DNA of 64,000 nucleotides from Pectobacterium polonicum (GTDB lineage Bacteria; Pseudomonadota; Gammaproteobacteria; Enterobacterales; Enterobacteriaceae). The stretch lies in NCBI RefSeq assembly GCF_005497185.1, contig NZ_RJTN01000011.1, forward strand, positions 62,001 through 126,000. Reading direction: 5' to 3'. Positions 1 to 64,000 of the stretch are shown one piece after another. Below the pieces are notes generated by a model. The model did no database searches. It had not been told where the DNA came from and worked only from the letters and a program-made list of their open reading frames with translations. Made by a program: the position numbers and the translations under genes. Position 1 is the first letter of the stretch. Every line of letters begins with the position of its first letter.

Positions 1-66
1 CTGAGTAAGCTCATCGGGACTCCCTCTCTTGCCGCCTTCCTGCAACTCGAATTATTTGGGGTATAT
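1..66. repeat. Right half of a palindromic intergenic repeat
   Basis: Positions 43-66 carry the same arm (caactcgaattattt followed by gggtatat) that ends the larger repeat at 48080-48346 and the short copy at 24567-24625. Positions 5-20 resemble the 'gtaagctcctgggga' part of the large copy. The left half lies outside the window. The class is a familiar Enterobacterales intergenic repeat, from memory; the family name is not assigned. Confidence 0.7.
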
Positions 67-107
67 ATTCATTATCAAGTCATGCTTATGAGCAGATTAT
101 AAAAACC

Positions 108-139
108 AAAAACCATCTTATTTGAATAAGATGGTTTTT
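108..139 (-). terminator. Terminator of the lectin gene
   Basis: A 14-bp perfect stem (109-122 with 125-138) is closed by a tiny loop. Reading the minus strand it ends in a T-rich tract. It lies about 35 bp beyond the stop codon of the lectin gene, which fits an intrinsic terminator. Confidence 0.85.
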
Positions 140-174
140 AAACTGATATTGCGTACTATACATATCAGTTAATT

Positions 175-612
175 TTATTCGCTCGCGGATAAAGAGACTC
201 TATCCAGAGGAACGAATTTCCATTGCTGAGCGATTGAACCATTAAATTCAAATAGCTGAACACGCGTTCCTGCACCACCACGACCTTGAACGTCGATGAC
301 ATAGGATTTATTCGCCTGGCTAAAAATAAACCCAGGTTTGCTCGCAAAATCCCACTTTTGAGTTGATTCATTCTGGTTGGTTAACTGTAAAACGAGATCT
401 GTACCGCTGGCAATAGCTTTATTTTTAATTGCCAGTGCTAAAGCCCCGTCACTCGCCGCCAGTGAAATTACGCCTGTTCTACTATCCAAATTCCATAGGA
501 TTTTATCGAGTGAGGAATCTGCACGGAGCAGAACGGCTGTGGCATCTTTTTGCTGATCGGAGACACCTAATGCCAGTGTTGAATCTGCTGAATATTTCAA
601 AATACCAATCAT
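175..612 (-). CDS. Ricin-type beta-trefoil lectin domain protein
   Basis: The 145-residue protein appears to be a single beta-trefoil carbohydrate-binding domain. The three subdomain signatures are visible in order as LWN near residue 40, QKW near residue 86 and QQW near residue 130, with a GRGGAGT-type loop before the last. There is no signal peptide, membrane segment or catalytic domain, so it is either cytoplasmic or released by a route not visible here. An AAGGAA ribosome site precedes the ATG. The gene stands alone with its own terminator in DNA much richer in A+T than its neighbours, which suggests acquisition. The sugar ligand and role (toxin, adhesin or storage lectin) cannot be told from sequence. 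Confidence 0.8.
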   Translation of the reverse strand: MIGILKYSADSTLALGVSDQQKDATAVLLRADSSLDKILWNLDSRTGVISLAASDGALALAIKNKAIASGTDLVLQLTNQNESTQKWDFASKPGFIFSQANKSYVIDVQGRGGAGTRVQLFEFNGSIAQQWKFVPLDRVSLSASE

Positions 613-965
613 AATAATTTCCTTGCTATTAGTGTTAGTCGATAGTTTCTGGCTTATTTAATTTCGCCAGCGATTAAACTGTAGTTGTGTTTGTTTTTTT
701 TGCCATCTGGTTTTTTGACGAAAAATAACAAACTATTGGTTTTTATATTTATTTAATTTTTAACTTTATAAATATCTTATTGGGTTTTTTTATTTTGAGA
801 AATATATTAAATTATTTATATAGTGATGGGTTTAATTATTTGCATAGTAATTGTTTTATATTGGGTATGTTCTGCGAAATAAAATTTAATTATCAAGGTA
901 ATTAAATCCATTTCGTTATTTAGACAATAGGCGTGTCAGCAGGTTCAGAATGAATTCAGAATGGG
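613..965. other. AT-rich intergenic region upstream of the lectin gene
   Basis: About 350 bp with long A/T runs and no credible gene. It must contain the minus-strand promoter of the lectin gene, but no single -35/-10 pair stands out among many AT-rich matches. Such composition is typical of H-NS-silenced acquired genes; that is inference. Confidence 0.5.
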
Positions 966-997
966 AGCGGTCTGTTCAATATAAAAAACAGACCGCT
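966..997 (-). terminator. Hairpin ending the ABC transporter/monooxygenase operon
   Basis: An 11-bp perfect stem (966-976 with 987-997) lies 6 bp after the stop codon of the CMD protein gene. Reading the minus strand, the T-run sits in the loop rather than after the stem, so it may act as a terminator or as an mRNA 3' stabiliser. Confidence 0.75.
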
Positions 998-1003
998 TGA
1001 ATA

Positions 1004-2137
1004 TTAATGCTCTGGCCAGAAGGGTTCGCCCAGCGTGAGCATCAGTCGGTTGGCCCAGGAGAAGAAGGCGGCTGACTGCACGATATCGACAATCTCCAGC
1101 GTATCTAATCCTTGTTCTTGCAGTTGCTTCAGGTCGTTGGCATTGACCTGTGCGGGCGTGGCGGAGAGGCGTGCGGAGAAATCGATAATCGCCTGCCAGC
1201 GTGGGCTTTGGCCGATGCTTAAATCGCCACCGGGAACGACGTCCAGTAACCGTTGCACATCGCTGTCCTGCTTAGAGAGCTGACTGGCTTTACGGGCATG
1301 TACCGAGGCGCAATAAATGCAGCCGTTGACCTTACTGGTGACGGCGGCGATCAGTTCGCGTTCTTTGCGCGGCAGGCCGCCAGAGGTATAAAAAATCCCT
1401 TTATCCGTTAGCGTACGCTGTTCCAGCACCGGAAGGTTGCGGCCTAGCAGGCGGAAATAGTCGGAATTGGTATGGCCGAATCGCGCCAGAATCGCCTGCT
1501 CATCGGCATTGAATGCTGCCAGTGGTTTGGGGGTAATCCATGGTTCCCAATCCAGTTCCGCCTGAGTGAACGCCTGCGGTGCGGCTTTGCCGCTGTGCGT
1601 CTGGGGCTGGGTATGCCACTGGCCTGCAACGGCGGCCTGTGAATGTGGTTGGCCAACGCGATGACCTGCAATCAGGCGATAGCCGCGCAGCAGGCGACTT
1701 TGGAAATTCACAAACGCGATGAGCTGCGACAGCGTGACGATATCGTCTACCGACCAGCCCGCCTGTTCCAGCGCGTTGACGTGGGATGGTGCGGCTTGCA
1801 CGGGGGTCTTCGTCAGGCGCTCAGCGTGATCCAGCGCCAGCTGTAGCGCGGGTGTCAGCGTAGGTTCTGGGAAGTCCGCCAGTCGCTCGGCATAAAAATG
1901 CTGTAGCTGCTCATCTTGCTGCCAGTCGCTGATCTTTGTTGCAAACCAAAAGCGCAGCGATAACGGTAATGTCACGTCATCATGTGCCGCGGCGTTAAAC
2001 AGTGCGTCGTAACTGCCTTGGGTGTGGCGGGTTGCCGCTTCACGGGTTTTTCTGGCTTCTGCGAGGGCGGAATCCGGGCTGATTTCGGCCAGCGCATTCA
2101 GTATGTCATGGGTGTGCAAGGTGTTAGCGTGCGTCAT
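1004..2137 (-). CDS. CMD/alkylhydroperoxidase-like two-domain protein
   Basis: This 377-residue protein has two carboxymuconolactone-decarboxylase-like halves. The C-terminal half (about 210-377) carries the AhpD-type redox motif C273-x-x-C276-x-x-x-H280. The N-terminal half (about 1-165) has the helical fold pattern but no cysteines. It resembles the Avi_7170 and Avi_7169 families, which I recall as separate neighbouring genes elsewhere, here fused into one chain. It is the last gene of the operon, and its ATG overlaps the stop of the monooxygenase gene by 4 bp. With the flavin monooxygenase it probably handles an oxidised or peroxidic product of the imported substrate. The exact reaction is unknown. 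Confidence 0.8.
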   Translation of the reverse strand: MTHANTLHTHDILNALAEISPDSALAEARKTREAATRHTQGSYDALFNAAAHDDVTLPLSLRFWFATKISDWQQDEQLQHFYAERLADFPEPTLTPALQLALDHAERLTKTPVQAAPSHVNALEQAGWSVDDIVTLSQLIAFVNFQSRLLRGYRLIAGHRVGQPHSQAAVAGQWHTQPQTHSGKAAPQAFTQAELDWEPWITPKPLAAFNADEQAILARFGHTNSDYFRLLGRNLPVLEQRTLTDKGIFYTSGGLPRKERELIAAVTSKVNGCIYCASVHARKASQLSKQDSDVQRLLDVVPGGDLSIGQSPRWQAIIDFSARLSATPAQVNANDLKQLQEQGLDTLEIVDIVQSAAFFSWANRLMLTLGEPFWPEH

Positions 2138-3168
2138 GCAATCTCCTGCCCGAGCGGGCTTTTCTGTTTGACGGCGGGCTTCCAGCCCAAAGCGGGAGCC
2201 ACCTGAGTGGCAATCAATTCAAGCGAGCGAAGGATCAGCGCATGTGGCGGATCGATGGAGTGTACCTGGAACGTCACATCCGTCGCCCGCTCCAGCGAAC
2301 TGTCAGCCCGAAGCGATGCAATCACATCCTGTGCTGTGCCGACATGGCTATCGAAGGAAGCAATCAGCGCTTCTACTGAGTCATGAGGGATCGCGCGGAA
2401 CGTGCCGGAACGGGCGGCAGAACGATTAAGTCCTTTCTCTGCCAGACTCAGCGCTAGCTGACGATCGTCAGCCACGAAGACGCTACGTGAGCTGAGGATA
2501 CGCGGCGCGACGCCAGCGGGCAGCGCAGCCAGATAGGCGTCGATCATCGGGTTTTGCAAGTCAGCGAGCGTGGCGTCTGGAAAATGTTCCGGGCGTGGCT
2601 GGGTACGAGAGAGCATCAGGCCATCGCCTGCTTTGCCTGCTCGCTCCGCCCCTTCGATGGAAAACGTGGCCTGCCAGACGCGCTTATCTAAATGCGGGGC
2701 GGCAGGGTAGAGCTGATTGCCGTCTTCGCTCAATGCGTCTCCCCGCCAGGCGGCGCGCAGTTTCTCCAGGTAGCGCCCGAGGATCTGTCCGCGCTGCGCG
2801 CTGTCGTGACCGAACGCGGCAAATGAGGACGGCGTGCCGCCGGAACCCACGCCGACTTCCAGCCTGCCGTTGCTGAGTAAATCGAGCACGGCAGTGTCTT
2901 CCGCCACGCGTAGCGGCTCTTCCATTGGCAGCGTAATCACGCCAGTGCCGAGCTGGATGCGTTGAGTCCGTGCGGCGACCAGCGCCAGAAACACCAGCGG
3001 TGAAGGCAATCCGCCTTCATCCGCGTGAAAGTGGTGCTGTGCGACCCATGCGCTGTCGAATCCTAGTTGTTCGGCTTTGACGATCTGTTCCGTTGCCAGC
3101 CGATAACGCTGCTGGGCGGAAACGTCATCCAGCAACCGTGTGAAAAATCCCAGGCGTTTCGTTGCCAT
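2134..3168 (-). CDS. LLM-class flavin-dependent monooxygenase
   Basis: A 344-residue luciferase-like (TIM-barrel) FMN- or F420-type oxidoreductase. The N-terminus (GFFTRLL, later AQHHF and ADEGGLPSP) and the LGTGVITLP and VGVGSGGTP segments are typical of bacterial luciferase relatives. It most resembles the putative FMN-dependent monooxygenases encoded beside peptide-type ABC transporters. It starts 1 bp after the ATPase gene and overlaps the CMD gene by 4 bp, so it is translationally coupled in one operon. By family it would use reduced flavin and oxygen to oxidise a small organic, often sulfur-containing, substrate brought in by the transporter. The substrate is not deducible. Confidence 0.88.
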   Translation of the reverse strand: MATKRLGFFTRLLDDVSAQQRYRLATEQIVKAEQLGFDSAWVAQHHFHADEGGLPSPLVFLALVAARTQRIQLGTGVITLPMEEPLRVAEDTAVLDLLSNGRLEVGVGSGGTPSSFAAFGHDSAQRGQILGRYLEKLRAAWRGDALSEDGNQLYPAAPHLDKRVWQATFSIEGAERAGKAGDGLMLSRTQPRPEHFPDATLADLQNPMIDAYLAALPAGVAPRILSSRSVFVADDRQLALSLAEKGLNRSAARSGTFRAIPHDSVEALIASFDSHVGTAQDVIASLRADSSLERATDVTFQVHSIDPPHALILRSLELIATQVAPALGWKPAVKQKSPLGQEIA

Positions 3169-3169
3169 T

Positions 3170-4867
3170 TTACAGTCCTTGGTTTAGTGCGAATGTGGAT
3201 TCAGTATGAATTTGGGGGTGGGGTGAACGGGCAAAAGCCGGGTGTTGCTGCCCAGGGATAGCCTCGATAAGTTCACGGGTATAGCGATGTTCGGGCTGGG
3301 CGAAGATGCGCTCCACCGGGCCGGATTCAAGCTGCTTGCCGTGGTACAGCACGGAAACGGTATCGGCAATCTGACGTACTACCGCTAAATCGTGCGAGAT
3401 GAACACGTAAGTCAGCCCCAGTGATTCCTGTAGCTCGGTCAGCAAACGGAGAATCTGCGCCTGCACGGTGACATCCAGTGCGGAAACGGCTTCGTCCAAT
3501 ACCAATACCTGCGGTTCCAGCACCAGCGCTCGGGCGATCGCGACGCGTTGGCGCTGTCCGCCGGACAGTTCACGCGGCTTACGCGACAGTAGCGCTACTG
3601 GCAAGGAGACGCGTTCGAACATCTCATGAATTTTTCGCTCCCGCTGTGCGGCAGTATGGCGATTAAAATTGCGTAGCGGTTCCTCGACGATGTCGTACAG
3701 CCGCTGCGATGGATCGAGCGAGCCAAAGGGGTTTTGATAGACCAGTTGGATTTTCTGCCGGAACTGACGCAGCGCTTCACCTTTCAGGTGAGTGATGTCG
3801 GTGCCGTCGATCAGAATACGTCCGGCGCTGGGATGATGGAACCCGAGCAAGCTGCGTGCCGTGGTGGTTTTACCGGAGCCGGATTCGCCGACAATGGCGT
3901 GCGTTGTGCCGCGTACTACGCTGAAAGAGACGTCATCCACAGCGCGAAAATGCTCGCCTTTGCTACCTGACAGGGGAAAGGTTTGCACCAGATTTTCGAC
4001 CGAGACAATAATCTCGGAGGCATGGTTGCGCGGTGGACGCGGTATCGGGTTGAGCGATGGAACATTCGCCAGCAGCGTGCGGGCATAGTGGCTTGAGGGC
4101 GCGCTGAGCACGTCCAGCGTCGGCCCTTGCTCCTGAATGTAGCCGTTCTGGAAAACCAGCAGACGATCGGCACGCTCGGCCGCTACGCCCAGATCGTGAG
4201 TGACGAACAGCACCGCCGTGCCATTTTCGCGCCGCAGCTCATCGAGCAGATCGAGGATACGTTTCTGCACCGTGACATCCAGCGCGCTGGTGGGTTCATC
4301 GGCGATAATCAGCGCGGGTTTCAGTGCAATCGCAATCGCTATCAACACGCGCTGTTTCATGCCACCAGATAGCTCGTGCGGATACTGCTTCGCCCGCAGT
4401 TCCGGCTGATTCAGGCCAACACGTTCCAGCAGCGCCAGCGTTTTCTGGCGGATAGTCTGGCGATCTTCCCGTTGATGAATACGCAGAATCTCATCTACCT
4501 GCTCGCCGATGGTCTGCACCGGATTAAGGGAACTGGTGGGATCTTGTGGGATCAGGCTGATCTGCGCGCCGCGCACGCTGTCCAACCGCTTTTGCGACCA
4601 GCCGCTGATATCCACGCCGTTTAGCCGAATGGCACCGCGCGTGAGCCTGCCGTTCTCGGCGAGCAAGCCGATGACGGCCTGTGCGGTAGTGGTCTTGCCT
4701 GAACCGGATTCTCCTACCAGTGCGACGACTTCGCCGGGCTGAATATGGAAAGAGACGCCTTCCACGACGGTTTGCTCGCGGTCGTCACTGCGGTAGGCGA
4801 TAGTGACATTTTCCAGAGCCAGTACGGGGACTGCTGCGCTGGTTTGTAAGCTGGCTGGCAGACTCAT
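3170..4867 (-). CDS. Fused double ATP-binding subunit, peptide/opine-type ABC transporter
   Basis: 565 residues containing two complete ABC ATPase domains, equivalent to DppD plus DppF in one chain. Each half has a Walker A motif (GESGSGKTT), an LSGG signature and a Walker B with the adjacent Asp-Glu (ADEPTSALD in the first, LDEAVSALD in the second). It energises import through the two permeases encoded just upstream. The start overlaps the preceding permease stop by 4 bp and is preceded by an AGGA site. Fused forms are common in this family (GsiA is an example), so the fusion is not a frameshift artefact. The substrate is unknown. Confidence 0.92.
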
Positions 4868-5724
4868 CGTTCCGTCCTCCTGATCGATTGGCTGATACGG
4901 TTAGCGGACAACACAACAAGTACGACAACCAGGCCGGGGAAGGTGGTCAGCCACCAGGCGGTTGCGATGTAATTGCGGCCTTCGGCGATGAGTAGCCCCC
5001 ATTCTGGCGTGGGCGGTGGTGCGCCGTAGCCGAGAAAACTCAGCGTGGAAATCGCCAGAATCGCGCTGCCGAATTGTAGGGCGGCGAAAGCAAAAACGGT
5101 GGTGAGCGAATTTGGCAGGATGTGTCGCCACAGCACGCTGAAAAAGGTGCCGCCGCTGCCATAGGCGGCTTCAACATAGTCGCTATGGCGTACACGTAAC
5201 ACCTCTGAGCGCACCAGTCGGGTAAAGCTGGCGATGGAGGTAACACCCACGGCAATTGCGGCGTTAACCGTGCCGAAACCCAACAGGATGATGACGCTCA
5301 GCGCTAGCAGCAGGCCGGGAATGGCAAGTAAGACATCGATGCTGCGCATGACGACGCTATCCAGCCAGCCGCCAACGGCACCTGCCAATAGGCCGAACAG
5401 GCTGCCGAGCACCAGACCTAGCCCGACGGCAATAAACGCGCCTGACAGCGAGTGCACCGCGCCATAAACAATGCGCGCATAGAGATCGCGCCCCAGTTGG
5501 TCGGTGCCGAGCCAGTAGTCTGCGTCGGGTGCCAGTCGCTGTGCGCCTGCGATGCCTTCTGTCGGGCTATAGCTGGTAAACCAGCCAGGAAACAGCGCCC
5601 AGAGTGCGACGGTTAAGATGACCAACCACGCCAGCAGTAGCCCTGGTTGAAAGGCATAGCGACGTAGAAACGGTCGCTTGCGCAGAAGGGGAAACGTAAT
5701 TTTTTCCAACTGTACGGTAGTCAT
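4864..5724 (-). CDS. ABC transporter permease, DppC type
   Basis: 286-residue inner-membrane permease. A cytoplasmic N-terminus leads into a first membrane segment near residues 28-48, followed by the DppC-type periplasmic segment with LGTDQLGRD. The five C-terminal membrane helices contain the EAA-loop sequence around EAAYGSGGT that docks the ATPase. It pairs with the DppB-type permease encoded upstream, with which it shares a 4-bp overlap, and also overlaps the ATPase gene by 4 bp. The family imports di/oligopeptides, nickel, glutathione or opines. Nothing in the sequence narrows this down. Confidence 0.92.
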   Translation of the reverse strand: MTTVQLEKITFPLLRKRPFLRRYAFQPGLLLAWLVILTVALWALFPGWFTSYSPTEGIAGAQRLAPDADYWLGTDQLGRDLYARIVYGAVHSLSGAFIAVGLGLVLGSLFGLLAGAVGGWLDSVVMRSIDVLLAIPGLLLALSVIILLGFGTVNAAIAVGVTSIASFTRLVRSEVLRVRHSDYVEAAYGSGGTFFSVLWRHILPNSLTTVFAFAALQFGSAILAISTLSFLGYGAPPPTPEWGLLIAEGRNYIATAWWLTTFPGLVVVLVVLSANRISQSIRRTER

Positions 5725-6665
5725 AGCGTGGCTCCTGGCGTTCTTTTCAGGCGCGGATCGAGCAGAGGATAGAGTAGGTCGACGGTTAGATTGACGACGA
5801 CAAAGGCGGCGGCAGAAATAAGCACGATGGCCTGTAGCACGCTGCTGTCCTGATAGTTCACAGCTTCCTGAGTCAACTGGCCGAGCCCGTTGCGGCCAAA
5901 CACGGTTTCGGTAATCAGCGCGCCCGCGATCAGCTCGCCCAGCAGCAAACCAGCGATGGTCAGTGTAGGCAGCATGGCGTTACGGGCGATATGTCGCCAG
6001 AGCACGCCGCTACGGCTGGCACCTTTCGCGCGGGCAACGGCAACAAATGGCTGTGTTTGCACCTGATCGATGCTACGCATCAGTACCTGAGCCAGCGGAG
6101 CAGAGATCGGCAGCGCCAGCGTGAGAACGGGCAAAATCAGTCCTTCCCATTCACCGGGGTTAATCACCGGAATCAGCCCTAGACGGAAAGAGAAGATCTG
6201 AATCAATACGATGCCCAGCCAGAAGGTCGGCACGGAAATAAACAGCGACGGCAGCGATTGCAGCGTGGTTCGTAGCCACTGAAACGGCGTTAGCGTTGAT
6301 AAGAAGGCGAGGGTAAACGCCAACAGCCCAGCAGCGATAAAACCCAGTACCGCGAGTAGCAGCGTGGGCGGCAGATTCGCGGCGATAAGCTCGGTCACGG
6401 GTACGCCAGCCTGAAGAGAGAGGCCGAGATCGCCACGCAGTATCTGGGCTATCGCATGAAAATACTGCGTAAGCGCTGGGGTGTCGGCTCCGTAAGACAG
6501 GCGCAGCTGTGCGATTTGCTCGGCACTCAGGCCGAGATCCGGGTTTTGAAATTTGATCAGGATGGCATCACCCGGCATCGCCTGAAGCAGGATAAAAGAC
6601 AAGGTAAATGCCGCCCAAAGTACGAGCAGTGCCTGACCGATACGCAGTGCCAGATATCGATTCAT
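5721..6665 (-). CDS. ABC transporter permease, DppB type
   Basis: 314-residue inner-membrane permease. It opens with a short cytoplasmic stretch and a membrane segment typical of DppB (RIGQALLVLWAAFTLSFIL), then the large periplasmic loop and a C-terminal bundle with the EAA-like motif ARAKGASRSGVLWRHI. It partners the DppC-type permease. Its first codons (Met-Asn-Arg-Tyr-Leu) are also present, followed by a stop, at 8698-8715. This shows that the start of this gene was inside the DNA block duplicated together with the binding-protein gene. The start is supported by a GAAGAG ribosome site. Confidence 0.92.
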   Translation of the reverse strand: MNRYLALRIGQALLVLWAAFTLSFILLQAMPGDAILIKFQNPDLGLSAEQIAQLRLSYGADTPALTQYFHAIAQILRGDLGLSLQAGVPVTELIAANLPPTLLLAVLGFIAAGLLAFTLAFLSTLTPFQWLRTTLQSLPSLFISVPTFWLGIVLIQIFSFRLGLIPVINPGEWEGLILPVLTLALPISAPLAQVLMRSIDQVQTQPFVAVARAKGASRSGVLWRHIARNAMLPTLTIAGLLLGELIAGALITETVFGRNGLGQLTQEAVNYQDSSVLQAIVLISAAAFVVVNLTVDLLYPLLDPRLKRTPGATL

Positions 6666-6692
6666 GATAATCTCTTCCCTCTTTCTTCGGTG

Positions 6693-8330
6693 TTACTTAT
6701 TCAGCCAGGTGTTGTAAAAGCTGGGGCGACCCACGGCTTCAAACGCGATGCCTTTGGTGGTGGAGGCACCTGCAAATACCTGTGGCTCTTCAAAGATGGG
6801 GATAACATAGGCCTGATCGGTCAGATAGTTCTGCACTTCCCCAACCAGCGCCAGCCGCTTGCTGCGGTCGGTTTCTGTGGCGATGCCATCCAACAACGTA
6901 TTCAGGTGCGAATCTACGAAGGTGTTTACCTTGTCGCTGGAGCCGCCTTTTTGCAGCAGGACGTTACGTACCGTCGGGTAATACTGGCTTTTCAGCACAT
7001 CTGGATCGGCGCGACCTACCATGGAAGGAGCTACGCCGGTTTTCAATGGGTCGAGGCTATCCACGGTTTTGCTGCCCGCATCCCCTGCCAGTACATTCAG
7101 CTTCACGCCGACTTTTGCCCACTGTTGAGCAACCAGTTGCAGCGTTTCTTTGCTCTGTGGATGTTGTATCGATTCATAGGCGGTCAATTCCAGCGTTTTG
7201 CCGTCTTTTTGCCGTAATCCCTGCGAACCGGTTTTCCAGCCTGCTTCATCTAACAGCTTGTTGGCCTGTGCGGGATCGAAGGTCAGTTTGCTGGAGAGAT
7301 CGACATGGCCAGCCGCAGTCTTAGCCAGTGGTGACGTGGCTAGCGGGTAGTTGTCAGAGAACAGCGTATTCACGATCTCTTTGGTGTTGGTGGCGTGCAG
7401 TAGCGCTTTACGAACATGGATATCGGCGACCAGCGGGTTATCCGGGCGGAAAACCACGCTGTTATTGACGCCGCGTGTAGGCGGGGCATAAAGATTGAAG
7501 CCCTGACTTTGTACTCGTTTTTCATCATAGGCCTGGATCTGACGAATGAAATCCGCCTGACCGGAGACCAATGCACCGATGCGTACACTGTCTTCCGGCG
7601 TGACCAGATAGGTAATGCCGTCCAGATAGGCGCGCCCCTGATGCTTCGATTTAACCGGAGCCCAGTTGTAATCTTTACGTACGGTCAGCTTCAGTTCCCG
7701 CCCCAGCTTCTCGCTGCTGACTACAAACGGGCCGGAGCCGATAATATTCTTCGCATTACCTAACTGATTGAAATTGTGCTCAAGCGTGCTGAGAGAAACC
7801 AGACCGGAACCGATCGCCGAGGTGCCTTGTAAAAAGCCTGGGGACGGCTTCTTAAAGTAAAACTTCACCGTCAGCGGATCGACGACTTCACTGCGCAGGT
7901 AGTTATTGATCACCTCTGAAACCGGCTGGTTGAGCGCCTTATTCCCTAAACCGTAAGTATCGAAATTTTTTGCTACCGCGTTGGCATCCAGCGGGGTGCC
8001 GTCAGAGAAAGTAATACCGGGGCGAATCTTGAAGGTGTATTCGGTGTTATCCGCGTTGATGATCCAGGATTCGGCAACCCACGGTTCAATCTCCAGCGTT
8101 TCTGGGTTCTGGTACGTCAGTTTATCGGTGATCTGGTTGAGAATGCCGCCGTTCGGGTAAAAACCGCCCGCGGGCGTATAGAGATTGGTGTGTGCCTGCT
8201 GTTCCAGATAAACCAGCGTGCCGCCGATTTTCGGTGTGTCGTCCGCTGCCTGTGCGCTCAGTGCGCCGCCCAGAAGGAGCAGCGAAGCAAAAATAGTGTG
8301 TTTCTGATGAGGATGTAAAAAAGTCGCCAC
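6693..8330 (-). CDS. Periplasmic substrate-binding protein, copy 1
   Basis: 545-residue SBP family 5 (DppA/OppA-like) protein with a signal peptide of about 28 residues ending SAQA|ADD. It captures the substrate in the periplasm for the permeases encoded immediately downstream. The start is GTG, the only plausible one before the signal sequence, with an AGGA site upstream. It is about 94% identical to copy 2 at 8742-10379: by eye about 33 substitutions over 545 residues and no gaps. It belongs to the family of peptide-type binding proteins found beside LLM-class monooxygenases. The substrate is unknown, and the differences from copy 2 cluster partly in the C-terminal third. Confidence 0.92.
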   Translation of the reverse strand: MATFLHPHQKHTIFASLLLLGGALSAQAADDTPKIGGTLVYLEQQAHTNLYTPAGGFYPNGGILNQITDKLTYQNPETLEIEPWVAESWIINADNTEYTFKIRPGITFSDGTPLDANAVAKNFDTYGLGNKALNQPVSEVINNYLRSEVVDPLTVKFYFKKPSPGFLQGTSAIGSGLVSLSTLEHNFNQLGNAKNIIGSGPFVVSSEKLGRELKLTVRKDYNWAPVKSKHQGRAYLDGITYLVTPEDSVRIGALVSGQADFIRQIQAYDEKRVQSQGFNLYAPPTRGVNNSVVFRPDNPLVADIHVRKALLHATNTKEIVNTLFSDNYPLATSPLAKTAAGHVDLSSKLTFDPAQANKLLDEAGWKTGSQGLRQKDGKTLELTAYESIQHPQSKETLQLVAQQWAKVGVKLNVLAGDAGSKTVDSLDPLKTGVAPSMVGRADPDVLKSQYYPTVRNVLLQKGGSSDKVNTFVDSHLNTLLDGIATETDRSKRLALVGEVQNYLTDQAYVIPIFEEPQVFAGASTTKGIAFEAVGRPSFYNTWLNK

Positions 8331-8592
8331 GATGGTTGTTCCTACAGGTAATGTTTTTTATTAACGTTATGTTTTATCAAGTGAATGTGTGCATCGGTTA
8401 CGTCCTGAAATGGGGGGATAAAGCAGGAAACGTTAACCGCTCGTTATCGTCGATACTTCCATAGGCAGTAGAAAACAGCAAAGAACAAAACCGGCATTGG
8501 TTATCCAGTTTTTAGGTAGGAAAAATCGTGTTTTTTTGCGGGAGATAGCCGTATTTCGCGTGTGATGGTAGGGTTATTTAGCGCACGGCGGT
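8331..8592 (-). promoter_or_regulatory. Upstream region of binding-protein copy 1
   Basis: This non-coding stretch is nearly the same as 10380-10641 upstream of copy 2, for example the conserved block around 8404-8520 versus 10452-10567. It therefore probably keeps the original promoter. No gene is seen in it. The strong conservation between two diverged copies suggests functional regulatory sequence, but I could not recognise an operator. Confidence 0.55.
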
Positions 8593-8620
8593 AGCGCTGC
8601 GAGAGAGTGGTCGCAGCGCT
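8593..8620 (-). terminator. Duplicated copy of the ghrB terminator hairpin
   Basis: Inverted repeat AGCGCTGCG (8593-8601) with CGCAGCGCT (8612-8620). It matches the hairpin at 10642-10669, which lies just past the real ghrB gene. Here it sits between the two binding-protein genes and could still reduce read-through from copy 2 into copy 1. Confidence 0.7.
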
Positions 8621-8632
8621 AAGGTTGAGTGA

Positions 8633-8696
8633 GTTTCCGCCGTGAGCGGCAACGTGATCGGAGGAAATCAGATTAAGCCACTAGCGTATCGAGATC
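8633..8696 (-). pseudogene. Internal fragment of ghrB at the duplication joint
   Basis: About 64 bp that align without gaps to 11020-11083 inside the intact ghrB gene; for example gaggaaatc and tagcgtatcgagatc are shared, with scattered substitutions. The fragment has no start or stop of its own and is not expected to make protein. It lies directly after the copied terminator hairpin, so the 3' part of ghrB between them has been lost from this copy. Confidence 0.85.
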
Positions 8697-8741
8697 ATCC
8701 CAGATATCGGTTCATGATGATCTCATCCCTCTTCTGCTGTG
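8697..8741 (-). pseudogene. Remnant of the permease gene start at the duplication joint
   Basis: Positions 8699-8715 repeat the first codons of the DppB-type permease gene (6649-6665), including the ATG and its upstream region. After Met-Asn-Arg-Tyr-Leu-Gly the frame runs into a stop (TGA at 8695-8697) because it is joined to the ghrB fragment. A six-residue peptide could be translated behind the binding-protein copy 2 gene, but it is probably only a scar. Confidence 0.85.
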
Positions 8742-10379
8742 TTACTTATCCAGCCAGGTGTTATAAAAACTGGGGCGACCCACGGCTTCAAACGCGATGC
8801 CTTTGGTGGTGGGCGCGCCGGCAAACACCTGTGGTTCTTCAAAGATGGGAATGACATAAGCCTGATCGATCAGGTAGCTCTGTACTTCTCCTACCAGCGC
8901 TAGCCGCTTGCTGCGGTCGGTTTCTGCGGCGATACCATCCAGTAGCGTATTCAGGTGGGGATCAACAAAGTCCTTCACCTTGTCGCTGGCACCACCTTTT
9001 TGCAGCAGGACGTTACGTACCGTTGGGTAATACTGGCTTTTCAGCACATCTGGGTCGGCACGGCCTACCATCGCCGGCGCTACGCCGGTTTTTAGCGGGT
9101 CGAGGCTATCCACGGTTTTGCTGCCCGCGTCGCCCGCTAACACATTCAGCTTCACGCCGACTTTTGCCCACTGTTGCGAAACCAGCTGTAAGGTTTCTTT
9201 GTTCTGTGGTTGTGGCAGCGATTCATAGGCGGTCAATTCCAGCGTTTTGCCGTCTTTCTGTCGTAACCCTTGGGGACCGGTTTTCCAGCCCGCGTCATCT
9301 AACAGCTTGTTGGCCTGTGCGGGATCGAAGGTCAGTTTGCTGGAGAGATCAACATAGCCCGCGGCAGTTTTCGCCAGTGGGGACGTGGCCTGTGGGTAGT
9401 TGTCAGAGAACAGCGTAGCAATGATTTCTTTGGTATTCGTAGCGTGCAGCAGCGCTTTACGTACGCGGATATCCGCTACCAGCGGGTTATCCGGGCGGAA
9501 AACCACGCTGTTATTGACGCCGCGCGTAGGCGGGGCATAAAGGTTGAAGCCCTGACTTTGCACCCGCTTTTCATCATAGGCTTGGATCTGACGAATGAAA
9601 TCCGCCTGACCGGAGACCAACGCGCCGATACGCACGCTGTCTTCTGGCGTGACCAGATAGGTAATGCCGTCCAGATAGGCGCGCCCTTGATGCTTCGATT
9701 TAACGGGTGCCCAGTTGTAATCCTTACGGGCGGTCAGTTTCAGTTCGCGTCCCAGCTTCTCACTGCTGACCACGAATGGGCCGGAGCCAATGATGTTTTT
9801 TGCATTACCTAACTGATTGAAATTACGCTCAAGTGTGCTGAGAGAAACCAAGCCGGAACCGATGGCCGAGGTGCCTTGTAAAAAACCCGGTGAGGGCTTC
9901 TTAAAGTAAAATTTCACCGTCAGAGGGTCGATGACTTCACTGCGCAGGTAATTGTTGATGACTTCCGAAACAGGCTGGTTAAGAGCGGTGTTTCCTAAGC
10001 CATACGTATCAATGTTTTTCGCCACTGCGTTGGCGTCCAGCGGGGTGCCGTCAGAAAAGCTGATACCCGGGCGGATCTTGAACGTGTATTCAGTGTTATC
10101 CGCGTTGATGGTCCAGGATTCGGCAACCCACGGTTCAATCTCCAGCGTTTCCGGGTTCTGGTACGTCAGTTTATCGGTAATCTGGTTGAGAATGCCGCCG
10201 TTCGGATAAAAACCGCCTGCGGGCGTATAGAGATTGGTGTGTGCCTGCTGCTCCAGATAAACCAGCGTGCCGCCGATTTTCGGTGCGTCGTTCGCTGCCT
10301 GTGCGCTCAGTGTGCCGCCCAGAAGGAGTAGCGAGGCAAAAATAGTACGTTTCTGATGAGGATGCAAAAAAGTCGCCAC
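8742..10379 (-). CDS. Periplasmic substrate-binding protein, copy 2
   Basis: 545-residue SBP family 5 protein, the tandem paralogue of the gene at 6693-8330 and identical in length. It also has a GTG start and a 28-residue signal peptide ending SAQA. It is the first gene met by transcription from the ghrB side. It is separated from copy 1 by 411 bp holding a promoter-like region, a hairpin and duplication scars. It probably feeds the same permeases. About 33 residue differences accumulated without frameshifts or stops, so both copies have been kept functional, perhaps with different substrate preference. Confidence 0.92.
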   Translation of the reverse strand: MATFLHPHQKRTIFASLLLLGGTLSAQAANDAPKIGGTLVYLEQQAHTNLYTPAGGFYPNGGILNQITDKLTYQNPETLEIEPWVAESWTINADNTEYTFKIRPGISFSDGTPLDANAVAKNIDTYGLGNTALNQPVSEVINNYLRSEVIDPLTVKFYFKKPSPGFLQGTSAIGSGLVSLSTLERNFNQLGNAKNIIGSGPFVVSSEKLGRELKLTARKDYNWAPVKSKHQGRAYLDGITYLVTPEDSVRIGALVSGQADFIRQIQAYDEKRVQSQGFNLYAPPTRGVNNSVVFRPDNPLVADIRVRKALLHATNTKEIIATLFSDNYPQATSPLAKTAAGYVDLSSKLTFDPAQANKLLDDAGWKTGPQGLRQKDGKTLELTAYESLPQPQNKETLQLVSQQWAKVGVKLNVLAGDAGSKTVDSLDPLKTGVAPAMVGRADPDVLKSQYYPTVRNVLLQKGGASDKVKDFVDPHLNTLLDGIAAETDRSKRLALVGEVQSYLIDQAYVIPIFEEPQVFAGAPTTKGIAFEAVGRPSFYNTWLDK

Positions 10380-10641
10380 GATGATTGTCCCTACATTGGA
10401 TAGTTTTTATTAAATTTATTGGTTTATCAGGTGAATATGCGGATCGATTACGTCCTGAAACGGGGGGATAAAGCAGGAAACGTTAACCGCTCGTTATCAT
10501 CGATACTTCCATAGGCGGTAGGAAACAGCAAAGAACAAAACCGGCATTGGTTATCCAGTTTTTAGGTAGGGAAAAGCGGGGTTTTTGCGGGAAATCGCCG
10601 CGTTTCGCGTGTGATGATGGGGTTACTGAGTGGCGAAAAGC
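10380..10641 (-). promoter_or_regulatory. Upstream region of binding-protein copy 2
   Basis: Non-coding; nearly identical over most of its length to the stretch upstream of copy 1. It holds the minus-strand promoter and ribosome site (gtaggga before the GTG). No gene is seen and no operator is recognised. The duplicated block extends from here into ghrB. Confidence 0.55.
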
Positions 10642-10669
10642 AGCGCTGCGAAAGCGTCGTCGCAGCGCT
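10642..10669 (-). terminator. Terminator of ghrB
   Basis: A 9-bp perfect stem (10642-10650 with 10661-10669) is followed on the minus strand by gcttttcg. It lies 15 bp beyond the ghrB stop codon. A duplicate exists at 8593-8620. Confidence 0.8.
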
Positions 10670-10684
10670 AAGGTCGATCTAGGG

Positions 10685-11647
10685 TTATTTCAAAACCTGC
10701 GGATTCACGCAGTTTTCTTTTACCTGACCGCTTAGGGCGGCAATCAGGTTGTCAACGGCGCAGGCAGCCATGTCGTAGCGCGTTTCGTGCGTGGCCGAAC
10801 CGATATGCGGCAGCGCCACCACGTTAGGTAAATCCAGCAGCGGAGAATCTACAGGCAGCGGTTCTTTGACAAAAACGTCCAGACCTGCGCACTGAATGGT
10901 TCCTTTCACCAAGGCTTCCGTCAGCGCGTCTTCATCCACCACGGCACCACGGCCGATATTAATTAAAATGGCGCTGGGTTTCATTTTTGCCAGCTGTTCG
11001 CGGCCAATGAGATGGTGGGTTTCCGCCGTCAATGGCAGCGTAATACAGAGGAAATCCGACTCAGCCAATAGCGTATCGAGATCGCAGTGACGGGCATTAA
11101 AGCGCTGCTCCGCTTCAGCGTGATGGCGGCGGGCGTTGTACAGTACCGGCATGCTGAAACCAAAGTGAGCGCGCTGCGCGACGGCCAGACCGATGCGCCC
11201 CATCCCCAGAATACCGATGGTTTTATGGTGAACGTCGGTACCAAACCAGTCGCTGCCGACACCGCCTTTCCACTCTCCCGCTTTGACTCGCTCAGCCACT
11301 TCTACAACCCGACGTGCGCTGGCGAGCATCAGTGCCAGAACCGTATCCGCCACGGTTTCCGTCAGCACGGTCGGGGTGTGCATGAGAATCACCCCCTTTT
11401 CATTTAGCGCATCGACGTTAAAAGTGTCGTAACCGACAGAAATGGTGGAAGCCGCGCGTAAACGCGGCGCATGTTGCAAGAAATCTTTATCGACTTTTCC
11501 GCCGGAACCGATGATGCCTTCTGCCGTTGCCAGAGCCGGATGGTCGAGTGAGGGAAAGGCGTCAAGTTCAGTGACGGTGAAGTATTGGTCTAAACGAGCG
11601 CGTAGGTCGTCAGCAATGGTTTTATACAGGATAACGCTAGGTTTCAT
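10685..11647 (-). CDS. ghrB: Glyoxylate/hydroxypyruvate reductase B
   Basis: 320-residue D-isomer-specific 2-hydroxyacid dehydrogenase, clearly orthologous to E. coli GhrB (MKPSVILYK start, [27 protein letters not shown]). It reduces glyoxylate, hydroxypyruvate and 2-keto-gluconate with NADPH in the cytoplasm. The Rossmann motif GMGRIG is near residue 153. The catalytic Arg, Glu and His of the family fall in the [17 protein letters not shown] and [11 protein letters not shown] segments. ATG at 11647 is chosen over GTG at 11650 because it matches the family start and follows GGAG. It is divergent from the chemoreceptor gene. An internal piece is duplicated at 8633-8696. Confidence 0.95.
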
Positions 11648-11926
11648 CACAAACTCCAGCAGATTAAGGAAGTTAACGTAGAAATCGCTTATCGAATAAT
11701 CGCGTAGCTGGCAACAGACTGCAAGTGATACTGCCCCCGCATTTGCCCAAGGTTAACCGCGATTAATGGGGGATTTGCACGATTTGTGTGATGCGCGATG
11801 ACATGGTTTCTTCCCAGAGCACGCGTTGGAGTTCGCTTACAGCATGCATCACGTACTGACTGCATGAGATTTATTACAGTTTGATTAAAATTATTCCATC
11901 GTGATTTTTGTTAATCATTTTCTTGT
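11648..11926. other. Divergent intergenic region ghrB / chemoreceptor
   Basis: No gene seen. It must hold the ghrB promoter on the minus strand. The chemoreceptor's sigma-28-like promoter lies at the right edge (11927-11952). Confidence 0.5.
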
Positions 11927-11952
11927 AAAGCATTACTGCAAAAAACCGATAA
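11927..11952 (+). promoter_or_regulatory. Sigma-28 (FliA) promoter candidate for the chemoreceptor gene
   Basis: TAAAGCAT, then 10 nt, then ACCGATAA. This matches the flagellar sigma-28 pattern TAAA-N15-GCCGATAA at 7 of 8 bases in the -10 box, with spacing one base short. It lies about 70 bp upstream of the start, and chemoreceptor genes are usual class III flagellar genes. Confidence 0.65.
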
Positions 11953-12020
11953 CGCTATTTGCGGGGATGTTTTAGAAATGATGCTGTTATTTAGACACGA
12001 TGTTGTTAACGGGGGCGGAA

Positions 12021-13982
12021 ATGCATTTTTTTACCAGAATTATGAGCAATCTTAAGGTTTCTCATAAGCTGTATGGCGGGTTTGGTATTGTCCTGTTGTT
12101 AGTCATGATAGCGTCTGGGGTTGGCGCCATACGGTTTTTTATCATCCATGAATTGTATGTTAAAACGACTATTCTGAATGAAATGAATCATCAGCTCGAT
12201 CAGTCGAAAATGGCGAGGGTCAAGTATTCATTCACCTTTGCAGACGAGCATATTAAAAACCTGAATAAGTACATTGAGCAGGCTAGGGCGCAAAAGGAAA
12301 AAGCGAAAGCACTCGCATGGGAAGCAGATTATCTCTCTGATTTTAATAAACTTGACCAGGATTTTACAGATTATGATACCGATCTGAATACCATGAAAGC
12401 CGCCGCGAACGCGGTGGTCGATACGGCAAAGAAAATCAGCCAGATGAATGCCTCCGATGCGTTAACGGCATTTATGACCAATCTCCCGGTTGGCGCGGAT
12501 GAAAATGCGCTGGCGGCGCAGAAAGATACCCTCTCACTGCTGTTTCTGAAACTGGTTAATAGCACTTATATCTTACAAAGAGAGAACAGCGAAGCCGCGT
12601 TTAATGTGCAGAAACAGGCTTATGCCGAATCGAAAGCATCCTATGATGCGCTGGCAGCGTCGGTCAGTGACGATCGTCGTCGCGTAGTGGATGCTTTTTG
12701 GCAAGTGTTTGAAAATTATAATCAAACGGCAGAACAATACTACAAGCAACTAGGACAGTTAAAAACCACAGATGTCAAATTCCGGGCCACCGGAGACAGA
12801 ATGACGAGCGATATCGGTACTATTCTGCAAAAGCTCGGTGCGAGGAATGATGACATTATCAATAGCTCTGTACTGCAAACATTGATTTTAGGGGCGATAG
12901 CCATCGTCTTTGGATTGCTGATTGCATGGTCCGTCACGCGACAAATCACCCGACCCATTATTACTAACCTGAAGCTGGCGGAGCGCATTGCAGGCGGCGA
13001 TCTCTCTGCAAACGTCACGGTGGAACGGCATGATGAACTGGGGCAGTTAACGACGGCCATGATGGTGATGACGGAGAAATTGCGTCATTTAATGACGGAT
13101 ATTCGTCAAAGCGTGTACAGCGTTGAGAGCGCTTCCTCTGACATTGCATCGGGCAATAATGATTTGTCATCACGCACCGAGCAGCAATCGGCGGCGATTG
13201 TAGAAACGGCAGCCAGTATGGAAGAGTTAACGGCTACGGTGAAGAACAACGCCGATAATGCGCGACATGCCAGCCAGATTGCCGGAGAAGCCTCAACCAA
13301 TGCGAATCGCGGTGGGGATATTATTAACCGCGTGATTAATACCATGAGCGATATCTCAGGCAGCTCGAAGAAGATTTCTGATATCACGAGTGTCATTAAT
13401 AGTATCGCTTTCCAGACCAATATTTTGGCATTGAATGCGGCAGTGGAAGCGGCGCGCGCCGGTGAGCAAGGCCGTGGTTTTGCGGTTGTTGCTAGTGAAG
13501 TTCGCAGTCTTGCTCAGCGCAGTTCACAGGCGGCAAAAGAGATCGAAAGCCTGATTTCAGAATCGGTTTCTCGTGTGGATGCAGGAACCGATCTGGTTTC
13601 TCAGGCGGGAACAACGATGGATGACATTGTCGCTTCCGTGAGCCGCGTGAATGACATCATGGGGGAAATATCTTCAGCATCGGATGAGCAGAGTCGCGGT
13701 ATTGCGCAAATTGGCAGTGCGGTGGCTGAAATGGATACCACCATTCAGCAGAATGCCGCTATGGTGAGCGAATCCTCCGTCGCGGCGAATTCGTTGCAGG
13801 AACAGGCCTCGAAGCTGGCAAAACTCATGTCAGTTTTCCGCATATCCGATGCGGATGTTGCCGGGGTATCAAGACGGCAAGGGTCTAACACTGGCAATGG
13901 ACATTCGGGCAATAGAGCTGTGGCTCGCCTGCCGACGCTCGCGTCACGGGATAATGGGAACGATAACTGGACAACGTTCTGA
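12021..13982 (+). CDS. Methyl-accepting chemotaxis protein with long periplasmic sensor and CheR-docking tail
   Basis: About 653 residues. A first membrane helix (about residues 18-40) is followed by a roughly 250-residue, mostly helical periplasmic region whose length suits a helical bimodular (HBM-like) sensor. A second membrane helix ([20 protein letters not shown]), a HAMP linker and the conserved signalling hairpin ([20 protein letters not shown]) come next. The C-terminus is NWTTF, fitting the xWxxF pentapeptide that tethers CheR/CheB, so this is a high-abundance-type receptor. Upstream in-frame codons reach 12000, but ATG at 12021 or 12042 is more likely. The ligand is unknown; HBM receptors often sense organic acids. 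Confidence 0.9.
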
Positions 13983-14002
13983 TACCCCGTTGAGTCGATG
14001 AC

Positions 14003-14476
14003 TCAGAGGTGGTCGATTGCACTAGAGGGAGCGGCGTTTGCTGTTCCCTCGTTCACCCACTGCATGATCAGCGCCGTAGCTTGTGTATCCTGATTGATGT
14101 TTTCCTCAACGGCGACAAATCCCTGCTTATGATAGAACCGGAAAGCGCGTGTATTCTGTTGATACACTTCCAGAGTGAGTAAGGGGTACTGCGCCTGAAC
14201 ATGTTGGATCAGTGCGGTGCCAATCTGCTTTCCATAATAGGCTTGTTCGACAAACAGCGCGCCGATAAACCGTGCTTCTAGTACGCTGATAAAGCCAATA
14301 AGGCTTCCTTGTTCTTCATAAACCCAGGTTTGTGACTGGGGAATATAGATCTCGCGTACCGCACTGGCGCTTTCTCGCCAGTAATCTTCACGGATAAAGG
14401 GATGCGCCAGAATGGTGCTCTTTAACCAGAGTTGCATCAACGGCGCAAGATCGAGGCTGCGATAAGGGCGGATCAT
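14003..14476 (-). CDS. yiaC: GNAT N-acetyltransferase YiaC
   Basis: 157-residue GNAT-fold acetyltransferase. The acetyl-CoA binding loop lies around YYGKQIGTALIQ, followed by LEVYQQNTRAFRFYHKQGF, the typical motif B. Segments such as LWLKSTILAHPF and the position directly after tag match E. coli yiaC, described there as a protein lysine acetyltransferase. The ATG at 14476 overlaps the tag stop (ATGA) and follows AGGA, so the two are co-translated. It converges with the chemoreceptor gene, with only a short palindrome (about 13987-14001) between them. Confidence 0.88.
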   Translation of the reverse strand: MIRPYRSLDLAPLMQLWLKSTILAHPFIREDYWRESASAVREIYIPQSQTWVYEEQGSLIGFISVLEARFIGALFVEQAYYGKQIGTALIQHVQAQYPLLTLEVYQQNTRAFRFYHKQGFVAVEENINQDTQATALIMQWVNEGTANAAPSSAIDHL

Positions 14477-15036
14477 GACGTGCTTTCCTGATGACAAAAA
14501 CAGTCAATGACATGGTCGTTGACCAATCCGCCCGCCTGCATGAAGGCATAGCAGATAGTCGAACCGATAAATTTGAAGCCGCGTTTCTTTAGGGCTTTGG
14601 ACATGGCATCTGAAACGTCCGTTTTGGCGGGAACTTCTGCGAGTGAAGCGGGATGGTTGAGGTGTGGCCGGTGTTCGACGAAGGACCAAATGAAGTCCGC
14701 GAAGCTCTCTCCTTTGCTTTCCATCGCCACCCATACTTTTGCGTTGGTGATAATCGCCTCGATTTTCCCGCGGTGGCGGATAATGCCGCTGTCCTGCACT
14801 AACCGATCTACGTCATCCTGCGTCATTTTCGCCACTCGCTCAGGGTTGAACTGGTGGAAACAGTGGCGATAGTTTTCGCGTTTTTTCAGGACAGTAATCC
14901 AGGAAAGGCCCGCCTGTTGACCCTCCAGACACAGTAGCTCAAATAGCTTCTGGCTGTCGGTGCAGGGCTTCCCCCACTCGTTATCGTGATAATCCTGATA
15001 TAAGGTGTCTTGTGTAACCCAGCCGCAGCGTTGCAT
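14473..15036 (-). CDS. tag: DNA-3-methyladenine glycosylase I
   Basis: 187 residues, the same length as E. coli Tag. It removes 3-methyladenine from alkylated DNA in base excision repair. The N-terminus (MQRCGW, then DNEWG) and C-terminal residues C4, H17, H175 and C179-type ligands of the structural zinc site (last pair in CYAF...HVIDCFCH) are visible. The start at 15036 is set by homology and a strong AGGAGAAAGG ribosome site; a longer reading would add 32 unrelated residues. It forms a two-gene operon with yiaC. Confidence 0.95.
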   Translation of the reverse strand: MQRCGWVTQDTLYQDYHDNEWGKPCTDSQKLFELLCLEGQQAGLSWITVLKKRENYRHCFHQFNPERVAKMTQDDVDRLVQDSGIIRHRGKIEAIITNAKVWVAMESKGESFADFIWSFVEHRPHLNHPASLAEVPAKTDVSDAMSKALKKRGFKFIGSTICYAFMQAGGLVNDHVIDCFCHQESTS

Positions 15037-15294
15037 TCCTTTCTCCTGATTCGGTTGCGCCGTTGGTGTTTGGACGCACAGTTTATTGTAAGGCAGTCTG
15101 CCGCAATGTGGTGCGATCATGGCATTCATCATGCTGTATATGCAACCAGCATTTTGCGGGCGTGTTCGCAGATATGAAAGGTTGTTTGCGGATGGGGCGG
15201 AAAGTCGTCGTGGAATCGTGAATAATGTTTTGCCGACAGCTCAGGCTGTTCATTAATCATAAGAAAAGCATCAATAGAGACAGGGGGACAGGGA

Positions 15295-16101
15295 ATGGCG
15301 GTGGAGTGGGTAGCAGCCTATCTGGCATTAGGTGCAGTGGTGGGTTTCATGGCGGGATTATTAGGTATCGGTGGCGGCGGCATTATGGTGCCAGTGCTGA
15401 CGGCGTTGTTTGCCGCACAGGGCGTGGATAATACGCATCTGGTGCACCTGGCGTTGGGAACGTCAATGGCCGCGATTGTCGTCACGGCGATTTCCAGTCT
15501 ACGTACTCATCATCAACATCAGGCGGTACTTTGGCCGGTAGTCGTAAGGATTACGCCCGCCATTCTGATCGGGACATTCGCTGCCACCTGGTTGGCGACG
15601 CTGTTGCCGACGCGGACGCTGGCGATCTTTTTCTCCTGTTTTATGGCCTATGTTTCTCTGCAAATGGTGCTGAATATCAAGCCCAAACCGCAGCGTCAGT
15701 TGCCCGGTACGGCAGGGATTTCGCTGGCGGGATTGATGATAGGCAGCATCTCTGCGTTGGTGGCTATTGGCGGCGGGTCGCTTACGGTGCCGTTCCTGAC
15801 GTGGTGCAACGTCCGTATTCAGCAGGCGATTGGTACATCGGCGGCGGTTGGGCTACCGATTGCCGTTTCCGGCGCGTTGGGCTACCTGATCAACGGCTGG
15901 TCGACGACCGGATTGCCTGATTACAGCGTCGGCTATGTGTCTCTGCCTGCCGTTTTCCTGATTTCAGTCGTCAGCTTCTTCACTGCGCCGGTCGGTGCCC
16001 GTTTGGCGCATCGTTTGCCGGTTGCGACGCTGAAAAAGGCCTTTGCCGCATTGCTGCTGTTGCTGAGCCTGAAGATGTTGCAGACCGTTTTTTCAGGCTG
16101 A
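15295..16101 (+). CDS. TSUP/TauE-SafE family membrane exporter
   Basis: 268-residue polytopic inner-membrane protein with about eight hydrophobic segments. The family's duplicated glycine-rich motif is visible twice, GFMAGLLGIGGGGIMVP near residues 18-34 and ALVAIGGGSLTVP near 155-170. The TSUP family moves sulfite, sulfoacetate or related sulfur-containing anions. The specific substrate cannot be assigned. A GGGGG ribosome tract precedes the ATG. It is upstream of glyQ in the same direction but has a 126-bp gap, so it is probably a separate transcript. Confidence 0.88.
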   Translation: MAVEWVAAYLALGAVVGFMAGLLGIGGGGIMVPVLTALFAAQGVDNTHLVHLALGTSMAAIVVTAISSLRTHHQHQAVLWPVVVRITPAILIGTFAATWLATLLPTRTLAIFFSCFMAYVSLQMVLNIKPKPQRQLPGTAGISLAGLMIGSISALVAIGGGSLTVPFLTWCNVRIQQAIGTSAAVGLPIAVSGALGYLINGWSTTGLPDYSVGYVSLPAVFLISVVSFFTAPVGARLAHRLPVATLKKAFAALLLLLSLKMLQTVFSG

Positions 16102-16227
16102 CCCTGTAATTTGAAAGATGATGGCGGGGATTTGCACTTGTTACCGCATTCTGGCTGTATATCTTGCGGTCAGAGGGTATACTGGCGCATTCCTTATAAA
16201 TCCACTTGTATCGCGCGCGAATCCAAC

Positions 16228-17142
16228 ATGCAAAAGTTTGATACCAAGACCTTCCAGGGCCTGATCCTGACATTACAGGATTATTGGGCTCGCCAGGGCT
16301 GCACCATTGTTCAACCATTGGACATGGAAGTCGGCGCAGGCACTTCACATCCTATGACCTGTCTGCGGGCACTGGGGCCGGAGCCGATGGCCGCCGCCTA
16401 TGTGCAGCCTTCTCGTCGCCCGACCGATGGGCGCTACGGCGAAAACCCGAACCGCTTACAGCACTATTACCAGTTTCAGGTCGTGATTAAACCATCACCG
16501 GAGAATATTCAGGAATTGTACCTCGGTTCTCTGAAAGAGCTGGGTATGGACCCGACCATTCACGATATCCGCTTCGTGGAAGACAACTGGGAAAACCCAA
16601 CGCTGGGCGCATGGGGCCTGGGCTGGGAAGTCTGGCTGAACGGTATGGAAGTCACACAGTTTACCTACTTCCAGCAGGTTGGTGGTTTGGAATGTAAACC
16701 CGTCACCGGTGAGATTACCTACGGTCTGGAACGTCTGGCGATGTACATTCAGGGCGTTGATAGCGTTTACGATCTGGTCTGGAGCGACGGCCCGTTAGGG
16801 AAAACCACCTACGGCGACGTGTTCCATCAAAACGAAGTCGAACAGTCGACCTACAACTTTGAACACGCTGATGTCGATTTCCTGTTCAGCTGCTTCGAGC
16901 AATATGAGAAAGAAGCGCAGCACCTGCTCGCGCTGGAAAAACCGCTGCCTTTACCGGCTTACGAACGCATTCTGAAAGCAGCGCACAGCTTTAACTTGCT
17001 GGACGCGCGTAAAGCGATCTCGGTTACCGAGCGCCAGCGCTACATTCTGCGTATTCGTACCCTGACCAAAGCGGTTGCGGAAGCCTACTATGCCTCGCGT
17101 GAGGCGTTGGGTTTCCCGATGTGTAATAAGAAAGAGAGCTAA
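16228..17142 (+). CDS. glyQ: Glycyl-tRNA synthetase alpha subunit
   Basis: 304 residues (303 in E. coli). It is the class II catalytic core of the alpha2beta2 glycyl-tRNA synthetase, forming glycyl-adenylate and charging tRNA-Gly. The N-terminus [17 protein letters not shown] and the motif 2 region ([14 protein letters not shown]) are characteristic. The start at 16228 agrees with the family although there is no good Shine-Dalgarno site. glyS follows 9 bp downstream and is co-transcribed. Confidence 0.98.
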
Positions 17143-17151
17143 GAGGCAGCC

Positions 17152-19221
17152 ATGACTGACAAGACTTTTCTGGTGGAAATTGGCACGGAAGAGCTGCCGC
17201 CGAAGGCTCTCCGTAATCTGGCAGAATCCTTTGCCGCGAATTTCACGGCGGAGCTGGATGCCGCCAATCTGGCACACGGTGACGTAAGCTGGTTTGCCGC
17301 GCCGCGCCGTTTGGCGCTGAAAGTGGCACGCTTAAGCGCGTCTCAGCCCGATCGTGAAGTAGAAAAACGCGGCCCGGCGATTTCCCAAGCGTTTGATGCA
17401 GAAGGCAAGCCGACCAAAGCGGCAGAAGGCTGGGCGCGTGGCTGTGGTATTACCGTTGAGCAAGCTGAACGTTTGACGACCGACAAAGGCGAGTGGCTGC
17501 TGTACCGTGCCCACGCTAAAGGTGAACAGGCGCAGGCGCTGCTGCCGGGTATGGTCAGCACCGCATTATCTAAGTTGCCGATTCCAAAGCTGATGCGCTG
17601 GAGCGACAAAGAAACCCAGTTTGTGCGTCCGGTACATACCGTGACTATGCTGTTGGGTGAGGAACTGATCCCCGGTCAGGTATTGGGTATTGATTCCGCT
17701 CGTACTATTCGCGGCCACCGCTTTATGGGTGAAGCTGAATTTACGATCGATAACGCTGAACAGTATCCGCAGATTCTGCTGGAACGCGGTAAAGTTGTCG
17801 CTGACTATGAGGCGCGTAAAGCCAAAATTAAAGCTGATGCTGAAGACGCTGCACGCAAGATTGGCGGCAATGCCGATTTGAGCGACAGCCTGCTGGAAGA
17901 AGTCACCTCGCTGGTGGAATGGCCAGTGGTGCTGACCGCGAAATTTGAAGAAAAATTCCTCGCTGTGCCGTCCGAAGCGCTGGTTTACACCATGAAAGGT
18001 GACCAGAAGTATTTCCCGGTTTACGACAACAGCGGCAATCTGCTGCCAAACTTCATCTTTGTTGCCAATATTGAATCCAAAGATCCCCAGCAGATTATTT
18101 CCGGTAACGAAAAAGTAGTGCGCCCGCGTCTCGCTGACGCCGAATTCTTCTTCAATACCGACCGTAAGAAGCGTTTGGAAGATCACCTGCCGCGTCTGGA
18201 AACCGTCTTGTTCCAGCAGCAGTTGGGTTCATTGCGCGACAAAACTGACCGTATTCAGGCGTTGGCTGGCTGGGTTGCTGGCCAAATTGGTGCCGATGTG
18301 AATCACGCAACGCGTGCGGGTTTGCTGTCGAAGTGTGACCTGATGACCAACATGGTGTTCGAATTCACCGACACGCAGGGCGTGATGGGGATGCACTATG
18401 CGCGTCATGATGGCGAAGCGGAAGATGTGGCCGTTGCGCTGAATGAACAGTATCAGCCGCGCTTTGCGGGTGATGAACTGCCGTCTTCTGCGGTGGCGTG
18501 CGCGCTGGCGATTGCCGACAAAATGGACTCGCTGGCAGGGATTTTTGGCATCGGCCAACACCCTAAAGGCGACAAAGACCCGTTTGCGCTGCGTCGTGCT
18601 GCCCTCGGTGTGCTGCGCATCATCGTCGAAAAGCGTCTGCCGCTCGATTTGCAGACGCTGACCGAAGAAGCAGTGCGTTTGTATGGCACCAAGCTGACTA
18701 ATGCTAAGGTTGTGGATGACGTGATTGAGTTTATGCTCGGTCGTTTCCGCGCCTGGTATCAGGAAGAAGGTCACAGTGTGGATACCATTCAGGCGGTATT
18801 GGCGCGTCGTCCAACCCGTCCGGCTGATTTTGATGCCCGCGTCAAAGCTGTTAGCCACTTCCGTTCGCTAGATGCGGCGGCGGCGCTGGCGGCGGCCAAC
18901 AAGCGTGTTTCCAACATTCTGGCGAAGTCTACCGATACGCTGAATGAAAGCGTTAACGCTGCCGTATTGAAAGACGCAGCGGAAATTACGCTGGCAACGC
19001 ACCTTGTTGTGCTGCGCGACAAACTGACGCCGCTGTTTGCCGAAGGTCGCTATCAGGAAGCGCTGGTCGAGCTGGCCTCACTGCGTGAGCCTGTCGATGC
19101 GTTCTTCGATCAGGTGATGGTGATGGCAGAAGACGATCAGGTGCGAGTGAACCGTCTGACGCTGCTGAGCCAACTGCGTGAGCTGTTCTTGCAGGTTGCG
19201 GATATCTCCGTGCTGCAATAA
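17152..19221 (+). CDS. glyS: Glycyl-tRNA synthetase beta subunit
   Basis: 689 residues, the E. coli length. The beta subunit recognises and positions tRNA-Gly for the catalytic alpha subunit. The conserved N-terminus ([14 protein letters not shown]) and the HD-like region with [20 protein letters not shown] are visible, and the C-terminal anticodon-binding-like domain is complete. It is the second gene of the glyQS operon and is followed by a strong terminator. Confidence 0.98.
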
Positions 19222-19244
19222 CGACAATAGCGTTACGTAATCCC

Positions 19245-19283
19245 AACCCCCGAGTCGGTTCGCCCATTCGGGGGTTATTTTTT
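19245..19283 (+). terminator. glyQS terminator
   Basis: Stem AACCCCCGA (19245-19253) with TCGGGGGTT (19268-19276), followed by attttttt. It lies 24 bp after the glyS stop codon and is a standard intrinsic terminator. Confidence 0.92.
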
Positions 19284-19314
19284 CCCGCGTCGCAAAACGT
19301 CCCGCCTCACCTCT

Positions 19315-19353
19315 GTGGTCGCCCGTGCATCTCGATGCTTAAACAGTCGGTAT
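19315..19353. repeat. Short intergenic repeat, copy 1
   Basis: The stretch beginning gtggtcgccc and containing catctcgatgcttaaac and cggtat resembles 59326-59363 (gtggtagccc, tatctcgatctttaaac, cggtat). It is probably one member of a dispersed intergenic repeat family. Only two copies are in the window and the match is imperfect. Confidence 0.5.
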
Positions 19354-19504
19354 TCGTTGTCATACCTGGCCTTTTTCTGCACAGCCAGCCTGATTCGACT
19401 ATGCTTATATCGTAGAAAATCTTGTCATGGAAAATCCGTCGTCAGCGTGTTTTTGTCTAAATACAGCACGGCTGGCGGGGCAGTAGGCATAACAGGAGTA
19501 GGGA

Positions 19505-20221
19505 ATGAGAAGGCTGATGATGTACCGTTCACGCTGGCTGCTGCCAGTTCTGGTTATTCTGGCGGCATTGCAGCTTGCTGCCTGCGGTGATAGTGAGGCC
19601 GACCAGCGCAAGGCATTCATTGCGTTCCTGCAAAGCGTGCAGTCGCAGCAGGATGGAAAACTGCCTGTATTGACGGAAGAGCAAAAGAAAAATTTTGGCA
19701 ATTTTGCCAACGACTACGCGATTTTAACCACCTTTTCTCAGCAGTTTAATCAGGCTGTATCTGGCAGTTTAACGCCGATGCTGGGGCAAATTTCTCGTAT
19801 TCGCGTCCCTAAAGACTATCTGACACAGCGTGATGCGCTCAGGCAATCTGTCGGCACCATGAGCCTGTTGGCGCAGCATGTTCAGGCGGCAAAAGCGCAG
19901 GCTGACAATGCCCATCGCACGTTAAAGCAGCCTGAAGAGGTGCAAATTCCTTATGAGCGACTCTATGCGAGCACGGTAATACAGCCGACGAATGCGTTGT
20001 TACCTGTTATTCCTGGCGCCACGTCATTTGCACAAAGCCTGATTCAGGTTGGCGATTTCCTTCAGGTTCAGGGCGATCAGGCCGTATTTAACGGCGCATC
20101 TGTCCAATTCCGTACCCCACAGCAGGCGGCGCAATATAACAGTATGGTGGCGGCATTACCTGTGCAGCAGCAGAATGTAATGAATGCGCTCAGAGGGGTA
20201 AATGGTGTGAATTATCCCTAA
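19505..20221 (+). CDS. YiaF-like DUF3053 lipoprotein
   Basis: 238 residues with a lipoprotein signal: a hydrophobic stretch ending LQLAAC, with cysteine near residue 27. The following DQRKAFIAFLQ and the RVPKDY and NALLPVIPGA segments match E. coli YiaF (DUF3053). In E. coli this gene also lies near ghrB. The function is unknown; the protein is likely anchored in the envelope and largely helical. An AGGAG site lies 7 bp before the ATG. Confidence 0.85.
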   Translation: MRRLMMYRSRWLLPVLVILAALQLAACGDSEADQRKAFIAFLQSVQSQQDGKLPVLTEEQKKNFGNFANDYAILTTFSQQFNQAVSGSLTPMLGQISRIRVPKDYLTQRDALRQSVGTMSLLAQHVQAAKAQADNAHRTLKQPEEVQIPYERLYASTVIQPTNALLPVIPGATSFAQSLIQVGDFLQVQGDQAVFNGASVQFRTPQQAAQYNSMVAALPVQQQNVMNALRGVNGVNYP

Positions 20222-20290
20222 TAGCCTCTTGGCGAGTCGATATCAGCGGTAGGTAGATGAGTTTGGCAGACGAGAGGGGGAAAAATAAAT

Positions 20291-20306
20291 TGTGATTTAC
20301 ATCACA
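20291..20306. promoter_or_regulatory. CRP site 1 upstream of mtlA
   Basis: TGTGA-N6-TCACA, a perfect match to both conserved half-sites, flanked by A/T. Confidence 0.88.
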
Positions 20307-20334
20307 TAAATAAAACAAACATGGGTGATTAAAA

Positions 20335-20350
20335 TGTGATGTAAATCACA
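20335..20350. promoter_or_regulatory. CRP site 2 upstream of mtlA
   Basis: TGTGA-N6-TCACA, again a perfect match to both half-sites, with AAA on the left and TAT on the right. Confidence 0.88.
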
Positions 20351-20407
20351 TATAAGACGCGGTATTTGTCTACGAATCTGTTTAGTTTTTCATTTTTAAC
20401 GGTTTTT

Positions 20408-20423
20408 TGTGAAGCAAATCACC
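20408..20423. promoter_or_regulatory. CRP site 3 upstream of mtlA
   Basis: TGTGA-N6-TCACC, nine of ten conserved bases. Confidence 0.78.
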
Positions 20424-20451
20424 TATTTGTATCGTTGATGTAGGGTGGTTG

Positions 20452-20467
20452 TGTGATTTTTGTCACG
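20452..20467. promoter_or_regulatory. CRP site 4 upstream of mtlA
   Basis: TGTGA-N6-TCACG, nine of ten conserved bases; the site nearest mtlA. Confidence 0.75.
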
Positions 20468-20721
20468 TTCCTGCCATGAGGTTGCGGTATGAAAACAGCG
20501 TGTTAGAGTCCGCGCTGCATACAGTAATAATGACGGAAATATTTTTGTGGCAATCGGTGTTTTTATAACAGCTGAGCTTTCGGTAACCGTCGATACCTCG
20601 GTAAAAATAAGGCTGTCGGTTGTTGCTAACCATCGCTGCGACTAACACACGTTGCCACGCCGTCTCACGATAATTACCACGCGCTCTTATTGTCAGCGCG
20701 TTTCAATAGGGGTGTGTTTTT

Positions 20722-22629
20722 ATGCTTTCACCAGATATTAAGATCAAAGTGCAAAACTTTGGTCGCTTCCTCAGCAATATGGTGATGCCCAATATTGGCG
20801 CATTTATCGCTTGGGGTATCATTACCGCACTGTTTATCCCCACTGGCTGGTTCCCCAATGAAACGTTGGCGAAGCTTGTCGGTCCGATGATTACGTATTT
20901 GCTGCCATTGCTGATTGGCTATACCGGCGGACGTCTGGTATTCGGTGAGCGTGGTGGTGTGGTGGGTGCCATTACGACGATGGGTGTGATCGTCGGGACC
21001 GATATCCCGATGTTCCTCGGCGCAATGATCGTCGGTCCGTTGGGTGGCTGGGCGATCAAGCGTTTTGACCGCATGGTCGACGGTAAAATTAAGAGCGGCT
21101 TTGAAATGCTGGTCAACAACTTCTCTGCCGGTATTATCGGTATGTTGTTGGCAATTCTGTCGTTTTTAGCAATTGGTCCACTGGTTGAAGTCTTCTCTCA
21201 GGTGCTGGCTTCCGGCGTTAACCTGATGGTACAGAACAACCTGTTGCCGTTTACGTCCATCTTCGTTGAACCGGCGAAAATTCTGTTCCTGAATAACGCT
21301 ATTAACCACGGTATCTTCTCACCGCTGGGCATTCAGCAGGCGACAGAAACCGGCAAATCTATTTTCTTCCTGATCGAAGCGAACCCAGGCCCGGGTATGG
21401 GTGTGCTGATGGCTTACATGTTCCTTGGTCGTGGTAATGCCAAAGAATCAGCACCGGGTGCGGCGATTATCCACTTCCTGGGCGGGATTCACGAAATCTA
21501 CTTCCCTTACGTGCTGATGAATCCGCGTCTGATTATTGCGGTGATTCTGGGTGGGATGACCGGCGTGTTTACGCTGAGCGTATTAGGTGGTGGCTTAGTT
21601 TCTCCTGCGTCTCCAGGCTCCATTCTGGCGGTGTTGGCGATGACGCCAAAAGGCGCTTACTTCGCTAACCTGGCAGCGATTGCCGCGGCTTTTGCGGTGT
21701 CCTTCATTGTGTCGGCGATTCTGCTGAAAAGCACCAAGCAAAAAGAAGAAGATCTGAGTGATGCGACACGTCGCGTGCAGGAAATGAAGGCCTCTTCTAA
21801 AGGCGTAGCCACTAACACGGGTGTCAGCGGTGATATGAGCACCGTGCGTAAAATCATCGTAGCGTGTGACGCCGGTATGGGTTCCAGCGCGATGGGCGCT
21901 GGCGTGTTGCGTAAGAAAGTTCAGGATGCCGGGCTGACTAATATTTCGGTGACCAACAGCGCGATCAATAGCCTGCCGGACGATGTCGATCTGGTGATTA
22001 CGCACCGTGACTTGACCGAGCGTGCAATGCGCCATGCGCCGCAGGCACAGCACATCTCGCTGACTAATTTCCTTGATAGCGGGCTGTATAGCGATCTGGC
22101 GGCTCGTCTTGTGGCAGCGCAGGGTGCGGTGAAGTCTGAGGCCGTTGCGACGCCAGCACCTGCTGTCGCCGACGCACAGACTAACCTGTTCCAACTGGGC
22201 GCAGGCAATGTGTTCCTGAATCAGCATGCGACACACAAAGAGCAGGCAATCCGTTTCGCCGGTGAACAACTGGTGAAAGGCGGCTATGTCGAGCCTGCGT
22301 ATGTTGAAGCGATGCTGGAACGTGAAAAACTGACTTCCACCTATCTGGGCGAATCGATTGCCGTGCCGCACGGTACGATAGAAGCGAAAGACCGCGTGCT
22401 GAAAACGGGCGTTGTCTTCTGCCAATATCCTGAAGGTGTTCGCTTTGGCGATGAAGAAGACGAGGTTGCGCGTCTGGTTATCGGTATCGCTGCCCGTAAC
22501 AACGAACATATTCAGGTCATCACCAGCCTGACCAATGCGCTGGATGATGATGCGGTTATTGAGCGTCTGGCACACACTCAGGACGTTCAGGAAGTACTCG
22601 ACTTACTCTCCGGTAAAAAGAGTGCCTGA
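20722..22629 (+). CDS. mtlA: Mannitol-specific PTS enzyme IICBA
   Basis: 635 residues (637 in E. coli). It imports mannitol and phosphorylates it to mannitol-1-phosphate. The N-terminal IIC membrane domain (about 1-340) contains the GGIHEIYFPYVL substrate-site motif. IIB follows with phosphocysteine C382 in VACDAGMGSSA. IIA has phosphohistidine H550 in SIAVPHGT. An Ala/Pro-rich linker (about 470-485) joins IIB to IIA. It is the first gene of mtlADR, activated by cAMP-CRP through four upstream sites. A hairpin follows the gene and would set a lower level for mtlD. Confidence 0.98.
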   Translation: MLSPDIKIKVQNFGRFLSNMVMPNIGAFIAWGIITALFIPTGWFPNETLAKLVGPMITYLLPLLIGYTGGRLVFGERGGVVGAITTMGVIVGTDIPMFLGAMIVGPLGGWAIKRFDRMVDGKIKSGFEMLVNNFSAGIIGMLLAILSFLAIGPLVEVFSQVLASGVNLMVQNNLLPFTSIFVEPAKILFLNNAINHGIFSPLGIQQATETGKSIFFLIEANPGPGMGVLMAYMFLGRGNAKESAPGAAIIHFLGGIHEIYFPYVLMNPRLIIAVILGGMTGVFTLSVLGGGLVSPASPGSILAVLAMTPKGAYFANLAAIAAAFAVSFIVSAILLKSTKQKEEDLSDATRRVQEMKASSKGVATNTGVSGDMSTVRKIIVACDAGMGSSAMGAGVLRKKVQDAGLTNISVTNSAINSLPDDVDLVITHRDLTERAMRHAPQAQHISLTNFLDSGLYSDLAARLVAAQGAVKSEAVATPAPAVADAQTNLFQLGAGNVFLNQHATHKEQAIRFAGEQLVKGGYVEPAYVEAMLEREKLTSTYLGESIAVPHGTIEAKDRVLKTGVVFCQYPEGVRFGDEEDEVARLVIGIAARNNEHIQVITSLTNALDDDAVIERLAHTQDVQEVLDLLSGKKSA

Positions 22630-22643
22630 TTAATTTGGCTAGT

Positions 22644-22667
22644 GCCGCCTTCGGGCGGCCTCTTTTT
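22644..22667 (+). terminator. mtlA-mtlD intergenic attenuator-type terminator
   Basis: GCCGCC-TTCG-GGCGGC followed by ctcttttt, 15 bp after the mtlA stop. The UUCG loop makes it very stable. Because mtlD follows at once in the same direction, it most likely gives partial termination or 3'-end protection of mtlA mRNA. Confidence 0.8.
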
Positions 22668-22690
22668 ATGTCTTTTTAAGGTTATGTCTC

Positions 22691-23839
22691 ATGAAAGCAT
22701 TACATTTTGGCGCGGGTAATATTGGCCGCGGGTTTATTGGGAAATTGCTGGCGGATGCCAACGTCGAACTGACATTCGCTGACGTCAATCAGCCGCTGTT
22801 AGATGCCCTGAACAGTCGTAAAAGCTACTCGGTGCGGATTGTCGGTGATAACACGCGCCTTGATACCGTCAGCAACGTTAGCGCCGTTCACAGCGGCAGT
22901 CAGGATGCCGTAGCGCTCATTGCCGTGGCCGATCTGGTGACGACTGCTGTGGGGCCGCAGATTCTGGAAAAAATCGCCGGAACTATCGCTCAGGGGCTGG
23001 TAAAGCGTCACGAAGACGGCAATACCCGGCCGTTGAACATTATCGCCTGTGAAAATATGGTGCGTGGCACCAGCCAGTTAAAACAACATGTACTGAAACT
23101 GCTGCCGGAAGGCCATCAGGAATGGGTGGTCGAGCATGTGGGATTTGTCGATTCCGCTGTAGATCGCATCGTTCCTCCTTCCGAAGCCGGTAGCAATGAT
23201 GTGCTGGCGGTGACGGTAGAAACCTTCAGCGAATGGATTGTCGATAAAACCCAGTTTTGCGGTGAGCCGCCAGCGATTTCCGGTATGGAACTGACCGACA
23301 ATCTGATGGCGTTTGTCGAGCGTAAGCTGTTTACGCTTAATACCGGCCATGCGATTACGGCCTACCTCGGTCAGCAGGCGCGCCATCAAACGATCCGCGA
23401 TGCCATTCTTGACCCGAAAGTCAGAGCCGTGGTCAAAGGCGCAATGGAAGAGAGCGGCGCGGTACTCATCAAACGCTACGGTTTTGATGCGGATAAGCAC
23501 GCTGCCTATATCAACAAGATTCTCAGCCGCTTTGAAAATCCCCATCTGCATGATGATGTCGAGCGTGTTGGCCGTCAGCCGCTGCGTAAGCTGAGTGCTG
23601 GCGACCGTTTGATCAAACCGCTGCTGGGAACGCTGGAATACCATTTGCCGCATGACAACCTGATTACCGGCATTGCCGCGGCGATGCATTATCGCAGCGA
23701 ACAAGATCCACAGGCGCTGGAACTGGCTGAGTTAATCCACACCCAGGGCGTGCAGGCGGCGCTGGTGCAGATTTCTGGTCTGGATGCTGACAGCGAGGTT
23801 GTCGCGCAAGCAGTGAATGTGTATAACGCCATGCAGTAA
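22691..23839 (+). CDS. mtlD: Mannitol-1-phosphate 5-dehydrogenase
   Basis: 382 residues, as in E. coli. It oxidises mannitol-1-phosphate to fructose-6-phosphate with NAD. The NAD-binding N-terminus ([13 protein letters not shown]) and the polyol dehydrogenase segment [12 protein letters not shown] are intact. It is the second gene of the mannitol operon. The ribosome site (AAGG, 9 bp upstream) sits just after the mtlA attenuator. A strongly structured spacer separates it from mtlR. Confidence 0.98.
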
Positions 23840-23865
23840 TCGGCGCGTCTCGTCACCAGGCAGGT

Positions 23866-23935
23866 GTGGTCTTTTCGACACGGTGTAAAGGTATACGGGC
23901 GACGTCGGGGATGCGATGTCGCCACACCTGCCGGT
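23866..23935. repeat. Long inverted repeat between mtlD and mtlR
   Basis: An 11-bp perfect inverted repeat, ggcaggtgtgg (23869-23879) with ccacacctgcc (23922-23932). It encloses a second smaller one (ggcgac with gtcgcc). No T-run follows. It could act as an mRNA stabiliser or processing site within mtlADR, a partial terminator, or a dispersed repeat. Confidence 0.7.
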
Positions 23936-23993
23936 AAGCATGCTACCGAAATGGGGTAGGCTGTGTGCGGGTTTAAAGGGTCGAGAAGTGACG

Positions 23994-24524
23994 ATGGAAG
24001 AAACACAGGCGTTTGAAAACCGGGTTCTGGAAGCGCTGAACTCAGGGAAGACCGTGCGCGACTTTATGCTCTGTGCCGTTGAATTGCTGGCTGAAGCGGT
24101 CAGCATCCTGATGTTGCAGGTGTTCCGTAAAGATGACTATGCGGTGAAATATGCCGTTGAACCTCTGATGACGGGAACGGGGCCACTGGGCGATCTTTCC
24201 GTGCGTCTGAAACTGATTTATGGCTTGGGCATGATCAGCCGTAAAGAGTACGAAGATGCGGAGCTATTAATGGCGCTGGGAGAAGAGTTGGCGCATGACG
24301 ATCGGCATTACCGTTTTACCGATGATGAAATTCTGGGGCCTATCGGTGAGCTGCATTGCGTTGCTGCGTTGCCCGCAGAGCCGGCTTTGCCGACCGTAGT
24401 AGAAGCTGCCGATCCACTTCTGGTGAGTATGCAACAGCAGCGTTACCAGCAGATGGTACGTTCCACACTGGTTTTATCTCTGACTGCATTGATTGCGCAA
24501 ATCAGTCTGAAAAAGGCGTTTTAG
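23994..24524 (+). CDS. mtlR: Mannitol operon repressor
   Basis: 176 residues from the chosen ATG. The MEETQAFENRVLEALNSGKTVR start and KDDYAVKYAVEPL and DDEILGPIGELHCVAALP segments match E. coli MtlR, which represses mtlADR by an unusual mechanism without a classical helix-turn-helix. The reading frame is open up to 23916, but ATG at 23994 with GAGAAG ahead is the best start; GTG at 23988 is also possible. It is the last gene of the operon. Confidence 0.93.
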   Translation: MEETQAFENRVLEALNSGKTVRDFMLCAVELLAEAVSILMLQVFRKDDYAVKYAVEPLMTGTGPLGDLSVRLKLIYGLGMISRKEYEDAELLMALGEELAHDDRHYRFTDDEILGPIGELHCVAALPAEPALPTVVEAADPLLVSMQQQRYQQMVRSTLVLSLTALIAQISLKKAF

Positions 24525-24566
24525 TCCCACTTAGCGACATCACGCCACATTAGTCCGCCAAGTGTT

Positions 24567-24625
24567 TATAGTCGTCGTACTTCAAGCTGGCTGGTCTTTC
24601 AACAACTCGAATTATTTAGCGTATA
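24567..24625. repeat. Short complete copy of the palindromic repeat
   Basis: The left arm (gtcgtacttcaagctg, 24574-24589) and right arm (caactcgaattatttagcgtat, 24603-24624) are separated by only about 13 bp. This is the same terminal pair that bounds the 267-bp element at 48080-48346. It lies about 50 bp upstream of yibL, so it is part of that gene's upstream region. Confidence 0.78.
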
Positions 24626-24673
24626 GTGTATGCTGTGCCCCGCATTATTCTCCCGTTATATAGGTTATCTTTT

Positions 24674-25036
24674 ATGAAAGAGCAGGAAAAAGCAGAGATC
24701 AAACGCCTTAGCGACCAATTGGATAAGCTGACGCATAAGCAGACTACGCTGCTGGCACAAGGTGATGCCGAAGCCATCGCACTCAATCTGGAAGCTTGCG
24801 AAAAGCTCACGGCTGAGATTGAGCGCCTGCGTAACGTGAGAGAACAGAAACTGAGCAAAGAAGCGCAGAAACTGGCGAACCTACCTTTCAACCGTGCGAT
24901 TACCAAAAAAGAGCAGGCTGATATGGGGACGTTGAAGAAGAGCGTTCGCGGTTTGGTGATTGTGCACCCGATGACTGCACTCGGGCGTGAAATGGGCTTA
25001 AAAGAGATGACCGGTTACGCGCCGAAATCGTTCTGA
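24674..25036 (+). CDS. yibL: YibL, ribosome-associated protein
   Basis: 120 residues, as in E. coli, and next to mtlR as in E. coli. A highly charged, mostly helical N-terminus ([18 protein letters not shown]) suggests a coiled coil. A short conserved C-terminus with [15 protein letters not shown] follows. The protein has been found associated with ribosomal fractions in E. coli; its precise function is unknown. The start is set by homology. The gene has its own terminator. Confidence 0.93.
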
Positions 25037-25077
25037 GGCCTTTTCTCTGTGTAGACAGAGGATACTGGATTAATTGC

Positions 25078-25111
25078 AAAGCCCCTGTTTAACAGGGGCT
25101 TTGTCGTTTTT
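25078..25111 (+). terminator. yibL terminator
   Basis: A 12-bp perfect stem, AAAGCCCCTGTT (25078-25089) with AACAGGGGCTTT (25091-25102), followed by gtcgttttt. The A-run before the stem means it could also work for the converging chemoreceptor gene. Confidence 0.93.
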
Positions 25112-25132
25112 GGTGCCCTGCTGTTTTTACTA

Positions 25133-27025
25133 TTAGCGCGGCGCGTGCAGACGATGTGTTTGGTTGGTAAACGCGATACCGGCCGGTGTGTCATCATGCT
25201 GTGCGTTGGCCAGACGGAAGACGGACACGGCCTGCTTCAGCAGTCTCGCCTGCTCTTCCAGCGAGTCGGCAGCAGCAGAGGATTGCTCAACCAGCGCGGC
25301 GTTCTGCTGCGTAGTGCTGTCCATCTCCACAATCGCCTGACTAACCTGGCTGATTCCCCGGCTTTGTTCATCCGATGCGGTGGCGATTTCACCCATGATG
25401 TCATGCACCTGCGTGATCGAGGTGACGATATCGTTCATGGTTTTGCCCGCATTGCCGACCAGCGTCGCACCGCGTGATACTTGATTAACCGATTCAGAGA
25501 TCAGGTCTTCAATTTCCTTCGCGGCCTGAGAACTGCGCTGAGCTAAACTACGGACTTCGCTGGCGACAACGGCAAAGCCACGGCCTTGCTCACCAGCACG
25601 GGCGGCTTCTACCGCGGCGTTCAATGCCAGAATGTTAGTCTGGAAGGCGATGCTGTTGATGACGGACGTAATTTCTGCGATACGTTTGGAACTGTTCTCA
25701 ATCGCAGTCATGGTTTGCACCACGTTATTCACCTGTTCACCACCCTGTTTCGCGGTGTGGGAAGCGCTGATGGCCAGCTTGTTGGCGTGGTGTGCGTTGT
25801 CTGCGTTTTGCTTAACCGTTGCGGTGAGTTGCTCCATGCTGGCGGCGGTTTGTTCTACGGCAGCGGCCTGCTGCTCGGTACGTGAAGATAAATCGGTATT
25901 GCCTGCGACGATCTCGCCAGACGCGTTAGAAATCTGGCTGACGCCGACGCGAATGTCATCGATCATATTGTGCAGGTTGTCATTCATTTTCGACATCGCA
26001 CTCATCAACTGGCCCAGCTCATCTTTACGGGTGGTGTTGATGGACATGGTGAGGTCGCCTGTTGCGATTTTTTCAGCCATGCTCAGCGTGCTACCCAGTG
26101 GCGTGGTGATTTGACGCGAAATAAACCAGGAAATCAGCAGGCCAAGCAGCAGTGTAATCAGCGCGGCGATGATCATTTGCAGCGTGGCATTGTTAATATC
26201 GGCCTGTGAGGCGGCAAGCTGATCGCTCAGTAGGGATTTGATCACGGCATTCAACCCATCGGCAACAACTCGCATTTGCCCTGCCTGTGCCATCTCTTCC
26301 TGATAGGCTGGCATATAGGCCAAGACCTGTTCTTCATAGTTATTCATTATTGTTAGAACGGGCGTCAGTGTTTCACGCTGTTCGGCAGACAGGCTCTGAT
26401 ACAGGAAGGTCAACGATGTTTGTGCGGCGTTGATCGCATCCGTCAGCTTTTCTTCGGATTCTTTATCCGTTGAGAGTAATAAGCCACGAACGTGGTAACG
26501 AACGGAAATCAGTTTTTGGTTTAAGTCAGAAAGTAATAATTGAAGGTTAGCGCTATTGTTGTCTATCTTTAATTGATCGTTGAGCTGTTGCAGTGGTTTT
26601 TCCGTCGTTGAAATATTCCAACTTTTTCTCACCGCATCTTTAGTATTCACTGCGTTAATATAATTTTTTTGTTTTTCCTGATAATCCTTAATTAATGTGG
26701 GTATATTCGCTATTTTCTTTGCGTCATTTTCTGGCCAGCTAAATTCTTTTGTTTTTTCAGCGAGTTTACTGATGTTGGAAATATGCTCAATGTTCTTTTT
26801 TATATCATCAGGATTATAATTGGCACCGTATAATGCGCGATAATACTTAGCCTGATTGATCTCATCATTGATGTTGTTGCTTAAATTCACTTTATCAATG
26901 CTGTCTTTTAGCGAGCTGATATGCATAATGCCCGCGCCGGCAATCACCATGGTCATCAGCAGGATCAGGAAAAATCCCAATCCTAATTTTTTACCGACTT
27001 TTAGATTGTCAAAATTTATAGCCAT
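25133..27025 (-). CDS. Methyl-accepting chemotaxis protein (Tar/Tsr type architecture)
   Basis: 630 residues: an N-terminal membrane helix (about 12-32), a helical periplasmic ligand domain of about 250 residues, a second membrane helix (MIIAALITLLLGLLISWF), HAMP, and the conserved signalling tip [20 protein letters not shown]. Unlike the receptor at 12021-13982 it ends in LHAPR, with no CheR-docking pentapeptide, so it would depend on other receptors for efficient adaptation. ATG at 27025 is preferred over GTG at 27028. A near-perfect sigma-28 promoter lies at 27157-27183. The N-terminal half is unusually A+T rich in codon choice. The ligand is unknown. Confidence 0.93.
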   Translation of the reverse strand: MAINFDNLKVGKKLGLGFFLILLMTMVIAGAGIMHISSLKDSIDKVNLSNNINDEINQAKYYRALYGANYNPDDIKKNIEHISNISKLAEKTKEFSWPENDAKKIANIPTLIKDYQEKQKNYINAVNTKDAVRKSWNISTTEKPLQQLNDQLKIDNNSANLQLLLSDLNQKLISVRYHVRGLLLSTDKESEEKLTDAINAAQTSLTFLYQSLSAEQRETLTPVLTIMNNYEEQVLAYMPAYQEEMAQAGQMRVVADGLNAVIKSLLSDQLAASQADINNATLQMIIAALITLLLGLLISWFISRQITTPLGSTLSMAEKIATGDLTMSINTTRKDELGQLMSAMSKMNDNLHNMIDDIRVGVSQISNASGEIVAGNTDLSSRTEQQAAAVEQTAASMEQLTATVKQNADNAHHANKLAISASHTAKQGGEQVNNVVQTMTAIENSSKRIAEITSVINSIAFQTNILALNAAVEAARAGEQGRGFAVVASEVRSLAQRSSQAAKEIEDLISESVNQVSRGATLVGNAGKTMNDIVTSITQVHDIMGEIATASDEQSRGISQVSQAIVEMDSTTQQNAALVEQSSAAADSLEEQARLLKQAVSVFRLANAQHDDTPAGIAFTNQTHRLHAPR

Positions 27026-27156
27026 CACATTTCACCACTATATCGTATTGAGCCAAATTCACTATCCTGATGCACACTTGATTAGCGGTGCTAGCATCTC
27101 GGATTACCGCGTGCCAAGCCAATCCTGCAAAATAGCATGATAAAAACCCGCAGTAG

Positions 27157-27183
27157 ATATCGGCACTCTACTCTGAAACTTTA
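27157..27183 (-). promoter_or_regulatory. Sigma-28 (FliA) promoter of the chemoreceptor gene
   Basis: On the minus strand TAAAGTTT (27183-27176), exactly 11 nt, then GCCGATAT (27164-27157). Against the consensus TAAAGTTT-N11-GCCGATAA only one base differs. It lies about 130 bp upstream of the chemoreceptor start. The rest of 27026-27425 holds only this promoter, the chemoreceptor leader and the sodA terminator. Confidence 0.9.
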
Positions 27184-27343
27184 CGTACTGCCCACGTTTT
27201 GGACTGGACGTTTACCTGTTACCTGAACACGAATAAAAAATGAGTAAATAAGGTGATGTCATTGTTATTCGAACGTAAAAAAGGATTTCTAGTTGTGTCG
27301 TTGGTTGAATAGTCGGCGAGGCAATTCTGTGCGATGAGAATAA

Positions 27344-27375
27344 TAAAAAACTGGAATAACAGAGTGTTATTCCAG
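27344..27375 (-). terminator. sodA terminator
   Basis: A 10-bp perfect stem (27351-27360 with 27366-27375) followed on the minus strand by ttttttatt. It lies about 50 bp downstream of the sodA stop. Confidence 0.92.
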
Positions 27376-27425
27376 TCTCGATTCAAACGCAGAAGTCACC
27401 TGATAGTATCAGGCATCCAGTGGTT

Positions 27426-28052
27426 TTATTTTTTCGCGCCAGCGAAGCGAGCAGCAGCTTCGTCCCAGTTCAGCACGTTCCAGAATGCTTTAGCGTAATC
27501 TGGGCGACGGTTTTGGAATTTCAGGTAGTAAGCGTGTTCCCATACGTCCAGACCGACGATTGGGTAGCCAGAAGTACCAGAAATTGCTTCACCCATCAGT
27601 GGGCTGTCCTGGTTTGCAGTAGAAACCACGGCCAGTTTGCCGTCGTCTTTCAGAACCAGCCACGCCCAGCCAGAACCAAAGCGCGTTGCAGCGGCTTGCT
27701 CAAATTTTTCTTTAAACGCATCAACGCTGCCGAAATCGCGCTCAATTGCTGCTTTCAGATCGCCAGTCAGCGTCGTACCTACTTTCAGGCCTTTCCAGAA
27801 CAGGCTGTGGTTAGCGTGGCCGCCCGCGTTGTTACGCAGTGCTGCTTTTTTCTCAGCAGGGACGCTATCCAGTTGAGCAATCAGCTCTTCAACAGATAAT
27901 TTAGCCAGCTCAGGCAGAGATTCCAGCGCGGCATTAGCATTATTGACGTAAGCCTGATGGTGTTTGGAATGGTGAATTTCCATCGTTTCTTTGTCGAAAT
28001 GCGGTTCCAGTGCGTCATAAGCATAAGGCAGCGATGGCAGTGAATAACTCAT
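27426..28052 (-). CDS. sodA: Manganese superoxide dismutase
   Basis: 208 residues (206 in E. coli SodA). It converts superoxide to hydrogen peroxide and oxygen in the cytoplasm. Metal ligands are visible: H27 (MEIHHSKHH), the [10 protein letters not shown] histidine, and Asp/His of [12 protein letters not shown]. The GGHANHS and AWLVLK segments favour the manganese type. ATG at 28052 is chosen because GGAG lies 10 bp upstream and the family begins [14 protein letters not shown] Fur-box-like sequence at 28139-28157 fits the known iron control of sodA. Confidence 0.97.
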
Positions 28053-28138
28053 GTTTAGCATCTCCATGGTAAAAAAAATGTTACGGCACTGTTCTGTTAG
28101 TACCGCGTAAGCAATACGTTCATTATAGTTAATTAAAT

Positions 28139-28157
28139 GATATTGAAAATGATTATT
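28139..28157. promoter_or_regulatory. Fur box upstream of sodA
   Basis: GATATTGAAAATGATTATT matches the 19-bp Fur consensus at 15 of 19 positions. It lies about 90 bp upstream of the sodA start, and Fur control of sodA is known in E. coli. Confidence 0.7.
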
Positions 28158-28244
28158 CTCGATCTGATGCCATGAACCATATTGCTTTACCTCATGATAA
28201 CAAACGGTTATGTCGTTATTGCATTATGTAAAAACAAATTAATC

Positions 28245-28267
28245 TATACCGTCGTGCTTCAAATTGC
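28245..28267. repeat. Isolated left arm of the palindromic repeat
   Basis: tataccgtcgtgcttcaaattgc matches the left arm seen at 48080-48102 and 24567-24589, but no right arm follows. It is a decayed or truncated copy between sodA and fdhD. Confidence 0.6.
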
Positions 28268-28310
28268 TTGTCCACTGGCGGGGAACCATCGCGATCCTAG
28301 CGGTAATGGC

Positions 28311-29144
28311 TTATTCGCTCAGACGTTGCGGATGCGTGTAAATGGTCGCATGCCCTGGTCGACAAAACCCCACCAGCGTCAGGTTGCAACGTTGTGCAAC
28401 GTCAACGGCCAGTGAGGTGGCTGCCGAGACAGCAAACAGGATTTCCACGCCGCACATGGCAGACTTTTGTACCATTTCATAGCTGGCTCGGCTGGAAACC
28501 AGCGCGGCACCCTGTTGCCACCCGTGTTTTGCTCGGGTACCAAGCAATTTATCCAGTGCGACATGGCGGCCAACATCTTCGCTTCCGCCTGACAGCGTGC
28601 CGTCTGGCGCTATCCAACTGGCGGCATGGGTACAGCCTGTCATCTGGCCGATCTTTTGTACATCGCGCAGTCGCACCAGTGCGTTTTCAAGTTTGCTGAG
28701 GGAAAATGTCTGGGTGAAGGGCAGGGGCATCACTGGTTTGCCGATTTCTGCAAGCTGCTCTACGCCACATACGCCGCAGCCTGTGCGGCCATCCATTGCC
28801 CGGCGTCGTTCTTTTAGCCCGGCAAAGCGTCGGCTGGAAAGCTCAATCTGCACTTCGATGCCGTTACAGGCGGCCTGTACATCAATGCCGTAAATCTCTG
28901 CTGGTGATTGGATAATGCCTTCAGATAAGGAAAACCCGAGAGCGAACTGTTCCAACTCTTTTGGTGAAGCCATCATCACAACGTGTGAGATGCCGTTATA
29001 AACCAGCGCAACGGGCACCTCTTCCGCCAGCCAGTCAGGCTGTGGCTGGTGTAGCGAATCGGGATGATAGACCGAATGTTGCGTTGCGCCTTCAAGGGCG
29101 GTATCTGCTCGTAAATGCACCTCTTCCACCTGAAATACCTGCAT
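28311..29144 (-). CDS. fdhD: Formate dehydrogenase accessory sulfurtransferase FdhD
   Basis: 277 residues, as in E. coli. FdhD transfers sulfur from IscS to the molybdenum cofactor and so activates formate dehydrogenases. The functional CxxC pair is in [34 protein letters not shown] and [14 protein letters not shown]-type segments (here [14 protein letters not shown]) are highly conserved. The upstream start [11 protein letters not shown] is less conserved but has no better alternative. It is divergent from the aldehyde dehydrogenase gene, with 220 bp between. Confidence 0.96.
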
Positions 29145-29223
29145 GTTAGTAACCCTGGAAATTAAAAGTATTATTTCACCACGCCTGAAGGGACGCGATT
29201 TTTTCTCGCAAGAAACTGTGCGT

Positions 29224-29238
29224 CAACTCGAAGAGTTG
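29224..29238. repeat. Small perfect palindrome in the fdhD-aldB intergenic region
   Basis: CAACTC-GAA-GAGTTG. It lies in the divergent promoter region and is a possible operator or short hairpin. No factor is recognised. Confidence 0.4.
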
Positions 29239-29364
29239 CCTTCTTCTCTGGCCGAATCCTGTCGCTAACTCCCTACCCCGTATAGGCTTAATGTAACGGT
29301 TTACTGTTTGCCTCTTTTTTCACTGCGGCCTCGCCGCTTACCCGGAACTGAAAAGGAGACTGAA

Positions 29365-30900
29365 ATGGCGCACGATAATCTCGAAGGCCGATCTGCATCT
29401 GGCGAAATTGGCTCTCTTAATCTGAAAAAACGCTATGACAATTTTATCGGCGGAGCCTGGATTCCACCTGATGCGGGTCAGTATTTTGTTAATTTAACGC
29501 CAGTAACGGGTCAACCGATGTGTGAGGTAGCCAGCTCGACAACGCGAGATATTGACCATGCGTTGGATGCTGCTCACAAAGCAAAAGCGGAATGGGGTGG
29601 CCTGTCGGTGCAGGAACGGGCGCTGGTGCTTAACCGCATCGCTGACCGGATGGAACAAAATCTTGAGCGGTTAGCGCAGATAGAAACCTGGGATAATGGT
29701 AAACCGATACGCGAAACCAGCGGGGCGGATGTGCCGTTGGCGATTGACCACTTTCGCTATTTCGCGGCCTGTATTCGGGCACAAGAGGGGGCGATCAGCG
29801 AAATTGACGGCGATACCGTGGCCTATCATTTTCATGAACCTCTCGGCGTTGTTGGACAAATCATTCCTTGGAATTTCCCGCTGCTGATGGCCTGTTGGAA
29901 GATGGCACCTGCGCTGGCCGCTGGTAACTGTATTGTGCTGAAGCCTGCCAAACTGACGCCGATGTCGGTGCTGATTTTGATGGAGCTGATTCAGGATCTG
30001 CTGCCGCCGGGTGTCATTAATGTCGTTAACGGGTCGGGAAGCGAAATTGGTGAATATCTGGCGACATCGAAACGCGTTGCGAAAGTTGCCTTCACCGGGT
30101 CGACCGAAGTGGGCCAGCAGATCATGAGTTATGCGGCGCAGAATGTGACGCCAGTGACGCTGGAACTGGGTGGCAAATCGCCAAATATCTTCTTTGCCGA
30201 TGTGATGGATAAGGAAGACAGCTTCTTTGACAAAGTGCTCGAAGGTTTCACGCTGTTTGCCTTCAATCAGGGAGAAGTCTGCACCTGTCCGAGTCGTGCG
30301 CTGGTGCAGGAGTCGATCTACGATCGCTTTATGGAACGGGCAATTAAGCGCGTTGAGGCTATCCGCATTGGTAACCCGCTGGACAGCAGCACCATGATGG
30401 GTGCACAGGTGTCAGCAGGCCAGCTTGATACTATCCTTAACTACATTGATATCGGTAAGAAAGAGGGCGCACGGGTGCTCACGGGCGGCCAGCGTAAGGC
30501 GATGCCGGGTGGTCTGGCGGAAGGTTACTATCTGGAACCGACGATATTGTTCGGTAAAAACAGTATGCGCGTCTTCCAGGAGGAAATTTTCGGTCCGGTA
30601 TTGGCGGTAACGACGTTCAAGACGATGGAAGAGGCGTTGGAGATCGCCAACGATACAGAATACGGCCTGGGCGCAGGCGTGTGGAGCCGTAACGGCAACA
30701 TCGCTTACCGAATGGGGCGTGGCATTCAGGCTGGTCGCGTCTGGACCAATTGCTATCACGCCTACCCGGCACATGCCGCGTTTGGGGGCTACAAGCAGTC
30801 TGGTATCGGGCGTGAAAACCATAAAATGATGCTGGAACACTATCAACAAACCAAGTGCCTATTGGTGAGCTACTCTGATAAGCCGATGGGACTGTTCTAA
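29365..30900 (+). CDS. aldB: Aldehyde dehydrogenase, AldB/ExaC type
   Basis: 511 residues (512 in E. coli AldB). It is an NAD(P)-dependent dehydrogenase that oxidises short-chain aldehydes such as acetaldehyde to acids. The catalytic region is clear: [11 protein letters not shown] with the general-base Glu, and the nucleophilic Cys in [32 protein letters not shown] gives the coenzyme-binding signature. The start at 29365 is chosen for its AAGGAGAC site; upstream in-frame codons are not conserved. The symbol rests on resemblance to E. coli AldB; related ExaC-type enzymes look similar. Confidence 0.88.
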
Positions 30901-31096
30901 CAGCATACTTCCTTAAAACCTTGCGCGCTTGCCACCGTCGGCGCGCATAACTTAACTCAACACCGTTTTCCGTATTAAGCCGTCCTTACACTAGGATTTG
31001 CCCGGTTGTTATAGCTGATGATTGATAGTTGATTGTGTCAGCGCTTAACAACGGCTACGCTGTTTTGAATAGCGCTTTGCTTTCAAGAGGTTGTGC

Positions 31097-32089
31097 ATGA
31101 CGGATAAGATCGGCTGGATTGATAACCTGCGGGCGCTGGCCTGCATGATGGTCGTTCTGATTCATAGTACAACCTACTATATTACCGCGGGGGGGATGCC
31201 GGGTGATGGACATTGGGATGTGGCTAATGTTCTGAACTCAGCGTCGCGCGTCTGCGTCCCGCTGTTTTTCATGATCTCGGGATACTTATTTTTTGGTGAA
31301 CGCAGTGCGGGGAAGAAACATTTCCTGCGTATCGGTTTATGCCTGCTTTTTTATAGTACGGTCGCGCTGATCTATATTGCGACACTCACACCGATTAATG
31401 GCCTGAATTCATTACACCATGCGTTGCAAAAACCGATCTTTTATCACTTATGGTTTTTCTACGCCATTATCGTGATTTATCTGCTTTCCCCACTGATTAC
31501 AGTTAAGCCAATATCGGGCAAATATTTGGTTGTCTTGATTGTTTTATTGGCTGTTGTCGCTAATCCCAATACGGGGCGTGTGGGGTTTGAAGGCTTTAAA
31601 TTACTGCCTGTTAATCTCTATATTTACGGCGATACGTTTTACTACGTGCTATATGCCGCGCTGGGGCGAGCGTTGGGCATGTTGGATGTGCCAAAGAAAG
31701 TCGTACTTGCTGCTATCCCCTTTTTCATCGTGTGTGTCGCATTGGTGGCGATGGGGACGAAGCACCACACATTATTGAACGATACGTTCACCCAAACGTT
31801 TTATATCTACTGTGGCCCGTTGGTGTTTCTGGCTGCGGTCAGCCTGCTGGTAGTGTTTAAGCATTACTTTAGCCAGCGAATTTTACCGGGCTTTGCCACC
31901 ATTTCGCGCCATTCGCTGGCAATTTACGGCTTCCACGCGTTGATCATTCACTATCTGCGTACGCATGATGTGGTGCTACCCGCTCATCCGATTCTCGACA
32001 TCTTCTCTGTTTTCGCCATCGCGCTAGCAGGCAGCCTGCTGCTTTCGATGGCGCTACAGAAAGTCGATGTGCGTCGCTGGGTAAGTTGA
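31097..32089 (+). CDS. wecH: O-acetyltransferase WecH
   Basis: 330-residue acyltransferase-3 family protein with about ten membrane segments. The N-terminal active-site region IGWIDNLRALACMMVVLIHST (with the family Arg and His), and NVLNSASRVCVPLFFMISGYLFFGERSA, are very close to E. coli WecH (YiaH). WecH adds O-acetyl groups to enterobacterial common antigen. ATG at 31097 with AGAGG ahead is chosen. As in E. coli, it lies beside the xyl cluster. It converges with xylB, with only 14 bp between. Confidence 0.93.
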   Translation: MTDKIGWIDNLRALACMMVVLIHSTTYYITAGGMPGDGHWDVANVLNSASRVCVPLFFMISGYLFFGERSAGKKHFLRIGLCLLFYSTVALIYIATLTPINGLNSLHHALQKPIFYHLWFFYAIIVIYLLSPLITVKPISGKYLVVLIVLLAVVANPNTGRVGFEGFKLLPVNLYIYGDTFYYVLYAALGRALGMLDVPKKVVLAAIPFFIVCVALVAMGTKHHTLLNDTFTQTFYIYCGPLVFLAAVSLLVVFKHYFSQRILPGFATISRHSLAIYGFHALIIHYLRTHDVVLPAHPILDIFSVFAIALAGSLLLSMALQKVDVRRWVS

Positions 32090-32103
32090 CGACGGATTAA
32101 TTT

Positions 32104-33561
32104 TTACATCAACGGCTTAAGCTGTTGGTAGAGTGCTTTAAATGTACGTCTCCGCTCGGCATAGTCGGCGTGGCGTTGAGCATTCGGCTGATGAACCTGC
32201 TCCAGCGGTAGCGGCGGCAAGAGCTCTGCCAGTGGCGTATGGGGATGCATAGCGATTTGTGCCAGACGGGCAGCACCGAGCGCTGGGCCGACATCCCCTC
32301 CTGTGCGGTACTCCAGCGTTTGGCCGCTGATATCCGCCAACATTTGCCGCCAGTAGGCGCTGCGTGCACCACCACCAATCAGCGTGATGCTATCGGGATT
32401 TAGCCCAGTCATATGCAGTGCATCCATGCCGTCAGCCAGCGCAAATCCCACACCTTCCAGTACTGCTTTTGCCAGTTCTGGGCGGCCGTGTTGATGGGTA
32501 AGTCCCCAGAACGCCCCTTTGGCATCAGGATTATTGTGCGGCGTGCGTTCACCGGATAAATAGGGCAAGAACCACACTGGCGTGATGGCATCATCGGCTG
32601 GCGTCGAGACGATTTCTTGCAACATGGCGGACACGCTCTCGGCGTGTGTCAGGCGAGCGACCCAATCCAGGCAGGATGCGGCGCTTAACATCACGGACAT
32701 CAGGTGCCAGGTATTTGGTAACGCATGGCAGAAGCTATGGACGGCATGCCGCGGATTGCTGAGAAAACCGTCGCTAACGGCGAAATAAACGCCAGATGTG
32801 CCGAGAGACAGCATTGCCTGACCGGTTTTATACAGCCCGACACCAATTGCACCTGCTGCATTATCTCCGCCGCCAGCAATAACGGGGACGCGCTCCATAC
32901 CCCAACGGCTGGCGATATCAGGTCGCAGATAACCCGTAATCTGGCTGCCTTCATACAGCGCGGGCATATGCTCGCGGCTCAGTGCACAGGCTTCCAGCAG
33001 GGTGTCGCTCCAGTCTCGTTTGGCGACGTCCAGCCAAAGCGTTCCCGCCGCATCGGACATATCGCTGGCAAATTCCCCTGTCAGATGCCAGCGGAGATAG
33101 TCTTTCGGCAACAGGACCTTGTCGATTTGACGGAAGATGTCGCTTTCGTTTTCCTGCACCCATTTCAATTTGGGAGCGGTAAAGCCCGGCATCATCAGGT
33201 TGCCGGTAATCTGACGCGAGGTAGGCACCAGCTGCTCCAGCGTTCGGCATTGAGCCGCGCTGCGTCCGTCATTCCAGAGAATCGCGGGCCGCAGCACGTT
33301 CTGGTGAGCATCCAGCAACGTAGCACCGTGCATTTGCCCGGTTAGCCCCAGTGCTTTCACGGCGCGAAGATTGTGCGTGGCTGCCAACGCCTGTAGCGCC
33401 TGGTCGGTTGCCTGCCACCAGTCTTCAGGCGCTTGCTCCGACCAGAGCGGGTGCGGACGAGAAATACTCAGCGCCGCGCTATGGCTGGCAATCACTTTTC
33501 CAGCTTCATCCAGCAGAATGGCTTTAACACCGGACGTACCCAGATCAATACCGATATACAT
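32104..33561 (-). CDS. xylB: Xylulokinase
   Basis: 485 residues (484 in E. coli). It phosphorylates D-xylulose to xylulose-5-phosphate, the entry to the pentose phosphate pathway. The FGGY-family N-terminus YIGIDLGTSGVKAILLDE, the GLTGQMHG segment and the C-terminal ATP-site motif LIGGGARSAYWRQMLAD are intact. It lies 66 bp downstream of xylA and is transcribed with it from the divergent xylA/xylF promoter region. Confidence 0.97.
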   Translation of the reverse strand: MYIGIDLGTSGVKAILLDEAGKVIASHSAALSISRPHPLWSEQAPEDWWQATDQALQALAATHNLRAVKALGLTGQMHGATLLDAHQNVLRPAILWNDGRSAAQCRTLEQLVPTSRQITGNLMMPGFTAPKLKWVQENESDIFRQIDKVLLPKDYLRWHLTGEFASDMSDAAGTLWLDVAKRDWSDTLLEACALSREHMPALYEGSQITGYLRPDIASRWGMERVPVIAGGGDNAAGAIGVGLYKTGQAMLSLGTSGVYFAVSDGFLSNPRHAVHSFCHALPNTWHLMSVMLSAASCLDWVARLTHAESVSAMLQEIVSTPADDAITPVWFLPYLSGERTPHNNPDAKGAFWGLTHQHGRPELAKAVLEGVGFALADGMDALHMTGLNPDSITLIGGGARSAYWRQMLADISGQTLEYRTGGDVGPALGAARLAQIAMHPHTPLAELLPPLPLEQVHQPNAQRHADYAERRRTFKALYQQLKPLM

Positions 33562-33627
33562 AGTGGCTCCTGATAACCTCGTGCTACGGCAGTTTTTTAA
33601 CCTGCCATAGCAGGCGAGCGTACCGTT

Positions 33628-34947
33628 CTAGCCAAATAGGTGGCGGTTAACCAGATTTTCCAGCAATTCCTGCTGGCCACTCTGGTGCTGCGGTGCCAGT
33701 TGATGGCTTTGTGCATAATGAGCGAGCGATTCCAGCGATGAATTACCTTGCAGAATTTGCTGACCCAGCTCCCCATTCCAGCCAGCGTAGCGCTTGGCGA
33801 CCAGTTGATTGAGCTTATCATCTTCAATCATTCTGGCAGCTGCCTTGAGCGCTAACGCCATCGTATCCATCGCGCCGATATGCGCATGGAAAAGGTCATA
33901 GCGATCGGTGCTCTGACGGCGAACTTTGGCGTCAAAGTTCAAGCCACCCGTCGTAAAGCCGCCCGCTTTGAGAATCTCATACATGATCAGCGCGTTCTCT
34001 TCCACGCTGTTAGGGAACTGATCGGTGTCCCAGCCAAGCTGCGGGTCGCCACGGTTCGCATCGACCGATCCGAAAACGCCGAGCGCGACAGCGGTGGCTA
34101 TCTCATGGTGGAAGGAATGACCCGCCAGCGTCGCGTGGTTGGCTTCAACGTTGACTTTAATCTCTTTTTCCAACCCAAACTGTTTGAGGAAGCCATAAAC
34201 AGTGGCGACATCATAATCGTACTGGTGTTTGGTCGGTTCCTGTGGTTTTGGCTCGATGAGCAGCGTGCCCTGAAAACCGATTTTGTGTTTATGCTCGACA
34301 ACCATCTGCATGAAGCGGCCGATCTGTTCACGTTCCTGTCGCAGGTCGGTATTGAGTAGTGTTTCATACCCTTCACGCCCGCCCCATAGCACATAGTTTT
34401 CGCCACCTAGTTTTTTGGTCGCGTTCATTGCGGCAAATACCTGTGTGGCCGCCCAGGCAAACACATCAGGGTCGGGGTTGGTGGCCGCGCCTGCGCCATA
34501 ACGAGGATTAGTGAAACAGTTGGCGGTGCCCCACAGCAGCTTCACGCCGCTAGCCTGCTGCTTTTCCGCCAGCACATCGGTAATTACCGCAAAGTTATGC
34601 AGATACTCTTTCAGTGAGTTCCCTTCTGGCGCGACATCGACGTCATGAAAGCAGTAGTAAGGCACGCCCAGTTTTTGAAAGAATTCGAATGCGATGTCCG
34701 CCTTGCGCTTCGCCAGCTCCATCGCATCACCTGATTGTTGCCACGGCCGGGCAAAAGAGCCGACGCCGAACATATCTGCGCCGTTCCAGCAGAACGTGTG
34801 CCAATACGCGACAGCAAAGCGCAAATGGTCCGCCATGCGTTTACCGAGAATTTCCTGATCGGGATTGTAGTGACGAAAGGCGAAGAGATTGTCGCTTTGG
34901 CTACCTTCATAACGGACTTTTTCGATCTGTTCAAAATAGGCTTGCAT
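33628..34947 (-). CDS. xylA: Xylose isomerase
   Basis: 439 residues (440 in E. coli). It isomerises D-xylose to D-xylulose with two divalent metals. Segments with the catalytic His and metal ligands are present ([46 protein letters not shown]). ATG at 34947 is chosen: it is preceded by CTAAGGAG and starts [15 protein letters not shown] as in the family. It heads the xylAB operon, divergent from xylFGH. Confidence 0.98.
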
Positions 34948-35302
34948 CGTTAACTCCTTAGAAACCACCCGGACGGAAGAGACGGGAATGGGATTAATTT
35001 TCGGAGCGGATGAAGGTTTCCTCAATTACGTTATTTCACACTGAAATTCAGAGAATTATTAAATGTGCGCTGTGTCGCAAAAATGACGGTGTTTCGCTCT
35101 GAATACGCGCCGCAATAAGTAACAACATGAAAATGTAGCTCAACAATAAAATATGACCCGTATCAAAAAATGGGAATTAAACCAAAAAACATAATTGGAG
35201 GATAAAAATCTGTAATTGATGGGGGCATGTTTAGCGACAATACTCATCTGGCTATTGCTATTGGAGTCTTAGGCCCTGCATCTTAAATAAAAAAGGTACG
35301 CT
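34948..35302. promoter_or_regulatory. Divergent xylA / xylF control region
   Basis: 355 bp without genes. Near xylF two A-rich direct half-sites (caaaaaa at 35164-35170 and 35183-35189) are about 19 bp apart, a spacing of about two helical turns. That is the layout expected of an AraC-family XylR binding site. XylR activation of both promoters together with CRP is known in E. coli. I could not pick a convincing CRP site. Confidence 0.6.
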
Positions 35303-36301
35303 ATGATGAAAGTTAACCATTTTTTACTCTCAGCTTGTGCCGTATTCACTTTAGCTTGTCAGCCCGGATTTGCGAAAGATGTTAAAATAGGCATGGCGAT
35401 TGATGATTTGCGTCTTGAACGCTGGCAAAAAGATCGCGATCTTTTTGTTGAGCAAGCCAAAAAACAGGGTGCTGATGTGTTTGTTCAATCAGCAAACGGC
35501 AATGAAGCCACGCAAATTTCTCAAATAGAAAACATGATCAATCGCGGTGTCGATGTATTAGTTATTATTCCTTATAACGGCCAGGTACTTGGCAATGTTA
35601 TTGCGGAAGCAAAGCGTGAAGGAATAAAAGTGCTTGCTTACGATCGCATGATTAATAATGCAGATGTGGATTTTTATATTTCATTTGATAATGAAAAGGT
35701 TGGCGAACTACAGGCGAAATATCTCGTCGATAAGGTGCCCGGCGGCAACTATTTCTTAATGGGCGGTTCACCTGTTGATAATAATGCGAAGCTGTTTCGT
35801 CAGGGGCAAATGAAAGTGCTCACGCCGCTGATCGAAAGCGGAAAAATCAACGTTGTCGGCGATCAATGGGTTGATGCCTGGTTACCGGAGAATGCGCTGA
35901 AAATTATGGAAAATGCACTAACGGCGAACAGCAATAAGATTGACGCGGTTGTTGCGTCGAACGATGCCACGGCAGGCGGCGCGATTCAGGCGCTTGCCGC
36001 ACAGGGACTGGCTGGGAAAGTGGCTATTTCCGGTCAGGATGCCGATCTGGCGGCCATCAAACGTATTGTGGCAGGCACGCAAACCATGACGGTCTATAAA
36101 CCGATCAGCAAGCTGGCGAAAGATGCGGCGGATATCGCCGTGGCGCTGGGTTCCGGTAAAGCACCTGAGTCTAATGCTAAATTAAACAATGGGTTGAAAG
36201 ACATCCCTTCCTTCTTGCTCACGCCGATTCCCGTCGATAAATCCAATATCGATTCCACCGTCATTGCCGATGGTTTCCACAAAAAAGCGGACGTGTATTA
36301 A
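35303..36301 (+). CDS. xylF: D-xylose-binding periplasmic protein
   Basis: 332 residues with a signal peptide of about 25 residues ending before KDVKIGMA. It is a type I periplasmic sugar-binding protein (VKIGMAIDDLRLERWQKDRD, GMSISFDNEKVG-like FYISFDNEKVGELQA, VVASNDATAGGAI) that delivers D-xylose to XylGH. ATG at 35303 or the adjacent 35306 are both possible behind AAGG. It is the first gene of xylFGH, and a hairpin separates it from xylG. Confidence 0.97.
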   Translation: MMKVNHFLLSACAVFTLACQPGFAKDVKIGMAIDDLRLERWQKDRDLFVEQAKKQGADVFVQSANGNEATQISQIENMINRGVDVLVIIPYNGQVLGNVIAEAKREGIKVLAYDRMINNADVDFYISFDNEKVGELQAKYLVDKVPGGNYFLMGGSPVDNNAKLFRQGQMKVLTPLIESGKINVVGDQWVDAWLPENALKIMENALTANSNKIDAVVASNDATAGGAIQALAAQGLAGKVAISGQDADLAAIKRIVAGTQTMTVYKPISKLAKDAADIAVALGSGKAPESNAKLNNGLKDIPSFLLTPIPVDKSNIDSTVIADGFHKKADVY

Positions 36302-36378
36302 CGCACGTCGCTGCCACTAGATTTCAGGATGCAGGAAAGATGCTCACCGGGTCACGACATGAGGTTGTGGCTCACCAC

Positions 36379-36401
36379 TGTCACAGACGAGGTCTGGGAC
36401 A
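36379..36401 (+). terminator. Intercistronic hairpin between xylF and xylG
   Basis: TGTC-a-CAGAC-gag-GTCTG-g-GACA forms a nine-pair hairpin with one symmetric mismatch and no T-run. Placed after a binding-protein gene and before the ATPase gene, it probably protects the xylF mRNA 3' end, giving more XylF than XylGH. Confidence 0.6.
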
Positions 36402-36421
36402 CCTGAATCACGGAGGCTGTG

Positions 36422-37963
36422 ATGCCACATCTGTTGGAAATGAAAAACATCACCAAGGCGTTTGGTGCGGTGAAAGCCGTCGATGATGTCAGCCTGACGC
36501 TGGAGGCTGGTCAGGTCTTGTCACTGTGCGGCGAGAATGGCTCAGGTAAATCTACCTTGATGAAGGTGCTGTGTGGCATTTACCCGCATGGCAGCTATGA
36601 CGGGCAGATCGTCTTCTCTGGTGATGAGCTGCGCGCCAACCATATTCGTGATACGGAACAAAAAGGCATCGCGATTATTCATCAGGAATTGGCACTGGTG
36701 AAAGAGATGACGGTGCTGGAGAACCTCTTTTTGGGTAACGAGTGGACGCGTTTTGGCGTGATGGATTACGACAATATGTACCTTCGCTGCCAGCGTATGC
36801 TGGAGCAGGTCAAACTGGCCGTCGATCCGAATACCAAAGTGGGAGAGCTCGGATTAGGTCAGCAGCAGTTGGTGGAAATTGCCAAGGCGCTGAACAAGCA
36901 GGTGCGTCTGTTGGTGCTGGATGAGCCAACGGCCTCGTTGACTGAACGGGAAACGGGCATTCTGCTTGAGATCATTCAGGATCTGCGCGATCACGGTATT
37001 GCCTGTATCTATATTTCGCACAAGCTCAACGAAGTTAAAGCCATTTCCGATGTGATTTGCGTAATTCGCGATGGGAAGCCGATTGGCACGCGCCCGGCGG
37101 CCGAGCTGAGCGAGGACCATATCATTGCCATGATGGTGGGGCGAGAGCTGACAGAGCTTTATCCCAATGAACCACATGCCATTGGCGAAGAAGTACTGCG
37201 CGTAGAACACCTTACTGCCTGGCATCCGGTCAATCGCCACATTCGCCGGGTGGATGATGTCTCGTTTGTACTGCACCGAGGTGAGATTCTCGGTATTGCC
37301 GGGCTGGTTGGGTCGGGGCGTACGGAAACGGTGCAATGCCTGTTTGGTGCCTATCACGGCCATTGGCAAGGTGACATCTTGATTGATGGCGAGCAGGTGA
37401 CCATCAGCAACTGCCAGCAGGCGATGGCACAAGGCATTGCGATGGTGCCAGAGGATCGTAAGAAGGATGGCATCGTCCCGGTGATGAGCGTAGCGCAAAA
37501 CATGACGCTGGCAGCGCTCGATCAATTCTCTGGGCCGTTTTCCATGCTGGATGATGCGCGTGAACAGGACATCATCCGGCAGTCGCTAGCAAATCTGAAA
37601 GTGAAAACCTCCAGCCCGGAGTTGGCGATCGCCCGCTTAAGCGGCGGTAACCAGCAAAAAGCGGTGCTGGCGAAATGCCTGCTGCTGAATCCTCGCATTC
37701 TGATCCTTGATGAACCCACGCGCGGTATCGATATCGGCGCCAAATATGAAATCTATAAGCTCATTAATGCGCTGGTAAAACAGCACATTGCCGTGATTGT
37801 CATTTCTTCCGAATTGCCCGAAGTGCTGGGGTTGAGCGATCGGGTGCTGGTGATGCATCAGGGGCGTATCAAAGCGGATTTGATCAACCGTGATTTAACC
37901 CAGGAACAGGTTATGGAAGCTGCATTGAGGAGTGAACATCGTGCTGAAAATATCGCAGTCTGA
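36422..37963 (+). CDS. xylG: Xylose ABC transporter ATP-binding protein
   Basis: 513 residues, as in E. coli. It has two ABC domains of the sugar-transporter type: Walker [10 protein letters not shown] in the first half, a degenerate [10 protein letters not shown] in the second, and signature motifs LGLGQQQ and LSGGNQQK. It powers D-xylose import. ATG at 36422 is chosen over the adjoining GTG at 36419. Its end overlaps the xylH start by 23 bp, so the two are coupled. Confidence 0.97.
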
Positions 37964-39122
37964 ACAACAACGTGTTGCTGGCTCTGCCTCGATGCTGCAA
38001 CGCTTGAAAAGCATCAATCTTCAGGTCTACGTGATGATTGCCGCCATCATCGCCATCATGCTCTTTTTCACCTACATGACCGACGGGGCGTATCTCAGCG
38101 CGCGTAATCTCTCCAACCTGCTGAGGCAAACGGCGATCACCGGTATTCTGGCGGTCGGTATGGTGTTTGTCATTATCTCCGCCGAGATCGATCTGTCGGT
38201 TGGCTCGATGATGGGGCTATTGGGCGGCGCGGCGGCTATTTTTGATGTCTGGTTTGGCTGGCCTTTACCGTTGACTATCGTTGTGACACTTGCGCTGGGG
38301 TTGCTGCTTGGCGCGTGGAATGGTTGGTGGGTCGCCTACCGTAAAGTTCCTTCTTTTATCGTGACGCTGGCAGGGATGCTGGCTTTTCGCGGCATCTTAA
38401 TCGGCATTACCAATGGGACGACGGTTTCCCCGACCAGCGAAGCGATGTCGCAGATTGGGCAGAGCTATCTGCCTTCTGGCATCGGTTTTATGTTCGGAGC
38501 CATCGGGCTGATGGTGTTCATTGCCTGGCAGTGGCGTCGGCGCAGTAGCCGCGCCCGATTAGGATTACCGATAAATCCACCCACAGGCGACATCGGTCGA
38601 CAGACATTGACGGCACTCGTCGTATTGGGTGCGATCTATCTGCTAAATGATTATCGCGGTGTGCCAACGCCGGTTTTGGTGCTGACGCTGTTGATGCTGG
38701 GCGGTATTTTTCTGGCAACGCGAACTGCATTTGGTCGCCGTATTTATGCGGTGGGCGGGAACATCGATGCTGCACGTTTATCGGGCGTGAATGTCGAGCG
38801 CACTAAAATGGCGGTGTTTGCGATTAATGGCCTGATGGTCGCGGTCGCCGGGCTGATTCTCAGTTCACGATTGGGGGCGGGGTCGCCATCCGCCGGGAAT
38901 ATTGCCGAGCTGGATGCGATTGCGGCCTGCGTGATTGGTGGAACCAGTCTGGCTGGCGGTATTGGCAGCGTTGCAGGTGCAGTGATGGGAGCATTTATCA
39001 TGGCGTCGCTGGATAACGGGATGAGTATGCTGGATGTGCCGACATTCTGGCAATACGTCGTGAAAGGCGGAATTCTGCTGCTGGCGGTGTGGATGGATAC
39101 TGCCACAAAGCGGCGTGTATAA
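37941..39122 (+). CDS. xylH: Xylose ABC transporter permease
   Basis: 393 residues, the E. coli length, when the GTG at 37941 is used. That GTG follows GAGGAG by about 8 bp, whereas the GTG at 37932 overlaps the ribosome site. It is a polytopic ribose/xylose-type permease with about ten membrane helices; the [16 protein letters not shown] and [17 protein letters not shown] motifs are family hallmarks. It is the last gene of xylFGH and overlaps xylG by 23 bp. Confidence 0.97.
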
Positions 39123-39242
39123 CGTGATTGTGGGTTCATGGCGGCAATACGTGGCGGCTCGCAATAATCAGCAAATTATTTTGGCCTCTGGGGGCGCTGT
39201 GTTATTCAAGCAAGAGGATTTTATTCAAGGAGTTTGCGATTA

Positions 39243-39266
39243 ATGAGCACTGATAACCATGTTTGA
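39243..39266 (+). CDS. Seven-codon leader ORF overlapping the xylR start
   Basis: ATG at 39243 is followed by six sense codons and TGA (Met-Ser-Thr-Asp-Asn-His-Val-stop). It owns the only good ribosome site here, AAGGAG at 39227-39232, 10 bp upstream. The xylR ATG at 39259 lies 26 bp from that site and inside this mini-ORF in another frame; the stop at 39264-39266 is just past it. This layout suggests translational coupling of xylR to the leader. Whether the peptide is made is unproven. Confidence 0.5.
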   Translation: MSTDNHV

Positions 39267-40437
39267 AAAACGCTATCGTATTACGCTGCTGTTTAACGCC
39301 AACAAAGTGTATGACCGTCAAGTGGTTGAAGGCGTTGGCGAATATTTACAGGCTTCTCAGTGTGATTGGGACATCTTCATTGAAGAAGATTTCCGTTGCC
39401 GCATTGATAATATCAAAGAATGGCTAGGCGATGGCGTGATTGCCGATTTTGACGATGGCGAGATCAAACAACTACTACAGGATGTGAACGTGCCATTGGT
39501 GGGGGTTGGCGGTTCCTATCATCAGCCTGAGGATTACCCGCCTGTGCATTATATTGCCACAGATAATTATGCACTGGTGGAAAGCGCGTTTATGCACCTT
39601 AAAGAAAAAGGGCTGAATCGCTTTGCTTTTTATGGCCTGCCAGCATCGGGTGGGAAAGGCTGGGCGCAGGAGCGGGAGCATGCTTTCCGGCAACTGGTAG
39701 CGGCAGAAAAGTATCAGGGTGTGGTGTATCAGGGAATGGAAACCTCGCCGGATAACTGGCAATACGCGCAAAATCGGCTGGCCGACTGGGTACAAGGGCT
39801 GCCGCCGCAGACAGGCATTATCGCGGTGACGGACTCCCGTGCACGTCACCTGTTGCAGGTCTGCGAACACCTGAATATTGCCGTACCGGAAAAGCTGTGC
39901 GTCATCGGGATCGATAACGAAGACCTGATTCGCTATCTTTCACGCGTGGCGCTGTCATCGGTAGCGCAAGGCACTCGTCAAATGGGGTATCGTGCCGCGA
40001 AACTGCTGCATCAGTTGCTGCTGGATCGGTCTGATTTGCCGCTGCAACGCATTCTGGTGCCGCCGGTTCGGGTGGTCGAGCGCCGTTCAACAGACTATCG
40101 CTCCGTGCACGATCCTGCCGTTATTCAGGCCATGCACTTTATCCGCTATCACGCCTGTAAAGGCATTAAGGTCGAGCAGGTGCTGGATGCGGTAGGGATT
40201 TCCCGCTCAAATCTGGAAAAGCGCTTCAAAGATGAGGTAGGTCAGACGATTCACGGTGTGATTCACGCAGAGAAGTTGGATCGGGCGCGCAATTTGCTGA
40301 TATCGACCTCGCTCTCGATTGGTGAGATCTCGTTGATGTGCGGCTACCCTTCACTGCCTTACTTTTACGCTGTCTTTAAGAAAGGCTATGACATCACGCC
40401 GAAAGAGTACCGTGAGCGTTATGGGGAAGGTTATTAA
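39259..40437 (+). CDS. xylR: Xylose operon activator
   Basis: 392 residues, as in E. coli. The N-terminal LacI-like sugar-sensing domain (RITLLFNANKVYDRQVVEGVGEYLQ onward, to about residue 280) is followed by an AraC-type DNA-binding domain with two helix-turn-helices (GISRSNLEKRFK and SIGEISLMCGYPSLPYF). It binds D-xylose and activates xylAB and xylFGH. The start matches the E. coli protein but lacks its own ribosome site; see the overlapping leader ORF. It lies 136 bp after xylH with a hairpin terminator downstream. Confidence 0.96.
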   Translation: MFEKRYRITLLFNANKVYDRQVVEGVGEYLQASQCDWDIFIEEDFRCRIDNIKEWLGDGVIADFDDGEIKQLLQDVNVPLVGVGGSYHQPEDYPPVHYIATDNYALVESAFMHLKEKGLNRFAFYGLPASGGKGWAQEREHAFRQLVAAEKYQGVVYQGMETSPDNWQYAQNRLADWVQGLPPQTGIIAVTDSRARHLLQVCEHLNIAVPEKLCVIGIDNEDLIRYLSRVALSSVAQGTRQMGYRAAKLLHQLLLDRSDLPLQRILVPPVRVVERRSTDYRSVHDPAVIQAMHFIRYHACKGIKVEQVLDAVGISRSNLEKRFKDEVGQTIHGVIHAEKLDRARNLLISTSLSIGEISLMCGYPSLPYFYAVFKKGYDITPKEYRERYGEGY

Positions 40438-40474
40438 GGCTATTCGGTTTGTTCAAGTAGGAAGGTCAAGCAGG

Positions 40475-40496
40475 AAGGCGCGGCGGGGCGCGCCTT
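40475..40496. terminator. Bidirectional hairpin between xylR and the DJ-1 family gene
   Basis: AAGGCGCG (40475-40482) with CGCGCCTT (40489-40496), an 8-bp stem with a 6-base GC-rich loop. The two genes converge here. Only short T/A-rich tails follow, so efficiency is uncertain. Confidence 0.65.
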
Positions 40497-40518
40497 ATTA
40501 TCTTAGGCTGGTGAACGG

Positions 40519-41094
40519 TTACGCCGGTACGCGCCAGTAATCGTAATCGATGTGCTCAACCTGGAAGTTGGCGTCTTCTTTGTCACCGGTCAGACGGGTG
40601 GCGATGGTAAAGGCAAAATCGAATGACACGCCCAGCCCCTTGCCGCTGATCAGATTGCCATCTTCAACGACTTTCTCGTTAACATAAATGCCATCGGTCA
40701 CGTCTTGCCATAAATCCCCAGAGCAGACGTAGCGGCGGCCTTTAAGCAGTTTGTTGCCACCCAGTACGCGTGCGGCTGCTGAGCACAGTGGGCAGATCAG
40801 CTTGCCCGCGTCGTCATGGCGACGGATGAACTCGACAACCATCGGGTTTGCGGCCAAGTTTACGGTACCCTGCGGGCCGCCAGGAATGACTATGGCATCA
40901 AACAGCGTGTCCTGGTTTCTTTCCAGCAGAGCATCGGCAAACATGCGAATATTGTGATAACTGTGCAACTCCAGTCTGTCATAGCATGACAGCATGGTGA
41001 CTTCTATCTTCATACGGTGCAGTACATCAATCACCATGATCGCTTCTGCTTCTTCAAACCCAGGAGCCAGCAGAACGGCGACTTTCTTAGACAT
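40519..41094 (-). CDS. DJ-1/PfpI family protein
   Basis: 191-residue single-domain DJ-1/PfpI protein. The family glutamate is in APGFEEAEA and the nucleophile-elbow cysteine in LCSAAARVL. GKGLGVSFDFAF matches the conserved C-terminal strand. Related proteins act as chaperones, glyoxalases or protease-like enzymes; which applies is not clear. It is not an obvious orthologue of E. coli YajL. ATG at 41094 follows GGAG. It is divergent from argG. Confidence 0.87.
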   Translation of the reverse strand: MSKKVAVLLAPGFEEAEAIMVIDVLHRMKIEVTMLSCYDRLELHSYHNIRMFADALLERNQDTLFDAIVIPGGPQGTVNLAANPMVVEFIRRHDDAGKLICPLCSAAARVLGGNKLLKGRRYVCSGDLWQDVTDGIYVNEKVVEDGNLISGKGLGVSFDFAFTIATRLTGDKEDANFQVEHIDYDYWRVPA

Positions 41095-41322
41095 AGCATC
41101 TCCAGCAATATGCAAGGGAAGGTGTTAACCGCAAGAGGATAGCAAAAAAATATCGTAAAAATGAAACGATGTTTTATTAATGTCGAGTGAGTCGCGTAAA
41201 CGATTTTTGCTGCTTAGCCTAAAGAGAAGATGGCGTTATACTTGCTAACTTGGCTGTGAATTCGCCCCGAATTTTTTTGCATGAAAGCATGACTCTTCTC
41301 TTCCTGTCCCGCCAAAAAGATG

Positions 41323-41361
41323 TTTAAATTATCACTCACTTATTTTGCATAAATATGCATT
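41323..41361. promoter_or_regulatory. Pair of ARG boxes upstream of argG
   Basis: Two 18-bp boxes separated by 3 bp, the spacing known for ArgR operators. The right box 41344-41361 (TTTGCATAAATATGCATT) matches about 14 of 16 informative consensus positions, and the left box 41323-41340 about 13 of 16. They lie about 150 bp upstream of the argG start, implying ArgR repression by arginine. The rest of 41095-41506 is promoter and leader with no gene seen. Confidence 0.82.
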
Positions 41362-41446
41362 TGTGAGCGTGTCGATTTTGGTCGTCGACCAGCCCGTTGA
41401 TGTAGGATGTACACGGGGCACGAGCGCTCAGGAATGTATGGCGTAA

Positions 41447-42853
<1,407 letters not shown>

Positions 42854-42874
42854 CTCACAGGTTGAGTAATATAA

Positions 42875-42912
42875 AAATCCGGAATCGTCTCGCGTTCCGG
42901 ATTTTTTTTATC
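42875..42912 (+). terminator. argG terminator
   Basis: AAATCCGGAA (42875-42884) with TTCCGGATTT (42895-42904), followed by a T-tract. It lies 22 bp after the argG stop. Confidence 0.93.
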
Positions 42913-43121
42913 TGTTTATCATCTGTTTATGTTTGATTTTCTCGCGATATTTTTCGTTTGTGAACTCTTGCTGACAATGCAGGTTGCATCTGTACAACCG
43001 CCCTAGAAAGGGACAGAATACCTATAAATAATCAGCCTGAATAATAATCTGAAGGCGAAGGAACTGCGGGATGGAGTGTCATTTTTTTGAGGTTATGCAT
43101 TAACTTTTCAATGGAGGAAAA

Positions 43122-43772
43122 ATGTTAGAGATATTTGATGTAAATCACACCCTGTTGTCAGAAACAAAATCAGAAGAGCTATTTACCCTCAGAAAAGAGA
43201 CGTTTAAAGATCGACTGAATTGGGCCGTGCAATGTACTGATGGAATGGAATTTGATCAGTATGATAATAATAACACGACTTATCTTTTTGGCATGAAAGA
43301 TAACACCGTTATCTGTAGTTTGAGATTTATTGAAACAAAATACCCTAACATGATTACCGGGACGTTTTTTCCTTACTTCAAGGAGATAAATATCCCTGAA
43401 GGTAATTACCTGGAATCTAGTCGGTTCTTTGTAGATAAATCACGAGCGAAAGATATTCTCGGCAATGAATACCCAATTAGTTCTATGCTGTTTCTTTCAA
43501 TGATTAATTATTCAAGGGATAAGGGTTATGATGGAATATATACGATAGTGAGTCACCCTATGCTGACAATATTAAAGCGTTCTGGCTGGGGAATTCGCGT
43601 GGTCGAGCAAGGCTTGTCAGAAAAGGAAGAAAGAGTTTATTTAGTCTTCCTTCCCGTTGATGATGAGAATCAGGAAGCGCTGGCTCGTCGTATTAACCGC
43701 AGTGGGAAATTTATGAGCAATGAATTGAAGCAGTGGCCTCTACGGGTACCTGCCGCTATTGCACAGGCTTGA
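43122..43772 (+). CDS. expI: N-acyl-homoserine lactone synthase
   Basis: 216-residue LuxI-family enzyme nearly identical in character to ExpI/CarI/AhlI of Pectobacterium. From S-adenosylmethionine and acyl-ACP it makes 3-oxo-acyl-homoserine lactone, the quorum signal controlling plant-cell-wall-degrading enzymes. The family residues are visible: R and F in LRKETFKDRLNW, the conserved Asp of MEFDQYD, and the LRFIETKYPNM and ESSRFFVD segments. A GGAGG site precedes the ATG. It converges with expR and overlaps it by 17 bp. The gene is A+T rich compared with argG. Confidence 0.97.
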   Translation: MLEIFDVNHTLLSETKSEELFTLRKETFKDRLNWAVQCTDGMEFDQYDNNNTTYLFGMKDNTVICSLRFIETKYPNMITGTFFPYFKEINIPEGNYLESSRFFVDKSRAKDILGNEYPISSMLFLSMINYSRDKGYDGIYTIVSHPMLTILKRSGWGIRVVEQGLSEKEERVYLVFLPVDDENQEALARRINRSGKFMSNELKQWPLRVPAAIAQA

Positions 43773-44484
43773 TGAGCTGTAACTCAACGCCGAGCCTGAT
43801 GGCATGCTTGGCATTCAGGACGCCAAGTTTTTTCACAACGTTGCCGATATGAAATTTTACCGTGCTGGTTTTGATGCCGAGAATAATCGCAACTTCCAGA
43901 TAGGTTTTACCCATACTGGCCCAGTAAAGAATTTCATTTTCTCGTTGAGAGAATATGTCTTTATTGTTTGATTGTTTTTTATCTTCAATCATCTCTCTGC
44001 AAAGGGAGATGATTTTTTCATATGCCTCAATTAATAGCATCTGAAAGGTGTCTTTTTTCTCTTCAATGAATGTTTCAACATCATCTGGATACGAACTGTC
44101 CACGATAATCGATAGCATGGCCAGATTGTCGCCATTATCGTGAAGTACAAAAGTATATCCATTGATAATATTATATTTTTTAGAGAGATCAAATATCTTG
44201 GCCAGCTGAAATCTAGTGTTAATAACCAGACTTTTCTCCCACGAGAAAGGCGATATTTTATTAAATGATGCAAGAACAACAGGATCAATGTGCTGGTATT
44301 TATTTTCTTTATAGATGTTTACCCATTCATCGGGATAACTGGAAATGATGATCATTTGAGAAGGGTTCTTCTTATTGAGAACCATAAATGAGAATTTTAC
44401 GCCGTTGTAGTGATCCAGGTTTTTATTGAAGTGTTTTTTGATTACCCTGCTTATTATTTCACTATCGGTGAATAATGGCGACAT
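43756..44484 (-). CDS. expR: LuxR-type quorum-sensing regulator
   Basis: 242 residues. The N-terminal acyl-HSL-binding domain carries the family residues W54, Y58 and D67 with the standard spacing. The C-terminal LuxR helix-turn-helix occupies about residues 178-240 (LSQRENEILYWASMGKTYLEVA). In Pectobacterium, ExpR-class proteins bind DNA without signal and are released by the lactone, which relieves rsmA activation. It converges with expI, so the two mRNAs overlap at their 3' ends. Strongly A+T rich. Start ATG at 44484 after GAGG. Confidence 0.95.
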   Translation of the reverse strand: MSPLFTDSEIISRVIKKHFNKNLDHYNGVKFSFMVLNKKNPSQMIIISSYPDEWVNIYKENKYQHIDPVVLASFNKISPFSWEKSLVINTRFQLAKIFDLSKKYNIINGYTFVLHDNGDNLAMLSIIVDSSYPDDVETFIEEKKDTFQMLLIEAYEKIISLCREMIEDKKQSNNKDIFSQRENEILYWASMGKTYLEVAIILGIKTSTVKFHIGNVVKKLGVLNAKHAIRLGVELQLIKPVQ

Positions 44485-44723
44485 CTCATGACCTCAGTCT
44501 GAAGAATCAACATCCCTGTAACGGAAAAGTATATACCTACACCTGTACCTAAGTCTAATTGTTATGAGTGAGTGAAAAAACATAAAATCTTCAACCTTGT
44601 TAAGGGCGTAAAGCAAAAGACATAACCATCGCTCAGGATAAGCGTGATGATTGGCTGACATCAGGGAATGCTAATTAAGCGAGATTTATCAGTAATATAA
44701 TAAAATTCTTCTTACTTTTCCAT

Positions 44724-44744
44724 GGCCTGTATTGTTTACAGGCC
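44724..44744. promoter_or_regulatory. Perfect palindrome resembling a lux/esa box, or a pectinesterase terminator
   Basis: GGCCTGTA-ttgtt-TACAGGCC, 8-bp perfect arms. The CCTGTA...TACAGG core is that of LuxR-type boxes, but the spacer is 5 rather than 6 bases. It lies about 240 bp upstream of expR and 90 bp downstream of the pectinesterase stop. As RNA it would be a hairpin, without a clear T-run. The rest of 44485-44832 is AT-rich with no gene seen; an acctgtac half-site lies near 44543. Confidence 0.45.
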
Positions 44745-44832
44745 GCCAGATGCTCAGGTTAATTAATTCTATCAGTGCGACTCTTTCTCGAATAACCCTC
44801 GTCTTTCATATTGTTATCCCTTTCGTTGTACC

Positions 44833-46035
44833 TCACGCCTCGTCGATATTGTTGTATTCCCACAAGCGATTGAAATGCACATCGTCCAGATTACGTATTG
44901 AATCCGCGTTACCCGCAAAGGGCCGTGCGGTTGTTGCCGCAGCTCCCCACGGCTGTTCTCTGTCATAGCTCGCGTCAATTGTGCTGTCGCGAATGACCAG
45001 TTGGCCGTTCGCCGTCTGGCCGGACTGGTATCCCGTCTGCCTTGCCCCCTGATCCCAGGCGCGGCCTAGTTTGGCTTTTCTTTCTCCATTGAAGCCTTTG
45101 TCTCCTGTAAAGCGACAATTTACCGCCAGAAAACCGTATTGCGTCCACGGCATGCTGTCAGGTGCGAAGACATGAATATCTTTCGCTCCACGGCTGGAAA
45201 CCGTGTGAAAGTGGACACGCTCGAATACCGCGGTTGCGCGCCCAAAAACGTAATCGACATCGCCCTCAATGTAGCTGTCTTTAATGTAGGCGCGGCTGTA
45301 GCGGTCTACGACGTACTCGTTGCGGAGGTTACTGGTGTTGACGAAAAACGTATCCTGACGCCCGATCAGGCGAACCCTTTCAAGCTGTATTTTGTCGCCA
45401 TCGGTGCGCAGCGCCACGGCCTGATGCGCGCGACCATCCACTGAATCCAGCAAGGTATTCACTACCGTCAGATTCTTCATCTGGAAATTGTCGCTTTGCG
45501 ACCAGACCACGGCGGCACAAATGGTATCAATCGTCGCGTTCTGCTTTGACGCACAGAGATCGTACAGGTACCAGGCAGGGTCACCGGGCTGGTATTCGCC
45601 GTGTGAGTTCACGGTTTCCCGGTAGGTTGCCGGTGAAAACATCGAATCCAGCGCGAGTTGAATCACTACGTCATCCGGCTGTTCTCCCGCACCACATAGC
45701 GTGAGCGGTGGCGCATCGGCAGGGATGTAGACCGTGCCGGTATAGGTGCCCGGTAGCAATGTAATCTCAATACACGGCCGATCCTGCTGCGCCCGCAGTG
45801 CGGCGTTCACCGCCTGTTGAATATGGGTATGTGTTGCACCATCCACTCCCACCTGCTGCCCGACAACCCACTGCGTCTCTGGATCGACCTCAATCGGTGC
45901 GGGCTGCCAGACATCAGCCTCTGTCTGACCATCGTTCCCACGCCGCGTGAAATAGTGCGGGAGCGTGAAGCGTTCGGCTTCCTGTGCGGAGAGAATGGGA
46001 CGATAAACGGTGCCGGGGTACGTCGTTTTTGTCAT
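44833..46035 (-). CDS. Pectinesterase-family protein without secretion signal
   Basis: 400 residues, carbohydrate esterase family 8 (right-handed beta-helix). The catalytic-site motifs are present: HQAVALRTDGD, GRQDTFFVN, the Asp of DVDYVFGRA, and LGRAW (the usual form is LGRPW). Family enzymes demethylate pectin. The N-terminus (MTKTTYPGTVYRP) is hydrophilic, with no signal peptide or lipobox, unlike secreted PemA or the lipoprotein PemB. It may act in the cytoplasm on imported methylated oligogalacturonides or on other esters, as proposed for YbhC-type members. ATG at 46035 follows GAGAGG. It is 4 bp after the ftrA-like gene and probably co-transcribed. Confidence 0.85.
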   Translation of the reverse strand: MTKTTYPGTVYRPILSAQEAERFTLPHYFTRRGNDGQTEADVWQPAPIEVDPETQWVVGQQVGVDGATHTHIQQAVNAALRAQQDRPCIEITLLPGTYTGTVYIPADAPPLTLCGAGEQPDDVVIQLALDSMFSPATYRETVNSHGEYQPGDPAWYLYDLCASKQNATIDTICAAVVWSQSDNFQMKNLTVVNTLLDSVDGRAHQAVALRTDGDKIQLERVRLIGRQDTFFVNTSNLRNEYVVDRYSRAYIKDSYIEGDVDYVFGRATAVFERVHFHTVSSRGAKDIHVFAPDSMPWTQYGFLAVNCRFTGDKGFNGERKAKLGRAWDQGARQTGYQSGQTANGQLVIRDSTIDASYDREQPWGAAATTARPFAGNADSIRNLDDVHFNRLWEYNNIDEA

Positions 46036-46039
46036 GATC

Positions 46040-47035
46040 TTATCCTCTCTTAGCGGCAAGGCTCTCTGGGGTATCATCGGTTCTCTGTCCGAAGCGCAAC
46101 CGGTAGGTTGAGGGCGTGAGATGTAGCTGCTGGCGAAAATGATGGCGTAACGAGGCGGCAGTACCGAATCCCACCGTTTCGGCGATTTTCTCGATCGATA
46201 AGCGCGTGTTTTCCAGTAAATCGCGTGCGGTATTCAGCCGTTCGGCCAGTAACCAGCGTGCTGGCGTCGTACCCGTAGCGGCAGAGAAACGGCGAAGGAA
46301 CGTGCGTGGGCTCATACAAGAAATTGCTGCCAGTTTCGTAACGGAATACTCTTCCGCGAGGTTGGCTCGGACATGATCGATAAGCGGTCCGAGGCGTGAG
46401 CGTTCATAGTCTACCGGTACCGCTTTTTCAATATACTGTGCTTGCCCACCATCACGATGTGGTGCGACCACCAAGCGGCGAGCAACCTGATTGGCCGCTT
46501 TGCTGCCGTAATCCCGACGGATGAGATGCAGCCCAAGATCGATACCCGCAGCACTCCCGGCTGACGTAAGAATCGTTCCTTCATCAATATAAAGAACGTC
46601 TGGCTCGATGTTGATATCAGGATATTGCATTTTTAACGTGTCACTGTAGCGCCAATGTGTCGTGGCGCGTCGCCCGGAAAGCAGGCCGGTCGCCGCGAGG
46701 ACAAAAACGCCAGAACAGATAGAGAGCAGTCTGGCACCCTGCTGATGTGCTTGACGTAACGCATCGACCAGATGTGTGGGGACGGGCACATCACTGCCTT
46801 TCCAGCCGGGAATGATAATCGTGCCCGCCTGTGTTAACAGTTCAAGGCCACCATCGGCAACAACATGGATGCCGCCCGTTGCCCGCATCGCGCCACTGTC
46901 TAAACCCGCAACGGCAAACTGATACCAGTCCTCTCCCATTTCGGGGCGTGGAAGGCCGAAGACTTCAACGGCAATACCAAATTCGAATGTACACAAGCCA
47001 TCATAAGCAAGTACGACAACAAGCGGGTTGAACAT
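46040..47035 (-). CDS. ftrA: GlxA/FtrA-type AraC family transcriptional regulator
   Basis: 331 residues. The N-terminal DJ-1/PfpI-like domain (about 1-190, with elbow SICSGVFVLAATG) is followed by a C-terminal AraC DNA-binding domain (about 220-315) with two helix-turn-helices (SVTKLAAISCMSPRTFLRRF and SIEKIAETVGFGTAASLRHHF). It fits the FtrA group of regulators. It is divergent from a rhodanese gene, an association common for this regulator group. The pectinesterase gene starts 4 bp after its stop, so it may be co-expressed. The inducer is unknown. Symbol by family resemblance. Confidence 0.82.
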   Translation of the reverse strand: MFNPLVVVLAYDGLCTFEFGIAVEVFGLPRPEMGEDWYQFAVAGLDSGAMRATGGIHVVADGGLELLTQAGTIIIPGWKGSDVPVPTHLVDALRQAHQQGARLLSICSGVFVLAATGLLSGRRATTHWRYSDTLKMQYPDINIEPDVLYIDEGTILTSAGSAAGIDLGLHLIRRDYGSKAANQVARRLVVAPHRDGGQAQYIEKAVPVDYERSRLGPLIDHVRANLAEEYSVTKLAAISCMSPRTFLRRFSAATGTTPARWLLAERLNTARDLLENTRLSIEKIAETVGFGTAASLRHHFRQQLHLTPSTYRLRFGQRTDDTPESLAAKRG

Positions 47036-47154
47036 CGATTTTCCTGCCTCAATAACTTGTCATGATCTTGACGATATATGTCAATAATGCCATCTGCCAG
47101 CCTTGATGTATCCGTTTTATAGTCAAGCCTTATTCCAATCCGTGAGGAAGATCG

Positions 47155-47544
47155 ATGAGTTACGTGACTGACTATCCCTTTGCTGCTTCTGATATTGCTC
47201 TATCCCATTTTGCACGGCGTTTGTCTGTTGAAACTGACTGTGCGGATGTAGCGGCATCCCTCTCTGAGACTCAGCAGGACTTTGTGTTATTGCATGTGGT
47301 GGGATCGACGAAGCACTTTACCGCGCGTCATATACCGGGGGCGCTTCATCTGCCACACCGGGAAATCACACCTGAGCGTATGGCCGAGTGGCCTGATGAC
47401 ACGCGGTTTGTCGTCTATTGTGCGGGACCACACTGCAATGGCGCAGATCAGGCGGCATTAAAACTGGCACAACTCGGTCGCCCGGTAAAAATTATGATCG
47501 GGGGAATCACGGGATGGGAAGATGAAGGCTTTGCCTTCGCCTGA
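47155..47544 (+). CDS. Single-domain rhodanese-like protein
   Basis: 129 residues, one rhodanese domain. The active-site cysteine lies in VYCAGPHCNGAD. The preceding HIPGALHLPHREI (here HIPGALHLPHREI with RH before) is the typical CH2A region, and GGITGWEDEGF closes the fold. It transfers sulfane sulfur or acts as a thiol sensor. It is divergent from the FtrA-type regulator and probably its target. The 47036-47154 spacer would hold both promoters. Confidence 0.88.
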   Translation: MSYVTDYPFAASDIALSHFARRLSVETDCADVAASLSETQQDFVLLHVVGSTKHFTARHIPGALHLPHREITPERMAEWPDDTRFVVYCAGPHCNGADQAALKLAQLGRPVKIMIGGITGWEDEGFAFA

Positions 47545-47587
47545 TATCACTTGCCTCTGGCAGAGGGGGCCGCCCTTCTGCCAGCAC

Positions 47588-47929
47588 CTAATTCCCCTGA
47601 TACCACGTCCAGATTTTCACCAACAGTGCCGCTGAGACACTCCAACATACGACCGCTGCGAGCAGTGCCTGTGGCAATTTCATCCACGCGGTAAAGTAAT
47701 AAAGTGAAATGAGATAAACCAGATAAGGAATAACGGACCAGATGCCAAACAGGATGGTGGCGCGCAGCGCGTCCAGTCCGCGTTCGGTGCCAACGATGTA
47801 ATGTGCGATCAGTGCGAACGTGGGAAATAGCGGCACCAGCCCGGCAATATAATAGTTTCGGCTTTTCGCCAATACGCTGATGAGCAATACGATCAGCGCG
47901 CCAATAACCGATTTGATAAACAATGACAT
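47588..47929 (-). CDS. glpM: GlpM-like inner-membrane protein
   Basis: 113 residues with about four membrane segments (SVIGALIVLLISVLA, YYIAGLVPLFPTFALIAHYIV, ILFGIWSVIPYLVYLISLYYF, ALLAAVVCWSVSAALLV). The sequence is very close to E. coli GlpM. GlpM has been linked to alginate or membrane functions in other bacteria, but its role here is unknown. It converges with the rhodanese gene. Confidence 0.9.
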   Translation of the reverse strand: MSLFIKSVIGALIVLLISVLAKSRNYYIAGLVPLFPTFALIAHYIVGTERGLDALRATILFGIWSVIPYLVYLISLYYFTAWMKLPQALLAAVVCWSVSAALLVKIWTWYQGN

Positions 47930-48079
47930 AAGTATAACTTCTGGCTTAATTCAGCATCGAGAATGCACAGAGAATAGCGAAAAAGTGTCGGGATAGAATA
48001 GTGCGATCGCACAGCTTAAGATTTCAATTCGTGGTGATTTCGTTATTCTTAGCAGCAGAATGAATAAATACTGTACGTG

Positions 48080-48346
48080 ATACCCGTCATACTTCGAGCT
48101 GCTTGTGCGTTGGCCGCCCTTACTCACCCCAGTCACTTACTTGTGTAAGCTCCTGGGGATGAAATGAGAGACATCCTGTCTCTCACCGAAGGCCAGCCGT
48201 TGGCTAGTCAAATTCGTTCCCGACGAATTTGTCGCGCGGTTGCCGCGCTACAAGGCCATAAATGGGCCTCGCCCTAGCGGGCCAACGCTTTGCGTTGTTC
48301 AAAACGATAACGTTTTGTCACGCAACTCGAATTATTTAGGGTATAT
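48080..48346. repeat. Long palindromic repeat made of a chain of hairpins
   Basis: The ends (48080-48102 and 48323-48344) are imperfect inverted repeats, as in the short copy at 24567-24625. Inside are consecutive perfect stems: 48127-48158 (CCCCAG/CTGGGG around CTTAC/GTAAG), 48165-48185 (9 bp), 48194-48204, 48210-48230 (8 bp), 48234-48248 (6 bp), 48253-48269, 48271-48282, 48284-48296 and 48301-48316. Another, 48348-48360, follows. It fills most of the space between glpM and the lipid operon. No coding potential seen. Confidence 0.85.
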
Positions 48347-48392
48347 GGCACCGTAGGTGCAGCTAAAACGATAATGAATCTGAAAAGGATTG

Positions 48393-49409
48393 ATGTTGAA
48401 GACGCAAAGTCATGCATTTACTCAGGGATTGGTTCCACTCAAGATTATTTCTACCGGCAGCGCGCTTCCTGCGCAGCGGGTGACGTCAGCCGAATTAGAT
48501 GTGCGGCTCAATAAGCCCGCCGGTTATGTCGAAAGCCGTTCAGGCATTATCTATCGTCACCATGCCGATAATCATGCTAGCCAGGCTGAACTCGGTGTGG
48601 CGGCGTTAAATGACGCGCTGGCGCGGGGAGTTATTCCGCCCGCGTCCATCGATCTGCTGCTGTTTGCTTCTGCTATTCCGATTCAGGCGCTGCCTTATAG
48701 CGCCAGCCATTTATTAAAGGCGTCGTCTCTGCCAAAAGGGACGGCCTGTTTTGATATTAACAGCAGTTGCGTCAGCTTTATTTCCGCGCTTCAGGTCGCA
48801 GCTGGTTTGCTGAATACCGGCGCTTATCGGCGCATTGCCATTGTCTCTACCGAACTGGCCTCACGCGGCATTGACTGGGATGATGAAGAGTCGTCGCTGA
48901 TTTTTGGCGATGGTGCCGCGTGCGCCATTGTTGAACGCGGCGATGGGCGCAGCGGTATTGCGGCGTGCTTGCTGGAAACTTATCCGAAGGGCAACGAACT
49001 GTGCCAAATCCGCGCAGGCGGCACCTTGCGCAACCCGCGTGCGGGGATGGAACTGCATGATTTTCTGTTCCATATGCAGGGGAAACGGCTCTTCAGACAG
49101 GCTTCTGCCTTGATTGAGGGCTATCTGCAACGTCTGCTGGATGCCAGCGGGTACTCGCTGGATCAGATGGCGGCGGTGGTTCCGCATCAGGCCAGCCACC
49201 TGTCGCTGGAACATATGCGCAAGCGGCTGGCGATTCCGACGGAAAAGCTGATTGATATTTACCGCTATCACGGCAATCAGGTGGCGGCCTCGATTCCGAC
49301 GGCGCTGCATCATGCTATCGTGACGCAACGCCTGCCTGAAGGTGAACCCGCGATGCTGGTCGGTACGGCCGCTGGGCTGACGCTGGGCGGAATGGTGCTG
49401 ATCCCATGA
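48393..49409 (+). CDS. KAS III-like condensing enzyme (FabH/OleA type)
   Basis: 338-residue thiolase-fold ketosynthase III. The catalytic triad is complete: C126 in DINSSCVSF, H265 in VPHQASH and N295 in YHGNQVAAS. It is not the housekeeping fabH, as its context is a secondary operon. OleA-type enzymes of this fold join two acyl chains head to head; others prime fatty-acid or polyketide synthesis. ATG at 48393 follows AAAAGG; TTG at 48390 is less likely. It is the first of eight coupled genes and overlaps the next by 4 bp. The preceding 267-bp hairpin repeat lies between it and any upstream promoter. Confidence 0.88.
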   Translation: MLKTQSHAFTQGLVPLKIISTGSALPAQRVTSAELDVRLNKPAGYVESRSGIIYRHHADNHASQAELGVAALNDALARGVIPPASIDLLLFASAIPIQALPYSASHLLKASSLPKGTACFDINSSCVSFISALQVAAGLLNTGAYRRIAIVSTELASRGIDWDDEESSLIFGDGAACAIVERGDGRSGIAACLLETYPKGNELCQIRAGGTLRNPRAGMELHDFLFHMQGKRLFRQASALIEGYLQRLLDASGYSLDQMAAVVPHQASHLSLEHMRKRLAIPTEKLIDIYRYHGNQVAASIPTALHHAIVTQRLPEGEPAMLVGTAAGLTLGGMVLIP

Positions 49410-50434
49410 GAGTCTTCGTCACGGGCGCCACCAGCGGGTTGGGGCGTAACGCGGTGGAATGGCTGCTCCAGGCCGGACATCAGGTGCTGGCCTGCGGGCG
49501 CGATCGCACGGTTGGGCAACAGCTTGAAGCACTCGGCGCGCAGTTCGCCCGCATCGATTTGGTCGAAACCTCGGTAGAGCAATTTCGAACGCTGATGGCG
49601 GGCTGTGATGTGATCTGGCACTGTGCCGCAAAATCATCACCGTGGGGTCAATATGATGATTTTTATCAGAATAATACCGAGGTAACGGCGCGACTGGCTG
49701 AAGCCGCCGGTCAGTTGGGTATCCCGCGTTTTGTGCACATCTCCACGCCTGCGATTTACTTTGATTATCAGCACCACCTGAACATTGATGAAAGCTACCG
49801 TGCGGCGCGTTTTGCCAATCATTATGCGCAGACCAAATTTCTGGCGGAAGAACGGCTTCAGGCGATGACGTCACGCTACCCGCAAACCACCTATGTCATC
49901 CTGCGCCCGCGTGGCCTGTTTGGCCCACATGACCGCGTGATTTTGCCACGTGTTCTGGAGCAGATCGCGGTGGGGAGAGGCGTGCTGCGTCTCCCGCGCG
50001 GTGGTGAAGCGCTGCTGGATCTGACGTTTGTTGGCAACGTGGTAGAGGCGATGGCACTTGCCAGCCAGCGCACGGGGTTAGTTTCAGGTTCGGCGTACAA
50101 CATTACCAACCATGAGCCCGCGCGCCTTGCAGACATGCTTCAGCAACTGCTGGTCGGTCAGTTGGGCATGAATTATCGCGTTAGGGCGGTGCCGTATCCG
50201 TTGCTGCACGCGGTGGCCGGTGGCATGGAACTGTTCTCGTGGTTTAGCCGAAAAGAGCCGCTGCTGACACGCTATAGCGCGGGAGCGGTGAATTTTGATA
50301 TGACGCTTAGCGCGGAGAAAGCGCAGCAAGAGCTGGGCTATCAGCCGCGTTTTTCCCTCCAGCAGGGTATCGAGTTAACCGGTAGCTGGTTCAAAACACA
50401 CCTTGCGCAGCGGAGCACTGACGGACATGGCTAA
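49406..50434 (+). CDS. NAD(P)-dependent reductase, 3-beta-HSD/OleD-like extended SDR
   Basis: 342 residues. The N-terminal Rossmann motif VTGATSGLGRNA (residues 4-15) and the catalytic Y140-x-x-x-K144 (YAQTK) mark an extended short-chain dehydrogenase. PRFVHISTPAIYFD and ILRPRGLFGPHD are typical of the 3-beta-hydroxysteroid dehydrogenase/OleD branch. Next to a KAS III enzyme it most plausibly reduces the beta-keto product of condensation to a beta-hydroxy compound. Its ATG overlaps the previous stop by 4 bp and its end overlaps the next gene by 8 bp. Confidence 0.88.
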   Translation: MRVFVTGATSGLGRNAVEWLLQAGHQVLACGRDRTVGQQLEALGAQFARIDLVETSVEQFRTLMAGCDVIWHCAAKSSPWGQYDDFYQNNTEVTARLAEAAGQLGIPRFVHISTPAIYFDYQHHLNIDESYRAARFANHYAQTKFLAEERLQAMTSRYPQTTYVILRPRGLFGPHDRVILPRVLEQIAVGRGVLRLPRGGEALLDLTFVGNVVEAMALASQRTGLVSGSAYNITNHEPARLADMLQQLLVGQLGMNYRVRAVPYPLLHAVAGGMELFSWFSRKEPLLTRYSAGAVNFDMTLSAEKAQQELGYQPRFSLQQGIELTGSWFKTHLAQRSTDGHG

Positions 50435-51233
50435 TATTTCGACGTTTGAAGTAGGATACTGCCTGCATCCGGGTTGTATGGCGCTGCGTGGTGCGGGATG
50501 GAAAGTGTGCCGTTTTCCGGCGCGGGTCTGGATGCTGGAAAGTCAGGGTAAGCGCTGGCTGTGGGATACCGGCTATGCTCAGCATTTCACCGACGCCACG
50601 CGTTCCGGCCTGTTCCAACTGTACCGCAGAATGACGCCGGTGCATTTCGAAACGAAAGACGCGCTGATTCACCAGCTACACGCGCAGGGTATTCAGCCTG
50701 CCGATATCGACGGCCTGATCATCTCCCATTTTCACGGCGACCATATCGCGGGGCTGCGGGATTTCCCCTCCGTGCCGTTTATCTGTTCGGCGCTGGGCTG
50801 GCAGCAGACGCGGAACCTGCGCGGTTTCTCCGCCTTGAAACGGGCGTTTGTCCCCGCGCTGATCCCTGAACATTTCGAGCAGGCGCTCCAGTTTGTTGAA
50901 AATTTTCCGCTTACCGACCTGCCTGCCGAGCTGGCACCGTTTACGCAAGGCTATGCGCTGCCCGGTAGTGATAAAGAGATCGTGCTGGTGCCGTTGCCCG
51001 GCCACGCAGCCGGACACCTTGGCGCGTTTGTGCTGACCGAAAACGGCTGGGTGCTGCTGGCAAGTGATGCTGCCTGGTCGCCGCACAGCTACCGTGAAGG
51101 TCGTGGGCCGTCGCGGTTGGCGAATCTGGTGATGGACGATCCAAAAGCCTATTACCACACGCTGGATCAGCTGCACCAGTTGCACCTGAACGGACAGGTC
51201 GAGATTCGTCTGTGCCACGAGGGCGACTTATGA
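50427..51233 (+). CDS. Metallo-beta-lactamase-fold hydrolase
   Basis: 268 residues. The metal-binding motif is H101-F-H103-G-D105-H106, with further ligands in LPGHAAGH and LASDAAWSP. The layout resembles quorum-quenching lactonases and thioesterase-like MBL enzymes. In this operon it may release the product from a thioester or open a lactone; neither is proven. ATG at 50427 follows GGAG. It overlaps the genes on both sides (8 and 4 bp). Confidence 0.87.
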   Translation: MANISTFEVGYCLHPGCMALRGAGWKVCRFPARVWMLESQGKRWLWDTGYAQHFTDATRSGLFQLYRRMTPVHFETKDALIHQLHAQGIQPADIDGLIISHFHGDHIAGLRDFPSVPFICSALGWQQTRNLRGFSALKRAFVPALIPEHFEQALQFVENFPLTDLPAELAPFTQGYALPGSDKEIVLVPLPGHAAGHLGAFVLTENGWVLLASDAAWSPHSYREGRGPSRLANLVMDDPKAYYHTLDQLHQLHLNGQVEIRLCHEGDL

Positions 51234-52516
51234 TTCCGCTGATGACGATCTGGCACTATTTCCGCGCCAGACGCCTGAGTTTTACTACCCGTCAGGCGCT
51301 TGAACGCCATCAGCAGAATCAGCTCGCCCGCTTCGCGCGGCGGGTGCTGGCGCGTAGTCCCTATTTTCGTCCTTACTGCCAGCTTCCTATAACGTCGTGG
51401 CCGATGATGGATAAAGCCGTAATGATGGCCGAATTCGATCGGATGAACACCGCCGGACTTAAGAAGGATGACCTGCTCGCCTGCGCGCGCCGCAGTGAGG
51501 ACGATCGCGACTTCACGCCGAGTGTAAATGGGTTCAGCGTCGGGCTGTCGTCCGGCACCTCTGGTCAGCGTGGGCTGTTTGTCGTCAGCCCACGTGAACA
51601 GCAGGTGTGGGCGGGAGGCATGCTGGCAAAAATGCTGCCGGACGGTTTACGCGCCGGTGAACGGGTGGCGCTGTTTCTGCGGGCGGATAACAACCTGTAT
51701 CACAGCGTCGATAACCGCTGGCTCAGCCTGTCGTTTTACGATCTCTTTGCGCCATTTTCCGGCCATTTTTCGCGGCTGGAAGCGTGGTCACCGTCGATTA
51801 TCGTTGCTCCTGCACAGGTGCTGCGCGAGTTGGCGTTGGCGGTACAGCGTGGTGAACTGCGCCTGTCGGCCAAAAAGGTGATTTCCGTGGCCGAGGTGTT
51901 GGAGCCGCAGGATAAGCAGCTGTTGCAGCAGGTCTTCGGGCAAGTAGGGGAAGTGTATCAGGCAACGGAAGGCTTTCTGGCATCGACCTGTGAACATGGC
52001 ACGCTGCATCTTAACGAAGAATTTATTCACATTGAGCCGCAGTGGCTGGATGACGAACGCTTTACGCCCATCATTACCGATTTCACCCGCAGCACGCAGC
52101 CGATTGTGCGCTATCGGCTGGACGATATATTGGTGAAGCAAAAAACACCCTGTGCGTGTGGTCGGGTGACGATGGCGATAGCCCGCATTGAAGGGCGCAG
52201 CGATGACAGCCTGAGATTGCCGGATAATCGCGGTGAGCCTCAGACCGTGTTTGCGGATCTCTGTAACCGGGTGATTGCTAATGTGCTGCCGCTACATGCT
52301 GATTATCGGCTGGTGCAGCAGGGCGACGCGACGCTGCATTTATCCGCCGCGTGTAGCCTGCCAGAGCTGGAAGCCTGCCGTGACAGTCTGGTGCAGCAGT
52401 TTGCGTTGCAGGGCATTGATGCGTCGCGGCTACAGTGGCGGTTAAGCGCTGGTGAGATCGCGCCAGAATTTACGCAAAAGCGCAGACGGATTACCCGCCT
52501 GAAGGAGGAAATATGA
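51230..52516 (+). CDS. Adenylate-forming enzyme, F390-synthetase/PaaK-like
   Basis: 428 residues of the ANL-type fold related to coenzyme F390 synthetase and phenylacetate-CoA ligase. The phosphate-binding loop is GLSSGTSGQRG near residues 106-116. YQATEGFLASTCEHG gives the adenine-site motif, RYRLDDI the nucleotide-binding Asp, and PCACGR a cysteine pair typical of the PaaK branch. Enterobacteria lack F420, so the true substrate is probably a carboxylic or fatty acid activated as acyl-AMP. In an Ole-like scheme it would stand in for OleC. It overlaps its neighbours by 4 bp at each end. Confidence 0.85.
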   Translation: MIPLMTIWHYFRARRLSFTTRQALERHQQNQLARFARRVLARSPYFRPYCQLPITSWPMMDKAVMMAEFDRMNTAGLKKDDLLACARRSEDDRDFTPSVNGFSVGLSSGTSGQRGLFVVSPREQQVWAGGMLAKMLPDGLRAGERVALFLRADNNLYHSVDNRWLSLSFYDLFAPFSGHFSRLEAWSPSIIVAPAQVLRELALAVQRGELRLSAKKVISVAEVLEPQDKQLLQQVFGQVGEVYQATEGFLASTCEHGTLHLNEEFIHIEPQWLDDERFTPIITDFTRSTQPIVRYRLDDILVKQKTPCACGRVTMAIARIEGRSDDSLRLPDNRGEPQTVFADLCNRVIANVLPLHADYRLVQQGDATLHLSAACSLPELEACRDSLVQQFALQGIDASRLQWRLSAGEIAPEFTQKRRRITRLKEEI

Positions 52517-53169
52517 TGCGATTTCCTCAAAGCACGCTGCTATTGCGGCTGAAAGCGCTGCTCTTCGGCTGGGGATCGGTCGGGGTGGTGTATCAACTGA
52601 GTGCACAGTTTCAAGGGCAGGGAACGGTGTTACCTCCCTCGATTATCGACGAATGGATTCCCTTTAGCCCCTTGGCTATCTGGCTGTATCTCTCCTTTTT
52701 TATCATCATTCCTCTGTCTTACTTATCCTGCCCGATTGCGCGCTTGGCTGGATTACGTCGGGCAACGCAGCTTACGGCGTTGATTGCGGGCGCGGTGTAC
52801 CTGATTTTTCCAACCACGATGGTGTATCCGCAGGCTATCGGAGGCGACCTCTCCGCTCGTCTGCTACAGCTTTTGCAGAGTATCGATTCGCCGCAAAATT
52901 GCCTGCCGTCGCTGCATATGGCGCTAACGGCACTGGCGGTGTGGGCGATGAGCGATAGCCAGCAGAAAGTAAAAACGGGTTTGTATCTTCTCTGGGGTGC
53001 CGCAATTGCCTTCTCCATCCTGCAACTGCGCCGGCACCTGTTCATCGATCTGGTGACGGGCGCGATGCTGGCGGGTATAACCGGATGGATTTTTCTGCGT
53101 AGCCGAGAGACGGTGGAGGCCATTTCCCCAGCGGCTCCGTTGCCTAACGACAAGCGCCATCAGGAATGA
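52513..53169 (+). CDS. PAP2-family membrane phosphatase
   Basis: 218 residues with about five or six membrane segments. The PAP2 active-site motifs are recognisable as CLPSLHMA (Ser-Leu-His) and RRHLFIDLVTGA (Arg-His...Asp). The first motif (KxxxxxxRP) is weak or absent, so the family call rests on motifs 2 and 3. Family enzymes remove phosphate from lipid phosphates such as phosphatidate or undecaprenyl pyrophosphate. In this operon it may dephosphorylate a lipid precursor or move it between leaflets. It overlaps the adenylating-enzyme gene by 4 bp behind AAGGAGG. Confidence 0.82.
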   Translation: MMRFPQSTLLLRLKALLFGWGSVGVVYQLSAQFQGQGTVLPPSIIDEWIPFSPLAIWLYLSFFIIIPLSYLSCPIARLAGLRRATQLTALIAGAVYLIFPTTMVYPQAIGGDLSARLLQLLQSIDSPQNCLPSLHMALTALAVWAMSDSQQKVKTGLYLLWGAAIAFSILQLRRHLFIDLVTGAMLAGITGWIFLRSRETVEAISPAAPLPNDKRHQE

Positions 53170-53173
53170 CATC

Positions 53174-54298
53174 ATGATCGATTTGGCACTACCCATTGTC
53201 TTCATGCTGGTTGTAGTGATTGGTGAAGCGCTGGTTTTACAGTGGATGCAGCGTGAAACGGTGAACTGGCATGACGTGGTTTTCAACCTGAATTCAGGGC
53301 ATATCATGCTGTGGCTTTTTCGCAGCGTGGAAATTTTTTGCTATGGCTATGTCGCGGCGCATTTCAGTTTTGGCTGGGTGGAAACCTGGCCGCCAGTGCT
53401 GATGTGGCTGTTCGCGATACTTGCTTGGGATTTCGGTTTCTATTGGCTACATCGCCTGCACCATACCTTCGGCGTGCTGTGGGCGGTGCATGTGGTGCAT
53501 CATCAAGGCGAGCATTTTAATCTGTCGCTGGGCGTGCGTAACTCCTGGTATTCCTCGCTGACTTCAATTCCGTTCTTCCTGATTCTGGCGCTGCTCGGCG
53601 TTCCGCTGTACGTGTTCGTTACCGTGTCCATCCTGCATTACAGCGTTCAACTGTTTAACCATAACGCCATGACGCCCAAATTGGGCTGGCTGGAAAAGGT
53701 GCTGGTGACGCCAGCACACCATCGCGTACACCACGTGAATGACCGTGCGTATGCCGATAAGAATTTCGGCGGCACTTTTATTTTTTGGGACAAACTGTTT
53801 GGTAGTTTTTGCCCACAGCTGCCCGATACGCCTTTCCGCTATGGCGCGGGTCGGGAAATACCCTCGAAAAACCCGTTTTGGGCCAGTAACCTGCCGTTTA
53901 TGTCTTACCTGAAACTGTCGGTGCGCCGTACGCGTCGCGCGACGTTTCACTGTGCGCCGATGGCGTTGATCGCTGGTGCAATGCTGCTGTTTGCGCTGGT
54001 GGTGGGCTACGTCTACCTGTATGGCTACGGCTATGATTCCGCCGATCTGTCGCAGGCGGCGCTCTTCCTATTGCTGGTGGCAGGGGCGGTTGCGCTGGGC
54101 GGCATTTCCGAAGGAAGACGCTGGGGTATTTACGTTTGGCTGCTGGTGGGGCTGCTATTCCCTGCCGTGTTTCTTGTCTATCTGGGCTGGGAAGCGCTCT
54201 ACTGGAAGATGGCGATGCTGATGCTGGCGCTGCACGGGCTGGCGATGGCGGTCGGCTGGGGCCGGCGTCCCCTGACTGAGGAGCATGAAAATGTCTAG
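53174..54298 (+). CDS. Sterol desaturase/fatty-acid hydroxylase family membrane enzyme
   Basis: 374 residues. The eight-histidine di-iron pattern is present: HRLHH near residue 93, HVVHHQGEHFN near residue 105, and HHRVHH near residue 176. Membrane segments flank it, and a C-terminal extension (about 255-365) adds four more hydrophobic stretches. The family hydroxylates or desaturates lipids and carotenoids using oxygen. Bacteria rarely have sterols, so a fatty or alkyl chain, or an alkylglycerol, is the likelier substrate. It lies 4 bp after the PAP2 gene and overlaps the first desaturase gene by 8 bp. Confidence 0.88.
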   Translation: MIDLALPIVFMLVVVIGEALVLQWMQRETVNWHDVVFNLNSGHIMLWLFRSVEIFCYGYVAAHFSFGWVETWPPVLMWLFAILAWDFGFYWLHRLHHTFGVLWAVHVVHHQGEHFNLSLGVRNSWYSSLTSIPFFLILALLGVPLYVFVTVSILHYSVQLFNHNAMTPKLGWLEKVLVTPAHHRVHHVNDRAYADKNFGGTFIFWDKLFGSFCPQLPDTPFRYGAGREIPSKNPFWASNLPFMSYLKLSVRRTRRATFHCAPMALIAGAMLLFALVVGYVYLYGYGYDSADLSQAALFLLLVAGAVALGGISEGRRWGIYVWLLVGLLFPAVFLVYLGWEALYWKMAMLMLALHGLAMAVGWGRRPLTEEHENV

Positions 54299-55418
54299 TG
54301 TGCTTCCCGCCAAACTGTATCCTGCGAAGGGCGAACAGGCTTTCCATCGGGCATTACAGCGGGAAACGTCGGCCTATCTCCGCGCTAATCACGATCATCG
54401 CTTTGCCGATAGCGGACAATTTATTAAGGCCGGATTACTCTTTTTATGCTGCATCGCCTGTTATGCCCTTTGTTTAGTGCAGCAGGCGGCATGGGCGTTC
54501 TTCCTGAGCTATTTTTCTTTCATTATGCTGTCGATGTTATTGAATATCATCGTGAATCATGACGCCTCCCATAATACCTTTTTCCGCAACCAGACACTGA
54601 ACCGCGTGGTTGGGCGCATCGTCACGTTGCCATTAGGCATCGATCCCGATTACTGGCGTTTGCGTCATGTGGACTTCCACCATCTTTATCCGAATGTGGA
54701 ACATTACGATCTGGATACGGAAGAGAATGGGGTTTTCCGCCAAACGCCTTTTCAGCGCCACCGTTCCTACATGCGTTATCAGCATCTTTACTGGCCGCTG
54801 GTGGCCGCGTTCTCGCTCCCTTATATCGCCTGGATTTTTGATTGGGCCGATCGCTTGGGTAAAACCCCCGTCAAGGCCCGCTCGGCGCAATCAGGCTGTG
54901 ATGGATGGTTGATTTTTATCGGCAGTAAAATCGGTCATCTCCTGCTGTTATTGGTGATTCCCATCATGGTGGGGGCGGCGCACGGCGTTAGTCCGGGCAT
55001 CGTGCTGCTAAGCTATTTGCTGGGGCAGATGTTGGCCTCGTTGCTGGTGGTGTTTTTACTGCTGGGTACGCACTGGGCTGAAGCTGAGTTTTATGCCGTT
55101 GCCGATACAGAGGCGATGCCTCAAGGCTGGTATCAGCACAACTTTGCGACCGCCTGTGACTGGCTGCCGACGCCGCGCTGGCTTGAGCACTGGACGGGAG
55201 GGTTAAACCTGCACCTGACACACCATCTTTTCCCCGGATGGCATCACCGGCATTATCCCGCGCTCGCCGGTATCTTACGGCGCGTGGCCGCCGAGCATGG
55301 TATGAACTATCGCTGCATTACCTATCGTGAGCTACTGGCTAGCCAGCGTCGGTTTTTAAAATCGATGGGTGAGGGGAACGATCAACGCACCGTGAAACAT
55401 GGCTCAGAGGAAGGATGA
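54291..55418 (+). CDS. Membrane fatty-acid desaturase, paralogue 1
   Basis: 375 residues. The three histidine boxes of di-iron acyl desaturases are HDASH, RHVDFHH and LTHHLFPGWHHRHYP. Two hydrophobic hairpins lie between them. It would introduce a double bond (or, as in polyyne clusters, a triple bond) in an acyl chain. ATG at 54291 is preferred over 54285 because the GAGGAG site then has a 7-base spacer. It is clearly paralogous to the next gene; for example both have HYDLD-EENGV after the second box. It overlaps both neighbours. Confidence 0.88.
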   Translation: MSSVLPAKLYPAKGEQAFHRALQRETSAYLRANHDHRFADSGQFIKAGLLFLCCIACYALCLVQQAAWAFFLSYFSFIMLSMLLNIIVNHDASHNTFFRNQTLNRVVGRIVTLPLGIDPDYWRLRHVDFHHLYPNVEHYDLDTEENGVFRQTPFQRHRSYMRYQHLYWPLVAAFSLPYIAWIFDWADRLGKTPVKARSAQSGCDGWLIFIGSKIGHLLLLLVIPIMVGAAHGVSPGIVLLSYLLGQMLASLLVVFLLLGTHWAEAEFYAVADTEAMPQGWYQHNFATACDWLPTPRWLEHWTGGLNLHLTHHLFPGWHHRHYPALAGILRRVAAEHGMNYRCITYRELLASQRRFLKSMGEGNDQRTVKHGSEEG

Positions 55419-56515
55419 TGCTCGCACCGCTGAAGCCGCTGCGCTATGAACAAGGTCGCGATCTGGCATTGCATCGGGCGCTGATGAAAGCCGCGAATGA
55501 CTATTTGGCAGCAACGGGCGACCACCGTTTTGCCAATGCGGGGTTTATCGGCAAGATGCTGTTTCTGGTGGTGCTGTGCCTGACGTTTTATGGTTTCAGC
55601 CTCTGGCAGACGACGCTGTGGGGGTTTGCTGGCTGCTACTTTGGCTTTATTTTTACCGCCATGTTTCTGGCGGTGAACGTGGTGCATGACGCCTCGCATA
55701 ACGTCTTTTTCCGGCGGCCGTGGGCGAATCGCCTGCTCAATATTGTGGTGAGTATTCCGCTCGGTATGGATTCCGACTGCTGGCGCGTGCGGCATGTGAT
55801 TTTTCATCATGCGCACGTCAACGTGCAGCACTACGATCTGGATATCGAAGAGAACGGCGTCTTGCGGCAATCACCCTACCACCGGTTTCGCTTTTTTATG
55901 CGCGCCCAGCGCTACTACTGGCCGATGGTGGCGTCGCTGACCTTCCCCTGCATCATCTGGTTTTTTGACTGGATCGATCGCGCGGGGAAAACGCAGGTGA
56001 CGCGCAATATGACGCTTCAAGGCGGTAAGGGCTGGGGTATTTTTCTGTTATCAAAAGCGCTGCATACTCTGCTGGCATTGGCGATCCCCTATTGGTTGTT
56101 GTCGCCGACACCCGTCAGCGCCGGTGCGCTGTTGCTGGTTTATCTGCTGAGCCAGATGCTGTCATCGCTGATTTTTGTCGTCCTGATTCTGGGGTCGCAT
56201 TGGGCAAAAGGGACGTTCTATCAGGCACCGGAAGATGGCTTATTCAGGCATGGTCGCTATCAGCACGTCTTTTCCACCACGGTGGACTGGACGACTCGGC
56301 CCGTCTGGCTTGGTTACTGGTTGGGGCAGCTCAATATGCACCTGACTCACCATATTTTCCCCAACTGGAATCATCGGCACTATCCCGCGCTGTCGAAAAT
56401 TATTGCGGAGGTTGCCCCGCGTTACGGCATTGATTATCAATGCATTACATTGAAAGCGATTTTAGTTGAACAGCAGCGCTTTCTTAAAAAGATGGGAAAT
56501 GGCAGCAAGAAATAG
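55415..56515 (+). CDS. Membrane fatty-acid desaturase, paralogue 2
   Basis: 366 residues with the same architecture as the preceding gene: HDASH, RHVIFHHAHVN and LTHHIFPNWNHRHYP boxes, and the shared HYDLDIEENGV segment. The two probably arose by gene duplication and then specialised for different positions or chain states. It starts at an ATGATG doublet overlapping the previous stop (TGA at 55416-55418). It is the last gene of the operon; the next gene has its own ribosome site 60 bp on. Confidence 0.88.
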   Translation: MMLAPLKPLRYEQGRDLALHRALMKAANDYLAATGDHRFANAGFIGKMLFLVVLCLTFYGFSLWQTTLWGFAGCYFGFIFTAMFLAVNVVHDASHNVFFRRPWANRLLNIVVSIPLGMDSDCWRVRHVIFHHAHVNVQHYDLDIEENGVLRQSPYHRFRFFMRAQRYYWPMVASLTFPCIIWFFDWIDRAGKTQVTRNMTLQGGKGWGIFLLSKALHTLLALAIPYWLLSPTPVSAGALLLVYLLSQMLSSLIFVVLILGSHWAKGTFYQAPEDGLFRHGRYQHVFSTTVDWTTRPVWLGYWLGQLNMHLTHHIFPNWNHRHYPALSKIIAEVAPRYGIDYQCITLKAILVEQQRFLKKMGNGSKK

Positions 56516-56575
56516 CCTGTTATCTATATTTATTAATAAGTTAGATTTTCATTTGTATTCAAGGAGCGAGACTTC

Positions 56576-57505
56576 ATGCGTTATTTATCTCTGGCCGTTT
56601 CATCCCTGCTGTTTTTCTTCACCTCGTCCGTCTGGGCGATGGATTGCAGCAAGGCCAGCACAGACACCGAGAAAATGATTTGTGCCAGCAGCCGTTTGCA
56701 GCAGCTCGATGCGGTATTAAACAAGGCCTATCAGGCTTATGTGAAAAAGGCAGACAAAGCGCAAGCACGTCAGGAGCAGCGCACGTGGCTGGCAGAGCGT
56801 GACCGCTGTAAGGATGATGTTTGTCTGGGGAATGAGATGGTTTCCCGTATTCAGGCGCTTTCCGGCAGTGAAAATATTTCCCTGATTACTCAGGCATCAG
56901 GCCAGTGGGACTTCGTTCTCAGCGTGGCGACGTGCAATCTCGACTCTTCTTACTCAACCTGCGAAGGCCCCGGTACGCTGGATATCTTTAAGAAAGGGCG
57001 TGGTGACCTGTTCCAGCGTATCAACATGGAAAATATGTTCATCGAGCTGAACAATAAGGGTGAAGTCACCGCGAATCTGGTCGAGGTCTACGGTGAGAAC
57101 AACAGCGGACTAGTGATTGATGACGCTAACTTCGATCACCATGCGGATATCATGCTGCGTAATGGCAACAGCGGTGCTTACGGCGGGCCGTCTTATGACG
57201 TCTACCTGTTTGATGTGGAAAAGCAGCAGTTTACCCAGAATGCGCCGCTGACCGAGTTAGCCAGCTCCAACCTCGGCCTGTTCGAGATTGATGAGAAAAG
57301 TAAGACCATCACGACGTTTACCAAAAGCGGCTGCTGCTGGCACCAATGGTCTACCTATCAGATAGCCAATAATAAGCCTGTCCTGATTGTCGAAACCACG
57401 GAAGCCTACTCCGAAGAGAAGAAGGCGATGGTCGCTACCACCCGCGAGCTGGTGGGCGGCAAGTGGAAGGTGAAGGAAGAGATAGTAAAAGTCGACGAAC
57501 AGTAA
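56576..57505 (+). CDS. Periplasmic LprI-like/XAC2610-like protein
   Basis: 309 residues with a signal peptide (about 1-21, ending VWA|MDC). Residues 22-95 match the lysozyme-inhibitor LprI N-terminal domain (CSKASTDTEKMICASSRLQQLDAVLNKAY, RTWLAERDRC). The C-terminal part (about 105-300) resembles the XAC2610 family, with DDANFDHHADIML and GAYGGPSYDVYLFD. Both groups include inhibitors of lysozyme-like enzymes, so it may protect the cell wall from such attack. AAGGAG lies before the ATG. It is possibly a separate unit from the lipid operon. Confidence 0.75.
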   Translation: MRYLSLAVSSLLFFFTSSVWAMDCSKASTDTEKMICASSRLQQLDAVLNKAYQAYVKKADKAQARQEQRTWLAERDRCKDDVCLGNEMVSRIQALSGSENISLITQASGQWDFVLSVATCNLDSSYSTCEGPGTLDIFKKGRGDLFQRINMENMFIELNNKGEVTANLVEVYGENNSGLVIDDANFDHHADIMLRNGNSGAYGGPSYDVYLFDVEKQQFTQNAPLTELASSNLGLFEIDEKSKTITTFTKSGCCWHQWSTYQIANNKPVLIVETTEAYSEEKKAMVATTRELVGGKWKVKEEIVKVDEQ

Positions 57506-57526
57506 AATTTCCCTGCTTTACAGACT

Positions 57527-57550
57527 GACGCCGTAGTGGAATGCGGCGTC
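57527..57550 (+). terminator. Hairpin after the LprI/XAC2610-like gene
   Basis: GACGCCG (57527-57533) with CGGCGTC (57544-57550), 22 bp after the stop codon. No T-run follows, so it may be rho-assisted or an mRNA 3' stabiliser. The remaining bases to 57794 are the aldA upstream region, with no gene seen. Confidence 0.6.
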
Positions 57551-57794
57551 TGTCACCGCCCCGTTCATTCCCACTCTGCCGTTATTCCCCTGCATTCTCC
57601 GATACTTTGCAAAAGTGTTACGTCAGGCGTTCTCAGCATGACTTTTTTGCCACTTGCTAGACTGAGATGGCAGCCATGAAAAGGTAAATGCAGCGCAGAA
57701 CGCGCAGCATGGCAAAACTTCACAAAAAAGACGTGTTTTATTAACAACTCGTTTATGCGTTGTATTCTCTAACCCTACTTTGGAGATGCCTGAC

Positions 57795-59234
57795 ATGAGC
57801 ACCACCCAGAAACGTATGTACATCAACGGTGAGTTTGTTGAAAACAGAAGCGGGAAGTGGATTGATGTGGTGAACCCGGCCACAGAACAGGTTATTTCGC
57901 AGATCCCGGAAGGCTCCGCTGACGATGCAAAGAGAGCGATAGAGGCGGCAGAAGCCGCACAGCCGGGCTGGGAAGCGCTGCCTGCGGTTGAGCGCGGCGT
58001 CTGGCTGCACAAGATTGCCGATGGTATTCGCGAGCGTGAAGCCGAACTGACCGACACTATCATCGCAGAAGGCGGCAAAACGCACGGTCTGGCGCAGACG
58101 GAAGTGCTATTCACCGCTGACTACCTCGACTACATGGCGGAGTGGGCGCGCCGTTATGAAGGCGAAATCATTCAAAGCGACCGCCCGAATGAAAATATCT
58201 TCGTCTTCCGCAAAGCGATTGGCGTCACGACCGGCATTCTGCCGTGGAACTTCCCCTTCTTCCTGATCGCGCGTAAAGCGGCTCCGGCGCTGATCACCGG
58301 CAACACCATTGTCATTAAACCGAGCGAGATCACACCGAATAATGCGGTGATTTTCGCCGAAATCATCCACAAAATTGGCCTGCCGAAAGGCGTCATCAAT
58401 TTCGTTACCGGCTACGGCCCGACGGTAGGGCAAGAGCTGGCCGCTAACCCGAAAGTCGGCATGGTCAGCCTGACCGGCAGCGTGGCGGCGGGGATTGCCA
58501 CCATGACGGCGGCGGCGCAGAACGTCACGAAGGTGTCGCTGGAACTGGGCGGAAAAGCGCCTGCCATCGTGATGGATGACGCCGATCTCGATCTGGCCGT
58601 CAAAGCGATTGTCAGCTCTCGCGTGATCAACAGCGGGCAGGTGTGTAACTGCGCGGAGCGCGTTTACGTGCAGAAAGGCATTTACGACGACTTTATCACG
58701 CGTATTAAAGCCGCGATGGAGCAGGTGACCTTCGGCAATACGGCGGAGAAAAAAGCGCTGGATATGGGGCCGTTGATCAGTGCGGCGGCGCGACAGCGTG
58801 TAGAAGACAAAGTGGCGAAAGCGGTATCACAGGGCGCGAAAGTGCTGCTCGGCGGCCAGCGCGAAAGCGGTACAGGCTATTTCTACCCGCCAACGCTGCT
58901 GGTGGATGTGAAACAAGACATGCCGATCATGCACGAAGAAGTGTTTGGGCCGGTGCTGCCGGTAGCGACCTTCGACACGTTGGAAGAAGCGATTGCAATG
59001 GCGAACGACAGCGAATATGGCCTGACGTCGTCGATCTATACTCAAAATATCAACACCGCGATGAAGGCGCTGAAAGGGCTGAAGTTCGGCGAAACTTACA
59101 TTAACCGCGAAAACTTCGAAGCGATGCAGGGATTCCATGCGGGCTGGCGTAAATCCGGTGTGGGTGGAGCGGACGGCAAGCACGGCTTGCAGGAATATCT
59201 GCAAACGCATGTCGCGTACCTTCAATTTCACTAA
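57795..59234 (+). CDS. aldA: Lactaldehyde/glycolaldehyde dehydrogenase
   Basis: 479 residues, as in E. coli AldA. It oxidises L-lactaldehyde to L-lactate, and glycolaldehyde to glycolate, with NAD. The catalytic Cys is in INSGQVCNCAERVYV, the general-base Glu in VSLELGGKAPAIV, and the C-terminus INRENFEAMQGFHAGWRKSG is diagnostic of AldA. ATG at 57795 matches the family start. lldD follows 200 bp later in the same direction, so the pair could turn lactaldehyde from methylpentoses or methylglyoxal into pyruvate. Confidence 0.96.
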   Translation: MSTTQKRMYINGEFVENRSGKWIDVVNPATEQVISQIPEGSADDAKRAIEAAEAAQPGWEALPAVERGVWLHKIADGIREREAELTDTIIAEGGKTHGLAQTEVLFTADYLDYMAEWARRYEGEIIQSDRPNENIFVFRKAIGVTTGILPWNFPFFLIARKAAPALITGNTIVIKPSEITPNNAVIFAEIIHKIGLPKGVINFVTGYGPTVGQELAANPKVGMVSLTGSVAAGIATMTAAAQNVTKVSLELGGKAPAIVMDDADLDLAVKAIVSSRVINSGQVCNCAERVYVQKGIYDDFITRIKAAMEQVTFGNTAEKKALDMGPLISAAARQRVEDKVAKAVSQGAKVLLGGQRESGTGYFYPPTLLVDVKQDMPIMHEEVFGPVLPVATFDTLEEAIAMANDSEYGLTSSIYTQNINTAMKALKGLKFGETYINRENFEAMQGFHAGWRKSGVGGADGKHGLQEYLQTHVAYLQFH

Positions 59235-59281
59235 AAGGCAATTTCACCAAAGGTAATGATGCTTGCCTAAGTGTGGATTGA

Positions 59282-59363
59282 GGGGGAAACACGGTGATGA
59301 GGTTCCCGCAGGGATACCTCGCACCGTGGTAGCCCCCGGTATCTCGATCTTTAAACGATCGGT
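59282..59363. repeat. Structured intergenic element between aldA and lldD
   Basis: A large hairpin: ggggg (59282-59286) with ccccc (59333-59337), cacggtg (59290-59296) with caccgtg (59322-59328), then GAGGT/ACCTC and TCCC/GGGA inside. A small one follows, CGATC-tttaaac-GATCG. The part 59326-59363 resembles 19315-19353. It is probably a dispersed repeat that also acts as a terminator or mRNA stabiliser. Confidence 0.7.
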
Positions 59364-59434
59364 ATGAGTTTTATCCACGGTCATGCCACTTACCGTAACA
59401 GTGGCACAAACAAGAAGAAGGATGGGAAAGGACG

Positions 59435-60583
59435 ATGATCATCTCTGCTTCAACGGACTACCGAGCGGCAGCGCAGCGCAAGCTGCCGCCGTTTCTTTTT
59501 CACTATATTGACGGCGGGGCATATAACGAGCACACGCTCAGGCGCAATACTGCCGATCTGGCAGATATCGCGCTGCGCCAGCGAATCCTGAAAAATATGT
59601 CCGACCTGAGCCTGGAAACACAGCTGTTCGGTGAAAAGCTGGCGATGCCGGTGGTGCTCGCACCCGTTGGACTGACCGGTATGTATGCCCGACGCGGCGA
59701 AGTACAGGCTGCTCGAGCGGCAGCACAGAAAGGGATTCCGTTTACCTTATCCACCGTTTCAGTCTGCCCGATTGAGGAAGTGGCTCCCGCCATCGATCGC
59801 CCGATGTGGTTCCAACTCTATGTGCTAAAAGATCGTGGTTTTATGCGTAATGCGCTGGAGCGTGCACAGGCGGCGGGGGTGAAGACATTGGTATTTACCG
59901 TGGATATGCCGACGCCAGGTGCGCGCTATCGTGATGCGCATTCAGGCATGAGTGGACCGAATGCGGCGACACGGCGCATTTTACAGGCGGTTACTCATCC
60001 ACAATGGGCGTGGGATGTCGGGCTGAACGGTAAGCCGCACGATTTGGGGAATGTTTCCGCCTATCGCGGTACGCCGACGACGCTGGAAAACTATATCGGC
60101 TGGCTGGCGGAGAATTTTGATCCCTCTATTTCATGGCAGGATTTGGCGTGGATTCGCGAGTTGTGGAAAGGGCCGATGATCATCAAAGGTATCCTCGACC
60201 CGGAAGATGCCAAAGAAGCGGTGAGGTTTGGCGCAGACGGGATTGTGGTTTCCAATCATGGTGGTCGTCAGTTGGATGGCGTGCTGTCGACGGCACGCGC
60301 ACTGCCAGCGATAGCCGATGCGGTGAAAGGCGATATCACTATTCTGGCGGATTCCGGTATTCGTACCGGGCTAGATGTGGTGCGCATGATTGCACTGGGT
60401 GCGGACGGTGTGATGCTCGGGCGTGCGTTTGTCTACGCACTGGCGGCGGCAGGTGAAGCGGGCGTGGTTAACCTGCTGAACCTGATCGAAAAAGAGATGC
60501 GTGTAGCGATGACGCTCACGGGCGCTAAATCCATTGCCGACATTACCGCAGATTCGTTGGTGCAGGCGACCCGCAGCGATTGA
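59435..60583 (+). CDS. lldD: L-lactate dehydrogenase (quinone-linked)
   Basis: 382 residues of the FMN-dependent alpha-hydroxyacid dehydrogenase family (396 in E. coli LldD). It oxidises L-lactate to pyruvate and passes electrons to the quinone pool at the inner membrane. The N-terminus [30 protein letters not shown], the catalytic H275 in [10 protein letters not shown] and the FMN-phosphate loop ([15 protein letters not shown]) are intact. AAGGACG lies before the ATG. The usual lldP and lldR partners are absent here; the neighbour is aldA. Confidence 0.95.
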
Positions 60584-60692
60584 ATAGCCTGTAAGCGCTA
60601 ATCAGACGGCAAGGATCATCCTCCCGCCGCGGGCTTTTGAACCTTCCCCTAAACGTTATAACCTGTATGCGATAAGACGTGGGGATACGTGA

Positions 60693-61193
60693 ATGGGCAG
60701 ACGAACAATAGTCGTGGTGGATTACGATCCACATTGGGTGACGAATTACGCAACAGCGGCGAGAGCACTAGCGCAGGCGCTCGGCGCTATTGCGGTGAGA
60801 GTGCATCACATCGGTAGTACGGCCGTGCCGGGGCTACCCGCTAAACCGGTGATTGATATGCTGCTGGAAGTGGTTTCGCTGTCCGAGTTGGACAGGCTAG
60901 ATTGCGTCATGATCGATTTGGGCTATCATCCGCGCGGCGAAAATGGCATGGCGGGACGCCGTTACTACACCAAGGGTGGCGAGGCGCGTACTCATCATCT
61001 TCACGCTTTTGTGGTGGGTAACGAGCATATTCAGCGGCACCTGGCCTTTCGTGATTATCTGCGGGCTAATCCTTCCGTGTGTGCGGAATACGCGGCAATA
61101 AAGCGTGCCGCTGCACTGGCATGTGACAACGATGCCGCAGTGTATAGTCAGTTAAAAAATGACTTTATCGCAACGCATGAGGCGCGTGCATAG
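60693..61193 (+). CDS. GrpB family (UPF0157) nucleotidyltransferase-like protein
   Basis: 166 residues. The GrpB/UPF0157 signature is clear: VRVHHIGSTAVPGLPAKPVIDMLLEV near residues 36-62, then HHLHAFVVGNEHIQRHLAFRDYLRANP. The GSTAVPG...D pattern is that of a minimal nucleotidyltransferase fold. Biochemical function is not established. Start ATG at 60693 after GTGGGG. Apparently monocistronic. Confidence 0.87.
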   Translation: MGRRTIVVVDYDPHWVTNYATAARALAQALGAIAVRVHHIGSTAVPGLPAKPVIDMLLEVVSLSELDRLDCVMIDLGYHPRGENGMAGRRYYTKGGEARTHHLHAFVVGNEHIQRHLAFRDYLRANPSVCAEYAAIKRAAALACDNDAAVYSQLKNDFIATHEARA

Positions 61194-61286
61194 CCATTTC
61201 CTCAGCACTATGCGCTTTTTCCTGTATTGCAAACGTCCTACTTCGTTCTATATTTCGGGGATAGATTGAACGAAGGGGAAATCGTT

Positions 61287-62471
61287 GTGAATATTAAAGG
61301 GCTTACGAAGGGATTCTTCATCCTGATCCTATTTGCCGTCACACTGGCGTTTTTTGACATACTGGCGCCGTATTATTCCGCCATCTTATGGGCGGCAGTG
61401 TTGGCCATTATCTTCCATCCGCTGAAAAGCAAGATTCGGCAAAAATTGAACGATCGCAACGGCGTTGCCTCGCTGCTGACGGTTCTGATCATCTTCCTGA
61501 TCGTCTTCATTCCATTGGGCGTGATTGTTTCCTCGCTGGTGGTTGAAATTAACGGGGTTTACACCCGATTGCAGGACAGCAATACGCAATTCCCTGTGGT
61601 ACTGGCGGAGTTGCTTCAGCATCTGCCGAAGTGGGCGCGGCATTTCCTGGTGGAGCACAATCTGGATAACGCTGCCAAAATACAGCAAGAGCTGTCTCAG
61701 GTTGCGCTGAAAGGCGGGCAATATCTGGCAGGAAGCGTGCTGCTGATCGGCAAGGGGACGTTCACCTTCTTTATCGGTTTCGGGGTGATGCTCTATCTGC
61801 TCTTTTTCCTCTTGAAAGACGGTTCCTATCTGGTGAACCTGATTTTGGAGTCGCTGCCGCTGTCTACCCATGTTAAGCATCACCTGCTGGTGAAGTTTGC
61901 TGCTGTATCGCGGGCGACCGTGAAAGGCACCGCCGTTGTGGCGATTGTGCAGGGAACACTGGGCGGCATTGCGTTCTCCATTGCAGGAATAGAAGGCAGC
62001 CTGCTATGGGGCTCGCTAATGGCGTTCTTGTCGCTGATCCCCGCTGTGGGTTCGGCGATTATCTGGGTGCCTGCCGCCGTCTTCCTGTTCGCTACAGATA
62101 TGCTCTGGCAAGCCATCTTCATTGTCGCGTTCTTCGTGCTGGTGATTGGGCTGGTGGATAACATTCTGCGTCCGCTGTTGGTGGGGAAAGACACCAAAAT
62201 GCCGGATTACCTGATTCTGATCGCCACGCTGGGCGGCATGGAAATCTACGGTATTAACGGCTTTGTGATTGGCCCGTTGATTGCGGCGTTGTTCATCGCC
62301 TGCTGGAACATTCTGTCTGGCCGCGATAATCAGGAAAATATTGAAGGCATCGACGAAGATTTTATCGAAGAGGGCCGTCAGCACCCGAGTATGGCAAAAC
62401 CGGAAGAGAGTGAGGCGCTAGAAGGCCAGGTGGTGGAAGGTCAGGCTGTTGAACGCAAGACCACGGAGTAA
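61287..62471 (+). CDS. AI-2E family (PerM/YdiK type) membrane transporter
   Basis: 394 residues from the GTG at 61287, which follows GAAGGGG. About eight membrane segments are present: two near residues 10-45, one near 60-80, one near 155-175 and a C-terminal cluster from about 210 to 345. A charged cytoplasmic tail rich in Glu follows. The conserved DNILRPLLVGKDTKMPDYLILI and GINGFVIGPLIAALF motifs identify the family. Members export AI-2 or act as sodium/proton antiporters; which applies here is unknown. Confidence 0.88.
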   Translation: MNIKGLTKGFFILILFAVTLAFFDILAPYYSAILWAAVLAIIFHPLKSKIRQKLNDRNGVASLLTVLIIFLIVFIPLGVIVSSLVVEINGVYTRLQDSNTQFPVVLAELLQHLPKWARHFLVEHNLDNAAKIQQELSQVALKGGQYLAGSVLLIGKGTFTFFIGFGVMLYLLFFLLKDGSYLVNLILESLPLSTHVKHHLLVKFAAVSRATVKGTAVVAIVQGTLGGIAFSIAGIEGSLLWGSLMAFLSLIPAVGSAIIWVPAAVFLFATDMLWQAIFIVAFFVLVIGLVDNILRPLLVGKDTKMPDYLILIATLGGMEIYGINGFVIGPLIAALFIACWNILSGRDNQENIEGIDEDFIEEGRQHPSMAKPEESEALEGQVVEGQAVERKTTE

Positions 62472-62715
62472 GTTTGCCGTCTAGTCGTGAGTAAGGGGGA
62501 TCGGCTTCGGCTGATTCCTCTTACGTTCAAATCTCTTGCTTTACGGCAGATATCTCTTGTGGGTTCAGGGATTTTTTTCGTCGTGCGGTGCAATAGAGAG
62601 AAATTGCCTCGTTCTTCAATAATGTTTAAGGTTAAGTAATACAACATAAATTTTCGAAGAAAAAACGGCGAAAAATAATCAGGAATTTCTGATTTTATAA
62701 AAGTAAGGGATGGTT
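62472..62715. other. Intergenic region before the lipoprotein gene
   Basis: About 240 bp, AT-rich in the second half. No gene, strong hairpin or recognisable operator was seen. Confidence 0.4.
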
Positions 62716-63261
62716 ATGTTTGGGAAATTTCTCCTGATAGGAATGGGGGCGTTATTACTTAGCGGATGTTCGGTTGCGACCTATAGTCATAAGCTGGAAG
62801 ATTATCAGGGGGCTGACCGCGTAGGGATCACATTCGATAATCGCAATCTCGACTATATTCGTGTTTATCCGACGACCGATAGATGTATTAATATTGATGC
62901 GCCAGAAAATGGCTACACCAATAATGCATTTGGGTTCCAAACTAAGCTCAATAACAAAGAGCTCGGCTTTCCGGCTATTCCAGAAACGCCAACGATGATT
63001 CGTGAATTTTGGGTCAGTGCGCAACATAACATTGCGGTCAGAATGATTGCAGGTAATGGTGGATTTAGTACCGTGACGTTTAAACCTGTAGTGGGGAATT
63101 ACTATTATGTCACAGGCGAGTTTGTTGGACCGTATTCACCGCGGCGTATTGAAGTTTACGAAGTATTCAAGACCGAAAAAGGCTACTACGATCGCCGACC
63201 TGTCAAAGATTTGATGCTGAAAAACTGCGGCCAGTTCTCTTCCAGAATGCAGAAATTTTAA
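62716..63261 (+). CDS. Putative lipoprotein of unknown function
   Basis: 181 residues from the ATG at 62716; ATG at 62710 lies too close to the AAGGG site. The lipobox LLLSGC (cysteine near residue 18) follows a short hydrophobic stretch, with Ser next, favouring outer-membrane sorting. The mature part has a GMGG-like absence of known domains. Two cysteines late (in TDRCINI and LKNCGQF) could form a disulfide. I do not recognise the family. It converges with the lipoprotein gene at 63310-63867. Confidence 0.8.
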   Translation: MFGKFLLIGMGALLLSGCSVATYSHKLEDYQGADRVGITFDNRNLDYIRVYPTTDRCINIDAPENGYTNNAFGFQTKLNNKELGFPAIPETPTMIREFWVSAQHNIAVRMIAGNGGFSTVTFKPVVGNYYYVTGEFVGPYSPRRIEVYEVFKTEKGYYDRRPVKDLMLKNCGQFSSRMQKF

Positions 63262-63309
63262 TGAAATACTCGGCCAGACGTAAAACTTGTCTGGCCGTCT
63301 TTACCGCGT

Positions 63310-63867
63310 TTACGTCAGTTGTTTTCCTGAGAACGTGCCGGCATACCAGGCGTCCATCACCGATAGCAGGTTTTTCACTTCATCGATGGTCAGGCCGTAA
63401 GAATTGGCGTTTTCATGAGGCTTAACAACAAGTAGAGGAATATCGGCGCGCGTATGCAGGTAATCGAACTGATATTCCCTTTCGCTGTTGTAAAACAGGC
63501 TTCCGCCAACGTTTCCGGCTTTGCGTAATTGCTTGATCTGTTTGTCTTGCGCGTTCGGATCTTCCGCCCAAATCAGGAAATCACGCAGCGGCTGCGTTTG
63601 GCGCGAAAAATCATCACGCGTGAAGCCAAAATAGGCATAGCGCTTTCCTACCACTAACGCAATTTTGCTTTTATCGTCAGTAATTCTGACGTTAAAAGAT
63701 CGCTTATCCACAGTACAGTCACGAAATTTAGGTTTGTAATCGCAGGCGGAAAGGTTTTCGGCTTCATAGACTTCGTAAAGACGCAGCGTGGCGTATTTAT
63801 CGAAGGTGGTAATCGCCTGGCAGCCTGTTAAGGCAAGAAGAATGACCGGGAGGACGAGATAACGCAT
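63310..63867 (-). CDS. Putative lipoprotein of unknown function
   Basis: 185 residues with a clear lipobox LALTGC (cysteine at residue 16) followed by Gln-Ala, which favours outer-membrane location. Two further cysteines (SACDYKP and FRDCTVDK) lie close together and could form a disulfide. No family recognised. It begins at ATG 63867 behind GGAGGACGAG. It converges with the lipoprotein gene at 62716-63261, but the two are not similar in sequence. Confidence 0.8.
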   Translation of the reverse strand: MRYLVLPVILLALTGCQAITTFDKYATLRLYEVYEAENLSACDYKPKFRDCTVDKRSFNVRITDDKSKIALVVGKRYAYFGFTRDDFSRQTQPLRDFLIWAEDPNAQDKQIKQLRKAGNVGGSLFYNSEREYQFDYLHTRADIPLLVVKPHENANSYGLTIDEVKNLLSVMDAWYAGTFSGKQLT

Positions 63868-64000
63868 GACGGTTGTTTTTCCCTGTTTTGCTGCGAGTGA
63901 GGATGCCCTGGAAATGGTGTGGAGAAGAGAGGTTCCTATTAAAAACTCGCTGTTTATTCGGAATCAGGCGGTTATGAAAACATTAGCGTTGGAAAAATTC
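63868..64000. other. Window end, upstream of the last lipoprotein gene
   Basis: Presumably holds the minus-strand promoter of the lipoprotein gene. No other feature is seen before the window ends. Confidence 0.4.

What the first reader, a model, noticed from the sequence alone, without database searches (positions are those of the whole stretch)
48393..56515. Eight-gene, fully coupled lipid-modification operon without a recognised product
Seen: eight same-strand genes whose ends overlap by 4, 8, 4 and 4 bp, then a 4-bp gap, then overlaps of 8 and 4 bp. Established: KAS III/OleA condense acyl chains, OleD reduces beta-keto acids, ANL enzymes activate acids, PAP2 removes lipid phosphate, and the di-iron families hydroxylate or desaturate chains. 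Inference: together they make a desaturated, hydroxylated long-chain compound, perhaps an olefin, beta-lactone, polyyne or modified membrane lipid. No acyl carrier protein, thioesterase of the usual type or exporter is in the operon, so it would borrow these or attach the product to the membrane. I know of no described pathway with this set.
Basis: partly seen in the sequence, partly recalled or inferred. Interest (0 to 1): 0.88.

Follow-up and report, generated by a model that had tools for sequence, protein, structure and literature searches.

The report
Modular lipid-making operon, unknown product
Eight tightly coupled genes in a soft-rot-type bacterium turn out to be a four-enzyme lipid-building core with an exchangeable set of finishing enzymes, found also in some E. 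coli and bee-gut bacteria, and no description of what it makes was found.

Summary
In detail: eight same-strand ORFs with exactly the stated overlaps, all under purifying selection. Comparison changes the unit. A four-gene core, KAS III - SDR - MBL hydrolase - adenylating enzyme (TIGR02304), is present in 90 of 93 neighbourhoods from Proteobacteria, Bacillota and Fusobacteriota. The tail is exchangeable: PAP2 + di-iron hydroxylase + desaturase(s) as here, a second reductase + glycosyltransferases, ATP-grasp/GNAT proteins, or none of these. Of 5,426 complete E. coli genomes 672 match a seven-gene version. The KAS is not OleA: the residue at OleA's catalytic-Glu site is Leu/Ile in 89 of 89. Its nearest solved relatives are MxnB and CorB, which join two acyl chains; the SDR's nearest models are OleD. 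Best reading: the core joins two acyl chains and reduces the beta-keto product, the adenylating enzyme re-activates the acid, and tail enzymes decorate it. Shown are architecture, families and residue conservation; the chemistry is inferred. Eight open-access literature searches aimed at the gene set showed no description. Olefin, beta-lactone or polyyne membership is not supported; an unrecognised lipid pathway is.

The parts
48393..49409 (+). KAS III-type ketosynthase (core), nearest solved relatives MxnB/CorB; Cys126-His265-Asn295
49406..50434 (+). extended SDR, OleD-like reductase (core); Ser113-Tyr140-Lys144
50427..51233 (+). metallo-beta-lactamase-fold hydrolase (core), nearest to lactonases; the Tyr of their D-A-x-Y site is Trp217
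51230..52516 (+). PaaK-like adenylate-forming enzyme, TIGR02304 'F390 synthetase-related' (core)
   Evidence: (579.8 bits, cut-off 251.9)
52513..53169 (+). PAP2-superfamily membrane protein (tail A); His135, His175, Asp179 invariant
53174..54298 (+). sterol desaturase/fatty acid hydroxylase-family di-iron membrane enzyme (tail A)
54291..55418 (+). fatty acid desaturase-family di-iron enzyme 1 (tail A)
55415..56515 (+). fatty acid desaturase-family di-iron enzyme 2 (tail A), 49% identical to the first

Best explanation
A modular lipid-biosynthesis pathway. Shown: a four-gene core (KAS, SDR, MBL hydrolase, adenylating enzyme) conserved as a unit across phyla with intact catalytic residues, plus an exchangeable tail; here the tail is PAP2 + di-iron hydroxylase + two desaturases. 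Inferred: the KAS joins two acyl chains head to head, as its nearest solved relatives MxnB and CorB do; the OleD-like SDR reduces the resulting 2-alkyl-3-keto compound to the beta-hydroxy compound; the MBL hydrolase frees it from its thioester or opens a lactone; the adenylating enzyme activates the free acid for transfer to a head group or carrier. The tail then finishes the lipid in the membrane: hydroxylation and desaturation of the chains and a phosphate-group step in this genome, glycosylation or amide-type chemistry in others. So it would work like the Ole pathway but be built from other parts.
For: Core in 90 of 93 neighbourhoods. Of 394 genomes drawn from the order (own included), 22 have the adenylating enzyme over its cut-off; 22 of 22 have SDR and MBL beside it and 21 of 22 have the KAS, on the same contig within about 3 kb. 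Catalytic residues invariant: KAS C/H/N 89 of 89, SDR S/Y/K 93 of 93, seven MBL metal-site residues 132 of 132 (roles recalled). KAS profile: MxnB 243 bits, CorB 227, best FabH 208, PqsD 131, OleA chains 83. Motifs shared with MxnB/CorB and not seen in the four FabH chains compared: Q-A-[LVI]-P (80 of 89 KAS) and GG[ST] (a looser GG[STMG] pattern in 86 of 89); tree path shorter to MxnB/CorB than to FabH. FabH acyl-pocket positions are smaller here (F87 to Leu 84/Ile 5, L142 to Ala 83, L189 to Cys 86, of 89). MxnB joins two beta-ketoacyl chains (PMC5724707 passages), with Val at the Glu site (PMC4578411). SDR best models are OleD (171 and 168 bits), which act on a two-chain beta-keto acid. Ten genomes with no hydroxylase or desaturase gene beside the core hold no homologue of desaturase 1 (0 of 10) and one weak hydroxylase homologue (1 of 10, 27% identity), while 5 of 5 controls have both: the core is kept without them. 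GT21 glycosyltransferase in 12 of 93 loci, Fusobacterium among them.
Against: No substrate or product is known. The KAS's lead of MxnB over FabH is moderate (243 vs 208 bits), and the tree has no outside root and carries a long-branch warning. PMC4578411 places MxnB and CorB within the FabH clade. MxnB uses carrier-bound beta-ketoacyl chains, and no carrier protein was found in the operon. The MBL's nearest relatives are lactonases, not thioesterases, and it lacks their Tyr. PAP2's kin are only weakly placed (LpxE E 0.028, AUR1 E 0.086), and weak PAP2 homologues do occur elsewhere in 4 of 11 genomes without it beside the core, so the core may not be wholly free of that step. The order of steps is untested. 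Structure predictions of MBL and KAS never returned, so two-tunnel geometry is untested.
Confidence: 0.45

Rival explanations
1. Single-chain route, like PqsA-PqsD-PqsE: the adenylating enzyme makes an acyl thioester, the KAS extends it once with malonyl by decarboxylation, the MBL hydrolase releases the beta-keto acid as a thioesterase, and the SDR reduces it to a beta-hydroxy acid that tail enzymes decorate.
For: KAS keeps the C-H-N triad of decarboxylating KAS III and has no OleA-type Glu; FabH chains score 208 bits at best, not far below MxnB; best NCBIfam models are KAS III/FabH types. The PqsA/D/E analogy is recalled.
Against: PqsD is much further off than MxnB/CorB (131 bits); no chain named PqsE is in the MBL's list at E 1e-3; FabH Arg249 is Leu in 80 of 89 and Arg151 is Glu, Pro, Gln or Ala in 76 of 89; the SDR is nearest to OleD.
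Confidence: 0.3
2. A signal or lactone system: the core makes a lactone or pyrone signal and the lactonase-like hydrolase tunes it; an ExpI/ExpR-like pair lies about 4 kb away in this genome.
For: MBL nearest to AHL and pyridoxo-lactonases; MxnB makes an alpha-pyrone; AHL synthase-like and LuxR-like genes at 43122-44484.
Against: The lactonase Tyr is Trp in 98% of 132 MBL; in the neighbourhood clustering each of these two genes groups over four loci only, those shown being Pectobacterium (whole genomes were not searched for them); membrane desaturases, hydroxylases and glycosyltransferases fit a lipid better.
Confidence: 0.12
3. A true Ole pathway (olefin or beta-lactone).
For: SDR OleD-like; the four roles can be mapped on OleA, D, C, B.
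Against: OleA Glu absent in 89 of 89; the hydrolase is MBL fold and the ANL TIGR02304; SDR under the OleD cut-off.
Confidence: 0.05

Closest known systems
OleABCD olefin / OleACD beta-lactone pathways
   Same: A KAS III-type enzyme, an OleD-like SDR, an adenylate-forming enzyme and a hydrolase in one operon; possibly the same two-chain logic
   Different: KAS lacks the OleA Glu-Pro; hydrolase is MBL fold, not alpha/beta (OleB fold recalled); ANL is PaaK/F390-like; extra membrane-enzyme tail
MxnB / CorB chain-joining ketosynthases (myxopyronin, corallopyronin)
   Same: Closest solved relatives of the KAS; C-H-N triad, hydrophobic residue at the Glu site, Q-A-[LVI]-P and GG[ST] motifs
   Different: No PKS assembly line or carrier protein here; SDR, MBL and ANL partners are not part of those pathways (recalled)
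PQS pathway PqsA-PqsD-PqsE (recalled)
   Same: ANL + KAS III + MBL-fold hydrolase
   Different: PqsD and PqsE are not the nearest relatives; this has an SDR and a lipid tail
TIGR02304 'F390 synthetase-related protein' (NCBIfam)
   Same: Full member by score (579.8 vs cut-off 251.9 bits)
   Different: The family name gives no function; it is not a coenzyme F390 synthetase (TIGR03335 20.3 vs 458.7 bits)

Membership tests
OleABCD pathway | OleA catalytic Glu followed by Pro in the dimer-crossing loop | tested here: not met
   Leu in 84, Ile in 5 of 89 KAS; Pro kept. Site placed by FabH Phe87 and by Val94 of MxnB/CorB; motif from PMC7064751 passages
OleABCD pathway | OleD equivalog score | tested here: not met
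   171.4 and 167.6 bits against cut-off 580
OleABCD pathway | OleB alpha/beta-hydrolase and OleC PF00501 ligase (folds recalled) | tested here: not met
   hydrolase is Lactamase_B; ANL has no Pfam hit and matches TIGR02304
MxnB/CorB chain-joining ketosynthases | Sequence kinship above other KAS III | tested here: inconclusive
   best hits 243 and 227 bits vs 208 for FabH; tree without outside root, long-branch warning
MxnB/CorB chain-joining ketosynthases | C-H-N triad with a hydrophobic residue in place of Glu (Val94 in MxnB/CorB) | tested here: met
   C126/H265/N295 and Leu/Ile at site 100 in 89 of 89; Val94 from PMC4578411
MxnB/CorB chain-joining ketosynthases | Second acyl tunnel and joining of two chains in vitro | not testable with these tools
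TIGR02304 F390 synthetase-related | Score over the curated cut-off | tested here: met
   579.8 vs 251.9 bits
AHL lactonase (MBL fold) | HxHxDH plus His, Asp, His metal site | tested here: met
   seven residues invariant in 132 of 132
AHL lactonase (MBL fold) | Tyr in D-A-x-Y and equivalog score | tested here: not met
   D-A-A-W against Tyr in the three lactonases aligned; at most 47.2 bits vs cut-offs 360-475
Polyyne clusters | Carrier protein and fatty acyl ligase with the desaturases (recalled) | tested here: not met
   no PP-binding or PF00501 domain in the eight proteins at E 0.001

The most novel reading that the evidence does not exclude
A previously unrecognised, widely spread family of bacterial lipids: two acyl chains joined by an MxnB/CorB-type ketosynthase and reduced by an OleD-like enzyme give an alpha-branched beta-hydroxy (mycolic-acid-like) acid in Gram-negative bacteria, made by a four-gene core that is an Ole-like pathway assembled from non-orthologous parts, and then turned by exchangeable tails into hydroxylated/desaturated, glycosylated or amide-linked lipids.
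Probability: 0.3. Interest if true: 0.87.

Novelty: new variant of a known kind. Interest (0 to 1): 0.72.

Why it matters
If right, a class of membrane lipids has been overlooked in well-studied bacteria: 672 of 5,426 complete E. coli genomes match a version, 23 of 25 genomes of the window's genus have its marker enzyme, and named loci lie in Serratia, Providencia, Xenorhabdus, Pseudomonas, Snodgrassella and Gilliamella. The modular design (one core, several finishing sets) makes the product open to prediction by comparison, and the test is simple: delete the core and look for the missing lipid.

Tried and rejected
OleA membership: rejected on the missing Glu and scores. Polyyne: no carrier or PF00501 domain. 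Coenzyme F390 synthetase: 20.3 vs 458.7 bits. Plasmid origin: the operon's DNA gave no match among plasmid records at near identity, but a protein search with the ANL found 65 plasmid records, 34 of them covering at least 80%, so relatives do travel on large plasmids. Phages: one weak partial match. RNA families and tRNAs in the window: none at the thresholds used. Foreign DNA: the operon has 56.2% GC against 51.8% for the rest of the window, about 1.9 s.d. above the mean of overlapping 8-kb windows, whose maximum of 56.7% may itself overlap the operon; not decisive. Promoter and terminator scans were no better than shuffles. PDB sequence searches for desaturase 1 and the hydroxylase gave nothing at E 0.1. 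The unknown 194-aa tail-B protein had no Pfam or NCBIfam match at E 0.001 nor PHROGs at 0.01. Structure predictions of MBL and KAS were polled until without result, so no fold search was made.

Literature: eight searches aimed at the gene set and two at the nearest known pathways, the cap. Four of the eight gave no paper; of the others I saw 20 of 417, 15 of 18, 10 of 21 and 12 of 83 titles. Subscription papers and preprints were not searchable.

The 93 loci are those over 9 kb with an ANL hit; shorter ones were left out (L030, L089, L098 and the 4-kb loci of the genome search), presence is counted anywhere in the locus (in L137 the core genes are spread out), and loci cut at a contig end (such as L072, L081) can look tail-less. 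The 3 of 93 without the full core are L021, L064, L082. The KAS set is 89 of 92 after a length and stop filter.
Full report
1. Observation. The window is contig 3, 62001-126000, of an unnamed 4.8-Mb genome; its best named matches are Pectobacterium (95% identity in the adenylating enzyme; core 97% identical to P. versatile). All eight genes are under purifying selection: dN/dS 0.029-0.202 in 31 comparisons with four Pectobacterium loci, PAP2 being the fastest.

2. What the proteins are. KAS: KAS III fold, best NCBIfam PRK07204 (321.9 bits, under its cut-off of 402). SDR: best models are OleD (171.4 and 167.6 bits, far under 580), then HpnA (128.5). MBL: lactonase-like, far under the cut-offs. 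ANL: TIGR02304 at 579.8 bits (cut-off 251.9). PAP2: PAP2_3. Then FA_hydroxylase and two FA_desaturase proteins, 49% identical to each other.

3. Spread and linkage. TIGR02304 over its cut-off occurs in 23 of 25 genomes of the genus, 22 of 394 drawn from the order and 7 of 398 drawn from the phylum, five of these of the own family: patchy outside the genus. In the order draw 22 of 22 have SDR and MBL beside the ANL and 21 of 22 have the KAS (the miss, G327, is 51% complete). Two further genomes have the KAS without an over-cut-off ANL: G041 (E 6e-61, the weakest) and G269, where both genes are degraded. In 93 longer neighbourhoods 90 hold all four core genes. In E. coli a seven-gene form (one desaturase) lies behind narI and before tRNA-Tyr and/or purU; 672 of 5,426 complete genomes match it, 671 over at least 80% of its length.

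4. Modularity. Of the 93 loci, 56 have PAP2, hydroxylase and desaturase (tail A); 12 have the GT21 glycosyltransferase of tail B (second OleD-like SDR, HpnI-like GT21, an unknown 194-aa protein, an MGT-like transferase); 4 of these have both; 9 have an ATP-grasp and/or GNAT protein (tail C); 9 have the core with none of the tail genes looked for, among them 5 of 8 Xenorhabdus loci (one of the five is cut at its contig end). On a tree of the four core proteins (92 rows) the tail state needs at least 19 changes over seven states (shuffled mean 36.4), so tails follow lineages but are exchanged repeatedly (quick tree, long rows flagged). A GT21 also stands beside the Fusobacterium core, the same pairing in another phylum. 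Ten genomes with no hydroxylase or desaturase beside the core hold no homologue of desaturase 1 (0 of 10) and one weak hydroxylase homologue (1 of 10); five of five control genomes have both. For PAP2 the picture is less clean: 4 of 11 such genomes hold a weak homologue elsewhere. So the core is kept without the di-iron enzymes, which I read as decoration.

5. Mechanism. The core active sites are intact. The KAS is the informative part. Its profile finds MxnB (243 bits) and CorB (227) before FabH (208 at best), PqsD (131) and the OleA chains (83) (the labels PqsD and OleA for those entries are recalled). It shares Q-A-[LVI]-P (80 of 89) and GG[ST]-type motifs with MxnB/CorB that the four FabH chains compared lack. 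OleA and PpyS need a Glu at the site where this family has Leu or Ile and MxnB/CorB have Val. MxnB joins two long beta-ketoacyl chains. Against this, PMC4578411 places MxnB and CorB within the FabH clade and says that their mechanism differs from that of PpyS, so kinship to them is also compatible with a FabH-like enzyme. Positions that line FabH's acyl pocket are smaller here (alignment at 28% identity, so tentative). The SDR's nearest family, OleD, reduces the joined product in the Ole pathway. Two neighbours thus point to two-chain chemistry. From there I infer: join, reduce, release (MBL), re-activate (ANL), decorate (tail). I give this 0.45 and the single-chain rival 0.3.

6. Known or not. 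It works like Ole pathways in outline but fails their tested defining features. No paper describing the set was seen in eight searches aimed at it (open-access library, partial listings). The nearest described enzymes are MxnB/CorB for the KAS and OleD for the SDR. I call the whole a new variant of a known kind, because the enzyme families and a parallel logic are known, while the combination, the exchangeable tails and the product are not.

7. What I saw of papers: PMC7064751, PMC5724707 and PMC12304814 by passages; PMC4578411 parts 1 and 2 of 3; the others only as search listings.

Noticed in passing
window 48080-48360: The stretch just upstream of the operon is a repeat: it has 74 match places in this genome, many partial, so the operon's promoter region carries a multi-copy element.
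   Followed up: partly
window 43122-43772 (+) and 43756-44484 (-): An acyl-homoserine-lactone synthase-like gene and a LuxR/SdiA-like regulator, convergent and overlapping, about 4 kb before the operon (both under the curated cut-offs).
   Followed up: partly
L001, L014, L028, L029, L032, L036, L038, L040, L042, L046, L047, L050, L055: In 13 loci (Escherichia, Serratia, Citrobacter, Leclercia) the operon sits behind the nar nitrate reductase genes, a recurrent place though the di-iron tail enzymes should need oxygen.
   Followed up: no
L045:12433-13014: A 194-aa protein between the two glycosyltransferases of tail B, clustering with a Fusobacterium protein (L020), matches nothing in Pfam, NCBIfam or PHROGs.
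   Followed up: partly
L044, L080, L081, L084, L087: Snodgrassella and Gilliamella (bee-gut symbionts, recalled) both carry the core; on the core tree two Gilliamella, one Snodgrassella and a Neisseriaceae MAG form one clade while another Snodgrassella (L044) lies elsewhere, which suggests transfer between them.
   Followed up: no
G269 (loci L125, L158): An unnamed same-order genome holds a degraded copy with stops in both KAS and ANL.
   Followed up: no
L100:10302-13307 and similar in L076, L091, L092, L099: In some loci the core is near a large protein with AMP-binding and carrier domains (domains read in L100 only), perhaps a further tail type.
   Followed up: partly
window 56576-57505: The gene after the operon encodes a protein with an XAC2610-family domain and, by eye, a signal-peptide-like start.
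   Followed up: no
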